64,000 nt of DNA, taken from assembly GCA_014879945.1 (NCBI GenBank), contig JACSRE010000242.1, positions 1-64,000 on the forward strand, in the 5' to 3' direction. The number at the start of each line of letters is the position of its first letter. Position 1 is the stretch's first letter. This document shows, one piece after another, positions 1 through 64,000 of this stretch. This DNA comes from Myxococcus sp. Lineage in GTDB: Bacteria; Myxococcota; Myxococcia; Myxococcales; Myxococcaceae. The position numbers and the translations under genes are program-made. The notes beneath the pieces were generated by a model. It saw only the letters and a list, made by a program, of their open reading frames with translations. It had not been told where the DNA came from and made no database searches.

Positions 1-3000
1 GGCGGTGCCGGGGGTGGCGCGGTCTGCTTCAGGAGCGCCGCGAGATCGGGAATGGGGTTGACCGCGGTGACCGACTCTTCACCCAGGCCGTCGACGTCGA
101 CGTGCAACCGGGGCCGCGGCGCGGGCGCGGCGGCCCGGGCGCTCTCGAGGTCGCGGCGGGCCTGATCGAGCAGCTTGCGGGTCAGCTCGAGGTCCGTCTC
201 GACGCGCAGCAGCCGATCTCGCAGCTGGCCCTGCTCCCTCAGGCGCAGCTCGAGGGCCTCGACCGCCCCAGACAGCCGCTCGCGCTCCGCCTCCATCAGC
301 TCGTTCTCGGCGGTCAGCTCGATCACCTGCTCGCGCAGGTCGGGCGTGCCCGTCTTCGCCTGCTCGATGAGCTCGTTGGCGGCCGCGAGCTCGTGCTGCA
401 GATCGCCGTACTTCACGCGCAGGGCCAGGAGCAGCTCCTCGGCCTGCCGCCGGCCCACCACGGCCGCGTCGACGTCGTTCTTGGCGTTGAAGCGCGCGAT
501 CTCGAGCTCGGCCTCGAGCTCTGGCAGGCGCTGGCGCAGGGCGTCGATCTCGGCCTCGGACTGCGGGGCGGCGCGCGTCGCCTCGGCGAGCTGCCGCTCG
601 AGCACGTTCACCTTCAGGCGCAGCTCGGTGATCTCGGTGCCGAGGGCCGGCCGCTCGTCCTGGTAGAGCGAGAGCGACTCAGCGAGCTGCGCGGCGCGGG
701 TCTCGGCGTCGAGCACCTGCTGCTGGAGCGAGGTGGCGCGCGCCTCGGCTTCGCCCCGCGCCAGCTCGAGCTCCGAGAACCGGGCGCGCAGGGCCTCGAG
801 CTCGGCGCCGGTCTTCGCCGTCGCGTCGGCCCCGGCGTCGCGCTCGGCCTCGGCGCTGTTGGCGCGCTGGGTGAGCTCGACCACCGCCTGCTCGAGCGCC
901 GGCACCCGCTCCTTGAGGCCCGAGAGCTCGGGCTGGGTCGCGCGGAGCGCGTCGAGCTCGGCCTCGAGGTCGGGCACGCGCGAGCGGAGGCGCTCGACCT
1001 CTGCCTCGAGCTGGGCCCTGGCGTCGGCGATGGCGCGGCTCTCTCCGCCTGCCTGCGCGAGCGAGGTGCGCAGCTGATCGAGCTCCACGCGGGCGCGCTC
1101 GAGCTCGCCCTGGAGCGCCTGCTTCCCGGCCTGGTGCCCCCGCGCTTCGGAGTGCCCCTTCTCGGCCTCGGCGCGCGCCTGCTCGTGCGCCGCGCGGGCC
1201 GCCTCGAGCTGCGAGGCCGCCTCGGCGCGCTCCCGTGCGGCGGCGTCGCGTGCCTGCTCGATGGCCGCCTTCAGCTCGTCGCGCTGACGCTCGAGCTCGT
1301 TGAGCTTCGCCTCGCTGACCGCGTTGCGCTGCAGCAGCTCCTCTTCGCGCGCGTGCAGCGCCTTCGCCGCGTCGGCGCTGCGCTGCTCCAGGTTGACCTG
1401 GTACGCGGCCGCCTGCTGCTCGATGGCGCGGGCGTGATCGGCGCGGGCCGAGGCGAGCTGGGCCTCGAGCTCACCCTGGCGGGCCTCGAGCGCGCGGGTC
1501 GCGGCCTGGGTCGTCGCCTCCAGCTCACGGCGCTGGGTCTCGACGAGCGAGGTGCGCGCCTGCTCCCAGGCGGCCTCGCGGGCCTCGAGTGCCTGGCGGG
1601 CTGCCTCGAGGGCCGCGGACTCCTGGTGCAGGCGCGCTGCCAGCTCGGCGCGCGCCGCCGAGGCGGCCTCGAGCTCGGCGGTGCGGGCCTCGAGGGCCGC
1701 GGACTCCTGGCGCAAGCGCTCCGCCAGCCCGCTGCGGGCCGCCGTGGAGGCCTCGAGCTCCGCGGCACGGGCCTCGAGCGCCTGGGCGAGCGAGCGCCCC
1801 TCGGCCTCGGCAGCGTCGCGGAGGCGAAGCACCTCGTCGCGCGCGAGGGCGCTCTCTTCGAGCTCGGCCTTCAGGTGCTCGAGCTCTTCAGCTGCCGCCG
1901 CCGCCTTTCGCCTGGTGTCCTCGAGCTGCTGCTGGTGCGCCGACAGGCTCGCCTCGAGCGCCTCGCGCTCCGCGGTCTGGGTGGCGCCCTGGGCCGTGAG
2001 GCGCTCGACGGCGCGCTGGAGCTCCTGCGCCCGGGACGTGAGCTCGGCGCGCTGGGCCTTCTCGGCGTCGAGCGCGGCCGTCCGCTCGGTGAGCGCCCCA
2101 GTCAGCTCAGCCAGCTGCGCCTGCTGCTGGGTGGCCGAGCCGCTGAGGGCTTCGCGCTCGGCCTGGAGGCTGTCGCGCTCGGCCGTGAGCCGGTCACGCT
2201 GGGCGGCCAGCTCGTCACGCTCGACGGAGAGCTGGTCGCGGGCGGTGGTGAGCGCGTTCCGCTCTGCGGCGAGCTCGTCACGCTCACCAGCGAGGCGGTC
2301 CCGCTGAGCGGTCAGCTCGCCGTGTTGAGCCGACAGCCCATCGCGTTCAGCGGCGAGCCGGTCACGCTGGGCGGCCAGCTCGTCACGCTCGGCGGCGAGG
2401 CCCGTGAGGGACGCGGCGCGCTGCGCGAGCTCGTCGCGAGCGATCGAGAGCGCGCCCTGCACCTCGTTGAAGCTCGCGGTCCTCCGCTCGAGCGCGTCGG
2501 CTGCCCTGGCGAGCTCTTCGTTCGCGGCCTCGAGGGCCAGGCGCTGCGCCGTGGCGCTCTCGCGCGCCTGCTCGAGGGCAGACGAGAGCCGCGAGGCCTC
2601 GGCCTGCTGCTCCGAGAGCCGCCGCCCCCGTTCGTCGGCGAGCTCCCGGGCCTCGGCGTGCTCCCGCGTCAGCTGCGCCAGCTGCTGCTCGAGGGCGCCG
2701 CGCTCCGAGCTCGAGCGCTCCCCCAGCTCCCGCAGCTGCGCCGTCAGCTCAGAGACCCGCCCCTCGAGCTCAGCGGCCCGGCTGCCCGAGAGCTCGGCGG
2801 TCTGCCTGAGCGACGCGGCGCGGTGCTCCGCCTCTTTGCGCTCGGTCTCGACCGACTGCCGAAGGGCGCTGAGCTCCCGATCGAGCGCGTTGCGCTGCGA
2901 CTTGGCGGCAGCGAGCGCCTCGTCGGCTGCGAGGGTGACGCGCTGCAGGTTCTGCACCTGGTCGCTCAGGCCGGCAGCGCGGGTGACGCTCTCGTCGAGC

Positions 3001-5387
3001 CGCTGCTGGAGGGCCGCCTTCTCGGCGCGGGTGGCGTCGAGCGTCTTCGCGGTCTCTTCGAGGGCGTCGGTGGCCTGGGTGAGCGTGCCCTCGAGGCGGG
3101 CGATGCGCTCGCGCACGGCCATGGCGTCGGCGTGCTCGGCCTCGAGATCGCGCGTGCGGGCCTCGAGCGTGGCGCGGGTGTCGTCGAGGAGCGCCTGCCC
3201 GTCGCGCAGCAGGCCTCCCAGCCGCGAGACCTCGGCGTCGAGGCCCATCACCTGCTGCCGAAGCGCCTCGCTGGTGGCCCGCTCTGCCGCGAGCGCCGCG
3301 TCTCGGTCGGCGACGACGCCCTGGAGCGTTCGCTGCTGCTGCGCCGAGGCCTGCAGCAGGGCTTCGTGCGCGCGCCGAGCCTCGGCGACCTCGGCCTCGA
3401 GCCTCGACGCGGTCGCCGCCAGCCCCGACCGCTGGTCTTCGAGCTTTGCGACGCGCTGCTGTTCGGTCTGCCGGGCCTTGCGCAGATCGTCGACGGCGCC
3501 CCTGAGATCGTCGCGCTCCTCGATGAGGTGATCGCGGTCCTGCCCCAGCTCGGTGAGCTGGCGCCGCAGGTCGCTGCCCAGCACGTCGGCCTGCTCGCGC
3601 GAGGTGCGCTCGGCGGTGATGGCGGTCTCGAGATCGCGCTCGAGGCGCCGCGCCCGGGCCGTCTCGGCGTCCTTCTCGGCGCTGGCCTGGGCCACCTGGT
3701 CGCTCAGCTGCTGGACGTTGGCGTTCGTCTCGCTCAGCCGCTGCTCGTATTCCCCCGCGAGCTCGCGCCAGGTGCGCTCGGAGTTGGCGAGCGTCTCGAT
3801 GTCGCGCAGGGCGCGCGCGTGTGACGAGGTCGCCGCCTGGAGCTCGGTCTCGAGCCCGCTGAGCTCGGCCTGTTGACGGGCCAACGACTCGCCGAGGTGC
3901 TGCGCGCGAGACGTCTCGCGCTGGAGCGCCGCCTCGAGCTCGCGGCGCTGGGTCGCCTCGACCTCGAGCGAGCGGGCGATCGAGAGCCGATCGGCCTCGC
4001 GCGCCGAGGCCTCGTCGCGCATCGTCGCGACCTGGGTGCGGGCCTCGTTGAGCGATCGCTCGAGGCCCTCGATGGCGAGCAGTGACTGGGTGCGGGCATC
4101 GGCGAGCGCGAGCTCTCGGAGCCTCGCGGCCTCGAGATCGGCGCCCTGCGCGCTCAGCTCGTCTCGCACGCGGTCGGCCGACGCCAGCGCGCGCTCCCGC
4201 TCGAGGCGCTCGGTGACGACGTCTTCCTGGGCCTTCTTGAGCTCTTCGTACGCGCGCGCCAGCCGGGTTCGCGCGTCTTCGAGCTGGGTCGCGACCTCTT
4301 CGCGCCGGGCGCGCTCGAGGCGAATCTGCTCCTGCGCCGCCAGCGCGGTGATCGCCGCGTCCTTCTGGGCCCGCTGGAGCGAGTCGTGCTCGTTGCGCGC
4401 CGCGGTCGCCCTGCCCTCGGCGTCGATGGCCCGCTCGCGGAGCACCGTCAGCTCGGCCTCGAGCTTTCGCACGCGCTGGGCGAGGTCTTCACGATCGCGC
4501 AGCGTCTCGGGGCGATCACGCGTCGCCTCCAGCTGGGCGGTGAGGCGGGCGATGGCGTCTTTGCTGGCCTCGAGCTGGCCCGCGGTCTCGCGCAGCTCGA
4601 CCTGGCGCGTCTCGAGCTCGACGACCTTCTTCTGGAGCGCGTCCTTGAGCCGCTCGGAGCGATCTCGCCAGTCACGCGCGCGGGTCGAGTAGTCCTCGAG
4701 CTTGCCCCCGGTGAAGGCGAGCGGCTCGGGGGGCAGCTGGACCCAGGTGGGGTCGAAGCTGCGCGCGGGCTCCTGCCCCGCCACCACGACGAAGTAGGCC
4801 GCCTCGCTCGCGCCGGCCAGGGAGCCATCGACCTGCAGGCCCTCGCCGCGCTCGAAGGCGAGCTGGTAGCCGAGCACGGGCGACTGGGTGGCCACCTCGA
4901 CCGACTCGAAGTGCACCGAGAGCGCGTCGAGCAGCTGGCCGTAGGTGGGCGTGGGCGTGGGGTCTTCGGGCTCGACGACGCTCGAGAGCGCGAGCCCCGC
5001 CGGGTTGCGCAGCCCGCCCATCAGGTAGCCGCCCCTGGCGACGAGGCGCGCGAGATCTTTGAGCAGCTCGGGCGCGGCCACGTACGGCGCGAGGTCGGCC
5101 ACCATGACGAGATCGAAGCTCCCGGCCTCGAAGTCATCGAACACGGGCGGGCGGAAGCGCAGGTTCGGCCCGGCGAGCGTGGCCTGCGCGTCTTGAATGG
5201 CCTTCAGATCGTCATCGGCCGCGACCACCACCCGCGCGCCGCGCGTCGTCAAGAAGCGCGCCGACTGGCCGAGCGTCGAGGCGACCGCGCCGAGCTCGAG
5301 CACGCGGCGACGCGCGTAGAGGCTCTCCGCGAAGATGTAGCGCGGGAGCAGCTCGCTCGGCCCCAGCCGTTTGAAGGAGGTCGACAC
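1..5387 (-). CDS. Giant methyltransferase-like coiled-coil protein (3' end outside window)
   Basis: The visible part is at least 1795 codons and runs off the left edge, so the C-terminus is missing. I chose the GTG at 5387, which gives MSTSFKRLGPSELLPRYIF. Residues about 25-170 resemble a class I SAM-methyltransferase fold: ELGAVASTLG (31-40) stands where motif I lies, followed by AADDD (56-60) and FDLVMVADL (91-99). Motif I lacks the usual GxGxG, so activity is doubtful. From about residue 225 onward the protein is almost continuous coiled coil, rich in Glu, Arg, Ala, Leu and Gln, with internal repeats in multiples of seven residues. No signal peptide is seen, so it is probably a cytoplasmic scaffold, as with other very long myxobacterial coiled-coil proteins of motility or polarity. 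That role is inference; I do not recognise the exact gene. Confidence 0.85.
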   Translation of the reverse strand, partial: MSTSFKRLGPSELLPRYIFAESLYARRRVLELGAVASTLGQSARFLTTRGARVVVAADDDLKAIQDAQATLAGPNLRFRPPVFDDFEAGSFDLVMVADLAPYVAAPELLKDLARLVARGGYLMGGLRNPAGLALSSVVEPEDPTPTPTYGQLLDALSVHFESVEVATQSPVLGYQLAFERGEGLQVDGSLAGASEAAYFVVVAGQEPARSFDPTWVQLPPEPLAFTGGKLEDYSTRARDWRDRSERLKDALQKKVVELETRQVELRETAGQLEASKDAIARLTAQLEATRDRPETLRDREDLAQRVRKLEAELTVLRERAIDAEGRATAARNEHDSLQRAQKDAAITALAAQEQIRLERARREEVATQLEDARTRLARAYEELKKAQEDVVTERLERERALASADRVRDELSAQGADLEAARLRELALADARTQSLLAIEGLERSLNEARTQVATMRDEASAREADRLSIARSLEVEATQRRELEAALQRETSRAQHLGESLARQQAELSGLETELQAATSSHARALRDIETLANSERTWRELAGEYEQRLSETNANVQQLSDQVAQASAEKDAETARARRLERDLETAITAERTSREQADVLGSDLRRQLTELGQDRDHLIEERDDLRGAVDDLRKARQTEQQRVAKLEDQRSGLAATASRLEAEVAEARRAHEALLQASAQQQRTLQGVVADRDAALAAERATSEALRQQVMGLDAEVSRLGGLLRDGQALLDDTRATLEARTRDLEAEHADAMAVRERIARLEGTLTQATDALEETAKTLDATRAEKAALQQRLDESVTRAAGLSDQVQNLQRVTLAADEALAAAKSQRNALDRELSALRQSVETERKEAEHRAASLRQTAELSGSRAAELEGRVSELTAQLRELGERSSSERGALEQQLAQLTREHAEARELADERGRRLSEQQAEASRLSSALEQARESATAQRLALEAANEELARAADALERRTASFNEVQGALSIARDELAQRAASLTGLAAERDELAAQRDRLAAERDGLSAQHGELTAQRDRLAGERDELAAERNALTTARDQLSVERDELAAQRDRLTAERDSLQAEREALSGSATQQQAQLAELTGALTERTAALDAEKAQRAELTSRAQELQRAVERLTAQGATQTAEREALEASLSAHQQQLEDTRRKAAAAAEELEHLKAELEESALARDEVLRLRDAAEAEGRSLAQALEARAAELEASTAARSGLAERLRQESAALEARTAELEAASAARAELAARLHQESAALEAARQALEAREAAWEQARTSLVETQRRELEATTQAATRALEARQGELEAQLASARADHARAIEQQAAAYQVNLEQRSADAAKALHAREEELLQRNAVSEAKLNELERQRDELKAAIEQARDAAARERAEAASQLEAARAAHEQARAEAEKGHSEARGHQAGKQALQGELERARVELDQLRTSLAQAGGESRAIADARAQLEAEVERLRSRVPDLEAELDALRATQPELSGLKERVPALEQAVVELTQRANSAEAERDAGADATAKTGAELEALRARFSELELARGEAEARATSLQQQVLDAETRAAQLAESLSLYQDERPALGTEITELRLKVNVLERQLAEATRAAPQSEAEIDALRQRLPELEAELEIARFNAKNDVDAAVVGRRQAEELLLALRVKYGDLQHELAAANELIEQAKTGTPDLREQVIELTAENELMEAERERLSGAVEALELRLREQGQLRDRLLRVETDLELTRKLLDQARRDLESARAAAPAPRPRLHVDVDGLGEESVTAVNPIPDLAALLKQTAPPPAP
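1603..1710. repeat. 24-bp exact direct repeat, 84 bp apart, inside the coiled-coil gene
   Basis: The 24 bases at 1603-1626 recur at 1687-1710. The 84-base offset is 28 codons, or four heptads. The encoded unit reads QESAALEA in both copies. Confidence 0.8.
2187..2390. repeat. 36-bp exact direct repeat, 168 bp apart, inside the coiled-coil gene
   Basis: The 36 bases at 2187-2222 recur exactly at 2355-2390. The offset of 168 bases is 56 codons, or eight heptads, so the duplication keeps the coiled-coil register. The stretch between encodes many variations on an Ala-Gln/Glu-Arg-Asp-x-Leu heptad. Confidence 0.85.
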
Positions 5388-5442
5388 GTCGAGGGGCGAC
5401 TCTACCCTCGCCCGGGGGCGGCCAAAGGAAACCGACGGGCAA

Positions 5443-5470
5443 TTGCCGGTGTTTCACCCCGTACTAGCCT
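5443..5470 (+). promoter_or_regulatory. Candidate sigma-70-type promoter for the 5481 gene
   Basis: TTGCCG (5443-5448), a 16-base spacer and TAGCCT (5465-5470) lie just before the ATG at 5481. The predicted transcript start is within a few bases of the start codon, so the mRNA would have almost no leader. No Shine-Dalgarno sequence is seen. The match is moderate. Confidence 0.4.
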
Positions 5471-5480
5471 GTTGCACGCC

Positions 5481-6284
5481 ATGACCTCTGACCTCGGCAG
5501 CGCCCAACGCCCCTCCTTCTTCGTCCGCCTGGGGCGGGCCTTTCGCAACCTGCTGATCTTCGCCCTCGTGGTGGGGGCGGCGACGGGCGGCCTCTACGGC
5601 GCCTCGCTCCTCAACGCGCGCACGTGGGGCCTCGAGCTGGTGGGCGATCAGCTGGTGGTGACGAAGGGCAAGATGTTGCCGCTGGGCACGGAGCCGTTCG
5701 AGCCGGGCGACCCGCTGCTGTCGCAGGCCTACGCGCCGCTCGATCTCAACGGGAACACCGCGCTCGCGGTGATCGGCCAACGGTACCAGGACCGCGACGA
5801 GCTCGACCGCGCGCTGTTCTCGGTGATCGAGCTGCTGGCCAGGCCCCGCGTGGTGTCGGATCTCAAGAGCGATCTCGACGTAGGGGTGGCGCTGGTGAAG
5901 CGGGCCGAGGCCCTGCGGGGCATCTCGGAGCCGCAGCGGCTCACGCTGGGGCAGCTGCGCGGCGAGGTGGCCTACTTCCTCGCGCGCCAGCGCATCGACG
6001 ACGCGCGCAAGCAGCTCGACGAGGCGGTGCGGCAGCTCAAGCTGGCGGCCGACGCCGACGCGCGCCACAAGAAGGACGCGACGCAGATGCTGCTCGCCGT
6101 CGAGCCTCAGGTGCGGTCGCTCTCGGCGTCGCTGCGGGCCGCGATCGAGGGGCTCCCGGCGCCTGCCCCCATGGAGCTGGCGCCGCCCGTCGCGGTGCCG
6201 CCGCCGGCCGAGGTGAAGCCCGAGGTCGCGCCTGCCGCCGACGCGGGCGCGGCGCCGGCCGCGCCGGAGAGCGCCGGGCCCTGA
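5481..6284 (+). CDS. Membrane-anchored protein with helical repeat and Pro/Ala-rich tail
   Basis: 267 residues. One transmembrane segment (about residues 22-42, FRNLLIFALVVGAATGGLYG) follows a short cytoplasmic N-terminus, so the bulk probably faces the periplasm. The middle (about 90-215) is helical and resembles TPR-like or coiled-coil packing. The tail (about 220-267) is rich in Pro, Ala, Val and Glu. It is divergent from the coiled-coil gene with 93 bases between the starts. I recognise no family, so function is unknown; a link to the neighbouring scaffold is only suggested by position. The ATG at 5481 fits the promoter and the TM segment; an upstream in-frame extension would run through antisense of the coiled-coil gene. 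Confidence 0.75.
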   Translation: MTSDLGSAQRPSFFVRLGRAFRNLLIFALVVGAATGGLYGASLLNARTWGLELVGDQLVVTKGKMLPLGTEPFEPGDPLLSQAYAPLDLNGNTALAVIGQRYQDRDELDRALFSVIELLARPRVVSDLKSDLDVGVALVKRAEALRGISEPQRLTLGQLRGEVAYFLARQRIDDARKQLDEAVRQLKLAADADARHKKDATQMLLAVEPQVRSLSASLRAAIEGLPAPAPMELAPPVAVPPPAEVKPEVAPAADAGAAPAAPESAGP

Positions 6285-6285
6285 G

Positions 6286-8826
6286 TCACCCGTCCAGGTC
6301 GTCGTAGACGCCGTCCCACGAGTCGGGCGGCGGCGTCGCGAGGCAGGCCTCGCAGCGGGCGACGTAGCGATCGACGAGGGGATCTTCGCCCTCGGCGGCG
6401 AGCTCCTTGAACGAGGCGAGGGCCTCGGCGAAGCGCCGCTCCCGCCAGGCGGTCACCGCGGCCTCGTGGCGCGCGAGCCTGGGCGCGAGCTTCTCTGCGT
6501 CGGCGGCCCGGCCCATCAGCTCGAACACCTCGAGGGGCTCGGCGCGGCGGCCGACGCGGAGCCGATCGACGCTCCGGAAGACGAACTGCTCGTGTGCGTC
6601 ATCGACGATATGGCGGGTGACGAGCACGCGGGAGCCGTAGCGCTTGGCGATGGCCTCGAGCCTGAACGAGGTCGCGACCGGCTCGCCCATGACGGTGTAG
6701 TTGACGTGGTGCAGGGTGCCCATCTCGCCGACGACGGTGGGCCCGGTCTCGAGCCCGGCGCGCAGCACCAGCGAGCGCCCGCAGGTCTTCTCGAGGGCCG
6801 GGCGCGAGGCCTCGAAGCGCTCCTGCATCTCGAGCGCGGCCTCGCACGCGGCCTGGACCTGATCGTCGAGGTCGACCGGGGCGCCCCAGAAGGCCATCAG
6901 GCCGTCGCCGAGGTACTTGTCGACGTGGCCGCCCGAGTCGATCACGATGCCCGTCATCTCGTTCAGGTACGTCTGCAGCACCTTCACCACCTCGGCGGGG
7001 TCCTTCTCCTGCGCGACGGCGGTGAAGCCCTCGATGTCGCTGAAGTAGACGGTGAGCGCGCGGCGCTCGGGCCGCATCAACGAGAGGTCGCGCTCGACGC
7101 GCGCGAAGACGTCGGCCTTCACGGCGCCGCCGAGGGCGCGCACGACGAAGGCCCGCAGGCCGCGCTCGAGGGTGCGCACGTAGCCCTGGGTGGCCAGGAA
7201 GGTGAGGCCGCAGGCCAACAGGGGCGCGGCCATCGCCACCCAGCGCTGCTCCGCCACGAAGAGCTGCCGGGCGGCGAGGGCGTGCAGCGCCGCGACCGCC
7301 GCGATGGTGATGACCCACGCGAGCCACCCCGGGTTCCTGGTGAGCGTCGACCAGACCACCGCCAGCACCGCGCCGATGAAGGCGAAGGCCACCGTCAGCC
7401 AGAAGTCGGCCAGCGGCCTGGCGCGAACGATGGCGGTGGAGTGCAGCAGGCCCACCACCGCCTGGGCCATCACCTCCGCGTGGCCCAGCTCGCCGATCGG
7501 CGTCGCGAAGGTGGCCTTGCCCAGCGCGCGCTCGTCCGAGAGCACCACCACCCTGCCCGCCAGATCGTTGTCGAAGTGGCGCACGCCACGCGCCGACGAG
7601 TCGTCTTCTGCGTTCTGGAGCACCCGCCAGGCGGGCAAGGTGCGCTTGACGGTGCCGCCCGCGCGGCCGGGCTCCGACGCGTCCCACCGCAGCGCCACGA
7701 AGCCCTCGGGGTCCATGGGGACGTCGAAGCGGCCGCCGATCGACAGCTTCCCGTCGCGGTACTCCAGGGAGCGGGAGCCGACGAGGGCCATGGCGGCGAG
7801 CAGCGGCGCCGAGGCGAGGGTCTTCTGGGCGCCGTCGAGCTCGCCCGAGATCAGCAGCGGCACGGCGCGCACCTTCGCGTCGGGGTCTGGCAGCAGCGTG
7901 GCCGCGCCCGGCGGAGCGCCCCACAGCAGCAGCGGGGCGACCGGCGAGTCGACGCTGCGCGCGCGGACCAACCGCTTGACGTCCACGCCCGGCACGTCGA
8001 CCTCGGAGAGCCGCTGGGCCAGCCAGGCCTCGGTCACCTCGTGCTCGTCGTCAGAGGGCACGCGCGGCCGCAGCGACACCGTCTTCACGTTGAGCGCGGC
8101 GGCCAGCTCGCGCGCCCTGGCCTCGCTGGTGGCGCCAGCCCACAGCACCGGCTTGCCGCCCGAGATGAGGTAGGTGACCGGCGCCTTCCGGGTGAGCGCG
8201 TCGCGCACGACGCCAAAAGCCTCGCGCGTGGTCTCGAACTCGCCCAGGCGCAGCATCACCGGCGTCAGCGGCCGCTCGCCGGGCCGGGAGCGCTCACCCG
8301 AGAACGACCAGGTCAGCACCACCTTGCCGTCGTGGGGCTCGAGGTGGGCGGCCATGCGCTCGTCGTCGGAGCGCTGCTGCTCCCCCTTGCAGGGCGCGCA
8401 GGTGCGGGGCGAGACGTCGCGGAAGGACTGATCGACGAGCACCAGCGCGGCGCCCTCGTCGAGCAGCTGGGCGACGACGCGCCCGGTGAGCTCGCGCGGC
8501 CAGGGGCGCATGCCCCACTCGGGGTGCTCGGTCTCACGGGCGTTGGCGATGGTCTCGTCGTCGACGGTGACGATGACGACCTCGTCGCTGGGGGTCGAGG
8601 CGCCGCCGAGCTCCTTCGCGCGCCAGTCGTAGGTCACCCACTCGAGGCGCTCGAGCAGCAGCCGCAGCTGCACGTGCCAGCGGGCATCGCCGGTGAAGTC
8701 GCGCCGCTCGATGCGGAAGAAGGCCGCGGCGCCGAAGAGCAACCCGAAGATGGTGGCCCAGAAGAAGGCGACGCCGAACTTTCGCGTGAAGCGAAGGCCC
8801 GCGGAGTGAAGAGGGTTCGTAGACAC
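6286..8826 (-). CDS. CHASE2-domain class III adenylate/guanylate cyclase
   Basis: 846 residues, GTG start. Order: a transmembrane helix near residues 17-37, a large extracytoplasmic CHASE2 sensor (about 40-460), three hydrophobic helices (about 465-555), then a class III nucleotide cyclase domain (about 585-780) and a short helical tail. Both metal-binding aspartates are present: D597 in FSDIEGFT and D641 in GDGLMAF. The purine-selecting Lys (K637) and Thr (T711 in NYTVMGE) fit an adenylate cyclase. The Asn expected at T711+7, which stabilises the transition state, is Ala718, while Arg722 is kept. It should make cAMP, if active, in response to a periplasmic signal. The end lies next to the convergent 5481 gene. 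Confidence 0.93.
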   Translation of the reverse strand: MSTNPLHSAGLRFTRKFGVAFFWATIFGLLFGAAAFFRIERRDFTGDARWHVQLRLLLERLEWVTYDWRAKELGGASTPSDEVVIVTVDDETIANARETEHPEWGMRPWPRELTGRVVAQLLDEGAALVLVDQSFRDVSPRTCAPCKGEQQRSDDERMAAHLEPHDGKVVLTWSFSGERSRPGERPLTPVMLRLGEFETTREAFGVVRDALTRKAPVTYLISGGKPVLWAGATSEARARELAAALNVKTVSLRPRVPSDDEHEVTEAWLAQRLSEVDVPGVDVKRLVRARSVDSPVAPLLLWGAPPGAATLLPDPDAKVRAVPLLISGELDGAQKTLASAPLLAAMALVGSRSLEYRDGKLSIGGRFDVPMDPEGFVALRWDASEPGRAGGTVKRTLPAWRVLQNAEDDSSARGVRHFDNDLAGRVVVLSDERALGKATFATPIGELGHAEVMAQAVVGLLHSTAIVRARPLADFWLTVAFAFIGAVLAVVWSTLTRNPGWLAWVITIAAVAALHALAARQLFVAEQRWVAMAAPLLACGLTFLATQGYVRTLERGLRAFVVRALGGAVKADVFARVERDLSLMRPERRALTVYFSDIEGFTAVAQEKDPAEVVKVLQTYLNEMTGIVIDSGGHVDKYLGDGLMAFWGAPVDLDDQVQAACEAALEMQERFEASRPALEKTCGRSLVLRAGLETGPTVVGEMGTLHHVNYTVMGEPVATSFRLEAIAKRYGSRVLVTRHIVDDAHEQFVFRSVDRLRVGRRAEPLEVFELMGRAADAEKLAPRLARHEAAVTAWRERRFAEALASFKELAAEGEDPLVDRYVARCEACLATPPPDSWDGVYDDLDG

Positions 8827-8835
8827 CGGGGCCGC

Positions 8836-8845
8836 AGACTATGCT
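8836..8845. promoter_or_regulatory. Overlapping back-to-back -10 elements between cyclase and lipoprotein genes
   Basis: On the plus strand TATGCT occupies 8840-8845, 8 bases before the ATG at 8854. On the minus strand TAGTCT occupies 8841-8836, 9 bases before the GTG at 8826. The two hexamers share two base pairs. A TTCGTA at 8816-8821 may be the plus-strand -35, with an 18-base spacer. Both mRNAs would be nearly leaderless. Confidence 0.45.
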
Positions 8846-8853
8846 GCCGCTCC

Positions 8854-9786
8854 ATGAAGATCGCCCCGAAGATGCTCACGCTGCTCGTCATCGCCCTGCT
8901 CTCGGCTGCCGCGGGGCTCGGTTGCGATCTGCAGAAGACGGCCAACCAGCTCAGCGCCCGCACCGTGGTGGTGGCGACGCTGCTGTCGACCCCGCCCGTC
9001 ACCATCAAGCCCGGGGCCGTCGCGGGCATCGACGCGGGCTTCCTGAGCTTCGACGCAGGCGTCGCCTTCGACGCAGGGCTGGCCGTGGACTTCCGCGACG
9101 CCGGCATTCCGATTCCGCCGCAGAACGTGGTGCTGGTGTTCCTGGGGCAGCGGCAAGGCGAGAGCCTCGACGTGGCGCCGACGGGCGTGGCGGGCGCGCA
9201 GGTGACGTTGCAGCAGGTGGGCGGCGCGAGCGTGAGGCTCAACGAGACGGGCGGCGGCAACTACGTGCTGTCGGGAGACGACGCGGGCTTCCGGTACACC
9301 AGCAACGCCACCTACCAGTTCAACGTGGTGTCGTCGGGTGAGACCTACGTCGCCGAGGTCGCGCAGGTGCCGCCCGAGGAGCGCATTCCGGCCTTCGAGG
9401 GCTCGAGCGGCTTCATCGATCAGCCGGCGGGGCAGCCCTTGACGTTCGTGCGCCCCGAGCCGACGCAGGGGCAGCGGCTGAACCTGGGGTTCGTCAACGT
9501 CTTCCCCATCGACCCCAACGGGCAGCAGGCGCCGACGCCGACGTACACCAACGTTCCCACCACGCCGCTGCAGTTCTTGAAGCTGGTGGGCGACGCGGTG
9601 GGCGCGCAGACCGAGTACCGGGCGCAGTCGGTGACCATTCCGGGCACCGCCTTCCCGGACCGCGACCGCAACTACATCATCCTCTTTCAGTCGGCGAAGA
9701 CGGGCGGCCCGAAGAGCGACAACCTGTTCACCGGCTCGGCGATCATCGCGGGCACCGCCGCGGTGGGCATCGTGAAGACGCGCTGA
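8854..9786 (+). CDS. Secreted lipoprotein of unknown function
   Basis: 310 residues. The N-terminus has two lysines, a hydrophobic core and a lipobox ending LGC (Cys at about residue 24), so it should be cleaved by LspA and lipid-anchored. The mature protein contains repeated Asp-Ala-Gly steps (about 60-95), then a region around 110-190 with the strand-turn pattern of a carboxypeptidase-regulatory-like beta-sandwich, including a Gly-rich turn before NYVLSGDD. I do not recognise a family with a known function. It lies divergent from the cyclase with 27 bases between them and ends 3 bases from the convergent 9790 gene. Confidence 0.82.
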   Translation: MKIAPKMLTLLVIALLSAAAGLGCDLQKTANQLSARTVVVATLLSTPPVTIKPGAVAGIDAGFLSFDAGVAFDAGLAVDFRDAGIPIPPQNVVLVFLGQRQGESLDVAPTGVAGAQVTLQQVGGASVRLNETGGGNYVLSGDDAGFRYTSNATYQFNVVSSGETYVAEVAQVPPEERIPAFEGSSGFIDQPAGQPLTFVRPEPTQGQRLNLGFVNVFPIDPNGQQAPTPTYTNVPTTPLQFLKLVGDAVGAQTEYRAQSVTIPGTAFPDRDRNYIILFQSAKTGGPKSDNLFTGSAIIAGTAAVGIVKTR

Positions 9787-9789
9787 CGA

Positions 9790-10317
9790 CTACTCGGCCG
9801 CCGGCTCTTCCTTCTTCTCGATCTTGTCGAACCAGCCCTTGTAGCCAATCTTGATCGAGTCGTTGGTGAAGTCCTCGCCGCGCTTCTTGTCGACGAGCGA
9901 CCACTTCCCGTCCTTCTTGCCGATCAAGTAGGTGGCGTCTTCCCCCTCGGCGACGCCCTTGTCCTCGACCTGGAAGTTGTCTTCTTTGGCCTTCACGATG
10001 ATCGTCGACTCGGTGGGCCCCTGGCGGGCGTCGCCGACCTTGAAGTCCTTCAGGTAGTAGTCGACCTTCTCGTGGTACCAGGGGGCCATGGGGTGGTCTT
10101 CCTTGCCCATGCGCTTCTTGCGCTCGGCGATCGACTCCAGCGTGCGCGGGTGCAGGAGCTTCTTCGCGTCAGCCCACTTCTTCGCCTTCACGGCGGTCAG
10201 GTACTTCGTCAGCAGCTCCCTGGCGCTCGCGAGCTCGGCGGACTCGGGGGGCGCTGCGTCCTGGGCGAGGGCGAGCGACGAGAGGGACAACGCGGCCAGC
10301 ATCAGCAGTTTCTTCAT
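9790..10317 (-). CDS. Small exported protein, unknown function
   Basis: 175 residues. MKKLLMLAALSLSSLALAQD is a typical Sec signal peptide, probably cut after ALA. The mature part is Lys-rich. It begins with a helical segment of the type ELLTKYLTAVKAKKWADAKKLL, then strands including a DGKWSLVDKK turn, which resembles DUF4878/NTF2-like lumazine-binding folds; that likeness is weak. The ATG at 10317 is the only one placing a signal peptide at the N-terminus. It is divergent from the 10450 gene across 132 bases. Confidence 0.8.
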   Translation of the reverse strand: MKKLLMLAALSLSSLALAQDAAPPESAELASARELLTKYLTAVKAKKWADAKKLLHPRTLESIAERKKRMGKEDHPMAPWYHEKVDYYLKDFKVGDARQGPTESTIIVKAKEDNFQVEDKGVAEGEDATYLIGKKDGKWSLVDKKRGEDFTNDSIKIGYKGWFDKIEKKEEPAAE

Positions 10318-10434
10318 GTCAGACCTCGGGGACGACGACGTTGGGGCGGCTCTAGCACGCGGCTGACGGGGCGGCCCCGCGCGAATTCTCGGCCGGCCTC
10401 GAACGTGGCCCCCGACGGCCCACCTTTTTTTGGC

Positions 10435-10440
10435 TAGGGT
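10435..10440 (+). promoter_or_regulatory. Candidate -10 element of the 10450 operon
   Basis: TAGGGT lies 9 bases before the TTG at 10450, after a run of seven T. No good -35 is visible. With no Shine-Dalgarno sequence, a near-leaderless transcript is the simplest reading. Confidence 0.35.
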
Positions 10441-10449
10441 GCGGGCACT

Positions 10450-12744
10450 TTGCCTCCCGCCCCAGTCAACGTCTTGATCGTCGACGACGACCGGTCGACC
10501 CAACGCTTTCTCGCAGACGCGCTGACGAAGAAGGGCTTCGTCGTCACCGTGGAGCGCGACGGCGAGTGGGCCGTGAAGACCTTCGAGAAGAAGTCCTTCG
10601 ACCTGGTGTTGCTCGACATTCTGCTCCCCGCCCTCAACGGCTACGAGGTGGCCAAGGCGATGCGCGCCACGGCCCGCGGCAAGCGCACGCCGATCGTGAT
10701 GATCTCGGGCGTGTACAAGAACGCGATCCACCAGCGCGAGGCGGTGCAGAAGCACGGCGCCTTCGCGTTCCTCGAGAAGCCGATCGAGCTCGAGAAGCTG
10801 ACCGGGATCTTGCGCGACGCGCTGGGCGCCAGGTTCCCCAAGCCCGCGGCGCCGAAGCCTCCGCCGCCGCCGGTGGAGGAGGACGACAAGACCGGCGAGT
10901 TCTACGCCGACGATCTGCAGCGCGAAGAGGCCGAGCACGTCGAGGTGCAGTCGAGCGTCGTGAAGTCGGCCAAGGCGACGGGCCCGGTGATCAAGGGAGA
11001 CTTCGCGCAGACGCCGTTCGCGCGCGTGCTGTCCGAGCTGTACCGCTGGCGGGCCACCGGGGCGCTGCTCGCCGGCCGGGCCAAGGTGAAGAAGATCATC
11101 TACCTGCGCGACGGCGTGCCCGAGCTGGTGAAGTCGAACCTGCTCGTCGAGGCGCTGGGCCGAATCCTCGTGCGCGAGCGCATGATCACCGAGGCCGAGT
11201 GCGAAGAGTCGCTCAAGCGCATGAAGGCCACCCGGCGCATGCAGGGCACGGTGCTGATCGAGATGGGCTGCATCAGCCCGCACAACCTCTCGTACGCGCT
11301 CACCCAGCAGATGCAGGAGAAGCTCTACGACGCCTTCCGGTGGGACGACGGCCTCTACCAGTTCAAGCCGGGCGTGGCGCAGCCGCCCGAGCCGGTGACG
11401 CTGGGCATGACCACGGCGCAGCTGATCGTCGAGGGCGTGCGTCGCACCTACGACGCCGCGCGCATCGCCCGCGTCTTCGGCGAGATCTCGAACCAGTACG
11501 TGCACCCCAGCGACGAGCCGCTCTACGCGCTGCAAGACGCCGGGCTGTCTGACGAAGAGAAGGAGATCGCCCTGGTGGCCGACGGGCACAAGACGGTCGC
11601 GACGCTGCGGGCCCTCAACGTGCTCTCGCCGGTCGACACCGACAAGCTGCTCTTCGCGCTGGTGTGCTCGCAGATGGTGTCGCTCAAGCCGACGCCGGCC
11701 GCGGGCAAGCCGAAGGTGTCGATCGCGAAGATCGCCGCCGAGCTGCACCAGGCCGACGCGCCGCCGCCGATGCCCATTCCGAAGCCGAGCGAGCCTCCGC
11801 CGCTGCCGCCGCCGCTCCCTCCGCCGCTGCCCCAGCGCGCCGCTCCACCGCCGCCCAGGGGCGAGCTGCTCGACCTGCCGTGGGATCACGCCGAGCTCGC
11901 GCGGCCGGCCGCGGCCGTGGCGGTCCCTCCTCCGCCGCCGCCCGACACCACGCCGCCGGCCAAGCCGCGCAAGAGCAAGAAAGACGACGCGCCCGCGCCG
12001 CGCTCCGGGTCGCTGTTGCCAGAGCTGTCTGAGGTGACGAACATGCCGCGCCTGTCTGGCGACGAGCGCGATCAGCGTGAGCGCCTGGCGGCCAAGGTGG
12101 CGGCCATGCGCCGGCTCGACTTCTTCGAGGTGCTGGGCGTCAAGCGCAACGCCACGCGCGAAGACATCAAGCGCGCCTACTTCGCGCTGGCCAAGGAGTA
12201 CCACCCCGACAAGCACGCGATGTCGAAGTCGGCCGAGATTCGGGAGCTCGCCCAGCAGCTCTACGATCTGATCTCTTCGGCGCACGACACCCTGACCGAC
12301 CCGGCCGAGAAGGAGCGCTACCTCGCCGAGCTCAAGCAGGGCGTCAAACGCGACATGGGCGAAGACGTCGGCAAGATCCTCGCGGCCGAGGGCAAGTTCC
12401 AGCGCGGCGAGGAGTTCATGCGGCAGCGCCAGTACGCCGAGGCGGTGGAGGCCTTCAAAGAGGCGGTGGTGCTCTACCCGGAAGAGGGCGAGTTCTTCGC
12501 GTGGCTGGGGTGGGCGCGCTTCCAGGCGAACCCGGCCGAGGCCGACGAGGCGCTGGCCGACATCGAGAAGTCCATCAACCTGAACCCGCGGCTCGACAAG
12601 AGCTACCTGTTCCTCGGCTACATCCACAAGGCGACGGGCCGGCCCGACAAGGCCGAGAAGCAGTTCGAGAAGGCGATTCAGGCCAACCCCGACTGCACCG
12701 AGGCGCTGCGCGAGCTGCGGTTGTTGGGCAAGACGAAGCGGTAG
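10450..12744 (+). CDS. Response regulator - PATAN (DUF4388) - DnaJ - TPR fusion protein
   Basis: 764 residues, with TTG start at 10450, where the first strand of the receiver domain begins shortly after. The receiver domain covers residues 7-125 with acidic pocket VDDD (11-14), phospho-acceptor Asp56 in LVLLDILLP and Lys110. A PATAN/DUF4388-type region (about 180-345) follows, then a Pro-rich linker (about 430-530). The J-domain (about 557-620) keeps the HPD triad at 585-587, which is needed to stimulate Hsp70 ATPase. TPR-like repeats fill about 655-760. It therefore looks like a phosphorylation-controlled J-protein that recruits DnaK to a client held by PATAN or TPR modules. Only 3 bases separate it from the patatin gene, so they are co-expressed. 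Confidence 0.93.
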   Translation: MPPAPVNVLIVDDDRSTQRFLADALTKKGFVVTVERDGEWAVKTFEKKSFDLVLLDILLPALNGYEVAKAMRATARGKRTPIVMISGVYKNAIHQREAVQKHGAFAFLEKPIELEKLTGILRDALGARFPKPAAPKPPPPPVEEDDKTGEFYADDLQREEAEHVEVQSSVVKSAKATGPVIKGDFAQTPFARVLSELYRWRATGALLAGRAKVKKIIYLRDGVPELVKSNLLVEALGRILVRERMITEAECEESLKRMKATRRMQGTVLIEMGCISPHNLSYALTQQMQEKLYDAFRWDDGLYQFKPGVAQPPEPVTLGMTTAQLIVEGVRRTYDAARIARVFGEISNQYVHPSDEPLYALQDAGLSDEEKEIALVADGHKTVATLRALNVLSPVDTDKLLFALVCSQMVSLKPTPAAGKPKVSIAKIAAELHQADAPPPMPIPKPSEPPPLPPPLPPPLPQRAAPPPPRGELLDLPWDHAELARPAAAVAVPPPPPPDTTPPAKPRKSKKDDAPAPRSGSLLPELSEVTNMPRLSGDERDQRERLAAKVAAMRRLDFFEVLGVKRNATREDIKRAYFALAKEYHPDKHAMSKSAEIRELAQQLYDLISSAHDTLTDPAEKERYLAELKQGVKRDMGEDVGKILAAEGKFQRGEEFMRQRQYAEAVEAFKEAVVLYPEEGEFFAWLGWARFQANPAEADEALADIEKSINLNPRLDKSYLFLGYIHKATGRPDKAEKQFEKAIQANPDCTEALRELRLLGKTKR

Positions 12745-12747
12745 GCG

Positions 12748-14157
12748 ATGCGCGTTCGGGAGCGGTTCGAGATCATCCGCCCGATCGAGGAGCTGGAGTC
12801 GGCGCTGGTGCGCGCGGCGCTGGAAGACCCCGAGCTGGTGACGGCGCACGAAGAGGCGGTGCTTCGAACGGCGCTCTCGCTGGCCCGCCTGTACAAGGTG
12901 CGCCAGGGCACGCGTGACGTCGGCGTCGGCGTCGCGCTCAAGCCGTTTCGTGACGAGCTGACGCGGCGGTTGACGCCGGTGCTGCACCCCGCGAGCGGCG
13001 CCGTCAGCCGCGCGATGTTGATGCCGCACCTGCGCGAGCTGAAGGAGCGCACCCTCAACACCCGCGACAGCCTGTTGGCCCGCTTCCAGAACCGGCTCTC
13101 GTTCGAGGCCGTCGATCACGAGCTCCGCCACAAGTCGCTGGTGCTGGTGCTGGGGGGCGGCGGCGGAACGGCCTACGTGTACCTGGGGGTGATGGCCTTG
13201 CTCGACGAGTACGGGCTGTCGCCGAAGCTGCTGTCAGGCACGTCGATGGGCGCGATCCTGGGGTTGTTCCGCTCGCGCATGCGCCGGTTCGAGCAAGACG
13301 AGGTCGTCAACATCGTGCGCACGCTGTCGTGGCGGCGGCTGTTTCGGGTGGTATCGGCCGAGAACCGCTACGGCGTACCGGCCGCGCTGCGCCTCTTCCT
13401 GCGCTCGGGCATCGGGCGGTGGTTCGGCGTCGACACCAGCGGAGGCGAGGCGCTGAGCCTCAAGCAGCTCCCCATCAAGACGCTGATCACCGTCAGCGGC
13501 ATTCGCACCGGCAAGCTGCCCCACCCGCTGGAGTTCTACGAGAAGCTGACGGCGGCGGCGCCCGGGCAGCTGCTCAACCCCCTCGTCCTCCCGAAGTGGA
13601 TCGCGGCGCTCTGGGAGTTCGCCACGCACCCCGAGATCCTCACCCGGGTGACGTTGGGGGCCGACGAGGGCACCGAGACCTTCGACGCGGTCGACGCGGC
13701 GGGCTTCTCGAGCGCGCTGCCGGGCATCATCCACTACGACGTCCTGCGCGACGACCCGCGCATGCAGGGCATGCTGCGCGAGCTGCTGGGGAGCCGCCGC
13801 ATCTTCCGCCTGGTGGACGGCGGGCTGGTGGACAACGTGCCGTCGAAGGCGGCCTGGCGCGCCGTGCACCAGGGAGACATCGGCACCCGCAACACCTTCA
13901 TCCTCGCGCTCAACGGCTTCGCCACCAAGCTCTCGACGCCCTTGTGGATTCCGCTGCAGCGCATCGCCGAGCTCAACGTGGCGCGGTCGCGGCCGTGGGC
14001 GCACCTGACGCACGACTTCAAGCGGAGCCTGCCCGCGCTGTCGGTGGTGCCGCGGGTCGACGAGCTGCTCGACGCGATTGCGTGGGGCCGCCAGCAGATC
14101 GCCCCTCAACTGCCCTTCATCACGCGCATGCTCACGCCCCTGCCCCGCCTGGGGTGA
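12748..14157 (+). CDS. Patatin-like phospholipase
   Basis: 469 residues. The patatin fold covers about residues 130-390. The oxyanion glycines are GGGGGTAYVYLG (about 136-147), where the usual GGGxRG is altered. The nucleophile is Ser166 in GTSMG and the catalytic dyad Asp is D357 in DGG. The ~125-residue N-terminal helical region is not part of the standard domain. No signal peptide is seen, so it acts in the cytoplasm or on the inner face of the membrane. The expected reaction is hydrolysis of an acyl ester of phospholipid. It is the second gene of an operon with the response regulator-DnaJ protein and probably its client or effector (inference from position). Confidence 0.9.
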   Translation: MRVRERFEIIRPIEELESALVRAALEDPELVTAHEEAVLRTALSLARLYKVRQGTRDVGVGVALKPFRDELTRRLTPVLHPASGAVSRAMLMPHLRELKERTLNTRDSLLARFQNRLSFEAVDHELRHKSLVLVLGGGGGTAYVYLGVMALLDEYGLSPKLLSGTSMGAILGLFRSRMRRFEQDEVVNIVRTLSWRRLFRVVSAENRYGVPAALRLFLRSGIGRWFGVDTSGGEALSLKQLPIKTLITVSGIRTGKLPHPLEFYEKLTAAAPGQLLNPLVLPKWIAALWEFATHPEILTRVTLGADEGTETFDAVDAAGFSSALPGIIHYDVLRDDPRMQGMLRELLGSRRIFRLVDGGLVDNVPSKAAWRAVHQGDIGTRNTFILALNGFATKLSTPLWIPLQRIAELNVARSRPWAHLTHDFKRSLPALSVVPRVDELLDAIAWGRQQIAPQLPFITRMLTPLPRLG

Positions 14158-14160
14158 GCC

Positions 14161-14176
14161 CCGCGCAGGAGCGCGG
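14161..14176. terminator. Short GC hairpin between convergent genes
   Basis: CCGCGC-AGGA-GCGCGG forms a 6-bp stem with a 4-base loop in the 21-base gap between the patatin and histidine kinase stops. No T-run follows on either strand. It may end both transcripts. Confidence 0.4.
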
Positions 14177-14178
14177 CG

Positions 14179-15750
14179 TCAGTCGGCGGCTTCGGGGAGC
14201 AGCAGGTGAAACGCAGTGCCGTCGGGGCCGGTCTCGAACTCCATCCACCCGCCCATCTCTTCGACGATCTCTTTGCAGATCGACAGGCCCAGGCCGGTGC
14301 CCTTGCCGACCTCCTTCGTCGTGTAGAAGGCGTCCCACATGCGCCGCTGCACGTCGACGGGAATGCCGGTGCCGTGATCGCGCACGGTGATGCGCAGGCG
14401 ATCGGTCTCGGCGACCGCGCGCACCTCGAGCTTGCGGTGCTTGCGCTCGAGGCCGCTCATCGCATCGAGCCCGTTCTGCATCAGGTTCAGGACGACCTGC
14501 CCGAGCGCTGACGGAGAGCCGATGACCTCGGGCAGGAGCGGAATGAGGGCGACGATCTCGCACTCGCTCTTCTTGGCGCCCTTGAAGATGGTGAGCGCCT
14601 CTTGAATGGCGCGCGAGCAGTCGAACCTGATCTTCTCGTCGCGGCGGCGCGCGGTGCCCTTGAGGGCCTGGACGATGGTCTCGATGCGCGAGACCCCCTC
14701 GATCGACTCGGTGACGATGTCTTCGATCTCGGCGGCCGAGGGCGGCAGGGGGGCCTGGCTCTCGCGCAGGTCGGCGATCTCGGACTTCAGGGAGTGGAGG
14801 TTGGACTTGAGGAACGCCAGCGGGTTGTTGATCTCATGCGCGACGCCGGCGACCAGCTGGCCGATGGTGGCGAGGCGATCTCGTTGGGTGGCCACCTCGA
14901 GGGCGCGCGCGGCCGAGGCCTCGATCACCGCGACGTCGGTCACCGCGCCGATGGCGTCCGCCAGCCCCTGGATCAACCGGATCGAGCCCTCGTTCAGCAT
15001 CGACGCGGGGGCCGAGACGCACAAGAGGCCGCGGGGCTGCCGGGCACCGGTGGGGAGGATCAGCACCGAGGCGCTCTCTTCACACTCGAACGGGAGTTTG
15101 AGCGTCGAGCGGCTCAGCTCAGGCACGTGGAGCTGCCGGCATTGATTCCAGGCGACCTGCAGGAGGCAGTCTCGTCGGCCGAGCGGAACGATGAGCGCCG
15201 CTTCGTCGGCCGAGACGCCTCCGGCGCCCTCACAGCGGAACTCGTTGGTGGCGAACTCGAAGTTGGCGATGCGTGAGAGTGGCAGCTGTTCGCGCACCAC
15301 GTTGATGGCTCGGGTCAACGCCTCACGCTTGGAGCCAGACGAGGCCATCGCCTGAATCACCGCCCGCAGCACCGACGCCTCGGCCCTCGCGCGCTCGAGG
15401 CGTCGTCGATCGAAGCTGACGATCCACCCCGCCTCGCCGCGGTCGGGCGCCACCGTCACCACCACGCGCTCGGCGTGCGAGATGTCCACGCAGGTCTGCA
15501 CACACCCCGTCTGACTACGGGCCTCGTCGAGCGCAGTCTGCATGGCGTCTTTGAGCGCCACGCCGCAGGGCTGGGTCAGCAGGTCCTGGGCGAGCTGGTT
15601 GAGCACCAGCACGTCGCCGGCCTCGTCGAGCCAGGCCAGCGCGACCGGCAGGCCGTCGGCGAAGGCACGAAAGGCCTCTCCCCGCTTGGGGGGCGCGACG
15701 GAGCGAATGACTGCGGGCTGTGCCATCTGAGCGCCGAAGCGGTGCAACAT
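14179..15750 (-). CDS. Sensor histidine kinase with PAS/GAF-type input (soluble)
   Basis: 523 residues, no transmembrane helices. A PAS-like segment lies near residues 30-130 and a GAF-like segment near 140-280. The phospho-acceptor is His305 in VAHEINNPLAFLK. The ATPase domain has the N box LNLMQNGLDAM and G boxes ending GKGTGLGLSICKEIV, all intact. The first ATG (15750) gives MLHRFGAQMAQP; a second ATG at 15728 is also possible. No receiver-domain partner is encoded beside it. It is divergent from the flagellar sigma-54 activator across 249 bases, the arrangement expected of an FlgS/FleS-type flagellar kinase, but that activator has no receiver domain. The link is inference. Confidence 0.88.
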   Translation of the reverse strand: MLHRFGAQMAQPAVIRSVAPPKRGEAFRAFADGLPVALAWLDEAGDVLVLNQLAQDLLTQPCGVALKDAMQTALDEARSQTGCVQTCVDISHAERVVVTVAPDRGEAGWIVSFDRRRLERARAEASVLRAVIQAMASSGSKREALTRAINVVREQLPLSRIANFEFATNEFRCEGAGGVSADEAALIVPLGRRDCLLQVAWNQCRQLHVPELSRSTLKLPFECEESASVLILPTGARQPRGLLCVSAPASMLNEGSIRLIQGLADAIGAVTDVAVIEASAARALEVATQRDRLATIGQLVAGVAHEINNPLAFLKSNLHSLKSEIADLRESQAPLPPSAAEIEDIVTESIEGVSRIETIVQALKGTARRRDEKIRFDCSRAIQEALTIFKGAKKSECEIVALIPLLPEVIGSPSALGQVVLNLMQNGLDAMSGLERKHRKLEVRAVAETDRLRITVRDHGTGIPVDVQRRMWDAFYTTKEVGKGTGLGLSICKEIVEEMGGWMEFETGPDGTAFHLLLPEAAD

Positions 15751-15999
15751 CGCGACCGCGCGGGAGGTGAGTCAGGTGCCCTGGGTCTGGGTCCAGGCGA
15801 ACCCGCTTCACAACCGGCTGATTCACCTCTGCGGGGGCCAAAGTCGGGGGAGCGCCGAGTCTGGGCCGACTCTCGTCAGCGCGCTGGCGCGTCAGCCCAG
15901 TGACTCGGAATCGTTGGTTTGTTGGCGGTGGCAAGCGGGTTGCTCTTGCCCCCCCCCGAACCGGCGTACCCACGCCGCACCCCAGGGAGGGGACGTTTC
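15751..15999. other. Divergent intergenic region between kinase and flagellar activator
   Basis: 249 bases with no credible gene. It holds the sigma-54 promoter at 15929-15944, a C-rich run (15949-15957) and a Shine-Dalgarno sequence (agggagggg, 15984-15992) for the activator. I see no clear enhancer palindrome and no clear promoter for the kinase. Confidence 0.6.
15929..15944 (+). promoter_or_regulatory. Sigma-54 (RpoN) promoter of the flagellar operon
   Basis: TGGCAAGCGGGTTGCT matches the -24/-12 consensus (TGGCAc-N5-TTGCw) with the obligatory 10 bases between the GG and GC pairs. Predicted initiation is near 15956, leaving a leader of about 45 bases to the ATG at 16000. The product of that gene is itself a sigma-54 activator, so the operon may be autoregulated. 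Confidence 0.75.
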
Positions 16000-17163
16000 A
16001 TGAACCTCGCATTCACCACCACCGCTACGGTCCAGGTGCCCAGCTCGACCCCTCTCGTTCACGCGCCCGGCTCCCCGCTGGAAGAGGTGATCAAGGCGGT
16101 CAGCCGCATCGCGCCGACCGACTCGACGGTGATGCTGACGGGCGAGACGGGCACGGGCAAAGAGGTGGTGGCCCGCTTCGTTCACGAGAACAGCCCGCGC
16201 ACCAGCCGCCACTTCGTGCCGGTCAACTGCGGCGCCATTCCCGAGACGCTGCTCGAGAGCGAGCTGTTCGGTCACGTGCGTGGCGCCTTCACGGGCGCGG
16301 TGGCCAACCGAAAGGGCCGCGTGGCGATGGCGGAAGGCGGCACCCTCTTCCTCGACGAGATCGGCGAGATGCCCCTTGCGCTGCAGGTCAAGCTGCTGCG
16401 CCTGCTGCAGGAGCGCACCTACGAGCCCGTGGGCAGCGCCGAGAGCGTGTCGGCCAACTTCCGGCTGATCGCGGCCACCAACCGCAACCTCGCGGCCGAG
16501 GTCGAGGCCGGGCGGTTCCGCCGCGATCTCTACTACCGCCTCATGGTGTGCCCGGTGGAGCTCCCGCCCCTGCGCGCCCGCAAGGCCGACATCCTCGCCC
16601 TCTTCAGCCACTTCTGGCACCAGCGCGGCGAGACCCGGGCCATCGAGAGCCAGGCGCTCAAGGCCATCGAGCTGCACCCCTGGCCGGGCAACGTGCGCGA
16701 GCTCGAGAACCTGGTGGAGCGCGTCTCGGTCTGCACCGAGGGCCCGGTCATTCGCGTGACCGACCTGCCCGCGCCGGTGCGCCAGGCCGCCATGCAGGTG
16801 CACGAGCTGGCGTCGCCCTCGCTGGCGCTGGTGCCGCAGCCGCCTCCTTCGGCGCCGGTCGACGTCTACGCGCACACCGGCTTCCCGACACCCGCGGCGA
16901 CCCCGCCGGGCTTCGAGCCGCTCCCGTCGGAGGCGCCCGCGCTGCAGCTGCCGACGCCCGAGGCGCTGCTGGCCGACGCCGCCGCACCGAAGCTGCCGAT
17001 CGATCTGCCCGCGCTGCTGCGAACGCTCGAAGACGCCTACATCGCGGCGGCGCTCCAGCAGGCCGGCGGCAACCGGAAGGCCGCGGCCGACCTGTTGGGG
17101 CTGCAGCGCACCACCCTGGTCGAGAAGCTCCGCCGCCGCGCGCGTGACTCGCAGGCCGCCTGA
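16000..17163 (+). CDS. Sigma-54-dependent flagellar activator without receiver domain (FlgR/FlrC type)
   Basis: 387 residues. The ATG at 16000 follows agggagggg at good spacing. After only about 25 residues the AAA+ domain begins: Walker A GETGTGKE (48-55), the sigma-54-contacting GAFTGA loop (95-100), Walker B LFLDE (116-120) and [12 protein letters not shown] Pro/Ala-rich linker (about 265-335) leads to a C-terminal Fis-type helix-turn-helix (about 340-383, [17 protein letters not shown]). It should bind enhancer DNA and open sigma-54 promoters of flagellar genes. An NtrC-type receiver domain is absent, so the neighbouring kinase cannot control it by the usual Asp phosphorylation. It is the first gene of the flagellar operon. 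Confidence 0.9.
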
Positions 17164-17203
17164 CCTCTCGACTCCCCCACCCTCACCCGGAGGCAACGAA
17201 CCG

Positions 17204-18523
17204 ATGGTCTTCGCGCTGGTCAGCATCGCCCTTGGCGCCCCGCCGCCCACGGGGTTCACCACCTCGGTCGAGCGCATCGCGCTCGAGCGGACCGCGGCGC
17301 GCGTCGAGGCCACGGTGAACCCGGTGGTGCGGACGATCGTGCTGACGGGCGCGAAGCTGGCGCCGCGCGCCGAGAGCCAGCTGTGCCCGGAGCAACTCAA
17401 GCGCTCCGGCTCGTTCACCCTGCGCTGCTCCACGCGCCGGCTGTGGGCGGCGGTGGCGGAAGACGAGAAGGGCCTGTACCTCGACGTTCGCGCGCTCCGC
17501 GGCGTCACCTGGACGTGGGATGGCCAGGTGATCCCCCTGCAGCAGTGGCCCTTCGACGGGGTGGCGATTCCCCAGACCTGCCCGGGCACCATCGACGTCG
17601 TCCGGGCCGAGTGCGCGCTGGGCGAAGGCCGCTTCGAAGACGCCGAGCGCCTCTTCACCGCCGCGCTCGACTCGCCCGACGCCCACCTCGCGCGCCTTCG
17701 CCTGGGCGACCTCACGCTGCGGCGCGGGAACCCCGAGGGCGCGCTGGCCCTCTACGCGAAGTCCGCGGCGACCGGGCCGGTGAGCCGGCTGGCGAAGCTG
17801 CGCGAGTGTGATCTGACCGGCAACTGCCTCACCGAGAAGCCGGCGACCCTCGACGGGCTGCACCCCGCCCTCGCGATGGAAGGCCGACTCCACCTCATCC
17901 GCCAGGACCTCGCCGTCAATCGCGACCGCGAAGCCATGCAGCAGCTGGTGGCCGAGGTCGAGGCGGGCAGGCCGGTGTGCACGACCTCGCGGGTGTTCTG
18001 TCAGCAGGCGGTGCAGACCGCGCTGGAGTCGGGTGACGACGTGGCGGCCACCATGGCGCTGTCGGTGTTCGCCCAGGCCGCCTTGTCCGATGGGCCCTGG
18101 GGCGTCGAGGTCGCGAAGGCCGCGGCCACCGAGGCGGAGCGCGCTGGCGCGCCGGCCTACGCCGCCGCCGTGCTGGCCTCGCTCTCGGGGCGCCTGCCCA
18201 ACGACGAGCTCGACCAACACCTGCAGCGCGTGGCGCGGCTGTACCTGGCAGCCCGCGACCCGGTGCGGGCGCAGTTCGTCGTGGAGTACGCGGAGCAGAG
18301 GCTGCCGGGGGCCGCCCTCAGGAGCGCGTCGTGGCAGCAGCTGCGGCGGCTGGTCGAACCCAGGAGCCCACGCGCTCCGAAGAAGCAGGAGCCGAGCGCT
18401 CCGCCCCTCGCCGAGCGCCTGCCCGCGCTCTCAGAAGACGTCGCCATCAGCAGCGAGCTGGCCCACGCCGCCCGCCTGCGCGCAGTCGCCGCTCAACCGC
18501 CCCCGCCCGGAGTCCAGCCGTGA
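17204..18523 (+). CDS. TPR-like protein between two sigma-54 activators
   Basis: 439 residues. I chose the ATG at 17204, which follows cccggaggcaac, over an in-frame start at 17144 that would overlap the activator. MVFALVSIALGAPPP could be a short signal sequence, but its charge is atypical. Residues about 130-330 form helix pairs (ECALGEGRFEDAERLFTAAL, GDLTLRRGNPEGALALYAK) typical of TPR-like repeats; the tail is Pro-rich. No known flagellar protein is recognised. It sits 40 bases after the first activator and overlaps the second by 4 bases, so it is co-translated with the regulators and could sense assembly state or hold one of them; that is a guess. Confidence 0.75.
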   Translation: MVFALVSIALGAPPPTGFTTSVERIALERTAARVEATVNPVVRTIVLTGAKLAPRAESQLCPEQLKRSGSFTLRCSTRRLWAAVAEDEKGLYLDVRALRGVTWTWDGQVIPLQQWPFDGVAIPQTCPGTIDVVRAECALGEGRFEDAERLFTAALDSPDAHLARLRLGDLTLRRGNPEGALALYAKSAATGPVSRLAKLRECDLTGNCLTEKPATLDGLHPALAMEGRLHLIRQDLAVNRDREAMQQLVAEVEAGRPVCTTSRVFCQQAVQTALESGDDVAATMALSVFAQAALSDGPWGVEVAKAAATEAERAGAPAYAAAVLASLSGRLPNDELDQHLQRVARLYLAARDPVRAQFVVEYAEQRLPGAALRSASWQQLRRLVEPRSPRAPKKQEPSAPPLAERLPALSEDVAISSELAHAARLRAVAAQPPPPGVQP

Positions 18524-19398
18524 ACGATCTCATCTCGCAGAGCCGCGCCATGCAGGAGGCGCTCGCCTCGGCCCTCGACGTCGCGCCCAGCCCGACGACG
18601 GTGCTGATTCGCGGCGACCACGGCACCGGAAAGCGCCGCTTCGCCCGCTTCATTCACGACAACTCGAAGGCCGCCGCGAAGCCCTTCGTCGAGGTGAACC
18701 CCACCACCTTCTCGCCCGCCGAGGTGGAGCGCGCCCTGGGGTCGGCCGGCACGGTGATGTTCGACGAGATCGGCGCCCTCTCGCACGAGCACCAGGCCCA
18801 CCTGCTGCGCCTGCTGGAGCAGCCCCACGCCGCGCGCATCGTCGCCAGCACCAGCGAGGCGCCCGAGGAGCTGGTGCGGCTGGGCCGCCTGCGCAGCGAC
18901 CTCTTCTACCGCCTCGACGTGTACCCGCTGCGCGTGCCCTCGCTCAAAGAGCGCCGCGACGACGTCGGCCGCCTCGCGCAGGTGCTCCTGCTGAAGGCCG
19001 CCGCGCGCCTTGGCCGGCCCGCGCCGACGCTGAGCCCCGCCGCCACGATCGCCCTCGAGCAGGGCGACTTTCCCGGCAACGTGCGAGAGCTCGAGAACGT
19101 GCTCGAGCGCGCGCTCATTCGCACGCGCACCTCGACCATCGAGGCCCCGTCCCTGGCTTTGGCGCCGCCGCGCCTCGAGGCCGGGCTGTTCCCCGAGGGC
19201 CTGCCGCTCGAGCTGGCCGAACTCGAGCGGGTGGCGATCGCCGAGGCCCTCCGCCGGGTCAACGGCAACCGCACCCACGCCGCGCGGCTGCTCGGAATCG
19301 GTCTGCGCACCCTTCGCCAGAAGCTCAACGGCCCGGGCGCCCGCCCTGGCTCCTCCACCCCCGAGCCGGCCGCCGAACCGGTGCAGGAGCTGTCATGA
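18520..19398 (+). CDS. AAA+ Fis-type regulator lacking the GAFTGA loop
   Basis: 292 residues, GTG start overlapping the previous stop (GTGA). Walker A GDHGTGKR (32-39) and Walker B TVMFDEIG (78-85) are intact, as are the LRSDLFYRLDVYPLRVPSL segment, [11 protein letters not shown] and a C-terminal Fis helix-turn-helix (GNRTHAARLLGIGLRTLRQ). The distance from the Walker A Lys to the Walker B Asp is 44 residues, against 65 in the 16000 protein; the missing 21 residues are exactly the GAFTGA segment. It should still bind DNA and ATP but not contact sigma-54, so it may be an antagonist, a hetero-oligomer partner or a sigma-70-type regulator. The stop overlaps the flgB ATG. Confidence 0.88.
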   Translation: MNDLISQSRAMQEALASALDVAPSPTTVLIRGDHGTGKRRFARFIHDNSKAAAKPFVEVNPTTFSPAEVERALGSAGTVMFDEIGALSHEHQAHLLRLLEQPHAARIVASTSEAPEELVRLGRLRSDLFYRLDVYPLRVPSLKERRDDVGRLAQVLLLKAAARLGRPAPTLSPAATIALEQGDFPGNVRELENVLERALIRTRTSTIEAPSLALAPPRLEAGLFPEGLPLELAELERVAIAEALRRVNGNRTHAARLLGIGLRTLRQKLNGPGARPGSSTPEPAAEPVQELS

Positions 19399-19820
19399 AG
19401 CTCTTCGACACGACGCTCGACCGTCTTCAGGCCTCGCTCGACGTTCGCCTCGCGCGCCAGAACGTGCTGGGCGGCAACCTCTCGAACGCCGACACGCCCG
19501 GCTACCAGTCGCGAGAGCTCGACTTCAACGCGGCCATGAAGGCCCGGGTCGCCGCGGCCCCCGGGAGCACGCCCTCGCTCCCGTCGGCGCCGCGCGTCGA
19601 AGGGCACCTGTCGGTCGAGGCGCCGGGCGCCGACGTGAGCGCGCCGGAGCGCTTCGTCACGGTGGCCGAGGGCCAGGGCGGCCTCGACGGCAACGGCGTG
19701 GATCTCGATCGAACGATGGTCGAGCTCTCGCGAAACGCGCTGCTGTACGGGGCCAGCACCCGCAGCGCCGGCAAGAAGCTCGCGATCCTCCGCTACGTCG
19801 CGAGTGACGGCATCGGCTGA
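19395..19820 (+). CDS. flgB: Flagellar proximal rod protein FlgB
   Basis: 141 residues. FlgB forms part of the proximal rod, between the MS ring and the distal rod. The N-terminal rod motif LARQNVLGGNLSNADTPGYQ (about 19-38) and the C-terminal D0 helix (VDLDRTMVELSRNALLYGAST) are present. Length is typical of the family. The ATG overlaps the stop of the upstream regulator (ATGA), which ties the regulator and structural genes into one operon. Confidence 0.97.
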   Translation: MKLFDTTLDRLQASLDVRLARQNVLGGNLSNADTPGYQSRELDFNAAMKARVAAAPGSTPSLPSAPRVEGHLSVEAPGADVSAPERFVTVAEGQGGLDGNGVDLDRTMVELSRNALLYGASTRSAGKKLAILRYVASDGIG

Positions 19821-19840
19821 CGGTTCACCAGGAGACGATC

Positions 19841-20302
19841 ATGGACTTTCTCTCTGCATTGAAGATCGCTGGCTCGGGGCTCTCGGCCCAACGCACCCGG
19901 GTGAACGTCGCGGCCAGCAACCTCGCCAACGCCGAGTCGACGCGCGGCCCCAACGGCGAGGCCTACCATCGTCGAGACCCGGTGCTGACGGCGGTGCCCT
20001 TCGAGGCGTCGCTCGCCGAGGCCTCGGGCCAGGTGCCCCTGGGGCCCGCCATGCCGGGCTCCAACGCGTCGGCCACCGCGGTGCAGGTGACGGGCATTCA
20101 GGAAGACACCTCGCCGGGCAAGAAGGTGTACCTGCCGGGCCACCCCGACGCCGACCCCAACGGGTTCGTCACCTTCCCCAACGTCAACCCGATCAACGAG
20201 ACGGTGAACCTGATCACCGCGCAGCGTGGCTACGACGCCAACGCCACCGCGGTCGAGACCCTCAAGGCCATGGCCCAGCGCGCGCTGGACATCGTGAGGT
20301 GA
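19841..20302 (+). CDS. flgC: Flagellar proximal rod protein FlgC
   Basis: 153 residues. FlgC is a proximal rod subunit that follows FlgB and FliE. The N-terminus has the rod/hook signature with VNVAASNLANAEST (about 22-35). The C-terminus has VNLITAQRGYDANATAVETLKAM, the shared rod-hook-filament D0 helix. The ATG follows aggagacgatc at normal spacing, 20 bases after flgB. Confidence 0.97.
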   Translation: MDFLSALKIAGSGLSAQRTRVNVAASNLANAESTRGPNGEAYHRRDPVLTAVPFEASLAEASGQVPLGPAMPGSNASATAVQVTGIQEDTSPGKKVYLPGHPDADPNGFVTFPNVNPINETVNLITAQRGYDANATAVETLKAMAQRALDIVR

Positions 20303-20305
20303 TGC

Positions 20306-20614
20306 GTGAGGACCCTGAGCGTCAACAGCATCGAGCAGCCGACCTCCACCTTGACGCCCGTCGCGGGCCGCGCCGAGAAGCCCCAGGGCGCCGCCAAAGA
20401 GGGCTTCGGCGAGGCGCTCGAGGCCGCGGTGGGCAAGGTCGACGAGCTGCAGGTGGCCGCCGACGTCGAGGCCCAGAAGCTGGCCGGCGGTGAAGGCAAC
20501 CTCCACGAGACGATGCTCGCCCTCGAGAAGGCCGACGTGGCGATGCGGGTGGCGATGAAGGTCAGGGCCAAGCTGGTCGAGGCCTACAACGACGTGATGC
20601 GCATGACGGTGTGA
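20306..20614 (+). CDS. fliE: Flagellar hook-basal body complex protein FliE
   Basis: 102 residues, GTG start 3 bases after the flgC stop. FliE joins the MS ring and export gate to the proximal rod. The C-terminal half matches the family: GEGNLHETMLALEKADVAMR followed by VRAKLVEAYNDVMRM. The N-terminal 40 residues are variable, as usual. Length is normal. Confidence 0.95.
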   Translation: MRTLSVNSIEQPTSTLTPVAGRAEKPQGAAKEGFGEALEAAVGKVDELQVAADVEAQKLAGGEGNLHETMLALEKADVAMRVAMKVRAKLVEAYNDVMRMTV

Positions 20615-20618
20615 CGGT

Positions 20619-22226
20619 ATGGACTCCCTGCTCAAACAGCTCAGAGAACTGCCCGCCCGGCTGGTGGCGCTGCCTGCGGGCCTGCGAATGGCGCTCATCG
20701 CCGGCGGCGTCGTCGCGATCGCGCTCGCGGTCTCGGTGGGCGTGCTGGCGCGGGGCGGGAGCGACTTTCAGTACGCCTTCACCAACCTGACCCAGGAAGA
20801 CGCGACCGAGGCGTCGGGCATGTTGAAGACGGCGGGCATTCCGTTTCGCACCGAGGCCAACGGCTCGGCCCTCGCGGTGCCGGCCGACAAGGTCTACGAC
20901 GCGCGCATTCTGCTGGCGACCGCGGGGCTGCCGCGCGGCGGCGGCGTCGGCTTCGAGCTCTTCGATCGCGGCGATCTGGGCGTCAGCGAGTTCACCCAGC
21001 GGGTCAACCTGCGCCGCGCCATCGAGGGGGAGCTGGCGCGCACCATCGGCCGCCTCGCCGGCGTGCGCAGCGCCAAGCTGACCGTCTCGCTCTCGGAGAA
21101 GGGGCTGTACCGCGACGAAGACAAGAAGCCCTCGGCGACCGTGGTGGTGATGCTGCAGCCGGGTCGCACCCTGGGGGAGCGCGAGCTGGCGGGCATTCGC
21201 CACCTGGTGAGCTCGTCGGTGCCCGGGCTGCCGCCCGACCAGGTGACGGTGATCGACGGGCGCGGCGCGGTGCTCTCGTCAGACTCGGCGTGGGACGGCC
21301 CCGAGGCCTCGTACCAGCGTCGCCTCGAGCGCGACTTCGAGCAGCGCATCGTCGGCCTGCTCGAGCCCGTCGTCGGCCAGGGCGCGGTGATCGCGCGGGT
21401 GACGGCGAGCGTCGACGCCACGCAGGTCAACCAGAACTCCGAGGTGTTCGACCCCGACGCGGTGGCGCTGCGCAGCGAGCGCAAGGTGACGCAGGCCTCG
21501 TCGACCCAGCAGACCACCCAGGCAGGCGTCGCCGGAGCGCAGGCCAACGTGCCGCTGCAGCCCGCGCCGGCCCAGGCCGCGCCCACCTCGCAGGGCAACC
21601 AGAACAACCAGGACGAGGTGCGGAACTTCGAGATCTCGAAGACCACCACCACCACGCTCGCCCGGCTGCCCCGGCTCCAGCGCCTCTCAGTGGCGATCAT
21701 CATCGACGGCGTCGAGGGCAAGGTGCGCGAGGCCGCCGAGGTGGCGCGGCTCGGCGAGCTCGCCCGCAAGGCCGTGGGCTACGACGAGGCCCGCGGCGAC
21801 GCGTTCGAGATCACCAGCCAGGTGTTCGGGAAGTCCGACGTGGCCGAGGTGGTGGCGGAGCCGGCGAAGCTCCCCGCGTGGGCCTGGGGCGGCGTAGGCC
21901 TTGGCGCGGCAGCGCTTCTGGCCGTCGGCGTGCTGCTGCTGCGTCGCCGGTCGGCGCCGCGCCAGGCCGAGCTGGTGCTCAAGCCCGGGCAGAAGGTCAG
22001 CGAGCTCGAGGCCCGCGCCGCAGAGCTCGACGGCACGCCGCGCCCGGTGGCCGAGCTGCCGGCCATGGAGAAGCCCGCGCTGACCGACCCGCTCGCTGAT
22101 CTCAAGGAGAAGGCGCGCGCGATGGTTCGCGCCGATCAAGAGCGCACCCTCACGCTCCTGCGATCGTGGTTGAGCGCCGACCTCGAGCAGCCCGCTGCGC
22201 AACCCCAGGGAGTCGACCGTGCGTGA
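20619..22226 (+). CDS. fliF: Flagellar MS-ring protein FliF
   Basis: 535 residues. FliF builds the MS ring in the inner membrane. A first transmembrane helix lies near residues 25-45. The YscJ/FliF ring-building domain follows (DFQYAFTNLTQEDATEASGMLKTAG, about 49-73, then GVGFELFDRGDLGVSEFTQ). A variable periplasmic loop rich in Gln and Ala spans about 280-335. A second transmembrane helix lies near 418-440, followed by a cytoplasmic tail that binds FliG (end ERTLTLLRSWLSADLE). The end overlaps the fliG start by 8 bases. Confidence 0.97.
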   Translation: MDSLLKQLRELPARLVALPAGLRMALIAGGVVAIALAVSVGVLARGGSDFQYAFTNLTQEDATEASGMLKTAGIPFRTEANGSALAVPADKVYDARILLATAGLPRGGGVGFELFDRGDLGVSEFTQRVNLRRAIEGELARTIGRLAGVRSAKLTVSLSEKGLYRDEDKKPSATVVVMLQPGRTLGERELAGIRHLVSSSVPGLPPDQVTVIDGRGAVLSSDSAWDGPEASYQRRLERDFEQRIVGLLEPVVGQGAVIARVTASVDATQVNQNSEVFDPDAVALRSERKVTQASSTQQTTQAGVAGAQANVPLQPAPAQAAPTSQGNQNNQDEVRNFEISKTTTTTLARLPRLQRLSVAIIIDGVEGKVREAAEVARLGELARKAVGYDEARGDAFEITSQVFGKSDVAEVVAEPAKLPAWAWGGVGLGAAALLAVGVLLLRRRSAPRQAELVLKPGQKVSELEARAAELDGTPRPVAELPAMEKPALTDPLADLKEKARAMVRADQERTLTLLRSWLSADLEQPAAQPQGVDRA

Positions 22227-23274
22227 GAGCAGCCTCAGCTCGAAGAAGGCCCAGGAGTCAGCCCTCCCGTGGATCGACAAGGCGGGCCCCGGCGCGCGCC
22301 GAGTGGCTGCGCTGATGCTCGCGCTCGGCCCCGAGATGGCGGCCGAGCTCTTCCGGGGCCTGGGAGAGTTCGAGGTGCGCCAGGTCGCCCTCGGAGCGAG
22401 GGAGCTCAAGCGCGCCCCGCCGTCGGTGATCAACGAGTCCCTCCAGTCCTTCGTCGAGTCGATGCAGGCCGAGGGCGTCGACGCCCTCGCCGGCGACGAG
22501 ATGCTGCGCAAGGTGGTGACGGCCGCGCTGGGCGCCGAGACCGTCAAGCGCACCTTCGACGCACAGCAGCCCGCGCAGCTGCCCGAGGAGCTCCTGGGGC
22601 CGGTGGCCTCTGCCGACGCCGAGTCACTCGCCATGGTGTTGGGCCGCGAGCAGCCTCAGACGATCGCGCTGGTGCTGAGCTCGCTGACGCCCGAGCGCGC
22701 CGCCCAGGTGATGGACAAGCTGCCGATGACGCTGCGGCCACACGTGGTGCGTCGCATGGCGGTCGTCGAGTCGGTGGCGCCCGAGGTGCTCCGCGAGGTG
22801 CGGGTGGCCCTCACCAGCGAGCTGCAGACCCTGGTGTCCGAGGGCATGCGGAAGGTGGACGGACGGAGCGCAGCGCTCGAGATCCTCCGGCGCAGCCCCA
22901 CCGCGCAACAGTCCGAGATCCTCAGCAGCATCGAGAAGGACGACCCGCAGCTCTCGAACGATCTGCGCTCGAAGCTCTTCACCTTCGAAGACCTGCTCGC
23001 GCTGTCCGATCGCGACCTGCAGACGCTGATGAAGGACCTCGACATGAAGCAGGTGACCGTCGCGCTCAAGGGCGCGAGCCCCGAGGTGAAGGACAAGTTC
23101 CTTCGCAACATGTCGTCGCGCGCCGCCGAGCTGTTGGCCGACGATCTCTCGGCCATGGGCCCCGTCAAGCTGTCCGAGGTCGAGGCCGCGCAGAGCGAGA
23201 TCGCCAAGGTGGCCATCGAGGCCGCCGAGAAGGGCCGCATCACCATCGTCCGCCCGACGGACAAGATGCTGTGA
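22219..23274 (+). CDS. fliG: Flagellar motor switch protein FliG
   Basis: 351 residues, GTG start within the fliF 3' end. FliG is the torque-generating rotor protein. The N-terminal FliF-binding domain, the middle domain with the EHPQ-like motif (REQPQTIALVLSSL, about 149-162) and the C-terminal charged helix (DDPQLSNDLRSKLFTFEDL, then RDLQTLMKDLDMKQV) are all present. The charged residues that face MotA are retained in type. Length is normal. Confidence 0.97.
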   Translation: MRESSLSSKKAQESALPWIDKAGPGARRVAALMLALGPEMAAELFRGLGEFEVRQVALGARELKRAPPSVINESLQSFVESMQAEGVDALAGDEMLRKVVTAALGAETVKRTFDAQQPAQLPEELLGPVASADAESLAMVLGREQPQTIALVLSSLTPERAAQVMDKLPMTLRPHVVRRMAVVESVAPEVLREVRVALTSELQTLVSEGMRKVDGRSAALEILRRSPTAQQSEILSSIEKDDPQLSNDLRSKLFTFEDLLALSDRDLQTLMKDLDMKQVTVALKGASPEVKDKFLRNMSSRAAELLADDLSAMGPVKLSEVEAAQSEIAKVAIEAAEKGRITIVRPTDKML

Positions 23275-23281
23275 GGACCGA

Positions 23282-23977
23282 GTGACCGACCTGAGAAAGC
23301 CCGCGTTCCTGCAGCACGCGCCGTCGACGTCGCGGCCCAGCGCCCCATCGGCGCCGCGCCTGGTGCCGTGGATGGCCGCCCCCCTCGACCCGGGGCTGAC
23401 GCCGCCCACCAGCGCGCCTCGGCCGCCGCCTCCAACGCCTGCGCCAGCGCGCGTCACCGGTGACTCGCCGACCCTCAACCCGGTCTTCGAGGCGCTCCCG
23501 ATGGCCCCTGCCCCTGCCCCGACTCCGCCGCCCACGCCTGCGCCGTCTGCGCCGGTGGTGATCGACCACACCCCGCGGCTCCAGGCAGGCCTCGACGCCC
23601 TCAAGCAGGAAGCGCGGCGGTTGGGCGAACAAGCCCGCAGCGACGCCCTCGAGATCGGCGTGCTCATCGCCAGGCGCGTGCTCGAGCGCGAGCTCACCAC
23701 CAGCCTCGACCCGCTCTTCGGCCTGATCCGCAGCGCGATTCGCAGGGTCGGCGAGGCGCGAGAGATCGTGGTGAAGGTCAGCGCCGACGATCACCGCCGG
23801 CTGCAGGATTCTCCCGGCACGTCGCTGGCGCTGGCGAACGTGACGCTGCAGATCGACGAGGCGCTGGGCCCCGGCGACGTCGTGGTGGAGTCGGACCAGC
23901 ACGGGGTCGATGGACGCATCGACACCCGCCTCGAGGAGCTCCGCAGAGAGCTCCGCGAGGCGATGCAGGCCGAGTGA
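23282..23977 (+). CDS. fliH: Flagellar export regulator FliH
   Basis: 231 residues, GTG start 7 bases after fliG. FliH is the stator-like partner of the export ATPase FliI. The first ~95 residues are Pro/Ala-rich and variable. Residues about 100-230 hold the conserved part: a helix (LDALKQEARRLGEQARSDAL) and the ATP-synthase-delta-like domain with VKVSADDHRRLQ and the DVVVESDQHGVDGRIDTRL element shared by FliH and SctL proteins. Confidence 0.92.
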   Translation: MTDLRKPAFLQHAPSTSRPSAPSAPRLVPWMAAPLDPGLTPPTSAPRPPPPTPAPARVTGDSPTLNPVFEALPMAPAPAPTPPPTPAPSAPVVIDHTPRLQAGLDALKQEARRLGEQARSDALEIGVLIARRVLERELTTSLDPLFGLIRSAIRRVGEAREIVVKVSADDHRRLQDSPGTSLALANVTLQIDEALGPGDVVVESDQHGVDGRIDTRLEELRRELREAMQAE

Positions 23978-23984
23978 GGCCCCC

Positions 23985-25346
23985 ATGAGCGGCGTCGATC
24001 TCGAGCGGGTGCGGCGGGTGTTGGAGACCAGCCGCGACGTGGTGGTGCAGGGGCGCATCGTGCGCGCGACCGGGCTGCTGCTCGAGGCGTCGATGCCGCA
24101 GGTCGCGCTCGGCACCAGCTGCGAGATCCGGGCGCAGCACGGCCGCACGGTGCACGCCGAGGTGGTGGGCTTCAACGGGCCGACCGCGCTGCTGGTGCCG
24201 TTTGGCGACATGGAGGGCATCTGCGAAGGCTGCGCGGTGGTGCCGCGCGCCAACGCCGGTGAGATCCCCGTCGGGGAGGCGCTCCTGGGCCGGGTCGTCG
24301 ACGCCCGCATGCAGCCCATCGACGGCGGGCCTCCGATGATCCTCAAGGAGCGGGTGCGCCTGGCGGCCGCGCCTCCCGCCGCGATGGCGCGTCGGCGCAT
24401 CGCCGACCCGATGCCGACCGGCGTGCGCTCGCTCGACAGCTGCCTCACCCTGGGCGAAGGCCAGCGCCTGGGGATCATGGCGGGCCCCGGCGTGGGCAAG
24501 TCGGTGCTCCTGGGCATGGTGGCCCGGCACTCGACCGCCGAAGTGATCGTGGTCGGGCTGATCGGCGAGCGCGGCCGCGAGGTGCGCGAGTTCATCGAGC
24601 GCGATCTCGGGCTCGAGGGCCTGCGCCGCTCGGTGGTGGTGGTGGCGACGGGCGACGAGCCCCCGCTGGTTCGCGTGCGCGCCGCGATGGCCGCGACCGC
24701 GGTGGCCGAGTCGTTTCGGGCGCGGGGCCTCAAGGTGATGCTGCTGATGGACTCGCTCTCACGCGTCGCGATGGCGCAGCGGGAGATCGGCCTGGCCGCT
24801 GGCGAGCCGCCGACCTCGAAGGGCTACCCACCGTCGGTGTTCGCGATGCTGCCGCGGCTGGTGGAGCGCGCCGGCAACGACGAGGGCGCAGGCAGCATCA
24901 CCGCGCTCTACACGGTGCTGGCCGAGGGTGATGACTTCGCCGACCCGGTGACCGACTGCGCGAAGGCCGCGCTCGACGGCCACGTGGTGCTGTCGCGCAA
25001 GCTCGCCAACGCCGGTCACTTCCCTGCCGTCGACATTCTGGCGTCGGTCAGTCGCTGCATGTCGGACGTCACGCCGGTGACGCACCGCGAGCTCTCGATG
25101 CAGGTGCGCGAGGTGTTGTCGGCGTACCGCGAAGCCGCCGATCTGATTGAGGTTGGCGCCTACCAGCCAGGGTCGAACCCCCGGGTCGATCGCGCGCTGG
25201 GGTGCATTGGCCAGGTGAATGCATTCCTCCGTCAGGGGCCGGCAGAGCACTTCGCGCTCGAGCAGACCCTGGCGCAGCTGAGCGCTGCGTTGAAACCCAA
25301 AGAGGTGCCGGCCACGAAGGCAGCACCGGCAAAGGCAGGCAGATAG
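23985..25346 (+). CDS. fliI: Flagellum-specific export ATPase FliI
   Basis: 453 residues. FliI is the hexameric ATPase at the base of the flagellar type III export apparatus. Walker A is GPGVGKSV (167-174), followed by VGLIGERGREVREFIE and Walker B LKVMLLMDSLSR. YPPSVFAMLPRLVERAG and EGDDFADPVTDCAK are family hallmarks. The ATG at 23985 lies 7 bases after fliH. The TAG stop overlaps the next GTG by one base. Confidence 0.97.
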   Translation: MSGVDLERVRRVLETSRDVVVQGRIVRATGLLLEASMPQVALGTSCEIRAQHGRTVHAEVVGFNGPTALLVPFGDMEGICEGCAVVPRANAGEIPVGEALLGRVVDARMQPIDGGPPMILKERVRLAAAPPAAMARRRIADPMPTGVRSLDSCLTLGEGQRLGIMAGPGVGKSVLLGMVARHSTAEVIVVGLIGERGREVREFIERDLGLEGLRRSVVVVATGDEPPLVRVRAAMAATAVAESFRARGLKVMLLMDSLSRVAMAQREIGLAAGEPPTSKGYPPSVFAMLPRLVERAGNDEGAGSITALYTVLAEGDDFADPVTDCAKAALDGHVVLSRKLANAGHFPAVDILASVSRCMSDVTPVTHRELSMQVREVLSAYREAADLIEVGAYQPGSNPRVDRALGCIGQVNAFLRQGPAEHFALEQTLAQLSAALKPKEVPATKAAPAKAGR

Positions 25347-26227
25347 TGGTGCTCACTCTGGTGCTGATCGCGGTGACGGGAGCCGGGCCGGTCGAGCCGA
25401 CGCCGCCCATCGCGCCGCTCGCCAAGACGCCCACCGTCGAGACGCCGAAGGCCCCCGAGAAGTCGGCGCCCGCCAGGGCCGCCGAAGCGCCCAGGCCGGC
25501 CGAGCCCGAGAAGCACGCGGAGCCAGCCACGCCCGGCGACGCGAAGCACGCCGAGGCCACGCCCGCTGGCAAACCGGCCCCCACTCCGCCGGGGAAAGAG
25601 GGCGCGCCCGCTCCTGCCCCAGAGAAGAAGTCCTCGAAGAAGCCCAACAAGAGCCCGCAGAAGCTCGCCGGAGCGCCAGAGACCGTCATGGAGCCCCAGG
25701 CGACGACGCCAGCCCTGACGAAGCGGGCCCTCTGTGGGGAATTGGTGAAGGCCGGCAACGAGCTGTCGGCGGCGCGCAAGAAGCTCGAAGACGACCGCAA
25801 GCAGTTCGAGGCGCAGAAGGGCGTGCTCGAGACGCTCGCGAAGGAGATCGAGAGCGCCCGCGCCGAGCTTCGCGCCGAGACCGAGAAGCTCGAGCAGCTG
25901 TTGGCGAAGCGGCCCCCGGGCACGCCGGGCACGGACGCGCCCGCGAACAACCAGGCGGCACCGCCGGCGCCGTCTCCGCAGCCGGTGGTCGCGAAGAACA
26001 ACGCCGAGCTCGACGCCCTGGCCAAGACGATGAAGTCGATGAACCCCGACGCTGCCGCGCTGCTGCTCCAGAAGTCCGACCTGCGGCTGGCGGCCTCGCT
26101 GCTCAAGCGCATGAAGCCCGCCGATGCCGGTGCGGTGATGAACCGCCTCAAGCCCGACCTGGCCGCCGAGCTGGTCGCGGCGATGGCCACGATGCCCAGC
26201 GCGCCGGCGAAGGGCGGAATTCGATGA
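25346..26227 (+). CDS. YlxF/MotE-like flagellar protein (MgtE_N domain) in place of FliJ
   Basis: 293 residues. I chose the GTG at 25346, which overlaps the fliI stop and begins a hydrophobic segment (MVLTLVLIAVTGAG), probably a signal peptide or anchor. Residues about 20-115 are Pro/Ala/Lys-rich and low complexity. A coiled coil spans about 130-192. The C-terminal ~65 residues match the MgtE-N-type domain of MotE/YlxF (AKTMKSMNPDAAALLLQ, VMNRLKPDLAAELVAAM). In Bacillus ylxF lies between fliJ and fliK; here fliJ is absent. MotE acts as a periplasmic chaperone of a motor protein in Sinorhizobium. The exact role here is inferred. Confidence 0.82.
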   Translation: MVLTLVLIAVTGAGPVEPTPPIAPLAKTPTVETPKAPEKSAPARAAEAPRPAEPEKHAEPATPGDAKHAEATPAGKPAPTPPGKEGAPAPAPEKKSSKKPNKSPQKLAGAPETVMEPQATTPALTKRALCGELVKAGNELSAARKKLEDDRKQFEAQKGVLETLAKEIESARAELRAETEKLEQLLAKRPPGTPGTDAPANNQAAPPAPSPQPVVAKNNAELDALAKTMKSMNPDAAALLLQKSDLRLAASLLKRMKPADAGAVMNRLKPDLAAELVAAMATMPSAPAKGGIR

Positions 26228-27552
26228 AGCTCCGCGTGGGTGAACCGGCGCCCCCCCCCGGACCGCACGAGGCGATCGCGCCCAGGCGTGGCGCCACGGT
26301 CACCCGCGCCGCGTTCAGCCGCGAGCTGGCGAGCGCGAAGGCGTCGGAGGCGACCGGCCAGCCCACGTTCTCGCGGCGCTCGACGGGCACCGCGCCGCAA
26401 CCGCCAGGGCGCGTCGAAGAGGTCGTGGGTGCCGAGCAGGCGAGCTCGAAGCGCACGCCGGGCCTGGTGCGTCAGCTCCGCGGGCAGCCGACCGCGAACG
26501 ACGACGCGGGCACGTCGAGCGGCGCGAAGGCCGACGTCGCAGAGCGCAAGCACGCGGAGGTCGCGCGCGGCCCGGGCTCGTCTCTCGACGCTGAAGCCGT
26601 CTCGGCCTTTGAGGTCGTGGAGCCGCGGCAGGCGCCGCTCACCCATGGCGTCGGCCCGTCGAACCACGTTGAGGGGTTCACCCACGAGGTCGCCACGCGC
26701 GACGACGATTCACTCTCGTCACCGAGCCCGGCGCTGGAAGAGGCCTCCTCCCAGGCGGCTCAGGCCGAAGCGCGTCCTTCGGCGCCGGCGCACCCGCAGC
26801 TCCCGCGGCAGGCCCCGCCCGCCGCCTCTGCATCTCCGGCCTCGCCCATGGTCACCCGGAGTATCGGCACGGCCGCGATGGACCTGAAGGGCGGCGCCGC
26901 ATCGAGTGAGTCGGCTGGTGGCGCGAAGACCCTCGACCTCCTGGCGCCTCCGGCAGTCCATGCGCAGGACTCAAAGCGCGCAGCTGCCCCAACCAGAAAC
27001 ACCGACCGCTCGTCAGGAGACTCCCGAGGAGAGCGCGAGCCCGCCAGGGACGATCGCCTGACGGCCGCCGCCCCGGTCGCGCCTGCGCCGTCAGCGCCTC
27101 CCGCGCCGGCACCCGAGCTCCGCAGCCGCCCCGCCGAGCCTGTCGGTGCCGCCGCGCCGCCGCCGCTGCCCAACGTCGCGCCCGCGCTCCTCGAGGACCC
27201 CTCGCTGCGGGTGGTGGTGCTGCCGAACATCGCGCGCGTTCACGTCGAGACGAGCGACGGCGGCTCCCTCTCGCTGCAGGTGAAGGTCCACGACGGAGTG
27301 ACTGACATTCGGGCCGCGGGCTCGGCCGCGTTGCTGGTCGACGCGCGCCAGGCCGAGCTGCGGCTCGCGCTCGCGCACGAGGGCCTGAAGATGGGCACCT
27401 TCGATCTCACGCAGTCTGACTCTGGGAGCAGACACCACCAGCCGCACGCGCCCGCCGAGCCGCCTGCTCCGCCGCGCCGGGCCGCGCCGCCCCCGTCGCC
27501 CTCGACGGCTCCCCTCCTCCGCGCCGACGGGCGCCTCTCCGTGAAGGCCTGA
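26224..27552 (+). CDS. fliK: Flagellar hook-length control protein FliK (divergent)
   Basis: 442 residues. FliK measures hook length and switches the export gate. About 320 N-terminal residues are low-complexity, Ala/Pro/Ser-rich, consistent with the unfolded ruler part. Residues about 335-400 carry the conserved C-terminal fold: VHVETSDGGSLSLQVKVHDG, then DARQAELRLALAHEGLKMG. Sequence identity to known FliK is low; position between ylxF and flgD supports the call. The ATG overlaps the previous gene by 4 bases. The final ~45 residues are again Pro-rich. Confidence 0.85.
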   Translation: MKLRVGEPAPPPGPHEAIAPRRGATVTRAAFSRELASAKASEATGQPTFSRRSTGTAPQPPGRVEEVVGAEQASSKRTPGLVRQLRGQPTANDDAGTSSGAKADVAERKHAEVARGPGSSLDAEAVSAFEVVEPRQAPLTHGVGPSNHVEGFTHEVATRDDDSLSSPSPALEEASSQAAQAEARPSAPAHPQLPRQAPPAASASPASPMVTRSIGTAAMDLKGGAASSESAGGAKTLDLLAPPAVHAQDSKRAAAPTRNTDRSSGDSRGEREPARDDRLTAAAPVAPAPSAPPAPAPELRSRPAEPVGAAAPPPLPNVAPALLEDPSLRVVVLPNIARVHVETSDGGSLSLQVKVHDGVTDIRAAGSAALLVDARQAELRLALAHEGLKMGTFDLTQSDSGSRHHQPHAPAEPPAPPRRAAPPPSPSTAPLLRADGRLSVKA

Positions 27553-27556
27553 TCTC

Positions 27557-28246
27557 ATGACCCAAGCGCTCTCTGCCCTCGCAGGAATCGGCCCCAGCTC
27601 CGCGACGCCGCAAGGCTCGAACAAGCTCGGGAAAGAGGAGTTCTTGAAGCTCCTCACCACGCAACTGGCCAACCAGGATCCGCTCGACCCCGTCGACAAC
27701 CAGGCCTTCATCGCCCAGCTCGCCCAGTTCGCGACCGTCGAGCAGCAGTCGCAGATGAACTCGACCCTCGAGTCGCTGCTGGTGGCCCAGGCCTCGAGCA
27801 ACCAGACCAACGTCGCGGTGCTGGTCGGCAAAGAAGTCAGCTTCAAGTCGAACGAGGTCGCGCTGCCCGCCATGGGCCAGGTCGAGGTGCACGGCAAGCT
27901 GAGCGACGCCTCGACGAAGGTGAGCGCGATCATCAAGGACCAGAACGGCAAGACCGTTCGAACCCTGGTGCTGACGGGCGACCGCGCCGCGGGCGAGTTC
28001 TCGTTCAAGTGGGACGGCCTGGACTCGAACGGGCAGCGCGCCAACGCCGGCAACTACACCGTCACCCTCACCGCGGCAGACAAGGACAACAAGGCGGTGC
28101 CCGTGTCGACCAGCGGCAAGGGCCGCGCGACTGGCGTGTCCTTCGCAGAGGGCTACCCGCAGCTCATCATCAACGGCGTCCGGGTTCGGCTCTCGGACGT
28201 TCTCGAAGTTCATGAGCCGAGCTCAAACACCACCAACACGCCCTAG
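27557..28246 (+). CDS. flgD: Hook assembly scaffold protein FlgD
   Basis: 229 residues. FlgD caps the growing hook and is discarded when the hook is finished. The N-terminus has the FlgD signature KEEFLKLLTTQLANQDPLDP (about 25-44), then NQAFIAQLAQFATVEQ. The C-terminal half has the FlgD Ig-like/tudor fold with FSFKWDGLDSNGQRANAGNY. It lies 4 bases after fliK and 8 bases before flgE. Confidence 0.97.
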   Translation: MTQALSALAGIGPSSATPQGSNKLGKEEFLKLLTTQLANQDPLDPVDNQAFIAQLAQFATVEQQSQMNSTLESLLVAQASSNQTNVAVLVGKEVSFKSNEVALPAMGQVEVHGKLSDASTKVSAIIKDQNGKTVRTLVLTGDRAAGEFSFKWDGLDSNGQRANAGNYTVTLTAADKDNKAVPVSTSGKGRATGVSFAEGYPQLIINGVRVRLSDVLEVHEPSSNTTNTP

Positions 28247-28254
28247 GAGGGGAC

Positions 28255-29550
28255 ATGTCGCTGCTCACGTCACTCAACACCGGAACGTCAGGTCTTCAGG
28301 CCGCCAGCCAGGATCTCAACGTCATCGGTGACAACATCGCCAACGCGAACACCATCGGCTTCAAGGCCTCGCGCGCCGCCTTCCAGGACGCCCTGCTCCA
28401 GCAGGTGATCGGCGCGCCCGGCGGCGGACAACTGGGTCTCGGCACGAACCTGCAGTCCATTCAGCGAATCATCACGCAGGGCGCGCTCTCGAACACCGGC
28501 CAGGTCACCGACCTCGCGCTCCAGGGCAGCGGCTTCTTCCTGATGCGCGGCAACTACAACGGCGCCAACGGCCAGTTCTATTCGCGCGCCGGCCAGTTCA
28601 CGATCGACAAGACGGGCTACCTCACCAACCTCGACTCGCTGCGGCTGCAGGGCTACCCGGCGGACTCGCGGGGCAACGTGCAGGGCACGCTCGGCGACCT
28701 GCAGGTGGGCAACGCCACCTCGCTCGCGAACCCGACCTCGAAGGTCACCATGAAGGCCAAGCTCGACCCGAACGCCCCGGTCCTCACGTTCGACCCGCTC
28801 GACGCGGGCAACACCTCGAACTTCAGCTCGTCGGTGACGGTCTACGACTCGCTCGGACAGGACTACCCGGTGACGGTGTACTGGAACCGCACCGCGGCGG
28901 GCGCGTGGGACTGGCACGCCATGGTTCCGGACGGCGCGGCGGTCGCTGGCGGCACCGCGAACCAGCCCTACGAGATCGCCACCGGCACGGCCACCTTCGA
29001 CACCCAGGGCCGCCTCGACACCGTCACCCAGACCGCGAACTTCAACCCCCTCAACGCCGTCAACCCCCAGCCGCTCACCTTCGACTTCGGTGACGACCTG
29101 GCCAGCGGCGGCACCGGCCTCAACGGCGTGGTGCAGAACGTCGGCGGCAATGGCAGCGAGCTCACCTTCACCAGCCAGGACGGCAACTCGGCCGGCTCGC
29201 TGGCGTCGATTCAGATCAACAACAAGGGCGAGGTGCTGGGCGCCTTCACCAACGGCAGCACCCGCATCCTCGGGCAGGTCGCGGTCGCCGACTTCGAGGC
29301 GGCTGACAAGCTGACCCGCATCGGAGGCAACCTGCTGGCCGAGTCGAGCGACTCGGGTCAGCCCACCATCGGCGCGCCGGCTGAGGGTGGCCGCGCCAGC
29401 ATCGCCGCGGGGGCGCTCGAGCAGTCGAACGTCGATCTCGCCAACGAGTTCGTGCGCATGATCGCGGCGCAGCGCGGCTTCCAGGCGAACTCCAAGACGA
29501 TCACCACCGCCGACCAGCTGCTCGGCGAGCTCATGCAGCTCAAGCGATAG
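28255..29550 (+). CDS. flgE: Flagellar hook protein FlgE
   Basis: 431 residues. FlgE is the hook subunit. It starts with SLNTGTSGLQAASQDLNVIG and DNIANANTIGFKASRA, the rod/hook signature. It ends with VDLANEFVRMIAAQRGFQANS and LGELMQLKR, the conserved D0 helix. The internal region carries the FlgE D1/D2 pattern (VTVYDSLGQDYPVTVYW). The ATG follows taggagggg, a strong ribosome-binding site, as expected for a highly expressed structural protein. A strong hairpin follows. Confidence 0.97.
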   Translation: MSLLTSLNTGTSGLQAASQDLNVIGDNIANANTIGFKASRAAFQDALLQQVIGAPGGGQLGLGTNLQSIQRIITQGALSNTGQVTDLALQGSGFFLMRGNYNGANGQFYSRAGQFTIDKTGYLTNLDSLRLQGYPADSRGNVQGTLGDLQVGNATSLANPTSKVTMKAKLDPNAPVLTFDPLDAGNTSNFSSSVTVYDSLGQDYPVTVYWNRTAAGAWDWHAMVPDGAAVAGGTANQPYEIATGTATFDTQGRLDTVTQTANFNPLNAVNPQPLTFDFGDDLASGGTGLNGVVQNVGGNGSELTFTSQDGNSAGSLASIQINNKGEVLGAFTNGSTRILGQVAVADFEAADKLTRIGGNLLAESSDSGQPTIGAPAEGGRASIAAGALEQSNVDLANEFVRMIAAQRGFQANSKTITTADQLLGELMQLKR

Positions 29551-29568
29551 TCAGCGAACGCCGCCCCT

Positions 29569-29605
29569 GACGCCGTGAGCGACGCTCCTGCTCGCTCACG
29601 GCGTC
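29569..29605 (+). terminator. Strong hairpin after flgE
   Basis: GACGCCGTGAGCGA (29569-29582) and TCGCTCACGGCGTC (29592-29605) pair perfectly over 14 bp around a 9-base loop. No T-run follows, so it may be a terminator of the GC-rich type, an attenuator, or an mRNA stabiliser that lowers downstream expression relative to hook protein. Confidence 0.65.
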
Positions 29606-29624
29606 GTCGTGTTCGGCCCCTGCC

Positions 29625-29640
29625 CGTCAGGAGCCTGACG
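29625..29640. promoter_or_regulatory. Dyad upstream of flbD (candidate operator)
   Basis: CGTCAGG-AG-CCTGACG is a 7-bp perfect inverted repeat with a 2-base centre, about 50 bases before flbD and 20 bases after the flgE hairpin. Tight spacing suits a dimeric DNA-binding protein better than an RNA hairpin. Function is not established. Confidence 0.4.
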
Positions 29641-29692
29641 CGACTGAAGAGCGACGCGCGACGTGCCGAAGCAAGAACACAAGGGGTGCGCC

Positions 29693-29905
29693 GTGATCAT
29701 TCTCACCCGGCTCGACGGAAAGAGTGTGGCCGTGAACGAAGACCTGCTGGTGTTCGCCGAACAGACGCCCGACACCGTGCTGACGATGTCGTCGGGGCAA
29801 CGGCTGATGGTGAAGGAGCCGATCGCCGACGTCGTCGAGCGCATCGCCAGCTTCCGCCGGGCGTGCGCCGCGCCGGTGCTGCCCCAGGGAGTGAGCCATG
29901 GATAA
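29693..29905 (+). CDS. flbD: FlbD/SwrD family small flagellar protein
   Basis: 70 residues from the GTG at 29693, which follows aaggggtgcgcc; an in-frame ATG at 29663 would add ten poorly conserved residues. VIILTRLDGKSVAVNEDLL and IESTP-type strands (EQTPDTVLTMSSGQRLMVKE) identify PF06289. The Bacillus member SwrD raises flagellar motor power and lies at the same place in the fla/che operon. This small FlbD is not the Caulobacter transcription factor of the same name. It overlaps motA by 8 bases, which fits a job linked to the stator. Confidence 0.92.
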   Translation: MIILTRLDGKSVAVNEDLLVFAEQTPDTVLTMSSGQRLMVKEPIADVVERIASFRRACAAPVLPQGVSHG

Positions 29906-30674
29906 GACGACGATCCCCGGCATCCTGTTCGGCATCGGCATGATCCTCCTGGGGCAGAAGCTCGAAGGCGGTCACGCCGGCTCGCTCATTCAGGCGACCG
30001 CCTTCATCATCGTGGTCGGCGGCACGGCGGGCGCGGTGCTCGTCTCGTACCCCTTGAGCGAGGTGATCAGCAGCATCAAGGGCGTGAAGATGGCGCTCCA
30101 GGAGAAGCCGTCGGACACCGTCTCGCTGATCAACCAGCTGGTCGAGCTCGCCACCGTCGCCCGACGAGACGGCGTGCTGGCGCTCGAGAGCAAGCTCAAC
30201 GACGTGAAGGACCCCTTCCTCAAGCGCTCGCTGGGGTTCCTGGTCGACGGCGTCGAGGCCACCGTGGCCCGTGACACCCTCGAGACCGAGATCGAGATCG
30301 AGGCCGAAGAAGACACGGTGAAGGCGAAGTTCTGGGGCGACTTCGGCGCGCTCTGCCCGACCGTCGGCGTGCTCGGCGCCGTGCTCGGCCTCATTCACGT
30401 CATGGAGAACCTCGACAACCCCGCGGCCCTCGGCCCCGGCATCGCCGTCGCCTTCGTCGCGACGGTGTACGGCGTCGGCGTCGCCAACCTGATGGCCCTG
30501 CCGCTGTCGAACAAGATCAAGCGGAAGATCGCCATCGAGAAGGAGCGCAAGACGCTGATCGCCGAGGGCGTGCTGGCGATTCAGGAAGGGCTCAACCCGC
30601 GAATCCTCGAAGAGAAGCTCAAGAGCTACGGCGGCCACCACGCCAGGCACATGACGTCGTCCGACAAGAAGTGA
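29898..30674 (+). CDS. motA: Flagellar stator protein MotA
   Basis: 258 residues. MotA forms the ion channel pentamer of the stator around MotB. Four transmembrane segments are visible: about residues 5-20, 32-50, 150-170 and 178-198. The cytoplasmic loop (about 55-145) carries the charged residues that act on FliG. The motif WGDFGALCPTVGVLGAVLGL and GPGIAVAFVATVYGVGVANL are typical of MotA. The pairing with motB and a flagellar context excludes ExbB/TolQ. Confidence 0.96.
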   Translation: MDKTTIPGILFGIGMILLGQKLEGGHAGSLIQATAFIIVVGGTAGAVLVSYPLSEVISSIKGVKMALQEKPSDTVSLINQLVELATVARRDGVLALESKLNDVKDPFLKRSLGFLVDGVEATVARDTLETEIEIEAEEDTVKAKFWGDFGALCPTVGVLGAVLGLIHVMENLDNPAALGPGIAVAFVATVYGVGVANLMALPLSNKIKRKIAIEKERKTLIAEGVLAIQEGLNPRILEEKLKSYGGHHARHMTSSDKK

Positions 30675-30702
30675 GCGGCGTCACCGCGCTCGAGGAGCCG
30701 CC

Positions 30703-31482
30703 ATGGCGAAGAAGCACAAGCATGAAGAGCACGAGAACCATGAGCGGTGGGTCATCAGCTACGCCGACCTCGTCACCCTGCTCTTCGCGCTCTTCGTGGT
30801 GCTCTACGCCTCGAGCAAGGTCGACACCAACAAGCTCGCCGAGACCAGCCAGTCGATGCGCTGGGCGCTGAACTTCAAGGGCGAAGGCGGCATCACCCGG
30901 CTGTCGATCTTCAAGGGGCCGCCCACCGAGGGCGGCTGCGTGACCAACACCGGCACCAACCCCATCTCGAGCCCCGTCGACCGGCGCGTGCTCGAGCAGC
31001 AGCGCAAGCGCATGGAGAAGATGATCAGGCCGTTCTTGATCGAGCGCACCAAGTCGCCCACCGTCACCTTCGAGATCGAGAACGGGCGGCTGCGGCTTCG
31101 CCTGGCGGCCATGCGCTTCTTCGACCCGGCCTCGTCGTCGCTGCGCCCCGAGGCCATCGCGCTGCTCGACGCCATCGCCGACGAGCTGGTCACCTCGAAG
31201 CAGAACATTCGGGTCGAGGGCCACACCGATGACGAGCCGGTTCGAAACACCCGCTTCAAGAGTAACTGGGATCTGTCGGCGTCACGGGCGGCGACGGTGG
31301 TGTCGTATCTCGAAAAGGCCCACCGCATCGCACCCACGAGGCTGATGGCCGCGGGCCTGGGTGCACAGAACCCGCTGGTGTCGAACGACACCCCAGAGCA
31401 CCGGGAAATGAACCGCCGAATCGAGCTGGTCCTCGAGATTCCACCCGCTGATCCGAGGGCTTACGCCCCGCCAACCCCGTGA
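30703..31482 (+). CDS. motB: Flagellar stator protein MotB
   Basis: 259 residues. A short positively charged N-terminus leads to one transmembrane helix with the ion-binding Asp22 in ISYADLVTLLFALFVVLYA. The plug/linker region follows, then an OmpA-type peptidoglycan-binding domain (about 140-250) with VEGHTDDEPVR, DLSASRAATVVSYL and NRRIELVLE. Whether protons or sodium drive it cannot be told reliably from the sequence. It follows motA by 28 bases. Confidence 0.96.
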   Translation: MAKKHKHEEHENHERWVISYADLVTLLFALFVVLYASSKVDTNKLAETSQSMRWALNFKGEGGITRLSIFKGPPTEGGCVTNTGTNPISSPVDRRVLEQQRKRMEKMIRPFLIERTKSPTVTFEIENGRLRLRLAAMRFFDPASSSLRPEAIALLDAIADELVTSKQNIRVEGHTDDEPVRNTRFKSNWDLSASRAATVVSYLEKAHRIAPTRLMAAGLGAQNPLVSNDTPEHREMNRRIELVLEIPPADPRAYAPPTP

Positions 31483-31490
31483 CGCGTCAG

Positions 31491-31506
31491 GGGCACGACC
31501 GTTGCG
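31491..31506 (+). promoter_or_regulatory. Sigma-54 promoter in the motB-fliL gap
   Basis: GGGCACGACCGTTGCG keeps the invariant GG and GC with 10 bases between them and matches GGCAC-N5-TTGC exactly. Only the first T of the consensus is G. Predicted initiation is near 31517, about 3 bases before the annotated fliL ATG. It would start an fliL-to-fliA transcript under the activator encoded at 16000. Confidence 0.62.
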
Positions 31507-31519
31507 TTGAGCCCCCGGC

Positions 31520-32074
31520 ATGAGCGAGGAGAAGACCGCAGATGCTGAAGTCGCCGCGATGGCGGCGCAGGTGCGCCCCAGCCGCCTCGTTCCCGCGCTG
31601 ATCGGACTCAACAGCCTGATGTTGGTGGGCGTGATGGGGTTCCTGGCGATGAGCCGCGGGAGCCCGCCTGCCGCGGCCCCCTCGGAGGGCCACGAGGCCG
31701 CGGAGCCGAAGGCCGACAAGGAGGCCGAGAAGCCCGCCGAGGGCAGCGACGGCAAGGCGGCCACCAAGGGCCTGGGGCCGCTGGTTCGGGTGGCCGACTT
31801 CGTCATCCACCTCCGCAACCCCGAGATCGATCGCTACGCGCGCCTCTCGTTCGACGTCGAGGTGATCGCCGACTCGGACCGCGACTCGCTCAACGCGCAC
31901 ATGCCGCGCGTGCGCGACGCCTTCATCAGCTACCTCTCCGATCGCACGCTCGAAGAGCTCCAGGGCGCCGAGGGCCTCAGCCGCACCAAAGAGGCCCTGC
32001 AGGCGCGCCTGCGTGAGCTGGTTCCCGAGGCGCGGGTTCGCCAGCTCTACATCTCTGACTTCGTCGTCCAGTAA
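31520..32074 (+). CDS. fliL: Flagellar basal body-associated protein FliL
   Basis: 184 residues. FliL surrounds and supports the stator. One transmembrane helix (about residues 22-45) is followed by an Ala/Glu/Lys-rich linker and the conserved periplasmic domain (about 83-184) with RYARLSFDVEVI and a final VRQLYISDFVVQ. The ATG at 31520 has no Shine-Dalgarno sequence and lies almost at the predicted sigma-54 start point. An in-frame ATG at 31559, just before the membrane helix, is a possible alternative start. Confidence 0.93.
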   Translation: MSEEKTADAEVAAMAAQVRPSRLVPALIGLNSLMLVGVMGFLAMSRGSPPAAAPSEGHEAAEPKADKEAEKPAEGSDGKAATKGLGPLVRVADFVIHLRNPEIDRYARLSFDVEVIADSDRDSLNAHMPRVRDAFISYLSDRTLEELQGAEGLSRTKEALQARLRELVPEARVRQLYISDFVVQ

Positions 32075-32088
32075 CCGGAGACGATTCC

Positions 32089-33144
32089 ATGGCCGGCGCG
32101 CTGCTCAACACCGACGAGATCAACGCCCTGATGACGGCCATTCAGGACGGCAAGGTCGCGCCAGAGGCGGGCCCGTCGACCCGCGACACGGCGACCAACT
32201 ACGATCTCACCGGCCAGGACCGCATCATTCATCGGCAGATGCCGACCCTGGACGCGATCAACGAGCAGATCGCCACCATGTTCGGCATGGGCATCGCCGG
32301 CCGCACCCGCTTGGCCGTCCGCGTGACCTCGGGCCCCGCCTCGCAGCTGCGCTTCTCCGACTTCAACTCGCTGCTCGCGCCGCCGTCCACGGTGACGGTG
32401 ATGTCGCTGGGCAAGGGCGGCTCTCAGGCCCTGCTGGTGCTCGAGCCCGGCCTCGCAGACGCGATGATCGCCGCGGCGCTGGGCGACAAGCGTGGCCGCA
32501 CCGACGACGCCCCGGCGCCAGCGCCCGGTGCAGACGCGCGGCGCGACTTCACGATGGTGGAGCGAAACGTGCTCCGTCGGCTGATCGGCGTCTTCACCGA
32601 CGCCATGCAGACGGCCTGGCTGCCGGTGCTGCCGTTCAAGCCCGAGGTGCTCCGCTTCGAGGCCGACCCCCGGCTGGCCGTCATCGCGCCGTCGAACGAG
32701 ACCGCCGTGCTCTGCAGCTTCGAGCTCGAGGGCGCCATTCGTGGCGTCATTCAGCTCGCGCTGCCCTACACCGCGATCGAGCCGGCCCGGAAGGCGCTGA
32801 TGTCGCCCCCGAAGCTCACCTCGGTCTCCGACACCGAGTTCGCGTCGGCGCTGCGCGACGAGATCAAGCAGGTCGAGGTGAGCGTCGTGGCGGTGCTCGG
32901 GAAGACGCGCATGACGCTCCAGAACCTCCTCGACCTCGAGCCGGGCCACGTCTTGACCCTGGGCACCAGCGAGGGCGCGTCGCTCTCTGTCTGCGTGCAG
33001 GGGAAAGAGAAGTTCACCGGCCAGCCGAAGGTCGTCGGCGGGGCCCTCGCCATCGAGCTCGACACCGGCGCGGTCGCCGAGGTGCGGCGCTCGTTCGACG
33101 GCGGCGAGTCGCAGAGCACCGAACACAAGCCCAGAGCAGCCTGA
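32089..33144 (+). CDS. fliM: Flagellar motor switch protein FliM
   Basis: 351 residues. FliM is the C-ring protein that binds phospho-CheY. The N-terminal CheY-binding peptide is LLNTDEINALM (about 5-15). The middle CheC-like domain contains the FliM pattern up to about residue 250, and the C-terminal SpoA domain (about 265-345) binds FliN. Retention of the CheY-binding peptide implies chemotaxis control, although no che genes are nearby. It lies 14 bases after fliL. Confidence 0.96.
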   Translation: MAGALLNTDEINALMTAIQDGKVAPEAGPSTRDTATNYDLTGQDRIIHRQMPTLDAINEQIATMFGMGIAGRTRLAVRVTSGPASQLRFSDFNSLLAPPSTVTVMSLGKGGSQALLVLEPGLADAMIAAALGDKRGRTDDAPAPAPGADARRDFTMVERNVLRRLIGVFTDAMQTAWLPVLPFKPEVLRFEADPRLAVIAPSNETAVLCSFELEGAIRGVIQLALPYTAIEPARKALMSPPKLTSVSDTEFASALRDEIKQVEVSVVAVLGKTRMTLQNLLDLEPGHVLTLGTSEGASLSVCVQGKEKFTGQPKVVGGALAIELDTGAVAEVRRSFDGGESQSTEHKPRAA

Positions 33145-33154
33145 AGGAGTCGCC

Positions 33155-33469
33155 ATGTCAGACGTCGCGCAGGAAATCTCCAGACAGTCAGAGAGCCACG
33201 ACGTGTCCATTCGTCGGCTCGACTTGTTGCTCGACGTGCCGCTCGACGTCACGGTCGAGCTCGGGCGCTCGCGCATGTCGATTCAGGAGCTGCTGGGGTT
33301 GTCGCCCGGGAGCGTGATTCAGCTCGACAAGATCGCGGGCGAGCCGCTCGACATCATGGTGAACGACCGCCTGATCGCGCGCGGCGAGGCGGTGGTGATC
33401 AACGACAAGTTCGGCATTCGCATCACCGACATCGTCAGCACCGCCGAGCGCATCGCCCGCCTCCGCTGA
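33155..33469 (+). CDS. fliN: Flagellar motor switch protein FliN
   Basis: 104 residues, about the length of a minimal SpoA-domain FliN. Key segments are LLLDVPLDVTVELGRSRMSI, LLGLSPGSVIQLDKIAGEPL and VNDRLIARGEAVVINDKFGI, all typical. No CheC-like phosphatase part is present, so this is FliN rather than the Bacillus FliY. The ATG follows tgaaggagtcgcc. Confidence 0.97.
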   Translation: MSDVAQEISRQSESHDVSIRRLDLLLDVPLDVTVELGRSRMSIQELLGLSPGSVIQLDKIAGEPLDIMVNDRLIARGEAVVINDKFGIRITDIVSTAERIARLR

Positions 33470-33515
33470 AGCCGCCGTCTTCGTCACGCCTTCTTCATTC
33501 CCCGGGAGGGGACCC

Positions 33516-34127
33516 ATGCACACCGCGCTCTTGTCGCTCCTGCTCGCGACCGCACCATCGACCGCCGAGGAGGGCTCCGCCGCCACACCGCCGCCGCCTG
33601 CCCCTCCTTCGGCGGCCGACTCGGTCGTCGCCGCCGCCTTCCAACACACCTCCATCGGCACGAAGGCGGCGCAGCTTCAGCCCGAGCAGCTCAGCGCGTG
33701 GCCCTCGCTGGCGGCGCCCGGTTTTGCGCTGGCGGGCCTCGGGGCGCTGGCCTTCGCGCTGACCAGGCGGCGCGCCAAGACCGCGCGCAGCATCACCCTG
33801 GTGGAGTCGGCGACGCTGGGCCCCAAGCGCTCGCTGGTGATCGCCGACGTGATGGGTGAGCGGCTGGTGCTGGGGGTGTCCGAGGCGGGCATCTCGGTGC
33901 TCTCGAGCCGCGCCGCGCCGCAGCCCGAGCCCGCTCCCTTCATCATTCCCATGGCCGAGCGGGCCCCGGCGCCGGCCTCGAGCGAGATGGGCTTCTTCGA
34001 CCGCCTGCTGGGCCGCGTGCCCCAGGTGACGGCCTCGGCGAGCTTCGACGACACCCTGCGCGACTCGCTCGAGGATCAGGAGCTGCGCGCCAAGCTGTCG
34101 CTGGGCCAGCGGAGCGTCGTTCCGTGA
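33516..34127 (+). CDS. fliO: Flagellar export gate assembly protein FliO
   Basis: 203 residues. FliO helps assemble the FliP ring. It has an N-terminal signal-like segment (MHTALLSLLLATAPSTA), a Pro/Ala stretch, one transmembrane helix (about 66-86) and the FliO cytoplasmic domain with LVESATLGPKRSLVIADVMG and ERLVLGVSEAGISVL. The ATG follows gggaggggaccc. It overlaps fliP by 4 bases. Confidence 0.9.
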   Translation: MHTALLSLLLATAPSTAEEGSAATPPPPAPPSAADSVVAAAFQHTSIGTKAAQLQPEQLSAWPSLAAPGFALAGLGALAFALTRRRAKTARSITLVESATLGPKRSLVIADVMGERLVLGVSEAGISVLSSRAAPQPEPAPFIIPMAERAPAPASSEMGFFDRLLGRVPQVTASASFDDTLRDSLEDQELRAKLSLGQRSVVP

Positions 34128-34804
34128 CCTGGCTGGTGCTCGGCGCGACCGACGCTCCCCTGCAGCTCTCGGTGGGCGGCGGCTCTTCGGCGGTGAAGCT
34201 GTTCCTCCTGCTGACGGTCCTGTCGTTCGCGACCGGCGCGCTGATCGCCATCACCAGCTTCACCCGCATCGTGATCGTGATGTCCTTCTTGCGGCAGGCC
34301 CTGGGCACGCCGCAGCTGCCGCCCAACCAGGTGGTGATGGCCCTGGCGCTCGCCCTGACGGCCTTCGTGATGGCGCCGACGTTCACCAAGGTGCACGCCG
34401 AGGCGGTCGGGCCGTACCTCGACGATCAGATCACCGGCAAAGAGGCGTACGACCGCGGCAGCGCGCCGGTGCTTCAGTTCCTGCTGCGCCAGACGCGCCC
34501 TGACGATCTGCGGCTGTTCTACGAGCTCTCGGGCAGCGAGCGCCCGGCGCGGGCCGACGAGGTGCCGATGACGATCGCGGTGCCGGCCTTCATGGTCTCG
34601 GAGCTCACCACCGCGTTTCGCATGGGCCTGTTCATCTTCATCCCCCTGCTGCTGGTCGATCTGCTCGTCTCGGCCATCTTGATGTCGCTGGGCCTGATGA
34701 TGGTGCCGCCGACGCTGGTGTCGCTGCCGCTGAAGGTGGGCATCTTCCTGCTGGCCGACGGCTGGCACCTGCTGGTGCAGTCGCTGGTGAGGAGCTTCTC
34801 GTGA
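34124..34804 (+). CDS. fliP: Flagellar export gate protein FliP
   Basis: 226 residues, GTG start overlapping fliO. FliP forms the export gate with FliQ and FliR. Family motifs are clear: LLLTVLSFATGALIAITSFT, RIVIVMSFLRQALGTPQLPP, and the C-terminal PAFMVSELTTAFRMGLFIFI and MMVPPTLVSLPLKVGIFLL. Three to four transmembrane helices are visible. The usual cleavable signal peptide seems reduced to a short N-terminus. Confidence 0.97.
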   Translation: MTWLVLGATDAPLQLSVGGGSSAVKLFLLLTVLSFATGALIAITSFTRIVIVMSFLRQALGTPQLPPNQVVMALALALTAFVMAPTFTKVHAEAVGPYLDDQITGKEAYDRGSAPVLQFLLRQTRPDDLRLFYELSGSERPARADEVPMTIAVPAFMVSELTTAFRMGLFIFIPLLLVDLLVSAILMSLGLMMVPPTLVSLPLKVGIFLLADGWHLLVQSLVRSFS

Positions 34805-35070
34805 GCGCCGACGCCATGCCCGCGCTGTTTCGTGAGGGGCTGATGCTGCTGGGCGTGGTGGCGGGCCCGCTGTTCGGCGCGCTCTTGCTCGTCAGCCTCG
34901 TGGTGGGCGTGCTGCAGAGCGTGACCCAGGTGCAGGAGCCGGCCGTCGGCGCCGTGCCCCGGCTCGCCACCGTCATCCTCGTGGTCGCCTTCGGCGGCGG
35001 GTGGATGATGGAGCGCCTCTCGGGCTTCCTGCGGTCGGCCATCGAGCGCATCGCCGACCGGGGCTTCTGA
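34801..35070 (+). CDS. fliQ: Flagellar export gate protein FliQ
   Basis: 89 residues, GTG start overlapping fliP. Two transmembrane helices (about 16-38 and 52-72) flank the conserved VVGVLQSVTQVQEPAVGAVP segment, where families usually have LQAATQIQE. It is a gate component with FliP and FliR. Confidence 0.96.
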   Translation: MSADAMPALFREGLMLLGVVAGPLFGALLLVSLVVGVLQSVTQVQEPAVGAVPRLATVILVVAFGGGWMMERLSGFLRSAIERIADRGF

Positions 35071-35074
35071 CGCC

Positions 35075-35821
35075 GTGGATCTCTCGCTGCCCGTGGTGCT
35101 GGGGTTCATGCTGGTGCTGACGCGCACCGCGTCGCTGCTGGGCGTGGCGCCGATCCTCGGGTCGCGGTCGGTGCCCATGCGCATCCGCGCGGCGTTGATC
35201 GGCGTGGTGGCCGTCGTCACCTGGCTGGCCGCGAGCATGCCGCGGGTGCCGGTGCCGGCCGACTTCGTGTCGCTCGCGGCGCTGGTGGCCAGCGAGGTGG
35301 CGCTGGGGCTGACCGCGGGGCTGTCGTCCAAGCTCCTCATCGACGCCGCCCAGTCGGGAGGCCAGGCCGCCGCCAACGCCATGGGCTTCGGCTTCGGCCA
35401 GATGATCAACCCGCACAGCAACTCCGAGTCGTCGACGATGGGCGAGCTCTTCATGGCCCTGGCCCTCGGGGCGGCGCTCGTCTTCAGGCTCCCCGAGGAG
35501 TGCATCGGCTGGCTGGTGCGCTCGGTGCGCGAGGTGCCTCCGGGCGGCACCGTCGACGTCACCAGCCTGGCCAGCGCGCTGACCCAGCAGCTCATCTTCG
35601 GCATCACGCTCTCGGTGCGGGTCGCCTTCCCGCTCTTCGCGTCGGCGATTCTTGGCTACGCCGCCCTGGCGGCCCTGGGCCGTACGGCGCCGCAGTTGTC
35701 GCTCCAGAGCCTGGGGTTCGCCGTGTCGATCGGCTGCGGCGTGCTGGCGGTCTTCTTCGTCGCCCCTGACGCGGCCCGCCTGTGCGCCGACGCCGCCACC
35801 CGCATCTTCACCCGGAGCTAA
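35075..35821 (+). CDS. fliR: Flagellar export gate protein FliR
   Basis: 248 residues, GTG start 4 bases after fliQ. About six hydrophobic helices are seen. Motifs include RTASLLGVAPILGSRSVPMR near the N-terminus and the QSGGQAAANAMGFGFGQMIN segment (residues about 91-110). It forms the export gate with FliP and FliQ. Length is normal. Confidence 0.96.
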   Translation: MDLSLPVVLGFMLVLTRTASLLGVAPILGSRSVPMRIRAALIGVVAVVTWLAASMPRVPVPADFVSLAALVASEVALGLTAGLSSKLLIDAAQSGGQAAANAMGFGFGQMINPHSNSESSTMGELFMALALGAALVFRLPEECIGWLVRSVREVPPGGTVDVTSLASALTQQLIFGITLSVRVAFPLFASAILGYAALAALGRTAPQLSLQSLGFAVSIGCGVLAVFFVAPDAARLCADAATRIFTRS

Positions 35822-35824
35822 CCG

Positions 35825-36904
35825 ATGGCCGATGAACAGGCCGACCAGGATCAGCGCACCGAAGACGCTAGCGAGCGGCGGCTCCATCAGGCCTTCGAAG
35901 AGGGCGACATCGCCCTGCCTCGCGAGTTCGTGATGCTGGGCGGCTTCATCGCCGGCGCTCTCGTGCTCTCGAAGGTCGGCCCGTCGTTTCAGCGCGCGCT
36001 CACGGCCCTCGTCACCGACGTGGTGCGCCTGGCCCCCTCGGCCCCGTTCGCCACCCTGCCCTCGCTGGTGCTGCCGCTGGTGGTGCCGACGGCCGCCATC
36101 ATGCTCACCGTCGCCTCGGTAGGCATCGCGCTCACCTTCACGCAGACCCGCGCTCACGTCTGGGACGACCGGGCCACGCCCGACTTCTCCCGGCTCTTCA
36201 GCCCTTCTCGCATCACCCACTTCGTGTCGAAGGACTTCGCGCAGGACCTGGTGATCAGCCTCGTCAAGCTCGTGGCAGTGGCTGGGGTTCTTTGGACCTC
36301 GTTCCGCGCCGAGTTCCTGACGCTCCATGGGCTGCTCCATGTGTCTGCGGCCGATCAGTTCACCGCCCTCTTCGCGCCGCTCTCGAAGGCGCTGTTCCGC
36401 GTGCTGACCGTCTTCGCCGTCTTCGCTGGTGCCGACTTTGCACTGACGCACTGGCGATACCGGAAGAAGCACATGATGACCCGCGACGAAGTCAAACGAG
36501 AGGTGAAGGAAGACGAGGGAGACCCTCAGATCCGCGGTGCGCGCAAGCGCAAGCACCGTGAGCTGTCGCGCCGCAACGCCATCGCCGAGACGAAGACCGC
36601 CGACGCGCTGATCGTCAACCCCACCCACATCGCCATCGCGGTGCGCTACCGCAAAGACGAAGACGCGGCGCCGCGGGTGGTGGCCAAGGGCAAGGGCGTG
36701 CTGGCCGAGGCCATGCGCGACGCCGCCCGCAGCAACGGCATTCCCATCGTCCAGGACATTCCGCTCGCGCGGTTGCTCTTCAAGAAGGTGAAGACCGGCG
36801 GCCAGGTGCCGAAAGAGACGTTCAAGGCCGTGGCCGCGGTGCTCGCCTTCGTCTACCGCATCACGGGGAAGACCCAGGCCGCGACCCATGAGGTCCGCCT
36901 GTGA
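35825..36904 (+). CDS. flhB: Flagellar export switch protein FlhB
   Basis: 359 residues. The N-terminus (DASERRLHQAFEEGDIALPRE) is typical. Four transmembrane helices lie between about residues 30 and 210. The cytoplasmic domain has the autocleavage motif NPTH starting at Asn265, so it should cleave between Asn265 and Pro266 and switch export from hook to filament substrates with FliK. It overlaps flhA by 4 bases. Confidence 0.97.
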   Translation: MADEQADQDQRTEDASERRLHQAFEEGDIALPREFVMLGGFIAGALVLSKVGPSFQRALTALVTDVVRLAPSAPFATLPSLVLPLVVPTAAIMLTVASVGIALTFTQTRAHVWDDRATPDFSRLFSPSRITHFVSKDFAQDLVISLVKLVAVAGVLWTSFRAEFLTLHGLLHVSAADQFTALFAPLSKALFRVLTVFAVFAGADFALTHWRYRKKHMMTRDEVKREVKEDEGDPQIRGARKRKHRELSRRNAIAETKTADALIVNPTHIAIAVRYRKDEDAAPRVVAKGKGVLAEAMRDAARSNGIPIVQDIPLARLLFKKVKTGGQVPKETFKAVAAVLAFVYRITGKTQAATHEVRL

Positions 36905-38961
36905 GCGCTGCCGCCGCGCCCGCCCCCCGCATTCAGCCCGAGGGCCTCCTCGCGCTGGCGGTGCTCGGGGTGCTGGGCATCCTCGTCGTGCCGCTCCCCG
37001 CGCCGCTGCTCGACGCGCTGCTGGCCCTCAACGTCGCGCTGTCGGTGATGATGCTGCTGGTCTCGCTCGGCTTGACCAAGGCCGTCGAGTTCTCGGTCTT
37101 CCCCTCGCTGCTGCTCATCACCACGCTGTTCCGCCTCTCGCTCAACGTCGCCACCACGCGCCTCATCCTGCTCGACGGCGGCAAGGGCGCGGGCTCGGCG
37201 GGCCACGTCATCGAGGCCTTCGGGCGCTTCGCGGTCGGCGGCAGCCTGATCGTGGGCGCGGTGATCTTCCTCATCCTCCTGGTGGTGAACTTCGCGGTCA
37301 TCACCAAGGGCTCTGGCCGCGTGTCCGAGGTCGCCGCGCGCTTCACCCTCGACGCGCTGCCCGGCAAGCAGATGTCGATCGACGCCGACCTCGCCGCCGG
37401 GGTGATCGACGAGAAGCAGGCGCGCGACCGTCGCCAGGCGCTCTCGCGCGAGACCGAGTTCTTCGGCGCGATGGACGGCGCCAGCAAGTTCGTGCGCGGC
37501 GACGCCATCGCCGGCCTGATCATCACCGCCATCAACATCATCGGCGGCCTCGTCGCCGGCCTGGCGCGCGACCACTTCTCGTTCAGCCAGGCCATCGACA
37601 CCTACACGGTGCTCACCATCGGCGACGGGCTCATCACCCAGCTGCCCGCGCTGCTGGTCTCGACCGCCGCCGGTGTGCTGGTCACCCGCTCCGAGGGCGC
37701 AGATCTCGGCACCCAGGTCGGCGGGCAGATCTTCGGCAGTCCTCGCGCGCTCAAGTACTCCGCCATGGTGCTCGGCCTGCTCGCGCTGCTGCCGGGCCTG
37801 CCGACGCTGGCCTTCGGGCCGCTCGCCATCGGCGCCCTGGTGATGTCGCGCCGCGCCGAGAAGAACCAGGCGCTCGCGAAGCTCTCACCGAAGAAGCAGG
37901 ACGAGGCGGCGAAGGGCGAGCAGCGCATGCAGGATCTGCTGGCCCTCGACACCCTCGAGCTCGAGGTCGGCTACACGCTGCTGCCCCTCATCGACGTCGA
38001 GAAGGGCGGCGAGCTGCCCGGCCGCGTGACGTCGCTGCGCAAGCAGCTCGCCACCGACATGGGCCTGGTGCTGCCCTCGGTGCACCTCAAGGACAACCTG
38101 CGCCTCGACGGCACCGAGTACCGCGTCAAGCTGCGCGGCATCGAGGTGGGCCGGGGCGTGGTGCAGGCCGGCCGCCTGATGTGCCTCGAGCCCAACGGCG
38201 GCACGCCCACCATCGACGGCCTGCCCGGCAAAGATCCCGCCTTCGGGCTGCCCGCCGTCTGGGTGCTGCCCGAGCAGCGCGCGGCGGCCGAGGCGCGTGG
38301 CTACACGCTGGTCGACGGCCCCTCGGTGGTCACCACGCACCTGTCGGAGCTCATTCGCCGCAACGCGCACGAGCTCATCGGCCGCCAGGAGGTGCAGGAG
38401 CTGCTGGGCACCTGCGCGAAAGAGGCGCCCAAGCTCGTGGAAGACACCGTGCCGGGCGTGGTCAGCCTGGGCGAGCTCGTGCGGGTGCTGCGCGGCCTGC
38501 TGCGCGAGGGCATCTCGGTGCGCGACCTGCGCACGATCCTCGAGGCGGTGGCCGACGCCGCGCCGCGGAGCAAAGACGCCCACTTCCTCGTCGAGCAGGT
38601 GCGCCGCCGCCTCGCCCGGCAGATCACCTCGCGCGTGGCCGAGCGGGGCACCGTGTACGCCCTCACCCTCGAGCGCCCGGCCGAAGAGGCGCTGCGCCAG
38701 GCGCTGGGCCAGAACGACGGCGAGCCCACCCTGGCACCCGACATCGACACCGCCAGGCGCCTCATCACCAGCCTCGAGACGCGCGCCTCGGCGCTGGTGG
38801 CCGCGGGCAAGAGCCCGGTCGTGCTGGCGCCGACCGACCTCCGCAAGCCCCTCTTCGACTTCGCGTCGCGCTTCGTGCCCGACCTCTGCGTCATCTCTGC
38901 CCGCGAGCTGGTGCCTGGCACCACCATCGAGCCCGCCGGGACCATCTCGTTGAACTCCTGA
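36901..38961 (+). CDS. flhA: Flagellar export gate platform protein FlhA
   Basis: 686 residues, GTG start overlapping flhB. Eight transmembrane helices fill about residues 15-320. The FHIPEP-type core is visible (FPSLLLITTLFRLSLNVATT, VITKGSGRVSEVAARFTLDALPGKQMSIDADL split over the FHIPEP segment). The cytoplasmic nonameric ring domain occupies about 345-686, with LPAVWVLPEQR and LREGISVRDLRTILEA. It binds late export chaperones. Length is normal. Confidence 0.97.
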   Translation: MSAAAAPAPRIQPEGLLALAVLGVLGILVVPLPAPLLDALLALNVALSVMMLLVSLGLTKAVEFSVFPSLLLITTLFRLSLNVATTRLILLDGGKGAGSAGHVIEAFGRFAVGGSLIVGAVIFLILLVVNFAVITKGSGRVSEVAARFTLDALPGKQMSIDADLAAGVIDEKQARDRRQALSRETEFFGAMDGASKFVRGDAIAGLIITAINIIGGLVAGLARDHFSFSQAIDTYTVLTIGDGLITQLPALLVSTAAGVLVTRSEGADLGTQVGGQIFGSPRALKYSAMVLGLLALLPGLPTLAFGPLAIGALVMSRRAEKNQALAKLSPKKQDEAAKGEQRMQDLLALDTLELEVGYTLLPLIDVEKGGELPGRVTSLRKQLATDMGLVLPSVHLKDNLRLDGTEYRVKLRGIEVGRGVVQAGRLMCLEPNGGTPTIDGLPGKDPAFGLPAVWVLPEQRAAAEARGYTLVDGPSVVTTHLSELIRRNAHELIGRQEVQELLGTCAKEAPKLVEDTVPGVVSLGELVRVLRGLLREGISVRDLRTILEAVADAAPRSKDAHFLVEQVRRRLARQITSRVAERGTVYALTLERPAEEALRQALGQNDGEPTLAPDIDTARRLITSLETRASALVAAGKSPVVLAPTDLRKPLFDFASRFVPDLCVISARELVPGTTIEPAGTISLNS

Positions 38962-38974
38962 GGAGCCGACCGAC

Positions 38975-40249
38975 ATGAGCACCTTCCGCACCTTCCGCGC
39001 CCCCGACACCCGCTCCGCGCTCGCGATGGTGAAGGCCGCGCTCGGGCCTGAGGCGATCATCATCGCGACGCGCGAGGTGTCGAACGGCCTCTTCCGCCCC
39101 AAGGAGATCGAGGTGACGGCGGCCCTGCCCGAGCCCGGCCCCGTCTCGAAGGCCCTCGACAGCCAGCCCTGGGCGACCGCCCCGGCCGGCAAGGCGCCCT
39201 CGATTCCCCCTGCGATGACGCCCCGCCGCGCGCTCACCACCGAGCTGCCTGCCGCAGAGCCGCCCCGCGCCACGACCGCCCAGCTGCACTCGGCCGATCT
39301 GCAGCAGGCCATCAGCGCCGCGGCCGAGAGCCGGAGCGCTCCCGACCTCAACGACGAGCTGGTGCGCCTGCGCGGCGCCTTCGAGGCGATGCAGCGCGAG
39401 ATGAAGACGCTGGCCCGCCAGCGCGTGGAGCGCGACACCAACCTGCCCGGCGCCGCCACCGATCTCTACGCGCACCTCATCAGCCAGGGCGTCGAGGACC
39501 AGCTGGCCGACGAGTGCGTGCGCCAGGCCGTCGAGCTCGCGAAGGACACGCGCCTCGAGAGCCTGTTGCCGGTGCTGCGCAGCGCGGTCTCGGAGCGCAT
39601 CGTCGCCGGTCGCGCGCCGTGGCTGGCCGATCAGCGGCGCCGCACCATCGCGGTGGTGGGCCCCACCGGCGTCGGCAAGACCACCACCCTCGCCAAGATC
39701 GCCGCCCGGGCCATCATGGAGTCGAAGCAGAAGGTCGCCCTCATCACCATCGACACCTACCGCATCGGGGCCAGCGAGCAGGTGCTCCGCTACGGCGAGA
39801 TCATGTCGGTGCCCACCTTCGTCGCGCGCGATCGCGTCGAGCTGAACCGGGCGCTGGAGCGCACCGCCGGCGCCGACCTCGTGCTGGTGGACACCGCGGG
39901 GCGGAGCATGAGCGAGGCCGTCGCCCGCCAGGCCGAGATGCTGCGCGCCGTCGAGGGCATGCAGCTGTTCCTGGTGGTGAGCGCCGGCACCGGCACGCGC
40001 GAGATGGCCGCGGCCGCCGACCGCTACCGCGCCATGCAGCCCGAGCGGCTGATCATCACGAAGACCGACGAGGCGGTGGGCACCGGCTCGCTGCTCTCGG
40101 CCTCGGTGCGCATCGGCCGCCCCATCGTCGCCGTCTCGAACGGGCAGCGGGTGCCCGAAGACATTCACGCGCTGTCGAGCACCGAGCTGGTCGACCTCGT
40201 CGTCGGAACCCCTGGCCGGGCCGACGGCGTGAAGGCGGGGGGCCGCTAA
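38975..40249 (+). CDS. flhF: Flagellar placement GTPase FlhF
   Basis: 424 residues. FlhF is an SRP-type GTPase that sets the site, usually the pole, of flagellar assembly. After the basic N-terminal region (RTFRAPDTRSALAMVKAALG) and a variable linker, the N and G domains carry GPTGVGKTTT (from residue 229), DTYRIGASEQV, VDTAGRS and TKTDEAVGTG. All GTPase motifs are intact. It is followed after 3 bases by its regulator flhG. Confidence 0.96.
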   Translation: MSTFRTFRAPDTRSALAMVKAALGPEAIIIATREVSNGLFRPKEIEVTAALPEPGPVSKALDSQPWATAPAGKAPSIPPAMTPRRALTTELPAAEPPRATTAQLHSADLQQAISAAAESRSAPDLNDELVRLRGAFEAMQREMKTLARQRVERDTNLPGAATDLYAHLISQGVEDQLADECVRQAVELAKDTRLESLLPVLRSAVSERIVAGRAPWLADQRRRTIAVVGPTGVGKTTTLAKIAARAIMESKQKVALITIDTYRIGASEQVLRYGEIMSVPTFVARDRVELNRALERTAGADLVLVDTAGRSMSEAVARQAEMLRAVEGMQLFLVVSAGTGTREMAAAADRYRAMQPERLIITKTDEAVGTGSLLSASVRIGRPIVAVSNGQRVPEDIHALSSTELVDLVVGTPGRADGVKAGGR

Positions 40250-40252
40250 CCC

Positions 40253-41119
40253 ATGGACCAGGCGATCGGACTGAGAGAGCTGATGAAGGAACACAAGAAG
40301 ACCCGCTCGAAGCTGCGCGTCATCGGCGTCACCAGCGGCAAGGGCGGCGTCGGCAAGTCGAACGTCGCCGCGAACCTGGCGGTCCTGGCCTCGCGCGCCG
40401 GCAACCGGGTGCTGGTGCTCGACGCCGATCTCGGGCTCGCCAACGTCGAGGTGCTCTTCGGCCTCAAGCCCCGCTACCACCTCGGCCACCTGCTCGACGG
40501 CGACGTGCCCGTGCGCGACATCATCGCCGAGGGCCCCGAGGGGGTGATGGTGCTGCCCGCGGGCCACGGCCTGCAGGCGCTCACCCGGCTCGACGAGGCC
40601 CAGCGGCTGCGCCTGGTGGCGGCGGTCGATCAGCTCGAGGAGGACTACGACATCATCTTCGTCGACTGCGGCGCTGGCATCGGCGACAACGTGTTGTTCT
40701 TCGTTGGCGCCGCGCAAGAGGCCCTGCTGGTGGTGAGCCCCGAGCCCACCTCGCTCACCGACGCCTACGCCACCCTCAAGGTCCTCTGCCAGGAAGGGCG
40801 CGCGCGCTACTTCAACGTCGTCGTCAACCAGGCCCCAAACGAGGCCGTCGCGAAGGACATCTTCGATCGCCTCTCGTCGGTAGTGAGCCGCTTCCTCGGG
40901 GCGAAGATGCGCTGGCTGGGCTGGCTGCCGCGCGACGAGAACGTTCACCGCGCGGTGATGTCGCAGAAGCCGCTGGTGGGGCTCTTCCCCAGCTCGCCCG
41001 CCACCCGCGCGCTCAACAGCGTCGCCGACACGCTCTTCAACGAGCCTCCGCCCATTCAGCTCGAGGGCGGCCTCAAGTTCCTGTGGAGCCGACTCCTGCG
41101 CGAGTCGAGCGTGCACTGA
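40253..41119 (+). CDS. flhG: Flagellar number regulator FlhG (MinD-like ATPase)
   Basis: 288 residues. FlhG/FleN limits flagellar number and stimulates FlhF. The N-terminus MDQAIGLRELM contains the DQAxxLR activator motif that triggers FlhF GTPase activity. The deviant Walker A is SGKGGVGKSN (about 25-34), then VLDADLGLANVEVLFG and FVDCGAGIGDN. A C-terminal amphipathic helix (GGLKFLWSRLLRESS) may be the membrane-targeting sequence. In Pseudomonas and Vibrio FleN/FlhG also restrains the master sigma-54 activator; the same may hold here. Confidence 0.95.
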   Translation: MDQAIGLRELMKEHKKTRSKLRVIGVTSGKGGVGKSNVAANLAVLASRAGNRVLVLDADLGLANVEVLFGLKPRYHLGHLLDGDVPVRDIIAEGPEGVMVLPAGHGLQALTRLDEAQRLRLVAAVDQLEEDYDIIFVDCGAGIGDNVLFFVGAAQEALLVVSPEPTSLTDAYATLKVLCQEGRARYFNVVVNQAPNEAVAKDIFDRLSSVVSRFLGAKMRWLGWLPRDENVHRAVMSQKPLVGLFPSSPATRALNSVADTLFNEPPPIQLEGGLKFLWSRLLRESSVH

Positions 41120-41133
41120 CGAAAGGAGAGCCC

Positions 41134-41844
41134 ATGCACCGCGCCGCCATTCGCTACGAGACGACCCAGCAGGCTCCCCCGCTCAACGAGAACGAGGTGG
41201 TTCAGCGGTACGCGTTCCTGATCGATCGCGTCGCCAGGCGCATCAGCGCGCGCACCGCCAACGCCGTTCAGCCCGGCGACCTCTGGTCCGTCGGGGCGCT
41301 CGGGCTCCTCGACGCCTGGCGCCGCTACGACGCCGACCGCGCGGTGAAGTTCGAGAGCTTCGCCGAGCACCGCATTCGCGGCGCGATGATCGACGAGCTG
41401 CGCGAGATGGACCACCTGCCCCGCCGGCTGCGCGCCGACACCGACAAGGTGCGCAAGGCCCGGCAGGCCCTGGGCGTCACCCTGGGCCGGGAGCCCACCC
41501 AGGAGGAGCTGGCCGACAAGCTCGGCGTGTCGATCGAGGAGGTGGACAACCTCGAGTCCCTCTCGCAGCCGGTGGTGCCGCTGACGCCCGAGCTCCCCCT
41601 CGCCAGCCTCGACGCCCGCCAGGATGAGCGCCTCGATCAGGCCCAGGTGGTGCGCGGGCTGACCGAGGCCATCAGCAAGCTGCCGCCGCGCCTGTCGCTG
41701 CTGCTGTCGCTGCACTACGTCGAGGGGCTCACCTACAAGGAGATCGCCCAGGCCCTCGAGGTGAGCGAGGCGCGGGTGTGCCAGCTCCACGGCGACGCGG
41801 TGAAGAAGCTGCGCGAGGCGATGACCCAGCGCGACGAGGGCTGA
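41134..41844 (+). CDS. fliA: Flagellar sigma-28 factor FliA
   Basis: 236 residues. The ATG follows gaaaggagagccc. Regions 2, 3 and 4 of a group 3 sigma factor are complete: GDLWSVGALGLLDAWRRYD, FESFAEHRIRGAMIDELR, PTQEELADKLGVSIEEV and the region 4 helix-turn-helix YKEIAQALEVSEARVCQLH. It should transcribe late genes such as flagellin. Its anti-sigma factor FlgM is not in the window. It ends the flagellar cluster. Confidence 0.96.
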   Translation: MHRAAIRYETTQQAPPLNENEVVQRYAFLIDRVARRISARTANAVQPGDLWSVGALGLLDAWRRYDADRAVKFESFAEHRIRGAMIDELREMDHLPRRLRADTDKVRKARQALGVTLGREPTQEELADKLGVSIEEVDNLESLSQPVVPLTPELPLASLDARQDERLDQAQVVRGLTEAISKLPPRLSLLLSLHYVEGLTYKEIAQALEVSEARVCQLHGDAVKKLREAMTQRDEG

Positions 41845-41895
41845 GCCCCGCGCCATCGAGGGCCGGGCATGAGCTGCCCTTCTGTGGGCGCCGGC

Positions 41896-41914
41896 GGTGA
41901 CGCACGTCGTCACC
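41896..41914. terminator. Hairpin after the flagellar cluster
   Basis: GGTGACG-CACGT-CGTCACC gives a 7-bp perfect stem. A weaker hairpin, GGGCA-TGAGC-TGCCC followed by TTCT, lies at 41865-41879. Together they may separate fliA from kbl. The first could equally be an operator for kbl-tdh. Confidence 0.4.
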
Positions 41915-41962
41915 TCGCGAGCGTTCTCGAACCGCCCCAAAGGGTGCTACGCCGCGCCGCGC

Positions 41963-43159
41963 ATGAACACTGCGTTTCTCGCGCACCTCCAGTCGCAGCT
42001 CGACGACATCAAGGCGCAGGGCCTTCAGAAGTCGGAGCGGATCATCACCTCGCCTCAGCGCGCCACCATTCAGGTTCAGGGCGGCGGCGAGGTCGTGAAC
42101 TTCTGCGCCAACAACTACCTCGGCCTCGCTGACGCGCCCGAGCTGATCGACGCGGCCAAACGCGCCTTCGACACCCACGGCTTCGGCATGGCGTCGGTGC
42201 GCTTCATCTGCGGCACCCAGGACGTCCACAAGGCGCTCGAGGCGCGGCTGTCGGCCTTCCTTGGCACCGAAGACACCATCCTCTTCTCGTCGTGCTGGGA
42301 CGCCAACGGCGGCATCTTCGAGATCATCCTCGGAGAAGAGGACGCGGTGATCTCCGACGCCCTCAACCACGCCTCGATCATCGACGGCGTCCGGCTCTCG
42401 AAGGCCAGGCGCTTTCGGTACGCCAACAACGACCTCACCGAGCTCGAGGCGCGCCTCGAAGAGGCGAAGGCTGGCGGCGCGCGCTTCATGCTGATCGTCA
42501 CCGACGGCGTCTTCTCGATGGACGGGGTGATCGCCGATCTCGCCGGCATCTGCGCGTTGGCGGAGCGGTACGGCGCCCTGGTGATGGTCGATGACTCGCA
42601 CGCCGTGGGCTTCACTGGAGAGCACGGCCGCGGCTCCCACGAGCTCCGCGGCGTGATGGGGCGGGTCGACGTGTTGACCGGCACCCTGGGCAAGGCCCTC
42701 GGCGGCGCGTCGGGCGGCTACGTCTCGGGCCGGAGAGAGATCGTCCAGCTGCTGCGGCAGCGCGCGCGCCCGTACCTCTTCTCGAACTCCGTGATGCCGG
42801 CCATCGCGCACGCCACCATCGCCTGCCTCGATCTGCTCGAGAAGAGCGGAGGCCTCCGCGCCCGGCTGCGCGAGAACGCGGCCTACTTCCGCGCCGAGCT
42901 GACGAAGGCGGGCTTCAGGCTGTCGGGAGACGGGCACCCCATCATCCCCGTGATGATCGGAGACGCCGCGCTGGCCTCGCGCTTCGCCGACGAGCTCTTG
43001 AGAGAGGGCATCTACGTCGTGGGCTTCAGCTTCCCCGTGGTGCCCCGGGGCCAGGCCCGCATTCGCACGCAGATGTCTGCGGCCCACACCCGCGCGCAGC
43101 TCGACCGCGCGATCGCGGCGTTCACCAAGGTCGGCAAGCAGCTGGGGGTCATTCGATGA
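41963..43159 (+). CDS. kbl: Glycine C-acetyltransferase (2-amino-3-ketobutyrate CoA ligase)
   Basis: 398 residues, the same length as E. coli Kbl when started at the ATG at 41963. It is a PLP enzyme of the alpha-oxoamine synthase family that splits 2-amino-3-oxobutyrate with CoA into glycine and acetyl-CoA. The PLP lysine is K244 in [10 protein letters not shown], and the cofactor-binding [16 protein letters not shown] is present. The next gene, tdh, makes its substrate and overlaps by 4 bases. Confidence 0.96.
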
Positions 43160-44184
43160 AGGCGTTGGTGAAGGCGAAGAAGGAGCAGGGGCTGTGGCTC
43201 GAAGAGCTGCCCGTGCCGAAGTGCGGCCCCAACGACGTGCTGATCAAGGTGCGCCAGACGGGCATCTGCGGCACCGACATTCACATCTACAACTGGGACG
43301 AGTGGAGCCAGCGCACCATTCCCGTGCCGATGGGCATCGGGCACGAGTTCATGGGCGAGATCGCCGAGATGGGCAGCGAGGTCACCGGCTTCTCGAAGGG
43401 CGACCGCGTCTCGGCCGAGGGCCACATCACCTGCGGCGCGTGCCGCAACTGCCGCGCCGGCAAGCGCCACCTCTGCCGCAACACCATCGGCCTGGGCGTG
43501 CACCGCCAGGGCAGCTTCGCCGAGTTCGTCGCGCTCCCTGCCTTCAACGTCTTCAAGCTGCCCAACGAGATCCCCGATCACGTCGGCGCCTTCTTCGACC
43601 CGCTCGGCAACGCGGTGCACACCGCGCTCTCGTTCGATCTGGTGGGTGAAGACGTCTTGATCACCGGCGCCGGCCCCATCGGCGTCATGGCGGTGCCGAT
43701 CTGCAAGCACATCGGCGCGCGGCACGTGGTGATCACCGACGTCAACGACTACCGCCTCGAGCTGGCGCGCAAGATGGGCGCCACGCGCGCGGTCAACGTC
43801 GCCAGGGAGTCGCTCGACGACGTCACGAAGGGGCTCGGCATGACCGAGGGCTTCGACGTCGGCCTCGAGATGAGCGGCAACGGCGCGGCCTTCAAGCAGA
43901 TGTTCAAGGCGATGAACCACGGCGGGCGGGTGGCGATTCTGGGCATTCCCCCCACCGAGATCTCGATCGACTGGAGCCAGGTCATCTTCAAGGGCCTGGT
44001 GCTCAAGGGCGTCTACGGCCGAGAGATGTTCGAGACCTGGTACAAGATGACCGCGATGCTGCAGAGCGGCCTCGACGTGGCGCCGGTCGTCACCCACCAC
44101 CTGCCCATCGGCGAGTTCAAGCAGGCCTTCGAGATCATGCGCACCGGCCAGAGCGGCAAGGTCGTGCTGGACTGGACGAAGTGA
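43156..44184 (+). CDS. tdh: L-threonine 3-dehydrogenase
   Basis: 342 residues. It is a zinc-dependent medium-chain dehydrogenase that oxidises threonine to 2-amino-3-oxobutyrate with NAD. The catalytic zinc site includes Cys38 in [13 protein letters not shown] and GHEFMG. The structural zinc site has four Cys in [15 protein letters not shown]. The Rossmann glycines are in [12 protein letters not shown]. Together with kbl it forms the two-step threonine-to-glycine pathway. Confidence 0.97.
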
Positions 44185-44188
44185 CGCG

Positions 44189-44932
44189 ATGAGCGCGAAG
44201 CGGAAGTTCCAGGCGGTGCCCGAAGCGTCGACCGTCGAGGCCGCCGAGATCGCCGCCGCGTCGGCCGCCTCGGGTCGCAAGCGGCCCGTCAGCCGCGGCG
44301 CCCCGAAGCGGAAGATCTTCCTCGCGCTCGCGGGCAACATCGGCGCCGGCAAGACGACCGCCGCCAAGATGGTGAGCCAGCAGTTCGGCTTCGAGCTCTT
44401 CGACGAGCCCGTCATCGATAACCGGTTCCTCAAGGACTACTACAAGGACATGAGGCGCTGGAGCTTCACGCTCCAGCTCGAGTTCCTGCTCCGCCGCGTC
44501 GAGCACCACGAACTCATTCACAAGGTGAACAAGAGCTGCATCCAGGACCGCACGCTCTACGAAGACCCCGAGATCTTCGCGAAGTACCTGCACGGCCTCG
44601 GCTTCATGACCGACGGCGAGCTGGAGCTGTACTTCGAGTACTTCCAGCGGACGACGCGCGCGTTGACCCACCCCGACAAGGTGATCTGCTTCGACGTGCC
44701 CAACGTGCAAGTGCTCCTCGACCGCATCAAGCAGCGCGGCCGCGAAGAGGAGAAGGGCATTCAGTCGCAGTTCTTGCGAGGGCTGTCGGGCTACTACGCG
44801 ACGTTCCCCATGGTGCTGCAGGGGAAGTACGGCATCGACGTGCTCACCTTCGACGTGACGACGCTCGACATCCGCACCGGGAAGGGCCGCGAGCACTTCC
44901 TCGACGAGGTCTCGACCTTCCTGAACAAGTAG
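44189..44932 (+). CDS. Deoxynucleoside kinase
   Basis: 247 residues. An unusual basic, Ala-rich N-terminal extension of about 40 residues precedes the P-loop GNIGAGKTT (49-57). LFDEPVIDNRFLKDYYKD and the DRTLYEDPEIFAK segment (the DRS-like motif) match the deoxyadenosine/deoxyguanosine kinase family. It phosphorylates deoxynucleosides for salvage; the exact base preference cannot be read from sequence. It lies 4 bases after tdh and is co-transcribed, with no obvious metabolic link. The end is 6 bases from a convergent esterase gene. Confidence 0.9.
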   Translation: MSAKRKFQAVPEASTVEAAEIAAASAASGRKRPVSRGAPKRKIFLALAGNIGAGKTTAAKMVSQQFGFELFDEPVIDNRFLKDYYKDMRRWSFTLQLEFLLRRVEHHELIHKVNKSCIQDRTLYEDPEIFAKYLHGLGFMTDGELELYFEYFQRTTRALTHPDKVICFDVPNVQVLLDRIKQRGREEEKGIQSQFLRGLSGYYATFPMVLQGKYGIDVLTFDVTTLDIRTGKGREHFLDEVSTFLNK

Positions 44933-44938
44933 GCGCGA

Positions 44939-45949
44939 TCAGCTGCGCTCGAGGCGGGGCAGCAGGTAGCCCAGCGAGCGCTCGAAGCGGTAGTTGATGC
45001 CCATGTGGCCGTCTTCGAACTCTTCGTGCACGTGATCGACGCCCCCGGCGCGGAACTCGTCGGCCAGCAGCCGCGCGCCCCACCGCAGGTTGAACTCGTC
45101 GCGGGTGCCGCAGTCGATGAAGATCGTCTTGAGCTTCTTGTAGACGTCGAGGTGCTTGGGCGCGAACCGCACCGGGTCGTGCACCAGCCAGCGGTTCCAC
45201 ACGTCGACGCGGAGCCGGCCGGTCTGCAGATCGATGGGCAGCTCCAGGCCCAGGGGCTCGCCGCGCCTGGGCGAATACGCCGCCGCCATGCAGAGCATGT
45301 TGATGACGGTGTGATCGTCGCCCCGCATCTTGGTGGCCAGGGAGCGGCTGACGAAGTCGCGGTACCAGGCCTCGACGCCGCCGGCCTTGAGCAACGGCCC
45401 GGCCGCCTGGGGCAGCTCGTGCAGGTAGCAGTACTCGAAGCAGGCGTCGCCCGAGTGCACCGCGATGTGGCCGAAGAGCTCGGGGTGAAACCGGCTGATC
45501 ACCAGCGCGCCGTAGCCACCCGAGGACTTGCCGACGAGCGCCCGCGCGCCTCCCCTGGCCACGGTGCGGAAGGTGCGATCGACGAAGGCCACCAGATCGC
45601 GCGCCACGTAGTCGCGGTAGCGGCCCACGCCCTCGCTGTTGATCCACTGGCTGCCGCCCAGCGACGTCCACCCGTCGACGAAGACGCCGATGCAGGCGGG
45701 GAGCTCCTGCTGCGCGATGAGGAAGTCGAGGCGCTCAGGCACCGTTCGGGTGAAGGGCGAGGTGTTGAGCCACTGCAGGCCGTTGCCCGAGAAGCCGTGC
45801 AGGAAGTACACGACCGGGTAGCGCGCCTGCGGGTTCTCGGCGTACCCCGGCGGCAGGTACACGGGGATGGTGCGCGTCGATGGATCGTTGAGGGGGTTGC
45901 CCTCGAGCGAGCCCGCGAAGACCTGGAAGAGCTGAATCGACCCCTTCAT
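44939..45949 (-). CDS. Putative esterase (esterase D family alpha/beta hydrolase)
   Basis: 336 residues from the ATG at 45949, which overlaps the upstream stop (ATGA). The fold starts with RTIPVYLPPGY and YPVVYFLHGFSGNG (oxyanion region). The nucleophile is Ser142 in VGKSSGGYG, and FIDCGTRDEF and FEDGHMGINY supply likely Asp and His. No signal peptide is seen. The family includes S-formylglutathione hydrolase, tributyrin esterases and siderophore esterases. The substrate is unknown. It is translationally coupled to the uracil-DNA glycosylase gene. Confidence 0.88.
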   Translation of the reverse strand: MKGSIQLFQVFAGSLEGNPLNDPSTRTIPVYLPPGYAENPQARYPVVYFLHGFSGNGLQWLNTSPFTRTVPERLDFLIAQQELPACIGVFVDGWTSLGGSQWINSEGVGRYRDYVARDLVAFVDRTFRTVARGGARALVGKSSGGYGALVISRFHPELFGHIAVHSGDACFEYCYLHELPQAAGPLLKAGGVEAWYRDFVSRSLATKMRGDDHTVINMLCMAAAYSPRRGEPLGLELPIDLQTGRLRVDVWNRWLVHDPVRFAPKHLDVYKKLKTIFIDCGTRDEFNLRWGARLLADEFRAGGVDHVHEEFEDGHMGINYRFERSLGYLLPRLERS

Positions 45950-46767
45950 CACTGCCCCTTCTTGCCGTCTGACTGCTTGCCGAACCGCTTCATCACTTCC
46001 TGCAGATCGAGCCACGCCACGCGCTTCTCGTCGGGCTGCCGCAGCAGGTACGCCGGGTGGAACGTCGGCATCAGGGCGATGCCCTGGTACTCGCGCCACT
46101 GGCCGCGGAGCCGGGTGATGGGCGTGCTGTCGCGCAAGAGCGTCTGCGAGGCGAACTTGCCCAGGGCCACGATCACCTTCGGCTGCAGCGACGCCAGCTG
46201 CGCCTTCAGGAAGGGCTCACAGGCCGCGATCTCGTCGGGCTCCGGGTTGCGGTTGTCGGGCGGCCGGCACTTCACGACGTTGCAGATGTAGACGTCGTCG
46301 CGAGAGAACTTCATCGCCTCGATCATCTTGGTCAGCAGCTGCCCGGCCTTGCCGACGAAGGGCACGCCCTGCCGATCTTCGTCCTCCCCGGGGCCCTCGC
46401 CGACGAAGACCAGCTCGGCCCGCGGGTTGCCGCTGCCGAAGACGATCGTCTTGCGCCCCGAGCACAGCTTACAGCGCTGGCAGTCGCCCAGCTCGCGGCG
46501 AATCTCGTCGAGGGGGCGCCTGGCGACGGGCGCTGCCGCGACGGCTGCCGCCGGCGCAGGGGGACGAGCCGCGGGCGTCGTCGCCGCCGGAGCGCGGGTG
46601 GCCACCGGCGCAGGGGCTGGCGCCCGGGCAGGCGCGGGCGTGGTCGCGGCGGCCTTCAGCGCCGCGCGGTCGGCGAGGATCACGCGCGAGCCATCGGCCT
46701 CTTGCCACGCGAGGTGCCTTCGGAGTTCCAGCGCCAGATCAATCAGCTCATCGGACATCTCGATCAC
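45949..46767 (-). CDS. Family 4 uracil-DNA glycosylase (Fe-S)
   Basis: 272 residues. It removes uracil from DNA as the first step of base-excision repair. An Ala/Pro-rich linker (about 40-82) joins a short N-terminal helix to the catalytic domain. Fe-S ligands C96, C99, C167 and C183 fit the family pattern (CQRC and VVKCRPPDNRNPEPDE...C). Motif 1 GEGPGEDED and motif 2 HPAYLL are present. Family 4 enzymes usually have about 200 residues; the extra is the N-terminal part. It is the first gene of a pair with the esterase. Confidence 0.94.
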   Translation of the reverse strand: MIEMSDELIDLALELRRHLAWQEADGSRVILADRAALKAAATTPAPARAPAPAPVATRAPAATTPAARPPAPAAAVAAAPVARRPLDEIRRELGDCQRCKLCSGRKTIVFGSGNPRAELVFVGEGPGEDEDRQGVPFVGKAGQLLTKMIEAMKFSRDDVYICNVVKCRPPDNRNPEPDEIAACEPFLKAQLASLQPKVIVALGKFASQTLLRDSTPITRLRGQWREYQGIALMPTFHPAYLLRQPDEKRVAWLDLQEVMKRFGKQSDGKKGQ

Positions 46768-46809
46768 CCTACCCTGCGCCTCTCGCCGTCGTGGCCGAAA
46801 AGCACGGCG

Positions 46810-48021
46810 TCACGCGCCCCTGGCGAGCACCGCGCCCCAGATCGACTTCGCGACGTCGCGCTTGGCGCCCTCGGCGCGGAGCCGCTCGCCCTTGGCGTCG
46901 AACACGACGACGCGGTTGGTGTCGGCCCCGAAGCCCGCGCCAGGAGCCGAGACGTCGTTGGCGACGATCAAATCGAGCCGCTTCTTCGCCAGCTTCTCAC
47001 GCGCGTAGGCCTCGACCTCGTGCGTCTCGGCGGCGAAGCCCACCAGCACCGGGCGCGTCGCGTTGCCGTGCACCCTGGCCGAGGCCGTCGCGAGCACGTC
47101 GGGCGTTCGCACCAGCGTCACCTGCTCCGGCCCGTCGCCCTTCTTGGCCTTCACCGCGCCGATCGTCTGGGCCTTCCAGTCGCTGACGGCCGCGGCCGCG
47201 ACGAAGACGTCGCAGCCCTCGACCCGGCTCATCACCGCCGCCAACATCTCGTCGGCCGAGGTGACGCGCACGAGGTCGAGGCCGCGAGGCACCGGCGTCT
47301 CGACCGGCCCGAGCACCACCGTGACGACGGCGCCCAGCGCGCGGGCAGCTTCGGCCATCGCCAGCCCCATCTTCCCGGTCGACGGGTTCGAGATGAAGCG
47401 CACCGGGTCGAGGGCCTCGCGCGTCGGGCCCGCAGTGACGAGCACCCGCTTGCCGGCGAGCGGACCATTGGCGGCGAGCGCGGTGGCGGCCCGCACGATC
47501 TCCCCCAGCTCGGCCAGGCGCCCCATGCCCACGTCCCCGTCGGCGAGCAGGCCCGAGGCCGGCCCGACTACGCGGTAACGCGGCTGGGCCAAGAGGGCGG
47601 CCAGGTTCGCCTGCGTCTCGGCGTGCTCCCACATCGCGGTGTTCATCGCCGGCGCGAGCAGCACCGGGCCCGGGAAGGCCAGCAGCGTGGTGGTGACGGC
47701 GTCGTTGCCGAGCCCGGCCCTGATGCGGGCGATCAGGTCGGCGGTCGCGGGCGCGATGACGAAGAGATCGGCCCACTTCGCCAGCTGCAGGTGCCCGTAC
47801 TGTTGGTCCTGGCTCGAGTCGAAGGTGTCGGTGAAGACGGGGTTCCCGGTGAGGCTCTGCAGCGTCAGCGGGGTGACGAACTCGCAGGCGCCCTTCGTCA
47901 TCGTGACGCGCACCTGGGCACCCGCGCGCTGGAGCTCTCGCGAGAGATCGCAGGCCTTGTAGGCGGCGATTCCCCCGCCCACGGCGAGCGCGATGTTCCG
48001 GCCGAGCAGAGGCTCCGTCAT
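46810..48021 (-). CDS. coaBC: Bifunctional CoaBC (PPCS/PPC decarboxylase) with altered flap residue
   Basis: 403 residues. The N-terminal flavoprotein half decarboxylates phosphopantothenoylcysteine; the C-terminal half makes it from phosphopantothenate, cysteine and CTP. Visible are GGGIAAYKACDL, His77 in YGHLQLAKWAD, APAMNTAMWE, and in the second half TAGPTREALDPVRFISNPSTGKMG (split) and KKRLDLIVANDVS. In the E. coli enzyme the flap has Cys158 in ACGD, which completes the decarboxylase reaction; here the aligned residue is Asp161 (LLADGDVGMGR). The rest of the protein looks intact. The start at 48021 follows no overlap with upstream genes. Confidence 0.94.
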   Translation of the reverse strand: MTEPLLGRNIALAVGGGIAAYKACDLSRELQRAGAQVRVTMTKGACEFVTPLTLQSLTGNPVFTDTFDSSQDQQYGHLQLAKWADLFVIAPATADLIARIRAGLGNDAVTTTLLAFPGPVLLAPAMNTAMWEHAETQANLAALLAQPRYRVVGPASGLLADGDVGMGRLAELGEIVRAATALAANGPLAGKRVLVTAGPTREALDPVRFISNPSTGKMGLAMAEAARALGAVVTVVLGPVETPVPRGLDLVRVTSADEMLAAVMSRVEGCDVFVAAAAVSDWKAQTIGAVKAKKGDGPEQVTLVRTPDVLATASARVHGNATRPVLVGFAAETHEVEAYAREKLAKKRLDLIVANDVSAPGAGFGADTNRVVVFDAKGERLRAEGAKRDVAKSIWGAVLARGA

Positions 48022-48065
48022 GGAGGGCTGACTACCTGCAACCGGCGCCGACCTCAAACCCGGCG

Positions 48066-51000
48066 CTACTCCAACCTTCCCGGCTCGACGGGCAACTCGT
48101 AGGGCGTGGGCATCGGCACCCGGCGCAGCCCCAGCTCGTCTCCGACCGACGCGAGGCTCGGCGGGTTGACGCTGACGGTGTTGGGGCCGCGTGAGAGCGT
48201 GACCGGCACCGACACCAGCTGGGTGCCGTAGGCGGCGTGCACGACGAAGCGGCCGCACTCCAGCCCACGCCCGACGAACGCGGCGGCGTCGAGGCCGAGC
48301 GCGACCGCGCCCGGCGGCACCGCCGTGGCGTCAAACTCCTCCAGGATCCCGGCAACAGGCGTCCAGTCGCTCGACTCAGGCACCAGCGTCACCATGGAGG
48401 GCAGCGGCCGCCCACGCACCTCGAGCTCGCAGGACTCCGCCGGGGCGCCGAGCTCGACGCGCTGGGCCCGCCCGGTGATCCGCACCGAGACGGACGAGCG
48501 CTGCGCGCGGGTGCCGAAGAGCCAGAGCCCCTGGGGCAGCGCGAGCGTGAAGCGCCCCTCGGCGTCGGTGTCGACCTGGACCTGCTCGTCGTTGACGCCG
48601 CGGGCGATGACCGCCGTCGTCAAGCCCCGGCCGCCCATGCCCCGCACGAGGCCCTCGACGCGCGTCGGAGGCGTCAGCACCACCTCGACGCGCTCCTGGC
48701 TGACAGCCACCTCGACGAGGGCGCCGAGATCGCCATGCCGGGCGGAGATCGAGACGCGCTGCAGCTCGCCCACCACCTCGGCCGCGAAGCGCCCCTCGGC
48801 GTCGCTGAGCACCTCGGCGTCGACGAACCCAGGCGACACCAGCCGCACCGAGGCCAGCGGTTGACGGCTCTCGTCCATCACCACGCCAGAGACGAGCGCC
48901 CCCTGCTTGAGCACCACGTCACCGACGTCCCTGCGGCCCTTCACCTCGACCTCGAGCGAGGCGCCGGGGAGGCTCTCGACGACGATTCGGCCCCGGGCGT
49001 TCACCATGACGTCGAAGCGCCCGTCGGCCGCCGAGAAGTCGACGCCGTTGACCATGAACGCCTGCACGGGGGCGCCCTGCTCGTCTACGACGCGGCCCGT
49101 CGTGTGCTCGCCCGAGACGGCCCGCAGCACCGTCTTCCTGGCGCCCGCGCGCGCCGTCGGTGGAGTGAGCGCGACCGCGCTCTCGTGCGCGATGTCGAGC
49201 GCCACCGAAGCGCCCGGCTCGAAGCCTGGCATCGAGAAGACGCCCCTCTCATCGGTCTCGGCGCTGCGACTGGCGTCGCCCTTCACGCTGATCAGCGCAA
49301 AGGGAAGGGGCGCACCGGTGGCGTCAACCACCGTGGCCTCGAGCGCGACCGAGGCCCGCATCCGCACCACCACCCGGCGCGTCTCTCCGCTTCGAACGTG
49401 GAGCTCCTCGTGGTGGCGCAGGAAGCGCTCACCGGCGAGCCCGTCGTCCACCTCGAGGCGGTATTCGCCGGGCACCAACTGCTCGAACTGGAGCTCGCCG
49501 TTCTCGGCCGTCTCTCCGAAGTCAGGCTCGGGGCTCTCGGCGCTGGCCAGCATGACGCGGGCGCCCTCGGCCGGCTTGCCGTCGCCGCCGATCACCGTGA
49601 CGATCGCGGCGCCGAGCGGCTCGAGCGTCAACACGGCGTCGGGCCCCGGCACCTGCGCGGTGGCGCGCGCGAACTCTCCCTCGGGGCCGTTCGCTTCGAT
49701 CAGCCAGGCCCCTTCTTCCTCGACGTGCAGCGAGAAGGTGCCGTCCTCCGCGGTCACCGCGCCGCCGGGGTCGCTGGGCGCGTCGTCGCGCACCTGCACC
49801 ATCACCTCGGCGACGGGCTGCCCCTGCCCGTTCACCACCCGGCCGCGGAGCGTCGCCGCCTTCCTCAGCACCACCTCGAGATCGGTGTCCCCGGGGCGCA
49901 GCTCGACCGACTGGCTGCGCGTCCTGAAGCCGGGGGCGCTGACGCTCAGCACCGCCGGTCCCTCGCCGAGCGGGCCGAGCACCAGGCGGGCGCCCTCTTC
50001 TGCGGCTTCGGCGTCGACCGTCGTCGTCGGCGCGGTCAGCACTGCTGACGCCAGCGGCACGGGCATGCCGTCGTCGCTCACCACCGTGACCAGCAGGCGC
50101 CCCGCGCGCTTGACCTGCAGCGCCAACACCACCCGGCTGCCCTCGTCGAGCTGCCCCTCGGCCGCGCCCATCAGGCCGGGCTCGACGACCTCGGCCGAGG
50201 TGAAGCCCGATCGCTGCAGCTCGAAGCGCGCGCGCCCGTCACGCAAGAGCGTCTCGCGCGAGTGCCGCTTCACCAGCTTCACCCGAAACGCCCCCATCGA
50301 GGCCGGCGCGGTCACCTCGACCACGCCTGGCCGACTCATCACCACGGGGAGTTCGTCGCCCGCGTCTTCGAGGCTGATGACGACGGGGAAGTAGCCCTCG
50401 GCCTCGAACACCGCCACCAGCCCACCGGCGACCCGCGCGCGCAGGGTGCCTCGCGAGTCGGTGCGCTCCTCCAGGACCTCTCCAGTCGCCAGGTTGGCGA
50501 TCGTCGCCCGCGACGGCACCGGGCGGCCTTCGCCGTCGAAGACGTTGAGCAGGGTCTCGCCGCCTGGCTGAACGTCGTCTGGCAGCTCGATCTCATCGCG
50601 GCCGAACGTCTCGACGCTTCGGAACGGCGGCGCGCCGGGCGCCTCGACGGTGAGCACCACCGTCCTGGGCCACGCCTGCGCTGCGAACGACGCCGCGCCG
50701 GTCTCGTCGGTCACCGCCTCTCCCAAAAGCCTCGGGCGAGCGTCGCCCGCCCGGAGCGACGCGGCGAGCTCGGTGAGGTGTTCGAAGTCGTCGCACTCGA
50801 GCAGCCCGTGCTGACCGGACGCCGACACGAGCAGCGACGACGTGAAGGCCCGCACCCGCGCGCCGACGACAGCGGCCCCCGTCGAGGTGATGAACCGGAT
50901 GGTGCGCACCCGGGGTTCGGCGACCGGCGCCGCGACCGCCTCCGCAGAAGGCTCGTCGTCCTGCCAGAACCACTTCGAGCGGCTCGGGGCGCCGTGGTCG

Positions 51001-51119
51001 CGCGCCGCCTGCCCTTCGGCGTCGGCGCCCACCTCGGGCTGGCTCGTCTTCCACACGCCGAGCGCGACGCCCATCGCCAGACAGACCACCGCGACGACGG
51101 TGAGCGGGGCGCGCTTCAT
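48066..51119 (-). CDS. Large anchored carboxypeptidase-regulatory-like beta-sandwich protein (copy 2)
   Basis: 1017 residues, ATG overlapping the stop of its paralogue. A single N-terminal membrane segment (about 4-22) or uncleaved signal anchors it, so the protein faces the periplasm. Most of the chain is repeated CarboxypepD_reg-like units of the form V-x-G-x-V-x-D-x2-G-x-P-x2-A-x-V followed by a T-D-x2-G-x-F strand. I count roughly eight to ten. The first unit holds an insert with a Cys (GLLECDDFEHLTELAASLRA, about 102-121). Such domains often bind sugar or protein surfaces. The function is unknown. Confidence 0.85.
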   Translation of the reverse strand: MKRAPLTVVAVVCLAMGVALGVWKTSQPEVGADAEGQAARDHGAPSRSKWFWQDDEPSAEAVAAPVAEPRVRTIRFITSTGAAVVGARVRAFTSSLLVSASGQHGLLECDDFEHLTELAASLRAGDARPRLLGEAVTDETGAASFAAQAWPRTVVLTVEAPGAPPFRSVETFGRDEIELPDDVQPGGETLLNVFDGEGRPVPSRATIANLATGEVLEERTDSRGTLRARVAGGLVAVFEAEGYFPVVISLEDAGDELPVVMSRPGVVEVTAPASMGAFRVKLVKRHSRETLLRDGRARFELQRSGFTSAEVVEPGLMGAAEGQLDEGSRVVLALQVKRAGRLLVTVVSDDGMPVPLASAVLTAPTTTVDAEAAEEGARLVLGPLGEGPAVLSVSAPGFRTRSQSVELRPGDTDLEVVLRKAATLRGRVVNGQGQPVAEVMVQVRDDAPSDPGGAVTAEDGTFSLHVEEEGAWLIEANGPEGEFARATAQVPGPDAVLTLEPLGAAIVTVIGGDGKPAEGARVMLASAESPEPDFGETAENGELQFEQLVPGEYRLEVDDGLAGERFLRHHEELHVRSGETRRVVVRMRASVALEATVVDATGAPLPFALISVKGDASRSAETDERGVFSMPGFEPGASVALDIAHESAVALTPPTARAGARKTVLRAVSGEHTTGRVVDEQGAPVQAFMVNGVDFSAADGRFDVMVNARGRIVVESLPGASLEVEVKGRRDVGDVVLKQGALVSGVVMDESRQPLASVRLVSPGFVDAEVLSDAEGRFAAEVVGELQRVSISARHGDLGALVEVAVSQERVEVVLTPPTRVEGLVRGMGGRGLTTAVIARGVNDEQVQVDTDAEGRFTLALPQGLWLFGTRAQRSSVSVRITGRAQRVELGAPAESCELEVRGRPLPSMVTLVPESSDWTPVAGILEEFDATAVPPGAVALGLDAAAFVGRGLECGRFVVHAAYGTQLVSVPVTLSRGPNTVSVNPPSLASVGDELGLRRVPMPTPYELPVEPGRLE

Positions 51120-54082
51120 CGAACGAGGTTGACCTCGCCCTGGGCCGGCACGTCGGTGGGCACCACCACGGGTCCCGCCTCCGAGGCCGCGTGGAAGCTC
51201 GACCACACCAGCGAGTAGCGCCCAGGCGACAGGCCTGACAGCACCACGCGCTCCGAGTGCGGCTGAAACACCAGCTGGGCGTACGCGGCGCCCATCAGCT
51301 CCATCGGCGGGTTGCCCACCCGGCGCACCTCGCCGCGCACCAGCCACAGCGCCATGCCCACGTCGGGCTTCACGCGCACGACGACGGTGCCGGTGCCGGG
51401 CGCGGGCCCGAAGTCGAGCCGCGTCTGTGGGCCCGAGACGGCGACGATCACCGTGGGCGGGTCGGCCGAGACGCGGGGCACGCCGGGCCCGGTCATCGAG
51501 AAGCGGTAGGCGCCGGGCGCGACCTCGAGCGAGTAGGTGCCGTCGGCGTTCGTCACCACTGAGACGGGCTCGCTGCGATCGGTGTTGAGCCCGGCGATCT
51601 CGACCCCACCCGCCGGCCTGCCCTCGGCGAGCCACGCCGTTCCCGACAGCACCACGCCTGGCTTGAGCACCAGCTCGACCCCCGAGAACACCTCGCCCAC
51701 CACCACCTTCGTCCCGGTGCGGCGGCCCTTCCTGGCGACCAGGTTGAACTCGTGCTGGTACGGCGGCTTCGAGAGGGAAAAGCGCCCGTCGGCCCCGGTC
51801 ATCACCGACTGCTCACAGCTGTCACACGAGACGATGGCGTCGGCCACGCCGCCGCCGGTCTCGTCACGCACCACGCCGGTGACCCGCGGCGTCCGCTTGA
51901 GATCGAACTCGCCGAGGTCCGGCGTGTCGGGCCTGTCCGTGATCAACGGCTCGAAGCCCGGAGACTCGATGGTGAGGATCACGCGGCCGTCGCTGGTCGG
52001 CAGCGGGAGCTCGAACGAGCCGTCACTCGACGACACCTCATGGGCGTCGACGCGGAAGTGCTTGAGCGCCTGGCCAGCCCCCAACACGCGGCCGCGGAAG
52101 ACGGGCTGCCGCTTCACCGTGACCTTGATGGCGGGCCCGCCGGCCGTCGCCACCGCGCGGTCGGCCTGATCGTACCCCCGCTGGGTCACCCGAACGCCGT
52201 ACACGCCGTTCGGACGAAGCGGCCCGAGGGTGAAGTTCCCGGTAGCGTCAGTGGTGACGGGCTCGGTGCTGCGCGGCGCGACCGAGACCGCCACCCCGCT
52301 GACCGGCGCGCCCAGGGTGTCGACGACCTGGCCGGTGACGTTGGCGCCCTGCTTGAGCTCGGCGGTCACCTGGAGCAGCTGCCCCTCTTCGACCTTCACG
52401 CTCTGTCGATCGGACGGGAGGAAGTCCGGGTGGGTCGCCAGCAGGGTGTACCCGTTGGGCGGCATGCCCCGCATCAGCACCACCCCGTCGGCGCCCGAGA
52501 CGCGATCGCTGCGGAAGTTGCCGTCATTGGTGAACATCACGACGCTGGCGCCTTCGATGCGGCGCCCGCCCTGGAGCACGGTGATCGCGCAGCCGGCCCG
52601 CGGCTCGAGCTGGAGCTCCACCCGGTCGTTCGGCGCCGACACCTTCACCTCGCCCCCGCCCCAGTCGGAGTGGTGGGCCTGCAGGGCGTAGAGCCCCGGT
52701 GACGGCACCGTCGCGCGGAAGCGGCCGTCGGGCCCGCTCACCGTCGAGTCGCCCAGGGGCGAGATCAACACCGAGACGCCCGGCGCGGCGCGGCCATACT
52801 CGTCGATCACCCTGCCGGCGAGCACCGTGCCGCGGGTGAGCGTGAGCTCGACCGGCGACTCTCCGCTCACCACCTTCGCCGGCACGGTGACGGCGCCAAA
52901 CCCCTCGGCCGATGCGCGCACCTTGTAGTCGCCCTCTGCGACGGGCCCGAGCACCGCCAGCTCGCCGGTCTGGAGCTTCTTCTTGCTGATCGCCTCCCCC
53001 GTCGAAGAGAGGAGCTCGACGACGGGCTCGGGCACGGGCTGTTGCTGCTCGTCGAGCACCGTGACCGCCAGCCGCCCGCCCTTCTCGAGCACCAGGGTGA
53101 GCTGGGTGGTGGCCGCCGAGAGCGTCACGGCCTGCGGCGCGGCGGCGAGCTCTCCAGCCACGGCCGACGCCATCAACGCTCCGGGCGAGAGCCCCGTGAT
53201 GATGGCCAGGCCCTCTCGCGCGAGGGCCTCCTTCATCAGGTGGTCGCCCGCCAGCTTCACCACGCCGACGATGGGCTTCCGGTCAGGGGTGACGAGGCGC
53301 ACCTCGAGCGCGCGCGGCCGCACCAGGGTGAGGTTGACCGGGTCGGGCCCGGCTCGCGCCTCGGCGCGGAAGGCTGGCAGGAGCCCCGCCGCCGACGCGT
53401 GCACGTAGAACGGGCCCTCGCCCAGGGCCTCGAAGCTGAAGCGGCCTTCTCCATCGGCCTGCGCGGCGACGACCTCGGCGAGGCGACGTGAGATGGCGCG
53501 AACCGTGCCGGCGACGGGCTGACCGGTGTCGTCACGCAGCCGCCCCGTCAAGCTGCGCGGGCTGGGCAGGAAGAGCTCGACGGGGTCGCCCGGCGCGGCG
53601 CGCTCCTTCACGCCCAGGCCGTGCCCAGGCGCCCTGCCCCAGACGGTGAACGAGATGCCCGCGAGGTGCTCGAACCGGAAGCGGCCCTGCGCGTCACTGG
53701 TGGTCGTCGCCGCCGCCCGCTGTTCGCCCTGGCGCGCCTCGAGGAGCCCCGCGACCGTGCCCGCCGCCTCCCTCGACCGGCACGACAGCAGCAACTCGTT
53801 GCAGTGGCCGCAGTGCACCGAGGTGAGGCTCTGCTGCTCGGTCGCGGCCAGGAAGACGGTCGCCCCGGCGATCGCCTCACCGTCACCGCCTCGCACCACG
53901 CCCGCCAGGGTCAGCCCCTGGTTGTTGGCCGCGCGCACCTCGACGGGCTTGAACTCAGGCGCCAGCGCGCGCTCGGGCTGCGGCTCGTTGCCCACGGTCG
54001 GCTCAGGTGGCCTCGAGACGTACACGCCGACCACGATGCCGAGGAGCATGAGCGCAGCGAAGCCGAGGAGGACGCGACGCAT
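51116..54082 (-). CDS. Large anchored carboxypeptidase-regulatory-like beta-sandwich protein (copy 1)
   Basis: 988 residues. MRRVLLGFAALMLLGIVVGV is an N-terminal anchor. Repeated CarboxypepD_reg-like units follow (LAGVVRGGDGEAIAGATVFL, LTGRLRDDTGQPVAGTVRA, VTGQVVDTLGAPVSGVAVSV, VTGVVRDETGGGVADAIVS and others). The first unit carries an insert with C91, C94 and C101 (HCGHC...SC), and a later one has CDSC. These Cys could form disulphides or bind metal in the periplasm. It lies downstream of the FadL-like porin gene with 84 bases between and overlaps its paralogue by 4 bases. Confidence 0.85.
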   Translation of the reverse strand: MRRVLLGFAALMLLGIVVGVYVSRPPEPTVGNEPQPERALAPEFKPVEVRAANNQGLTLAGVVRGGDGEAIAGATVFLAATEQQSLTSVHCGHCNELLLSCRSREAAGTVAGLLEARQGEQRAAATTTSDAQGRFRFEHLAGISFTVWGRAPGHGLGVKERAAPGDPVELFLPSPRSLTGRLRDDTGQPVAGTVRAISRRLAEVVAAQADGEGRFSFEALGEGPFYVHASAAGLLPAFRAEARAGPDPVNLTLVRPRALEVRLVTPDRKPIVGVVKLAGDHLMKEALAREGLAIITGLSPGALMASAVAGELAAAPQAVTLSAATTQLTLVLEKGGRLAVTVLDEQQQPVPEPVVELLSSTGEAISKKKLQTGELAVLGPVAEGDYKVRASAEGFGAVTVPAKVVSGESPVELTLTRGTVLAGRVIDEYGRAAPGVSVLISPLGDSTVSGPDGRFRATVPSPGLYALQAHHSDWGGGEVKVSAPNDRVELQLEPRAGCAITVLQGGRRIEGASVVMFTNDGNFRSDRVSGADGVVLMRGMPPNGYTLLATHPDFLPSDRQSVKVEEGQLLQVTAELKQGANVTGQVVDTLGAPVSGVAVSVAPRSTEPVTTDATGNFTLGPLRPNGVYGVRVTQRGYDQADRAVATAGGPAIKVTVKRQPVFRGRVLGAGQALKHFRVDAHEVSSSDGSFELPLPTSDGRVILTIESPGFEPLITDRPDTPDLGEFDLKRTPRVTGVVRDETGGGVADAIVSCDSCEQSVMTGADGRFSLSKPPYQHEFNLVARKGRRTGTKVVVGEVFSGVELVLKPGVVLSGTAWLAEGRPAGGVEIAGLNTDRSEPVSVVTNADGTYSLEVAPGAYRFSMTGPGVPRVSADPPTVIVAVSGPQTRLDFGPAPGTGTVVVRVKPDVGMALWLVRGEVRRVGNPPMELMGAAYAQLVFQPHSERVVLSGLSPGRYSLVWSSFHAASEAGPVVVPTDVPAQGEVNLVR

Positions 54083-54166
54083 GTGGAGTTCAGGAGCCTA
54101 CTGCAGCCGATCCGCTAACACCGGCGACCGTGCAGACATCCTGAACCTTCGACCGGTTCCGCGGCC

Positions 54167-55503
54167 TTAGAAGTCGTAGCGGATCATCGCCGTGCCGCCG
54201 AACACCCGCGCCGAGTACGAGTACGAGGGCATGGTGTCGAACCGGGGCTTGGTGGCCTCTCGAGGGAGGATGAAGGTCACCTGCGCGGCGAGATCGATCT
54301 GAATGGGGTGCGCGAAGATCTCGAGCGGGTCGGGGAAGTTGAAGCCGATGCCCGTCGCCAGGCCCACCGCGTTGCCGTCGAGCAGGTTGCTGTTGGCGAC
54401 GTTCTGAAGCGGCACCGGCGTCGGCCGATAGTAGCCACCGGCGCGCGCCGAGAAGCGATCGGACACGCGGTACTCGCCGCCCAGCCGAAGGCCCAGCGTG
54501 TTGACGAAGCCCGGCGGCGTCGCCGGTGAGTTGAGATCGAGCGCCTTGTCGATGCCGAGCGCGGCCAGGGTGGGCCCCGCGAGATCGACGGTCAACGAGA
54601 CGTAGGGCGACGGGGCGGCGCTCCAGTGCTGGTACTCGCCGTCGAGGGTGAGGGTGAGCTCGTCCATCACGTCCCAGGCGGCGCCGAACGAGACCTGGTG
54701 GGGCGAGTAGTGCGACATGGCGTTGACCGAGAGGAGGAGCGTGCCGATGCCCTCGAGGTCCACCACCGCCGGAATGGTGACCGGCAGCATGATCTCGGAG
54801 CGGTACGTCGCCCCCAGGCGCAGCTGCTTCAGCGGCGTCACCAGCACCCCGAAGGTGGGCGCCACGCGCGTGGTGAGCGAGGCGTCGAGCTCCTTGACCT
54901 TCACGTTGCGCGAGAAGAGATCGACGCGGGCCGTCGCGCCGCCGCCGCCGCCCACCTTGCCCTGCAGGTTCGCCAGCACCGACACGCCCGGGCCGACGCT
55001 GAGCCAGTCGGTGATCTTGATGCCCGCCGCGAGGTGCAGCACGAAGCGCTCGAGGTTGCCGTTGTACCGGTACCAGTACGGCTGGGCCGCGTCGGGCGCG
55101 TTGACCCGCACGAAGACGCTGGTCGGCAGGTACAGCCCCACGCCGATGGCGACGCGGTTCTTCACCTTGCCCGCGAGCGGAAAGACGAAGCCGGTCGAGG
55201 TGCCGACGTTGTCGGCCGGAATGCACTGGGCGCAGTCGATGGGCTTGGAGAGATCCTTCGAGGTGATCTCGGGCACCAGCCGGTGGAACTGCACCGAGAA
55301 GCCGAAGTTGAGCTCGGGCCGGCGGGTCAGCAGCGCGGGGTTGTAGAAGCTCGCGGTGTAGTCGCTCGCCTCGGCGGTCATCGCCCCGCCCATGGCGGCC
55401 GCGCGGGGGCCGAAGCCGTAGAGGGGGTACGGGTCGGCCAGGGCCGAGACCGAGACGACACACGCCACCAGCGCGACGCGGGCCATTCGGAGCATCGGGG
55501 CAC

Positions 55504-55507
<4 letters not shown>
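54167..55507 (-). CDS. Outer-membrane OmpP1/FadL family transporter
   Basis: 446 residues, GTG start overlapping the upstream stop (GTGA). The signal peptide covers about residues 1-24 (VALVACVVSVSALAD). The mature N-terminus has the FadL plug signature GFGPRAAAMGGAMTAEASD and YTASFYNPALL. The chain alternates amphipathic strands and ends in Phe (AMIRYDF), a usual outer-membrane beta-barrel signature. The family imports long-chain fatty acids or other hydrophobic compounds. A loop has two Cys (IDCAQCIP). Confidence 0.92.
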
Positions 55508-56775
<1,268 letters not shown>

Positions 56776-56805
56776 GAAGGGGATCCCTCGAAAGAGAAGA
56801 CAGCG

Positions 56806-56834
56806 ACTGTAAGAGCGGGGCCCCGGCCAGACAA
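56806..56834 (-). promoter_or_regulatory. Sigma-70-type promoter of the PP2C-FadL operon
   Basis: On the minus strand TTGTCT (56834-56829), a 17-base spacer and TACAGT (56811-56806) form a good housekeeping promoter. Initiation near 56799 leaves a leader of about 24 bases to the GTG at 56775. Confidence 0.6.
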
Positions 56835-56887
56835 GGTGAAAGGCGGCTGCCACCTGCCGTGCACAGGCACACCGCAGGGGGCGCGGC

Positions 56888-58063
56888 TCACTTCACCTCT
56901 GACACGTCCCACTTGAGGGTGCTCATCAGCCCCTTCGCGCGCTTCTTGACGTCGGCGTCGAGGAACGCCACGGCCTGCTCCATCTTGTCCATCAAGCGGA
57001 AGTGCTTTCGCTTGCTGACCTTGAGCTGGAAGAGCGCGTGGGTGAGCCACGGGAAGACCGCGGTGACGTCGGTGTGGCAGTACATCGAGCCCGTCTCGAC
57101 CGCCTCGACCGAGACCTTACCCCAGGTGTGGCCTTCGCCGGCGGGGCAGCTCGAGAGCGCGCCGTTGTCCACCGGGTCGACGCAGAACTGCACGTCGATG
57201 TCGAAGCCGTGGGTCGGCACGTTGAGGATCTGGTCGAGCAGCGGCTCGCCCTGGAGCGTGTAGTTCTTGGGCACGCCGCCCCCGAGGATCCAGATGGCCA
57301 GCTTGCCGTCGAAGTGGTGGCGGCAATAGTGCTGCATCGCGGCCATCGAGTAGACGTCGTCGTTGATGTCGAGCTCGAACTTGAACGCCGGGCCCAGCAG
57401 CTTTCGGAGCTTCACCACGTTCAAGAAGATCGAGCCGTCCTGCACGGCGCCGGACCAGATGGGCACCGCGCGGCGGTAGCAGGTCGAGAGGAACGAGGGC
57501 TGCTCGACGCCGAGCTCCTGCTCGATGGCGTTGATGTGCTTGCCGAGCAGGTAGTGGAACTCGGGCGTCGTCATCTTCTTCTGGAAGTCGGGGCCCGAGA
57601 TGATCGCCGAGAAGAGCCGATCGGTGTCGAGCAGCGCCTCTTCCCAGAAGCCGAGATCGTAGATGCGAATGACGCGCGCGAGGCGGTACTGCAGGTCGCC
57701 TGCGTTCGGGTTGATCTCACGGATCTGGTGCCGAATGATGCGGTGCGCGTCGTGGTACAGGTTGGCGCCGGTGGTGGTGACGGCGCTGATCACGCCCGAC
57801 TCGACCAGGGGGATCAGGCAGCTCTGGTGCAGGCCGGCTGGCGTCATCGCGCCCGAGAGCGTGAGGAAGATCGACGCGTTCTCTTCCAGCGAGCGCTTCA
57901 TCAGCTCGAAGGCGATGCGCTCCTGGCGGCCGACGTAGGCGCCGAAGGCGTGCTCGAGCAGCTCGAGGGCCGACTCTTTGCCCGTGATGGGCCGCGGGTT
58001 CACGTTGCGGGCGCCGTCGTACGCCTTTCGGAGCTTCGATTGCTGCTGGGTCTTGGTAGCCAT
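56888..58063 (-). CDS. Deoxyhypusine synthase-like protein
   Basis: 391 residues. The family motifs are clear: FLTLSGAMTPAGLHQSCLIP, ISAVTTTGANLYHDAH and a C-terminal FPWLTHALF. The lysine that forms the enzyme-substrate imine in human deoxyhypusine synthase (K329 in WGKI) aligns with K316 in TWGKVS. Bacteria lack eIF5A, so the bacterial homologues are thought to act in polyamine metabolism such as homospermidine synthesis from spermidine. NAD is the expected cofactor. It stands alone, divergent from the lipoprotein gene. Confidence 0.92.
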   Translation of the reverse strand: MATKTQQQSKLRKAYDGARNVNPRPITGKESALELLEHAFGAYVGRQERIAFELMKRSLEENASIFLTLSGAMTPAGLHQSCLIPLVESGVISAVTTTGANLYHDAHRIIRHQIREINPNAGDLQYRLARVIRIYDLGFWEEALLDTDRLFSAIISGPDFQKKMTTPEFHYLLGKHINAIEQELGVEQPSFLSTCYRRAVPIWSGAVQDGSIFLNVVKLRKLLGPAFKFELDINDDVYSMAAMQHYCRHHFDGKLAIWILGGGVPKNYTLQGEPLLDQILNVPTHGFDIDVQFCVDPVDNGALSSCPAGEGHTWGKVSVEAVETGSMYCHTDVTAVFPWLTHALFQLKVSKRKHFRLMDKMEQAVAFLDADVKKRAKGLMSTLKWDVSEVK

Positions 58064-58073
58064 GGGCGGCGCG

Positions 58074-58079
58074 GGTATA
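58074..58079 (-). promoter_or_regulatory. Candidate -10 element of the deoxyhypusine synthase-like gene
   Basis: TATACC on the minus strand ends 10 bases before the ATG at 58063. There is no Shine-Dalgarno sequence, which suggests a nearly leaderless mRNA. Confidence 0.4.
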
Positions 58080-58113
58080 CACGCAACCTTCCGGCCGACT
58101 CATTGGAGTTTTC

Positions 58114-60177
58114 GTGCGAATGCCCCGACTCTCATCTCTCGTTGTGACCGCGATCATCAGCGCGGCTGGCTGCAAGTGTGGCGGCCCCTCGATCACCACG
58201 CCCCGCCCTGACCTGCGCACCAACGACGCCAACGGCGCCACCGTCTCGGCCATCGACTTCACCGCCTGCCCGAGCAAAGACGAGATGGGCGGCACGGTGC
58301 GCGACGTGTTCCCCGACTCCGAGCCGGTCGTGCTCAGCAACCAGACGGGCAAGGCCCCCGCCAAGGCGAAGTTCACCTTCTCGGGCAACGACGCCGACGC
58401 CTTCCAGCTCCGCGTCAGCCAGGGCGACGGCGGCGCCTTCACGGTCGTCGCGACGCCCTACGAGCTCGACATCGGCACCGGTGAAGAGCTCACCTTCGAG
58501 GTGGCCTTCGCCCCGAAGAAGAAGGGTGCCCAGTCGGCCACCCTGACCATCGACGACCAGGACCCCGAGACGAAGACCGACCCGGTCGTCACCCTGATCG
58601 GCACCGGCCTCGACCTGCCCTCGCAGCCTACGCTCGAGACCGGCGTGCAGATGGAGGACGGCGGCTTCACGGTGTGTGAGCAGGGCTCGATCTTCACCGA
58701 CTGCGAGCTCGGCTTCCCGCTGGTGCAGTTCGAGACCGCCGTCACCCGGAAGATCCGCATCAAGAACAAGGGCTGCCCCGCGCTGAAGGTCACCAGCATC
58801 AAGGTGGCGCTCGACACCATCGGCACCGAGTCGCCCGACTTCAAGCTCGTCAGCCCCGCGTCGCCGTCCACCGCCGCGCCCATCTCGCTCAACAAGGCCG
58901 ACGGCACCGACGTCATCGAGGCCACCATCGAGTTCAAGCCGACCGACACCGGCCCGGGCAACGAGACCAAGAGCGGCTACATCATCGTCGACTCGAACGA
59001 CCCGGTGAACATGGCGCCCATCTCGGCGCCTGGCGTGATGAGCCTCCGCGGTGAAGGCCTGCGCCCTGCCCTCTCGGCCACGCCCAGCTCATGCGACTAC
59101 TCCCGCCAGTCCGACAACTGCGGCAACTCGCCGAAGATCGCCGACCGCGCGCGCTTCGTGGTGCGCAACGACGGCAACGCCCAGGTGCGCATCAGCGAGG
59201 TGAAGTTCAAGTCGAGCGGCCTGGCGACCAGCGGCCAGAACGGCCGCTTCAACCTGGTGACGAACCCGACCGGCATGACGATCAACCCGGGCCTCTCGCT
59301 CACCCTCGAGGTGACCCACAACGACATGCCGCTGTACGTGATCGACGAGCTGACCGTGAAGTCGGTCTTCGTCGCGGGCGACGTCCCGTCGGGTGACGTC
59401 TCGTTCGCCCTCTTCGGCGGCCGCCAGCCCTGCCTCGACACCGTCGACGAGGTGAACTTCAATAACCCGCAGACGCCGATGTCGGCCCAGTCGTTCTTCA
59501 TCGGCAACACGCGCCGGCTGCCCGATGGCGGCACCGACTCGTCGCAGTGCGGCACGTTGGTGATCAACCAGGTCGGCATCGAGCAGAGCCAGTTCTTCTC
59601 GATCATCGATCCCAAGATCGCGCCCAACACCCAGGTGCCCGCCGGCATGCGCGTCGAGACGGCCATTCAGTACAACCGGCCCGCGTCGGGCGGCATGCAG
59701 GTCGGCAAGCTCAAGGTCATCTCGAACGACCCGTTCTTCGGGCCGCCCGCGGGCACCAAGGAGATCAACATCATCTCGGCGTCGCCCTTCGACCCACCGC
59801 CCCAGGGCGTGCTGAAGGGCTGCATCCCCGCGCAGATCAACGTCGACCCCAACTGCAGCATGGGCACGGAGTCGCAGATGACGGTGCAGCTCTCGATGAT
59901 CACCCAGAACCCCAAGACCCTCATCGTCTCGGGCTTCGACAGCACCGACTCCGACGGCCAGACGATGGGCAAGCCGACCGAGTTCCGGTTCCAGCTGCTG
60001 CCGCCGTTCCCCCAGGGCGCCACCGCGATGTCGATCGCGCCCAACACCCGCAGCATGGCCGACCGGGCCGTCATCACCCTCAACGGCACGGGCCTGTACC
60101 GCGTCAGCATGACGGTGTGGGACAGCCGGGGCCAGCAGGGTCAGCCGGTGTCGCTCAACGTGAACGTCATCCCCTGA
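58114..60177 (+). CDS. Large lipoprotein with choice-of-anchor D-type (ASH-like) domains
   Basis: 687 residues. The GTG at 58114 is supported by ggag 6 bases before it. The N-terminus has Arg residues, a hydrophobic stretch and a lipobox (SAAGC, Cys at about 20). The mature protein has repeated immunoglobulin-like beta-sandwich units of the choice-of-anchor D type: ELTFEVAFAPKKKGAQSATL, EATIEFKPTDTGPGNETKSG and similar, each with VVTLIGTGL-type ends. Several Cys pairs probably form disulphides. The final region has a PKD-like ending (VITLNGTGLYRVSMTVWDSR). It should sit on the outer membrane. The function is unknown. Confidence 0.87.
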   Translation: MRMPRLSSLVVTAIISAAGCKCGGPSITTPRPDLRTNDANGATVSAIDFTACPSKDEMGGTVRDVFPDSEPVVLSNQTGKAPAKAKFTFSGNDADAFQLRVSQGDGGAFTVVATPYELDIGTGEELTFEVAFAPKKKGAQSATLTIDDQDPETKTDPVVTLIGTGLDLPSQPTLETGVQMEDGGFTVCEQGSIFTDCELGFPLVQFETAVTRKIRIKNKGCPALKVTSIKVALDTIGTESPDFKLVSPASPSTAAPISLNKADGTDVIEATIEFKPTDTGPGNETKSGYIIVDSNDPVNMAPISAPGVMSLRGEGLRPALSATPSSCDYSRQSDNCGNSPKIADRARFVVRNDGNAQVRISEVKFKSSGLATSGQNGRFNLVTNPTGMTINPGLSLTLEVTHNDMPLYVIDELTVKSVFVAGDVPSGDVSFALFGGRQPCLDTVDEVNFNNPQTPMSAQSFFIGNTRRLPDGGTDSSQCGTLVINQVGIEQSQFFSIIDPKIAPNTQVPAGMRVETAIQYNRPASGGMQVGKLKVISNDPFFGPPAGTKEINIISASPFDPPPQGVLKGCIPAQINVDPNCSMGTESQMTVQLSMITQNPKTLIVSGFDSTDSDGQTMGKPTEFRFQLLPPFPQGATAMSIAPNTRSMADRAVITLNGTGLYRVSMTVWDSRGQQGQPVSLNVNVIP

Positions 60178-60201
60178 GGCGTGAAGGGGTTGTCGAGCGC
60201 T

Positions 60202-60233
60202 CGGCACGGTCGCCCTCACGGGTGATCGTGCCG
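60202..60233. terminator. Bidirectional hairpin between the lipoprotein and Rrf2 genes
   Basis: CGGCACGGTCGCCC and GGGTGATCGTGCCG pair over 14 positions (two G-T wobbles) around a TCAC loop in the 64-base gap between two convergent genes. No T-run follows on either side. Position and stability make a two-way terminator likely. Confidence 0.65.
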
Positions 60234-60241
60234 AAGTCGTC

Positions 60242-60718
60242 TCAGGAGTTGGCGGGCGCCGTCTTCTTCTGCGCCTTGAGCACCGGCGACTCGTGGCGGA
60301 GGCTGCGCATGGCCAGCTTGTCGAGCCGCGTCGCGCGGTAGACCTCGAGCATGCGCTCCTGGCCCGTTCGCCAGACGCCGTACATCGTGCAGGCGCCAGT
60401 GAAGGCGCACCCGTCGTGATCGCTGGCCGTGCAGACGTTGACGTTCACCGGGCCTTCGAGGGCTTCGATGACGTCGAGGAAGGTGATGCTCGAGGCCGGC
60501 TGGGCCAACGCGTAGCCCCCGTGCGAGCCGCGGGTGGAGCGCACCAGCTTCGCCTTCACCAGGGTCTTCAAGATCTTCGCGAGGAAGTCGCCCGGGATGT
60601 CCATCTTCCGGCCGATCTCGCGGAACGAGGTCGTCATGCCGTCGGGCAGCGACGCGAGGTACACCATGGCGCGGGTGCCGTATTCCATCTTGCGCGAGAT
60701 CTGGAACGCGTGAGCCAT
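60242..60718 (-). CDS. Rrf2-family regulator with three conserved-type cysteines
   Basis: 158 residues. The N-terminal winged helix has MEYGTRAMVYLASLP and IGRKMDIPGDFLAKILKTL, then the wing RGSHGGYAL. C96, C104 and C110 (CX7CX5C) lie where IscR and NsrR bind an Fe-S cluster, though the spacing differs from the CX5CX5C of IscR. It may therefore sense iron, oxygen or nitric oxide through a cluster. It is not beside isc or suf genes. The gene is divergent from the PHP gene across 58 bases with a palindrome between; ggagg precedes the ATG. Confidence 0.9.
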   Translation of the reverse strand: MAHAFQISRKMEYGTRAMVYLASLPDGMTTSFREIGRKMDIPGDFLAKILKTLVKAKLVRSTRGSHGGYALAQPASSITFLDVIEALEGPVNVNVCTASDHDGCAFTGACTMYGVWRTGQERMLEVYRATRLDKLAMRSLRHESPVLKAQKKTAPANS

Positions 60719-60733
60719 GGGCCTCCACTAGCA

Positions 60734-60743
60734 CACCCGGGTG
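60734..60743. promoter_or_regulatory. Palindrome between Rrf2 and PHP genes (candidate operator)
   Basis: CACCCGGGTG is a perfect 10-bp palindrome lying between two divergent starts, near the likely promoters of both genes. It is a candidate site for the Rrf2 protein or another dimer. Short palindromes also arise by chance in GC-rich DNA. Confidence 0.35.
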
Positions 60744-60776
60744 GTGCGGACGGACCGACGCCGCTAGAACGGACCG

Positions 60777-61592
60777 ATGATCGATCTCCACTCGCACACC
60801 ACCGCGAGCGACGGCCAGCACCCGCCCGCCGAGCAGATCGCCATGGCGGCGAAGGCGAAGATCACCGTGCTCGCGGTGACCGATCACGACACCGTCTCGG
60901 GGCTCGAGGCCTGCGAGGCCGCGGCGAAGGAGCACGGGCTGCGGCTGATCCCCGGCATCGAGATCTCGGCGCACCTCAACGGCCGCGAGGTGCACATCCT
61001 CGGGCACTTCGTCGATCGGCGCGTCGCGAAGCTGGCGTCGTTCGACGTCGAGCTGAAGGCGTTTCGCGAGAAGCGCATGCAGCTGATGGTCGACAAGCTC
61101 GCCGCGCTCGGGTTTCCGGTGACGTTCGAGGCGGTGAAGGCGATCGCTGGAGACGGACACCTCGCGCGGCCGCACCTCGCCCGCTGGCTGGTGAACCACA
61201 ACTACTGCACCTCGACCCAGGAGGCCTTCAGCCGGTTCCTGGGAGACGGCAAGCCCGCGGCCGTCGCGCGCTTCGACATCACGCCGCAGCAGGCGATCGA
61301 CCTCATCCACCAGGCGCACGGCACCGCCACCGTCGCGCACCCCGGCTCCTCGCGGGTCAACCGGTGGGAGCTCGAGCACCTCAAGGGCCTGGGGCTCGAC
61401 GGCGTCGAGGTGCTGCACTCCGATCACCCGCCGTCGCAGCGCGAGCAGCTCCATGCCTGGGCGAAGGAGCTCGACCTGGTGCCCACCGCTGGCAGCGACT
61501 TTCACGGCGTGAAGGTGGCGCCCGATCGCCACTTCGGCGCCGTGGGCATGGACCCGGCGGAGTTCGCCAGGCTCGAGGCGCGACGACCGTGA
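60777..61592 (+). CDS. PHP-domain phosphoesterase (YciV/RNase AM family)
   Basis: 271 residues. The metal-binding motifs of the PHP fold are visible: DLHSHTTASDG at the N-terminus, VTDHDTVSG, GIEIS, VHILGHFVD, VAHPGSSR and AGSDFHG near the C-terminus. The E. coli member YciV (RnaM) is a 5'-3' exoribonuclease that matures rRNA 5' ends; other members hydrolyse phosphoadenosine phosphates or nucleotides. The exact substrate is not readable. It lies alone, divergent from the Rrf2 gene. Confidence 0.9.
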   Translation: MIDLHSHTTASDGQHPPAEQIAMAAKAKITVLAVTDHDTVSGLEACEAAAKEHGLRLIPGIEISAHLNGREVHILGHFVDRRVAKLASFDVELKAFREKRMQLMVDKLAALGFPVTFEAVKAIAGDGHLARPHLARWLVNHNYCTSTQEAFSRFLGDGKPAAVARFDITPQQAIDLIHQAHGTATVAHPGSSRVNRWELEHLKGLGLDGVEVLHSDHPPSQREQLHAWAKELDLVPTAGSDFHGVKVAPDRHFGAVGMDPAEFARLEARRP

Positions 61593-61603
61593 GCTGATCG
61601 GCC

Positions 61604-62491
61604 TCAGGGCCTCGCGGCGAGCGTCACCTGCACCATCTCGACCCTGCCCTGGCGCCAGAGCCTCGCGGGCACCTGCTGGCCGACGTGATCGCTGCGCAGG
61701 TACGAGGTGAGATCGTCGAGCGTCTTCACTGTGTCGTCACCGAGGTGAAGCAGCGTGTCGCCGTACCGAATGCCCGCGGTGTCGGCCGGGCCGTCTTTCT
61801 CGACCTTCATGATGATGAGGCCGATCTCGTCGCCGGTCGTCTGCTGCACGTCGTCGGGCAACCGCACCGGCTGCATCTCGACGCCGAGGTAGCTGCGCCG
61901 CACCTGGCCGTGCGCCTCGAGCTGGGCGACTACCCGCTTCACCGCGCTCCCGGGGATGGTGAGGCTCGCGCGCTGGAGCAGCCCGGTGCTGGTGAGCCCG
62001 AGCACGGTGCCATCGACGCTCACCAGCGGCCCGCCCGAGAAGCCCGGGTGGTGCGCCGCGTCGGACTCGAGGTACCGATCGACGGTGCCGCCGCGCATGC
62101 CCTTGAACGGCGTCTTGCTGGCGGCGCTGATGATGCCGCTGGTGGCGCGCACGGTCTGTCCGGGCCGCGCGAGCTTGAGCACCACCTGGCCCACCTTCGC
62201 CGCGAGGCCCTCGTCGATCGCGACCGCCGGCAGCGCCTCCCGCACCTCGAGGAGCGCGAGGTCGGTGGACAGATCGCGCCCCTTCACCTTCGCCTGGTAC
62301 GTGACGCCCTCGAGGCCGATCGTGAGCTCGTCGCGGAAGAGGCCGCGCGCGACCGTCACGACGCGGTGGGGAGAGATGACGAGCCCGCTGGTGGCCTGGC
62401 GGCGTCCACCCTCGACGCGCACCACGCTCTTTCCGACCGACTCGACGACCGACGACAACGCCTCGGACAACTCGATGGCACTGACAGGCAT
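61604..62491 (-). CDS. DegP/HtrA-like trypsin-PDZ protein without catalytic histidine
   Basis: 295 residues: a trypsin-like domain (about 15-185) followed by one PDZ domain (about 195-290). The catalytic Asp (D77 in STDLALLEV) and Ser (S152 in PGFSGGPLVS) are in place, but where DegP has NNHVV the sequence reads VARGL with Arg49, so the catalytic His is missing. There is no signal peptide or membrane anchor, unlike usual HtrA proteins, which suggests a cytoplasmic location. It may be a peptide-binding pseudoprotease. The convergent PHP gene ends 11 bases away. Confidence 0.88.
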   Translation of the reverse strand: MPVSAIELSEALSSVVESVGKSVVRVEGGRRQATSGLVISPHRVVTVARGLFRDELTIGLEGVTYQAKVKGRDLSTDLALLEVREALPAVAIDEGLAAKVGQVVLKLARPGQTVRATSGIISAASKTPFKGMRGGTVDRYLESDAAHHPGFSGGPLVSVDGTVLGLTSTGLLQRASLTIPGSAVKRVVAQLEAHGQVRRSYLGVEMQPVRLPDDVQQTTGDEIGLIIMKVEKDGPADTAGIRYGDTLLHLGDDTVKTLDDLTSYLRSDHVGQQVPARLWRQGRVEMVQVTLAARP

Positions 62492-62564
62492 GCGTGCTTC
62501 CTCGGGAGCTTCGGGGGAGTGGAAACGACTCCCGGGAAGCTACGCATGATGTCAGCCCTGCAAA

Positions 62565-62600
62565 CCCGCTGAACGGCGTGGCTCCAGACCGTCCAGCGGG
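62565..62600 (-). terminator. Hairpin-plus-T terminator of the LuxR-type gene
   Basis: On the minus strand CCCGCTGGACGG pairs with CCGTTCAGCGGG apart from one internal mismatch, around a 12-base loop, and TTTGCAGGG follows. It lies directly after the stop of the 62612 gene. Confidence 0.55.
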
Positions 62601-62611
62601 GGCCTACGCCC

Positions 62612-63235
62612 TCACAGGTTGATGAGGCCGCTCCGGGCCGCGCGCACGACCGCCTCCACCCGCTTCTGCGCGTCCATCTTCTGCAGGATCGAGTTCACGT
62701 GGAACTTCGCCGTGTGCTCGCTGATGGTGAGCTTCGCCGCGATCTGCTTGTTCGAGAGGCCCTCGGCCAGCAGGATCAGGACCTCGTGCTCGCGCGGCGT
62801 CAGGTTGTCGTCGACCACCTTGCCCGCCTCGACCGTGGTGACGTGGGCTGCGGCGCCGAGCCAGCCGGGCTCGGTGACGGTGAGGCCCTTCTGGACCGCC
62901 GCGATGGCGACCTCGAGCTTCGCCGCCGACGAATCGCGGGCGATGACGGCCTGCGCGCCGGCCGCCAGCGCTTCGGCGACCTGCTCCTTGAACGCGAGCG
63001 CCAACAGCGGGCGCTTGAGCTGCAGGTTCTTCATCTCGGCCAGCGCGTGGGCTGGGTTCCGGGTGACGTCGACGACGATCACGTCGGCCTGCGCGACGCG
63101 CGCAGCGATCTCGAGGTTGCTCTCGACCGGACTCAAGATGAAACGATCGGTCTGCTCGGCCAGAGACTCAACGAGGGCGTGGTCGGCCTGGACCACGACT
63201 CGCAACGGCATGATTTGGGGAGGTAGTCCGCGCAT
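62612..63235 (-). CDS. NarL/LuxR-type response regulator with atypical receiver
   Basis: 207 residues from the ATG at 63235, preceded by ggaga; an ATG at 63211 is the alternative. The N-terminal domain resembles a receiver: the phospho-acceptor position is Asp56 (ADVIVVDVTRNP), but the acidic pair is reduced to one Asp (QADHA), and the Thr/Lys switch residues are not obvious (LLALAF, VIARDSS). The C-terminal LuxR helix-turn-helix (about 145-205) is standard: LTPREHEVLILLAEGLSNKQ, KLTISEHTAKFHVNSILQKM. No kinase is adjacent. It is divergent from the lycopene cyclase gene. Confidence 0.9.
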   Translation of the reverse strand: MRGLPPQIMPLRVVVQADHALVESLAEQTDRFILSPVESNLEIAARVAQADVIVVDVTRNPAHALAEMKNLQLKRPLLALAFKEQVAEALAAGAQAVIARDSSAAKLEVAIAAVQKGLTVTEPGWLGAAAHVTTVEAGKVVDDNLTPREHEVLILLAEGLSNKQIAAKLTISEHTAKFHVNSILQKMDAQKRVEAVVRAARSGLINL

Positions 63236-63476
63236 GTTGTCTCCACGAGTAACGCACCTTGCCTGTTCAGCAAGGACCGCCGCCGCCGCCCGCCCTGTCC
63301 CTCGACTCGCCTTCAGAGAGTGAAATGCTCGACGGGGCGGTTTGGTTTCTCTTCTGGCGGCGGTCTTCACACTTCTTCAACCAGTCGCCACCCCTGGTGA
63401 TTCCCTGACGCCGGATCTTTCGGGGCGACGTCACTTCTCGTGGAGAACCTGAAGCGGGGCGCTTAGAGACCAGCAG
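63236..63476. other. Divergent intergenic region between regulator and crtY
   Basis: 241 bases with no credible gene. It contains the inverted repeat at 63257-63275, a Pro-codon-like CCG run, and a less GC-rich stretch (about 63340-63400) suited to promoters. No clear -35/-10 pair for crtY is visible; TTAGAG at 63463-63468 is the only -10-like sequence near the start. Confidence 0.5.
63257..63275. promoter_or_regulatory. Inverted repeat upstream of the LuxR-type gene
   Basis: CCTTGC-N7-GCAAGG lies 22-40 bases upstream of the regulator start. On the minus strand it overlaps a possible -35 (TTGCTG) of that gene, so it could be an autoregulatory operator. Confidence 0.4.
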
Positions 63477-64000
63477 GTGCTCGATCTGATCCTCGTCGGG
63501 GGAGGGCTGGCGAACGGCCTGCTGGCGTGGAGGCTGCTCCAGACGCGCCCCGAGGTGGCCTTCGTGGTGATCGAGGCGGGCCCGACGCTGGGCGGCAACC
63601 ACACCTGGAGCTTTCACGGCACCGACGTCACCAGGTCGCAGCTCGAGTGGCTGTGGGTGTTGGCCTCGAAGAGCTGGCCCTCGCACGACGTCATCTTCAA
63701 GACCGGCGAGCGACGAATCGGCGGCGGTTACCACTCCATCCGCAGCGAGGAGTTCCACTGGAAGCTCGCGCAGCAACTGAAGGACCGGCTGCGGCTGAAG
63801 ACGAAGGTCACCGCGCAGACCGCGACCAGCGTCACGCTCTCGACCGGCGAGACCCTCGAGGCGAAGGCGGTGATCGACGGGCGCGGGTTCTCGAGCGCGC
63901 CGGCGTGGCCATGCGGCTACCAGAAGTTCCTCGGCCTCGACGTCGAGCTCTCGGCACCGCACGGGCTCGAGGTGCCGCTGCTGATGGACGGGCGGGTGGA
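63477..64000 (+). CDS. crtY: Lycopene beta-cyclase (3' end outside window)
   Basis: The first 174 codons are present; the gene runs off the right edge. The GTG start gives MLDLILVGGGLANGLLAWRL, a Rossmann dinucleotide-binding motif at the very N-terminus. EAGPTLGGNHTWSFH (about residues 33-47) is a hallmark of the CrtY type, followed by VLASKSWPSHDV and a second core strand ending VIDGRGFSS. CrtY closes both ends of lycopene into beta-carotene. Its presence implies a carotenoid cluster to the right. In myxobacteria such clusters are often light-regulated, but no known light regulator is visible here. Confidence 0.9.
   Translation, partial: MLDLILVGGGLANGLLAWRLLQTRPEVAFVVIEAGPTLGGNHTWSFHGTDVTRSQLEWLWVLASKSWPSHDVIFKTGERRIGGGYHSIRSEEFHWKLAQQLKDRLRLKTKVTAQTATSVTLSTGETLEAKAVIDGRGFSSAPAWPCGYQKFLGLDVELSAPHGLEVPLLMDGRV

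Follow-up and report, generated by a model that had tools for sequence, protein, structure and literature searches.

The window, i.e. the whole stretch of 64,000 nt analysed here, begins inside a minus-strand open reading frame that runs from a GTG start at 5387 to position 3 and encodes 1795 aa without a stop up to the window end. Base 1 of the window is base 1 of contig C206, hence the C-terminus of this gene (the rod gene) is absent from the contig. In four closed same-genus relatives the protein has 1817-1847 aa, with an extra Pro-rich tail and a short acidic end. Its layout is a class I methyltransferase fold of ∼230 residues, a rod of ∼1,480 residues and a Pro-rich tail. The C-termini of relatives are Pro-rich with acidic or charged tails, and the hydropathy maximum sits in the head (the C-terminus is truncated in the window). 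The features of the locus, including a divergent neighbour that we call gene X, are as follows.

5481-6284, plus strand: gene X, encoding a short N-terminal segment, one hydrophobic stretch, a conserved domain of ∼180 residues and a Pro-rich end
5388-5480: intergenic gap of 93 bases that separates gene X from the rod gene, the two being divergent
4680-5387, minus strand: head, residues 1 to ∼236, by Pfam Methyltransf_11, AlphaFold2 model, PDB match and conservation
5250-5303, minus strand: motif I loop, residues 29-46, VLELGAVASTLGQSARFL, at the site of GxGxG in active class I enzymes
228-4667, minus strand: rod, residues ∼241-1720, helical and heptad-patterned, its first third gap-free in relatives and its middle expandable
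2152-2399, minus strand: one-heptad repeat units of 21 bases in an array that includes a 90% identical copy of 59 bases at offset 168 (repeat analysis)
1603-1782, minus strand: 84-base tandem duplication (28 residues, four heptads), ∼85% identical (repeat analysis)
3-227, minus strand: start of the Pro-rich tail, truncated by the contig end; same-genus relatives run on to the acidic end EVFELDV...LLDEE

No second complete copy of the rod gene was found in the genome, and the sole other protein match covers ∼42 residues on contig C109. On that contig a 99-base piece upstream of a FolD-like frame (13570-13668 of locus L011) is a 97% identical partial copy of window positions 1902-2000, which looks like a stray or misassembled piece. 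Antisense to the rod, a frame of 1273 aa is open on the plus strand (3-3824), a common outcome in GC-rich repetitive coding DNA, and nothing indicates that it is a real gene. Twelve close relatives came from metagenome bins of myxobacteria whose labels were Myxococcaceae, Archangiaceae, Archangium or Myxococcales.

The observation of the rod gene in the initial annotation is real and more general than the window alone reveals, and it is partly reinterpreted below: in myxobacteria, a methyltransferase that is conserved and apparently inactivated is joined to a helical rod of great length, and the rod lengthens and shortens quickly from species to species through duplications in the DNA that preserve its heptad pattern. 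The head was matched in 140 of 195 genomes of the phylum (E up to 1e-5), where the weakest matches may be other methyltransferases. Within the window's family it was present in 93 of 96 genomes (G072, G112 and G142 are without it), and 91 of these 93 have one copy. Diverged second head-plus-coil genes (L111, L112), which retain the replaced loop described below, were seen in genomes G103 and G111.

A methyltransferase-like head had been proposed for this protein, and the proposal held. Pfam Methyltransf_11 matches the head at 26.7 bits (cut-off 21.2), and of 52 aligned heads 48 are matched by methyltransferase profiles of Pfam. An AlphaFold2 model from the alignment of these 52 heads, which leaves out near-identical heads and a different methyltransferase (L127), reached a mean pLDDT of 83.9 and superseded a model from 13 close relatives only (pLDDT 49.6). 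Its top PDB structure match was 3l8d, a Bacillus methyltransferase (Z 16.4, rmsd 3.5, 178 residues aligned), and the 50 matches listed in this comparison are methyltransferase-fold entries by title, WbdD not being among them. According to this model, the head is a class I methyltransferase fold. When the head profile was searched against PDB sequences, most matches were designed WD-repeat chains at residues ∼110-170 (e.g. 2ymu, E 8.7e-08), which were taken as chance, no stretch passing alone; a single methyltransferase was matched, at E 0.018.

The rod is composed of 21% Ala, 15% Glu, 13.5% Leu, 13% Arg and 0.5% Pro. Heptad signal of the residues LIVMF (period 3.5 or 7) was detected in 25 of 34 segments of 84 residues, compared with 1 of 34 for control periods. 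The relatives L063 (34/40 vs 1), L013 (30/34 vs 1), L115 (16/23 vs 1) and L106 (8/13, control 0) behaved similarly, and the signal failed in the shortest rods (L097, 1/8 segments, control 1/8). Under a stricter periodicity test, in which Ala was counted and only periods of 3.45-3.70 were accepted, 11 of 34 segments passed, none of them starting at 955-1501, and a single unbroken 3.5 register over the whole rod was not found. A helical rod is well supported by these patterns. A long coiled coil is predicted to follow the head, as in proteins of the FrzS/AglZ type, its middle being weaker under the stricter test, and a standard coil in the middle part is putative. From the initial annotation of a coiled-coil rod of >1500 residues we thus keep the helix and the heptad signal, while the length becomes ∼1,480 residues and the coil of the middle part becomes a prediction.

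The same annotation had reported DNA repeats at offsets of 84 and 168 bases, and these are indeed the strongest in rod DNA. Exact 14-mers are repeated there in 62 pairs, all in frame, and 37 of the pairs lie at multiples of 21 bases, including 24 at 168 (eight 21-base units) and 11 at 84; codon shuffles of rod DNA gave on average 8.1 pairs, with 1.1 at multiples of 21. Weaker repeats occur at 450, 1473, 408 and 204, offsets that are not multiples of 21. Among 56 scanned loci we counted 210 tandem arrays. Of these, 207 are in frame, and 108, spread over 50 of the 56 loci, have a period divisible by 21 bases. The strongest array among relatives belongs to L067 (189 bases × 4.7, 78% match) and occupies rod bases 2080-2963 after the head.

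Rod length was compared between species, with one genome per species in the collection. Closed proteins of the family (n = 53, omitting end-open loci and L024-L053 and including loci like L113) range from 714 to 2316 aa with a median of 1837. By genus, the lengths are 714-757 aa (g24), 1343-1558 (g7), 1523-1607 (g3), 1661-1873 (g8), 1817-1847 (g1), 1905-2251 (g20) and 2085-2316 (g6). Identical rod length in diverse strains had been named as an observation against the original proposal, and the lengths differ widely instead. As a control, SMC genes in 96 genomes gave 88 full-length matches within 3540-3576 bases. The length of coiled coils varies on average 3.6 times less than that of other regions, as stated in the available text of PMC5082667, and on that statement the length range of the rod is unusual. 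In the numbering of L063, gaps in the profile of 52 relatives amount to 0-4% at 241-540 and to 41-59% in most of 721-1200. Near 1621-1800 gaps form a second zone, and positions 1561-1620 are a conserved island. No clear link between rod length and genome size was found (Spearman 0.14, p 0.35, 47 loci; genus means 0.54, p 0.06).

Length changes were determined as net differences between unique shared 9-mers in 16 disjoint sister pairs; changes whose anchors were separated by >60 residues were dropped from the count, as were pairs that had too few anchors. In this set 39 of 77 rod changes between sister species are multiples of 7 residues (expected 11; p 5e-14); 14 leave a remainder of 4, 11 leave 1, 8 leave 3, and 5 leave 2, 5 or 6. 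Coils tolerate remainders of 4, 3 and 1 as stutters and skips, and 72 of 77 changes fall in the register-compatible classes 0, 1, 3 or 4 modulo 7. The claim that length changes preserve the heptad register is borne out by these counts. In the Pro-rich tail, which served as internal control, 1 of 11 changes is a multiple of 7. Overlapping pairs gave 104 of 207, but these are not independent, and disjoint pairs were therefore preferred. Repeats may cause some of the in-register changes via slippage, so that selection and mutation bias are confounded in the register rule.

For 13 sister pairs with at least 3 changes, the mean net change was 71 residues, compared with 82 for random signs (mean P 0.52), and across these pairs there was no sign of compensating insertions and deletions that hold total length. 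Since nothing holds total length constant between sisters, we read the rod as length-tolerant: as judged from sequence comparison, rod length drifts under a register rule. The term 'length-tunable' used at first is dropped, the signs of changes within the 13 pairs being random and no adjustment of total length being seen.

These data bear directly on the possibility that length variation is neutral slippage of repetitive GC-rich DNA in 21-base units, with selection purging only breaks of frame or register and no particular length being needed. The random signs within pairs and the rod length without clear tie to genome size speak for it, as does the higher dN/dS of the rod, which exceeds that of the head in 12 of 12 pairs (head 0-0.185, rod 0.168-0.376; two of the pairs share a member). 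Some genera, however, are narrow (three g7 proteins of 1343-1354 aa, five g3 proteins of 1523-1607 aa), which may reflect recent descent or constraint, and slippage accounts for length only, not for the conserved head, the conserved third of the rod or gene X. We give this explanation an even chance; it is compatible with a scaffold role of the protein.

The motif GxGxG is general in class I methyltransferases. As the initial annotation had noted for the window, it is lacking in the head: it is absent in 77 of 77 family loci, VLELGAVASTLGQSARFL of the window included, and is replaced by a conserved loop (the 77 loci omit L012-L023, which may repeat other genomes of the collection). At the first glycine position, 33, 46 of the 77 loci have D and 31 have G; V occupies position 35 in 76 loci, and every locus has S, T or A at position 37. 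T38, G40, S42, A43, F45, L46, D58, F91, D92 and D98 do not vary in any of the 77 loci, and Q168, G173, D187, L190, A197, V216, L218 and P219 are nearly invariant across the 52 heads, including those of one distant family, f11. D58 is a retained acid at the end of strand 2, where the acid of class I methyltransferases usually contacts the cofactor ribose. Heads of f11 have VLEIGCGDGSGA-type loops, with strict GxGxG in 3 of 6 and DGxG in the other 3, and in the alignment the motif I loop of the family is 3 residues longer than theirs. The f11 heads form one side of a branch with support 100/96, in a tree read without a root; because GxGxG is general among class I enzymes, it would be the older state. 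The invariant loop residues, D58 and low head dN/dS together look like a re-tooled pocket or surface rather than decay. Hence 'degenerate', the word first applied to this pocket, is too weak for a replacement loop and a D58 invariant in 77 of 77 loci, with head dN/dS lower in 12 of 12 pairs.

Because D58 is retained, the cofactor pocket may still be in use, which counts against reading the head as a pseudoenzyme. The protein might then be an active, atypical SAM-dependent methyltransferase whose changed loop binds SAM and whose rod is a spacer that places the enzyme at its target. The precedent is WbdD of Escherichia coli O9a, described in the available text of PMC5082667 as an N-terminal methyltransferase on a coiled coil of changeable length. 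The intact fold, the profile matches in 48 of 52 heads, the invariant D58 and the near-canonical motif I of f11 relatives on similarly designed rods agree with an active enzyme; in the family, by contrast, all three glycine positions of motif I are changed or unfixed. As far as that text describes it, WbdD is moreover an active enzyme that has a kinase domain, interacts with the membrane through its C-terminus and sets chain length by the length of its coil. In the rod protein, whose C-terminus is truncated in the window, we saw none of these features. No kinase domain between methyltransferase and coil was matched by Pfam at E up to 1 in the 1795 aa present, and no glycan genes were seen beside the rod gene. 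A ruler would also require a fixed length, yet the length drifts. We therefore consider an active enzyme unlikely.

That the rod protein is an SMC/Rad50-like chromosome protein is highly improbable and was rejected, since its match to SMC_prok_B (112.9 bits) is far below the cut-off of 567.35 and comes from coil regions of the rod, the ABC ATPase head is missing, and each genome has its own SMC. In the available text of PMC5344682, length changes in the arms of bacterial SMC likewise obey periodic rules, and the arm, carried on an ATPase head, functions only in specific length regimes. The rod protein differs in that its total length spans a threefold range among closed proteins of one family.

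Gene X has no Pfam match. Near its N-terminus is the hydrophobic stretch, with basic residues ahead of it, and on this hydropathy X is probably a single-pass membrane protein. Between 5200 and 5700 no sigma-70-type promoter was matched, and there was one terminator-like match. In 74 of the 75 family loci for which 700 bases or more of upstream DNA were available (the exception is L039), X and the rod gene are head-to-head neighbours, and the spacing is 63-146 bases in 67 of the 74, by the envelope of the X profile match. In 4 of 6 genomes of family f3 (G031, G032, G040, G041), X shares the strand of the rod gene and lies just upstream of it. Matches to the X profile in G053 and in G054 were weak and away from the rod gene, and G155 had none. 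That adjacency survives this change of orientation speaks for a working link between X and the rod protein. In f11, X is on a different contig from the rod gene in 5 of 5 genomes searched, thus the pair is not universal.

Neighbours beyond X vary, being a CHASE2 cyclase in the window and other genes in L021, L023 and L063. The window's protein beside X (6286-8826, minus strand) has a CHASE2 sensor and an adenylate/guanylate cyclase domain; further on, at 10450-12744 on the plus strand, a receiver domain, DUF4388, a DnaJ domain and TPR repeats are combined in one protein (Pfam). Since MglB (PF03259) and PilQ (TIGR02515) are both present in 16 of 16 genomes tested, they are uninformative about a link between the rod protein and motility.

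By analogy, the nearest design is FrzS. In the available text of PMC11580455 and PMC1974792, the pseudo-receiver head of FrzS binds SgmX and its coiled coil is sufficient for polar localization. Like FrzS and AglZ of Myxococcus xanthus, as far as these sources describe them, the rod protein has an N-terminal fold minus catalytic residues, then a long coil and then a tail, and its hosts belong to the same order of bacteria. Unlike them, it has a methyltransferase fold as head: among Pfam matches with E up to 1 there was no receiver domain, and methyltransferase profiles were found in its place. The coil of FrzS is given as 258 residues in the accessible text, compared with ∼1,480 in the rod protein. 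Because the head is not a receiver, we do not place the rod protein in the FrzS/AglZ group. Among the papers returned by searches of open-licence PMC literature, no title or abstract opening described a methyltransferase-headed coiled-coil protein of myxobacteria, and these papers gave no function for the protein; as a sign of absence this is weak.

We propose that the rod protein is a candidate cytoplasmic scaffold or tether with a pseudoenzyme head, a role for which we see the chances as evenly balanced. In this proposal the head would serve to bind a protein or nucleotide-like ligand rather than act as a methyltransferase. The rod would self-associate as a coil and separate the head from the C-terminal tail by tens to hundreds of nanometres (fully extended, 1,480 residues at 0.15 nm each would reach ∼220 nm), and X may anchor the system to the inner membrane. 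As the comparison of relatives shows, the middle of the rod gains and loses whole heptads or register-compatible pieces (4, 11, 15, 18 or 22 residues) by tandem duplication and loss. Register would be kept by selection and total length would not, so that the rod may be a spacer of loose length rather than a ruler. A more far-reaching version supposes that motif I was rebuilt as a new conserved loop (EhxAVAxTxGxSAxFL) for another ligand or partner, that the rod protein and X form a two-part tether from envelope to cytoplasm, and that the rod is a length-evolvable spacer by which species reset its reach in whole coil-register steps without damage, the reset mattering to the cell; this version we hold to be quite doubtful.

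Most likely, judging from the sequences compared, the product of the locus is a candidate scaffold with a conserved pseudo-methyltransferase head, its length drifts within the bounds of the register, and gene X is a new putative partner. The protein is kept in nearly every member of the family, genomes of 2-3 Mb included, and its rod documents a clean register rule for coil evolution. Moreover, dozens of species share head and partner gene but have rods of ∼470 to 1,970 residues, which amounts to a natural experiment, and rod swaps could directly test whether coil length matters. If the proposal is true, the rod protein would be a third pseudoenzyme-plus-coil design in myxobacteria, beside FrzS and AglZ.

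Follow-up and report, generated by a model that had tools for sequence, protein, structure and literature searches.

What role is left to a sigma54 activator once it has lost the loop with which it contacts sigma54? The question is raised by a gene at positions 18520–19398 (+) of the window, i.e. the whole 64-kb stretch of DNA that was analysed. The gene has a GTG start and encodes a bEBP-like AAA+ protein of 292 residues with a Fis-type helix-turn-helix (HTH) and without a GAFTGA loop, referred to here as LL. Automatic annotation would label LL as a sigma54 activator, which is very probably wrong. The case touches on two points that are open in the field and are usually probed with engineered PspF, namely the number of working L1 loops needed per bEBP ring and the occurrence of natural mixed-subunit rings.

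The flagellar locus and the anatomy of LL

LL is part of a flagellar locus that also encodes a full bEBP with GAFTGA (16000–17163, +), presumed to be its partner and an activator, referred to here as ACT. Between the two lies the gene for a TPR-repeat protein (17144–18523, +), whose position is conserved, and a histidine kinase gene (14179–15750, −), a syntenic neighbour, is divergent from ACT. LL overlaps its neighbours at both ends: its start codon and the TPR stop share GTGA, and its stop codon and the ATG of flgB (19395–19820, +) share ATGA. A first-pass annotation of this DNA had described LL as fused to flgB by overlapping codons; the overlap of stop and start exists, but two proteins are made and there is no fusion. 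In contigs reaching far enough, the gene order is kinase / ACT / TPR / LL / flgB-flgC-fliE-fliF-fliG-fliH-fliI. LL precedes flgB wherever the flanks can be read, ACT and the TPR gene stand ahead of LL where the contig extends that far, and GAFTGA is kept in the complete copies of ACT that were aligned. The divergent histidine kinase is conserved in the locus, yet a receiver domain is absent from both ACT and LL. The TPR protein occupies the same place in all groups and is fast-evolving (dN/dS 0.33–0.62).

From the Walker A lysine (K38) to the Walker B aspartate (D82), LL counts 44 residues, versus 65 in ACT (K54 to D119), as had been stated from the sequence at the outset. In the alignment, the 21 residues that LL lacks coincide exactly with the L1/GAFTGA segment, between L73 and G74 (scar at 18737–18741, +), which agrees with the earlier view that the sigma54-contacting loop is what was lost. 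The description of this loop as cleanly deleted was correct for L1 but overlooked a second gap, in which 12 residues of L2/pre-sensor I are missing between E100 and Q101 (scar at 18818–18822, +); the distance from the Walker B Asp to the arginine finger is 43 residues in LL versus 55 in ACT. From the start of Walker A to the end of Walker B, 72–74 residues were counted in 49 of 49 bEBP matches from other genomes of many phyla (the loci checked among 80 kept by one contig scan), and since all of them fall within this range, the span of 52 residues in LL is far outside chance. The match of LL to PF00158 (Sigma54_activat; E 3.4e-25, 89.1 bits) is split into two stretches, breaking at profile positions 67/93; no such break is seen in the remaining full-length matches to this profile in the same genome.

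Walker A, Walker B, the sensor region and the HTH had all been called intact in the first-pass annotation. This applies to Walker A (GDHGTGK, 18613–18633, +), Walker B (VMFDE, 18754–18768, +) and the HTH (19225–19329, +), but not to the sensor I region (RIVASTS, 18835–18855, +), in which the consensus Asn is a Ser. In addition to the Walker A Lys and the Walker B Asp and Glu, LL has the arginine fingers (RSDLFYR, 18892–18912, +) and the sensor II Arg (GNVR, 19075–19086, +); the strand with the glutamate-switch Asn, N60 in LL, is at 18685–18717 (+). No N-terminal receiver domain was found in LL, which begins at the AAA+ domain and has no such Pfam match. An orthologue search with alignment of the Walker A–B interval, as the first-pass annotation had suggested, found the GAFTGA-bearing L1 absent from LL and from all 11 loop-less orthologues aligned, and L2 likewise absent from all 11. 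Because the loop is absent, LL should be unable to remodel sigma54 holoenzyme by the known mechanism, as judged from the biochemistry of PspF (PMC2745333, PMC4132715); the anatomy argues strongly that such remodelling is ruled out, as had been proposed.

The AlphaFold model of LL has a mean pLDDT of 89.3, with most of the core above 90. FlrC is among the closest structures (Z 25.6, 1.9 Å over 214 residues), tied with others within 1 Z unit. The top-scoring NCBIfam model for LL is the FlbD equivalog, with 161.8 bits and hence far under its cut-off of 750. LL also matches PF14532 (Sigma54_activ_2; 60.8 bits against a curated cut-off of 25) over profile positions 3–138 of 138, corresponding to residues 7–142. 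This family comprises short sigma54-activator-like AAA domains, e.g. the E. coli domain 3n70, which aligns with LL over 133 of 137 residues. The resemblance is likely convergent, because LL scores higher with PF00158 than with PF14532 and derives from loop-bearing flagellar homologues.

Distribution, origin and selection

A search with an LL profile identified the protein in 12 of 195 genomes of the phylum, belonging to four genera of one family; all 12 match at E ≤ ~1e-125, and the next best match is at 1e-86. The group is taken to be Myxococcota, judging in part by kinase models of Myxococcus type. The alignment covers eleven copies and leaves out the twelfth (G002), which is cut by an in-frame TAG. 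Positional homologues that bear both GAFTGA and L2 occur in six genomes of two sister families. Orthologues with GAFTGA, which the first-pass annotation had named as evidence that would count against it, were found in these two families alone, where the loop-bearing form is the ancestral one. Other flagellated relatives have ACT and the TPR gene, with nothing in the place of LL. No loop-less relatives were seen elsewhere among the 49 checked bEBP loci, and the search of the 195 genomes returned the same 12.

In a tree computed without the loop columns, LL and the loop-bearing proteins form a clade with a support of 100, LL is monophyletic (100), and it is placed away from ACT and the other bEBPs of its own genome. 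Synteny and tree support thus identify LL as orthologous to the loop-bearing flagellar bEBP upstream of flgB, which we infer to be FlrC-like. Independent losses are rejected, since LL forms a single clade. On this comparison of sequences, both loops are shown to have been lost once, on one branch, in the ancestor of the four genera, from an ordinary activator. The tree therefore makes the loop-less form a derived state of single origin and not an error. A fault of sequencing or assembly, which the first-pass annotation had kept in view, has a negligible probability and can be ruled out, as the same two in-frame deletions are found in 11 aligned orthologues from separately assembled genomes.

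Two loci of the same genus deviate from this pattern. In G002 (L032, G002:C139), the in-frame TAG in the LL orthologue is located near residue 171 and may be either a genuine nonsense mutation or an artefact of assembly. In L040 (G006:C39), the flagellar locus is divergent and has no LL, and its FliF is 53% identical versus 76–88% in congeners, which suggests that the flagellar cluster of G006 was replaced or transferred.

Values of dN/dS for LL are 0.16–0.35 by NG86, with dS probably understated at this GC content, and are similar to those for ACT and flgB; judged by these rates, the gene is shown to be under selection. The Walker A Lys, the Walker B Asp, both arginine fingers and the sensor II Arg are invariant in the 11 orthologues, and a single copy has Asp for the Walker B Glu. 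Seven of the 11 have Ser or Ala instead of the switch Asn, and ten no longer have the sensor I Asn. Mean identities follow the same division: they are 0.34 in LL versus 0.94 in the loop-bearing homologues for the switch-Asn strand, 0.42 versus 0.89 around the L2 scar and 0.54 versus 0.81 for sensor I; for the arginine-finger segment they are 0.83 versus 0.72, for sensor II 0.86 in both, and for the HTH 0.86 versus 0.82. Pairwise, the HTH is 78–93% identical among loop-less proteins and 76–88% identical to loop-bearing ones (pairs compared). The AAA core evolves faster in LL than in the loop-bearing homologues. Arginine fingers act on the ATP site of the neighbouring subunit, and their retention while the cis-catalytic parts drift is therefore what would be expected of a pseudo-subunit in a mixed ring. 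In PspF, ATPase activity depends on L2, which exerts its effect chiefly via L1 (PMC2745333), and the Glu108–Asn64 switch is linked to L1 (PMC4132715); the parts lost from LL therefore make up one functional module.

Sigma54 promoters and candidate binding sites

The best-scoring sigma54-type −24/−12 element in the window (TGGCAAG-N4-TTGCT, 15928–15944, +) is located about 56 bp before the start codon of ACT and is conserved. Upstream of this promoter lies a FleQ-like palindrome, GTCAGCCCAGTGAC (15891–15904, +), with the form GTCA-N6-TGAC in nine of nine loop-less loci; this form resembles a proposed FleQ consensus that is itself disputed (PMC6120874). RpoN is present in all five genomes tested.

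The flgF operon is on the same contig at 80 kb, outside the window (promoter G000:C206:80705). Its sigma54 element was found in seven of seven loop-less genomes, in all loop-bearing ones and in all but one of the gene-absent genomes tested. At its −12 position, CTGC instead of TTGC is seen in all seven loop-less genomes and in no loop-bearing or gene-absent genome with the site; the change may have accompanied the loss of the loops.

A candidate box, GGCAGnnnnTGCCcGGC, is situated 54–68 bp upstream of the flgF −24 element in the loop-less genomes G000 and G021 and in the loop-bearing G054. Among loop-less genomes it scores 13/13 in G000 and 12/13 in the other six. Of the six loop-bearing genomes, only two have a strong box (G054, 13/13; G078, 11/13), and four gene-absent relatives have 8–10/13. 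The score of 11/13 in G039 and G055 is non-significant or borderline, on P values that are indicative only, since the motif was picked after inspection. In its extended 19-base form, the box has two occurrences genome-wide in G000. These observations lend indirect support to sigma54 promoters at ACT and flgF, and to the possibility that LL still binds the class III flagellar enhancer at the putative flgF box. Because flgF keeps both the −24/−12 element and the candidate box, they also point to LL acting with ACT at a sigma54 class III promoter, rather than having switched to other promoters, the alternative that the first-pass annotation had set, with TyrR as its example, beside a poisoning of hexamers.

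A further perfect match to the flgF box is found at 41862–41878 (−), between fliA and a glycine C-acetyltransferase gene; it was rejected as an LL site, because no promoter accompanies it and its inverted repeat may form a terminator hairpin. Nor is it claimed that the loop-less clade gained FleQ-like boxes at flgF: three of the seven loop-less genomes have exact ones, and so do G078 and G027.

Possible roles of LL and known relatives

LL probably serves either to help or to restrain the intact activator encoded next to it. The reading preferred here, which we put at somewhat less than an even chance, is that LL works together with ACT at class III flagellar promoters, as a pseudo-subunit that targets DNA and does not remodel. 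On this view LL goes back to a flagellar sigma54 activator of the second tier (FlrC/FlbD type); its remodelling module, made up of L1 and L2, was lost a single time, the switch Asn and that of sensor I drifted afterwards, and LL retained the binding of DNA and of nucleotide together with the arginines that act between subunits. Made from the same sigma54 operon as ACT, LL would co-assemble with it as a pseudo-ATPase subunit. Its HTH would bring the mixed assembly to flgF and other class III promoters, or position it there, with the GAFTGA loops coming from ACT. Because the arginine fingers of LL are retained, we infer an LL–ACT hetero-oligomer; its effect on transcription is presumed to be positive. 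A strict division of labour within this hetero-oligomer, with ATP-driven sigma54 remodelling by ACT, and with LL as an evolved pseudo-ATPase contributing only promoter targeting and arginine fingers, is proposed more tentatively still. The kept arginine fingers and Walker A could alternatively serve LL homo-oligomers. ACT alone can presumably serve class III, because gene-absent relatives still have a sigma54 promoter at flgF.

Against a mixed ring, it has been found that PspF is poisoned when L1-dead subunits alternate with wild-type ones, such rings activating inefficiently (PMC4132715). A mixed ACT/LL ring could therefore be inactive, which makes an attenuating role nearly as likely as the preferred one. 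LL would then bind the class III enhancer box or mix into ACT rings and lower sigma54-dependent flagellar transcription, so that the first flagellar operon would carry its own negative feedback. Such a role, which we consider possible if rather doubtful, would be in keeping with the related Caulobacter FlbD, which also represses an early flagellar promoter (PMC3930126), with the rank of FlbD as best-scoring NCBIfam model in spite of its low score, and with the place of LL directly behind ACT and the TPR gene. It fits less well with a candidate box at an enhancer-like distance instead of over the promoter, and a pure DNA-binding blocker would have no need of invariant arginine fingers and sensor II.

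It is unlikely that LL acts without remodelling on sigma70- or sigma28-type promoters, in the manner of R. capsulatus NtrC, TyrR and VpsR. Regulation of sigma70 promoters has indeed been reported or proposed for bEBPs without a working GAFTGA (PMC3162934, PMC10274813), but the sole candidate site of LL adjoins a promoter that remains sigma54-like, and a limited search identified no sigma70 target. It is very improbable that LL is a decaying, non-functional remnant of a second activator. The gene is missing altogether from flagellated relatives, one copy (G002) carries the in-frame TAG, and the AAA core evolves comparatively fast; however, dN/dS is well under 1, like that of flgB, and the HTH, arginine fingers and reading frame are preserved across four genera. 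By dN/dS and motif retention, a pseudogene is rejected for the clade and is possible for G002 alone.

Among known systems, FlrC of Vibrio cholerae, a class III flagellar sigma54 activator, resembles LL in its AAA+ core and would hold the same place in a two-tier hierarchy. FlrC has L1, L2 and a receiver domain; LL has none of them. FleQ and FleT of Cereibacter (Rhodobacter) sphaeroides are likewise two bEBPs without a receiver domain; the operon that encodes FleT also contains fli genes and is controlled by FleQ, and class III promoters are attributed to the pair (PMC7277832, PMC11999139, PMC9542535). As in that system, the flagellar locus studied here holds two bEBPs, one of which (ACT) has a full remodelling domain. 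FleT has no DNA-binding domain, whereas LL keeps this domain and is without the remodelling loops, so that its putative pairing with ACT would be a mirror image. GAFTGA is lost or altered in TyrR, DhaR, HupR, VpsR and the NtrC proteins of R. capsulatus and Caulobacter, which share an AAA+ domain plus HTH with LL, and in YplP (PMC3162934, PMC10274813). Caulobacter NtrC has lost eight L1 residues (PMC10274813), compared with 21 of L1 plus 12 of L2 in LL; unlike GAFTGA-less bEBPs such as this NtrC, LL lacks an N-terminal regulatory domain.

That GAFTGA can be lost or changed is thus already known, as are short PF14532 domains of a similar kind. New, as far as found, are a flagellar case of a GAFTGA-less bEBP, apparently the joint removal of L1 and L2, together with a series of outgroups showing where the loss occurred, and a selection pattern that may point to a pseudo-subunit. 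In this case the mutant has been supplied by evolution itself, and relatives with the loops, without them and without the gene form a natural series at a single conserved flagellar locus. The arginine fingers, sensor II and the HTH stay while L1, L2, the switch Asn and sensor I decay as a unit, which fits the finding for PspF that L2 works through L1.
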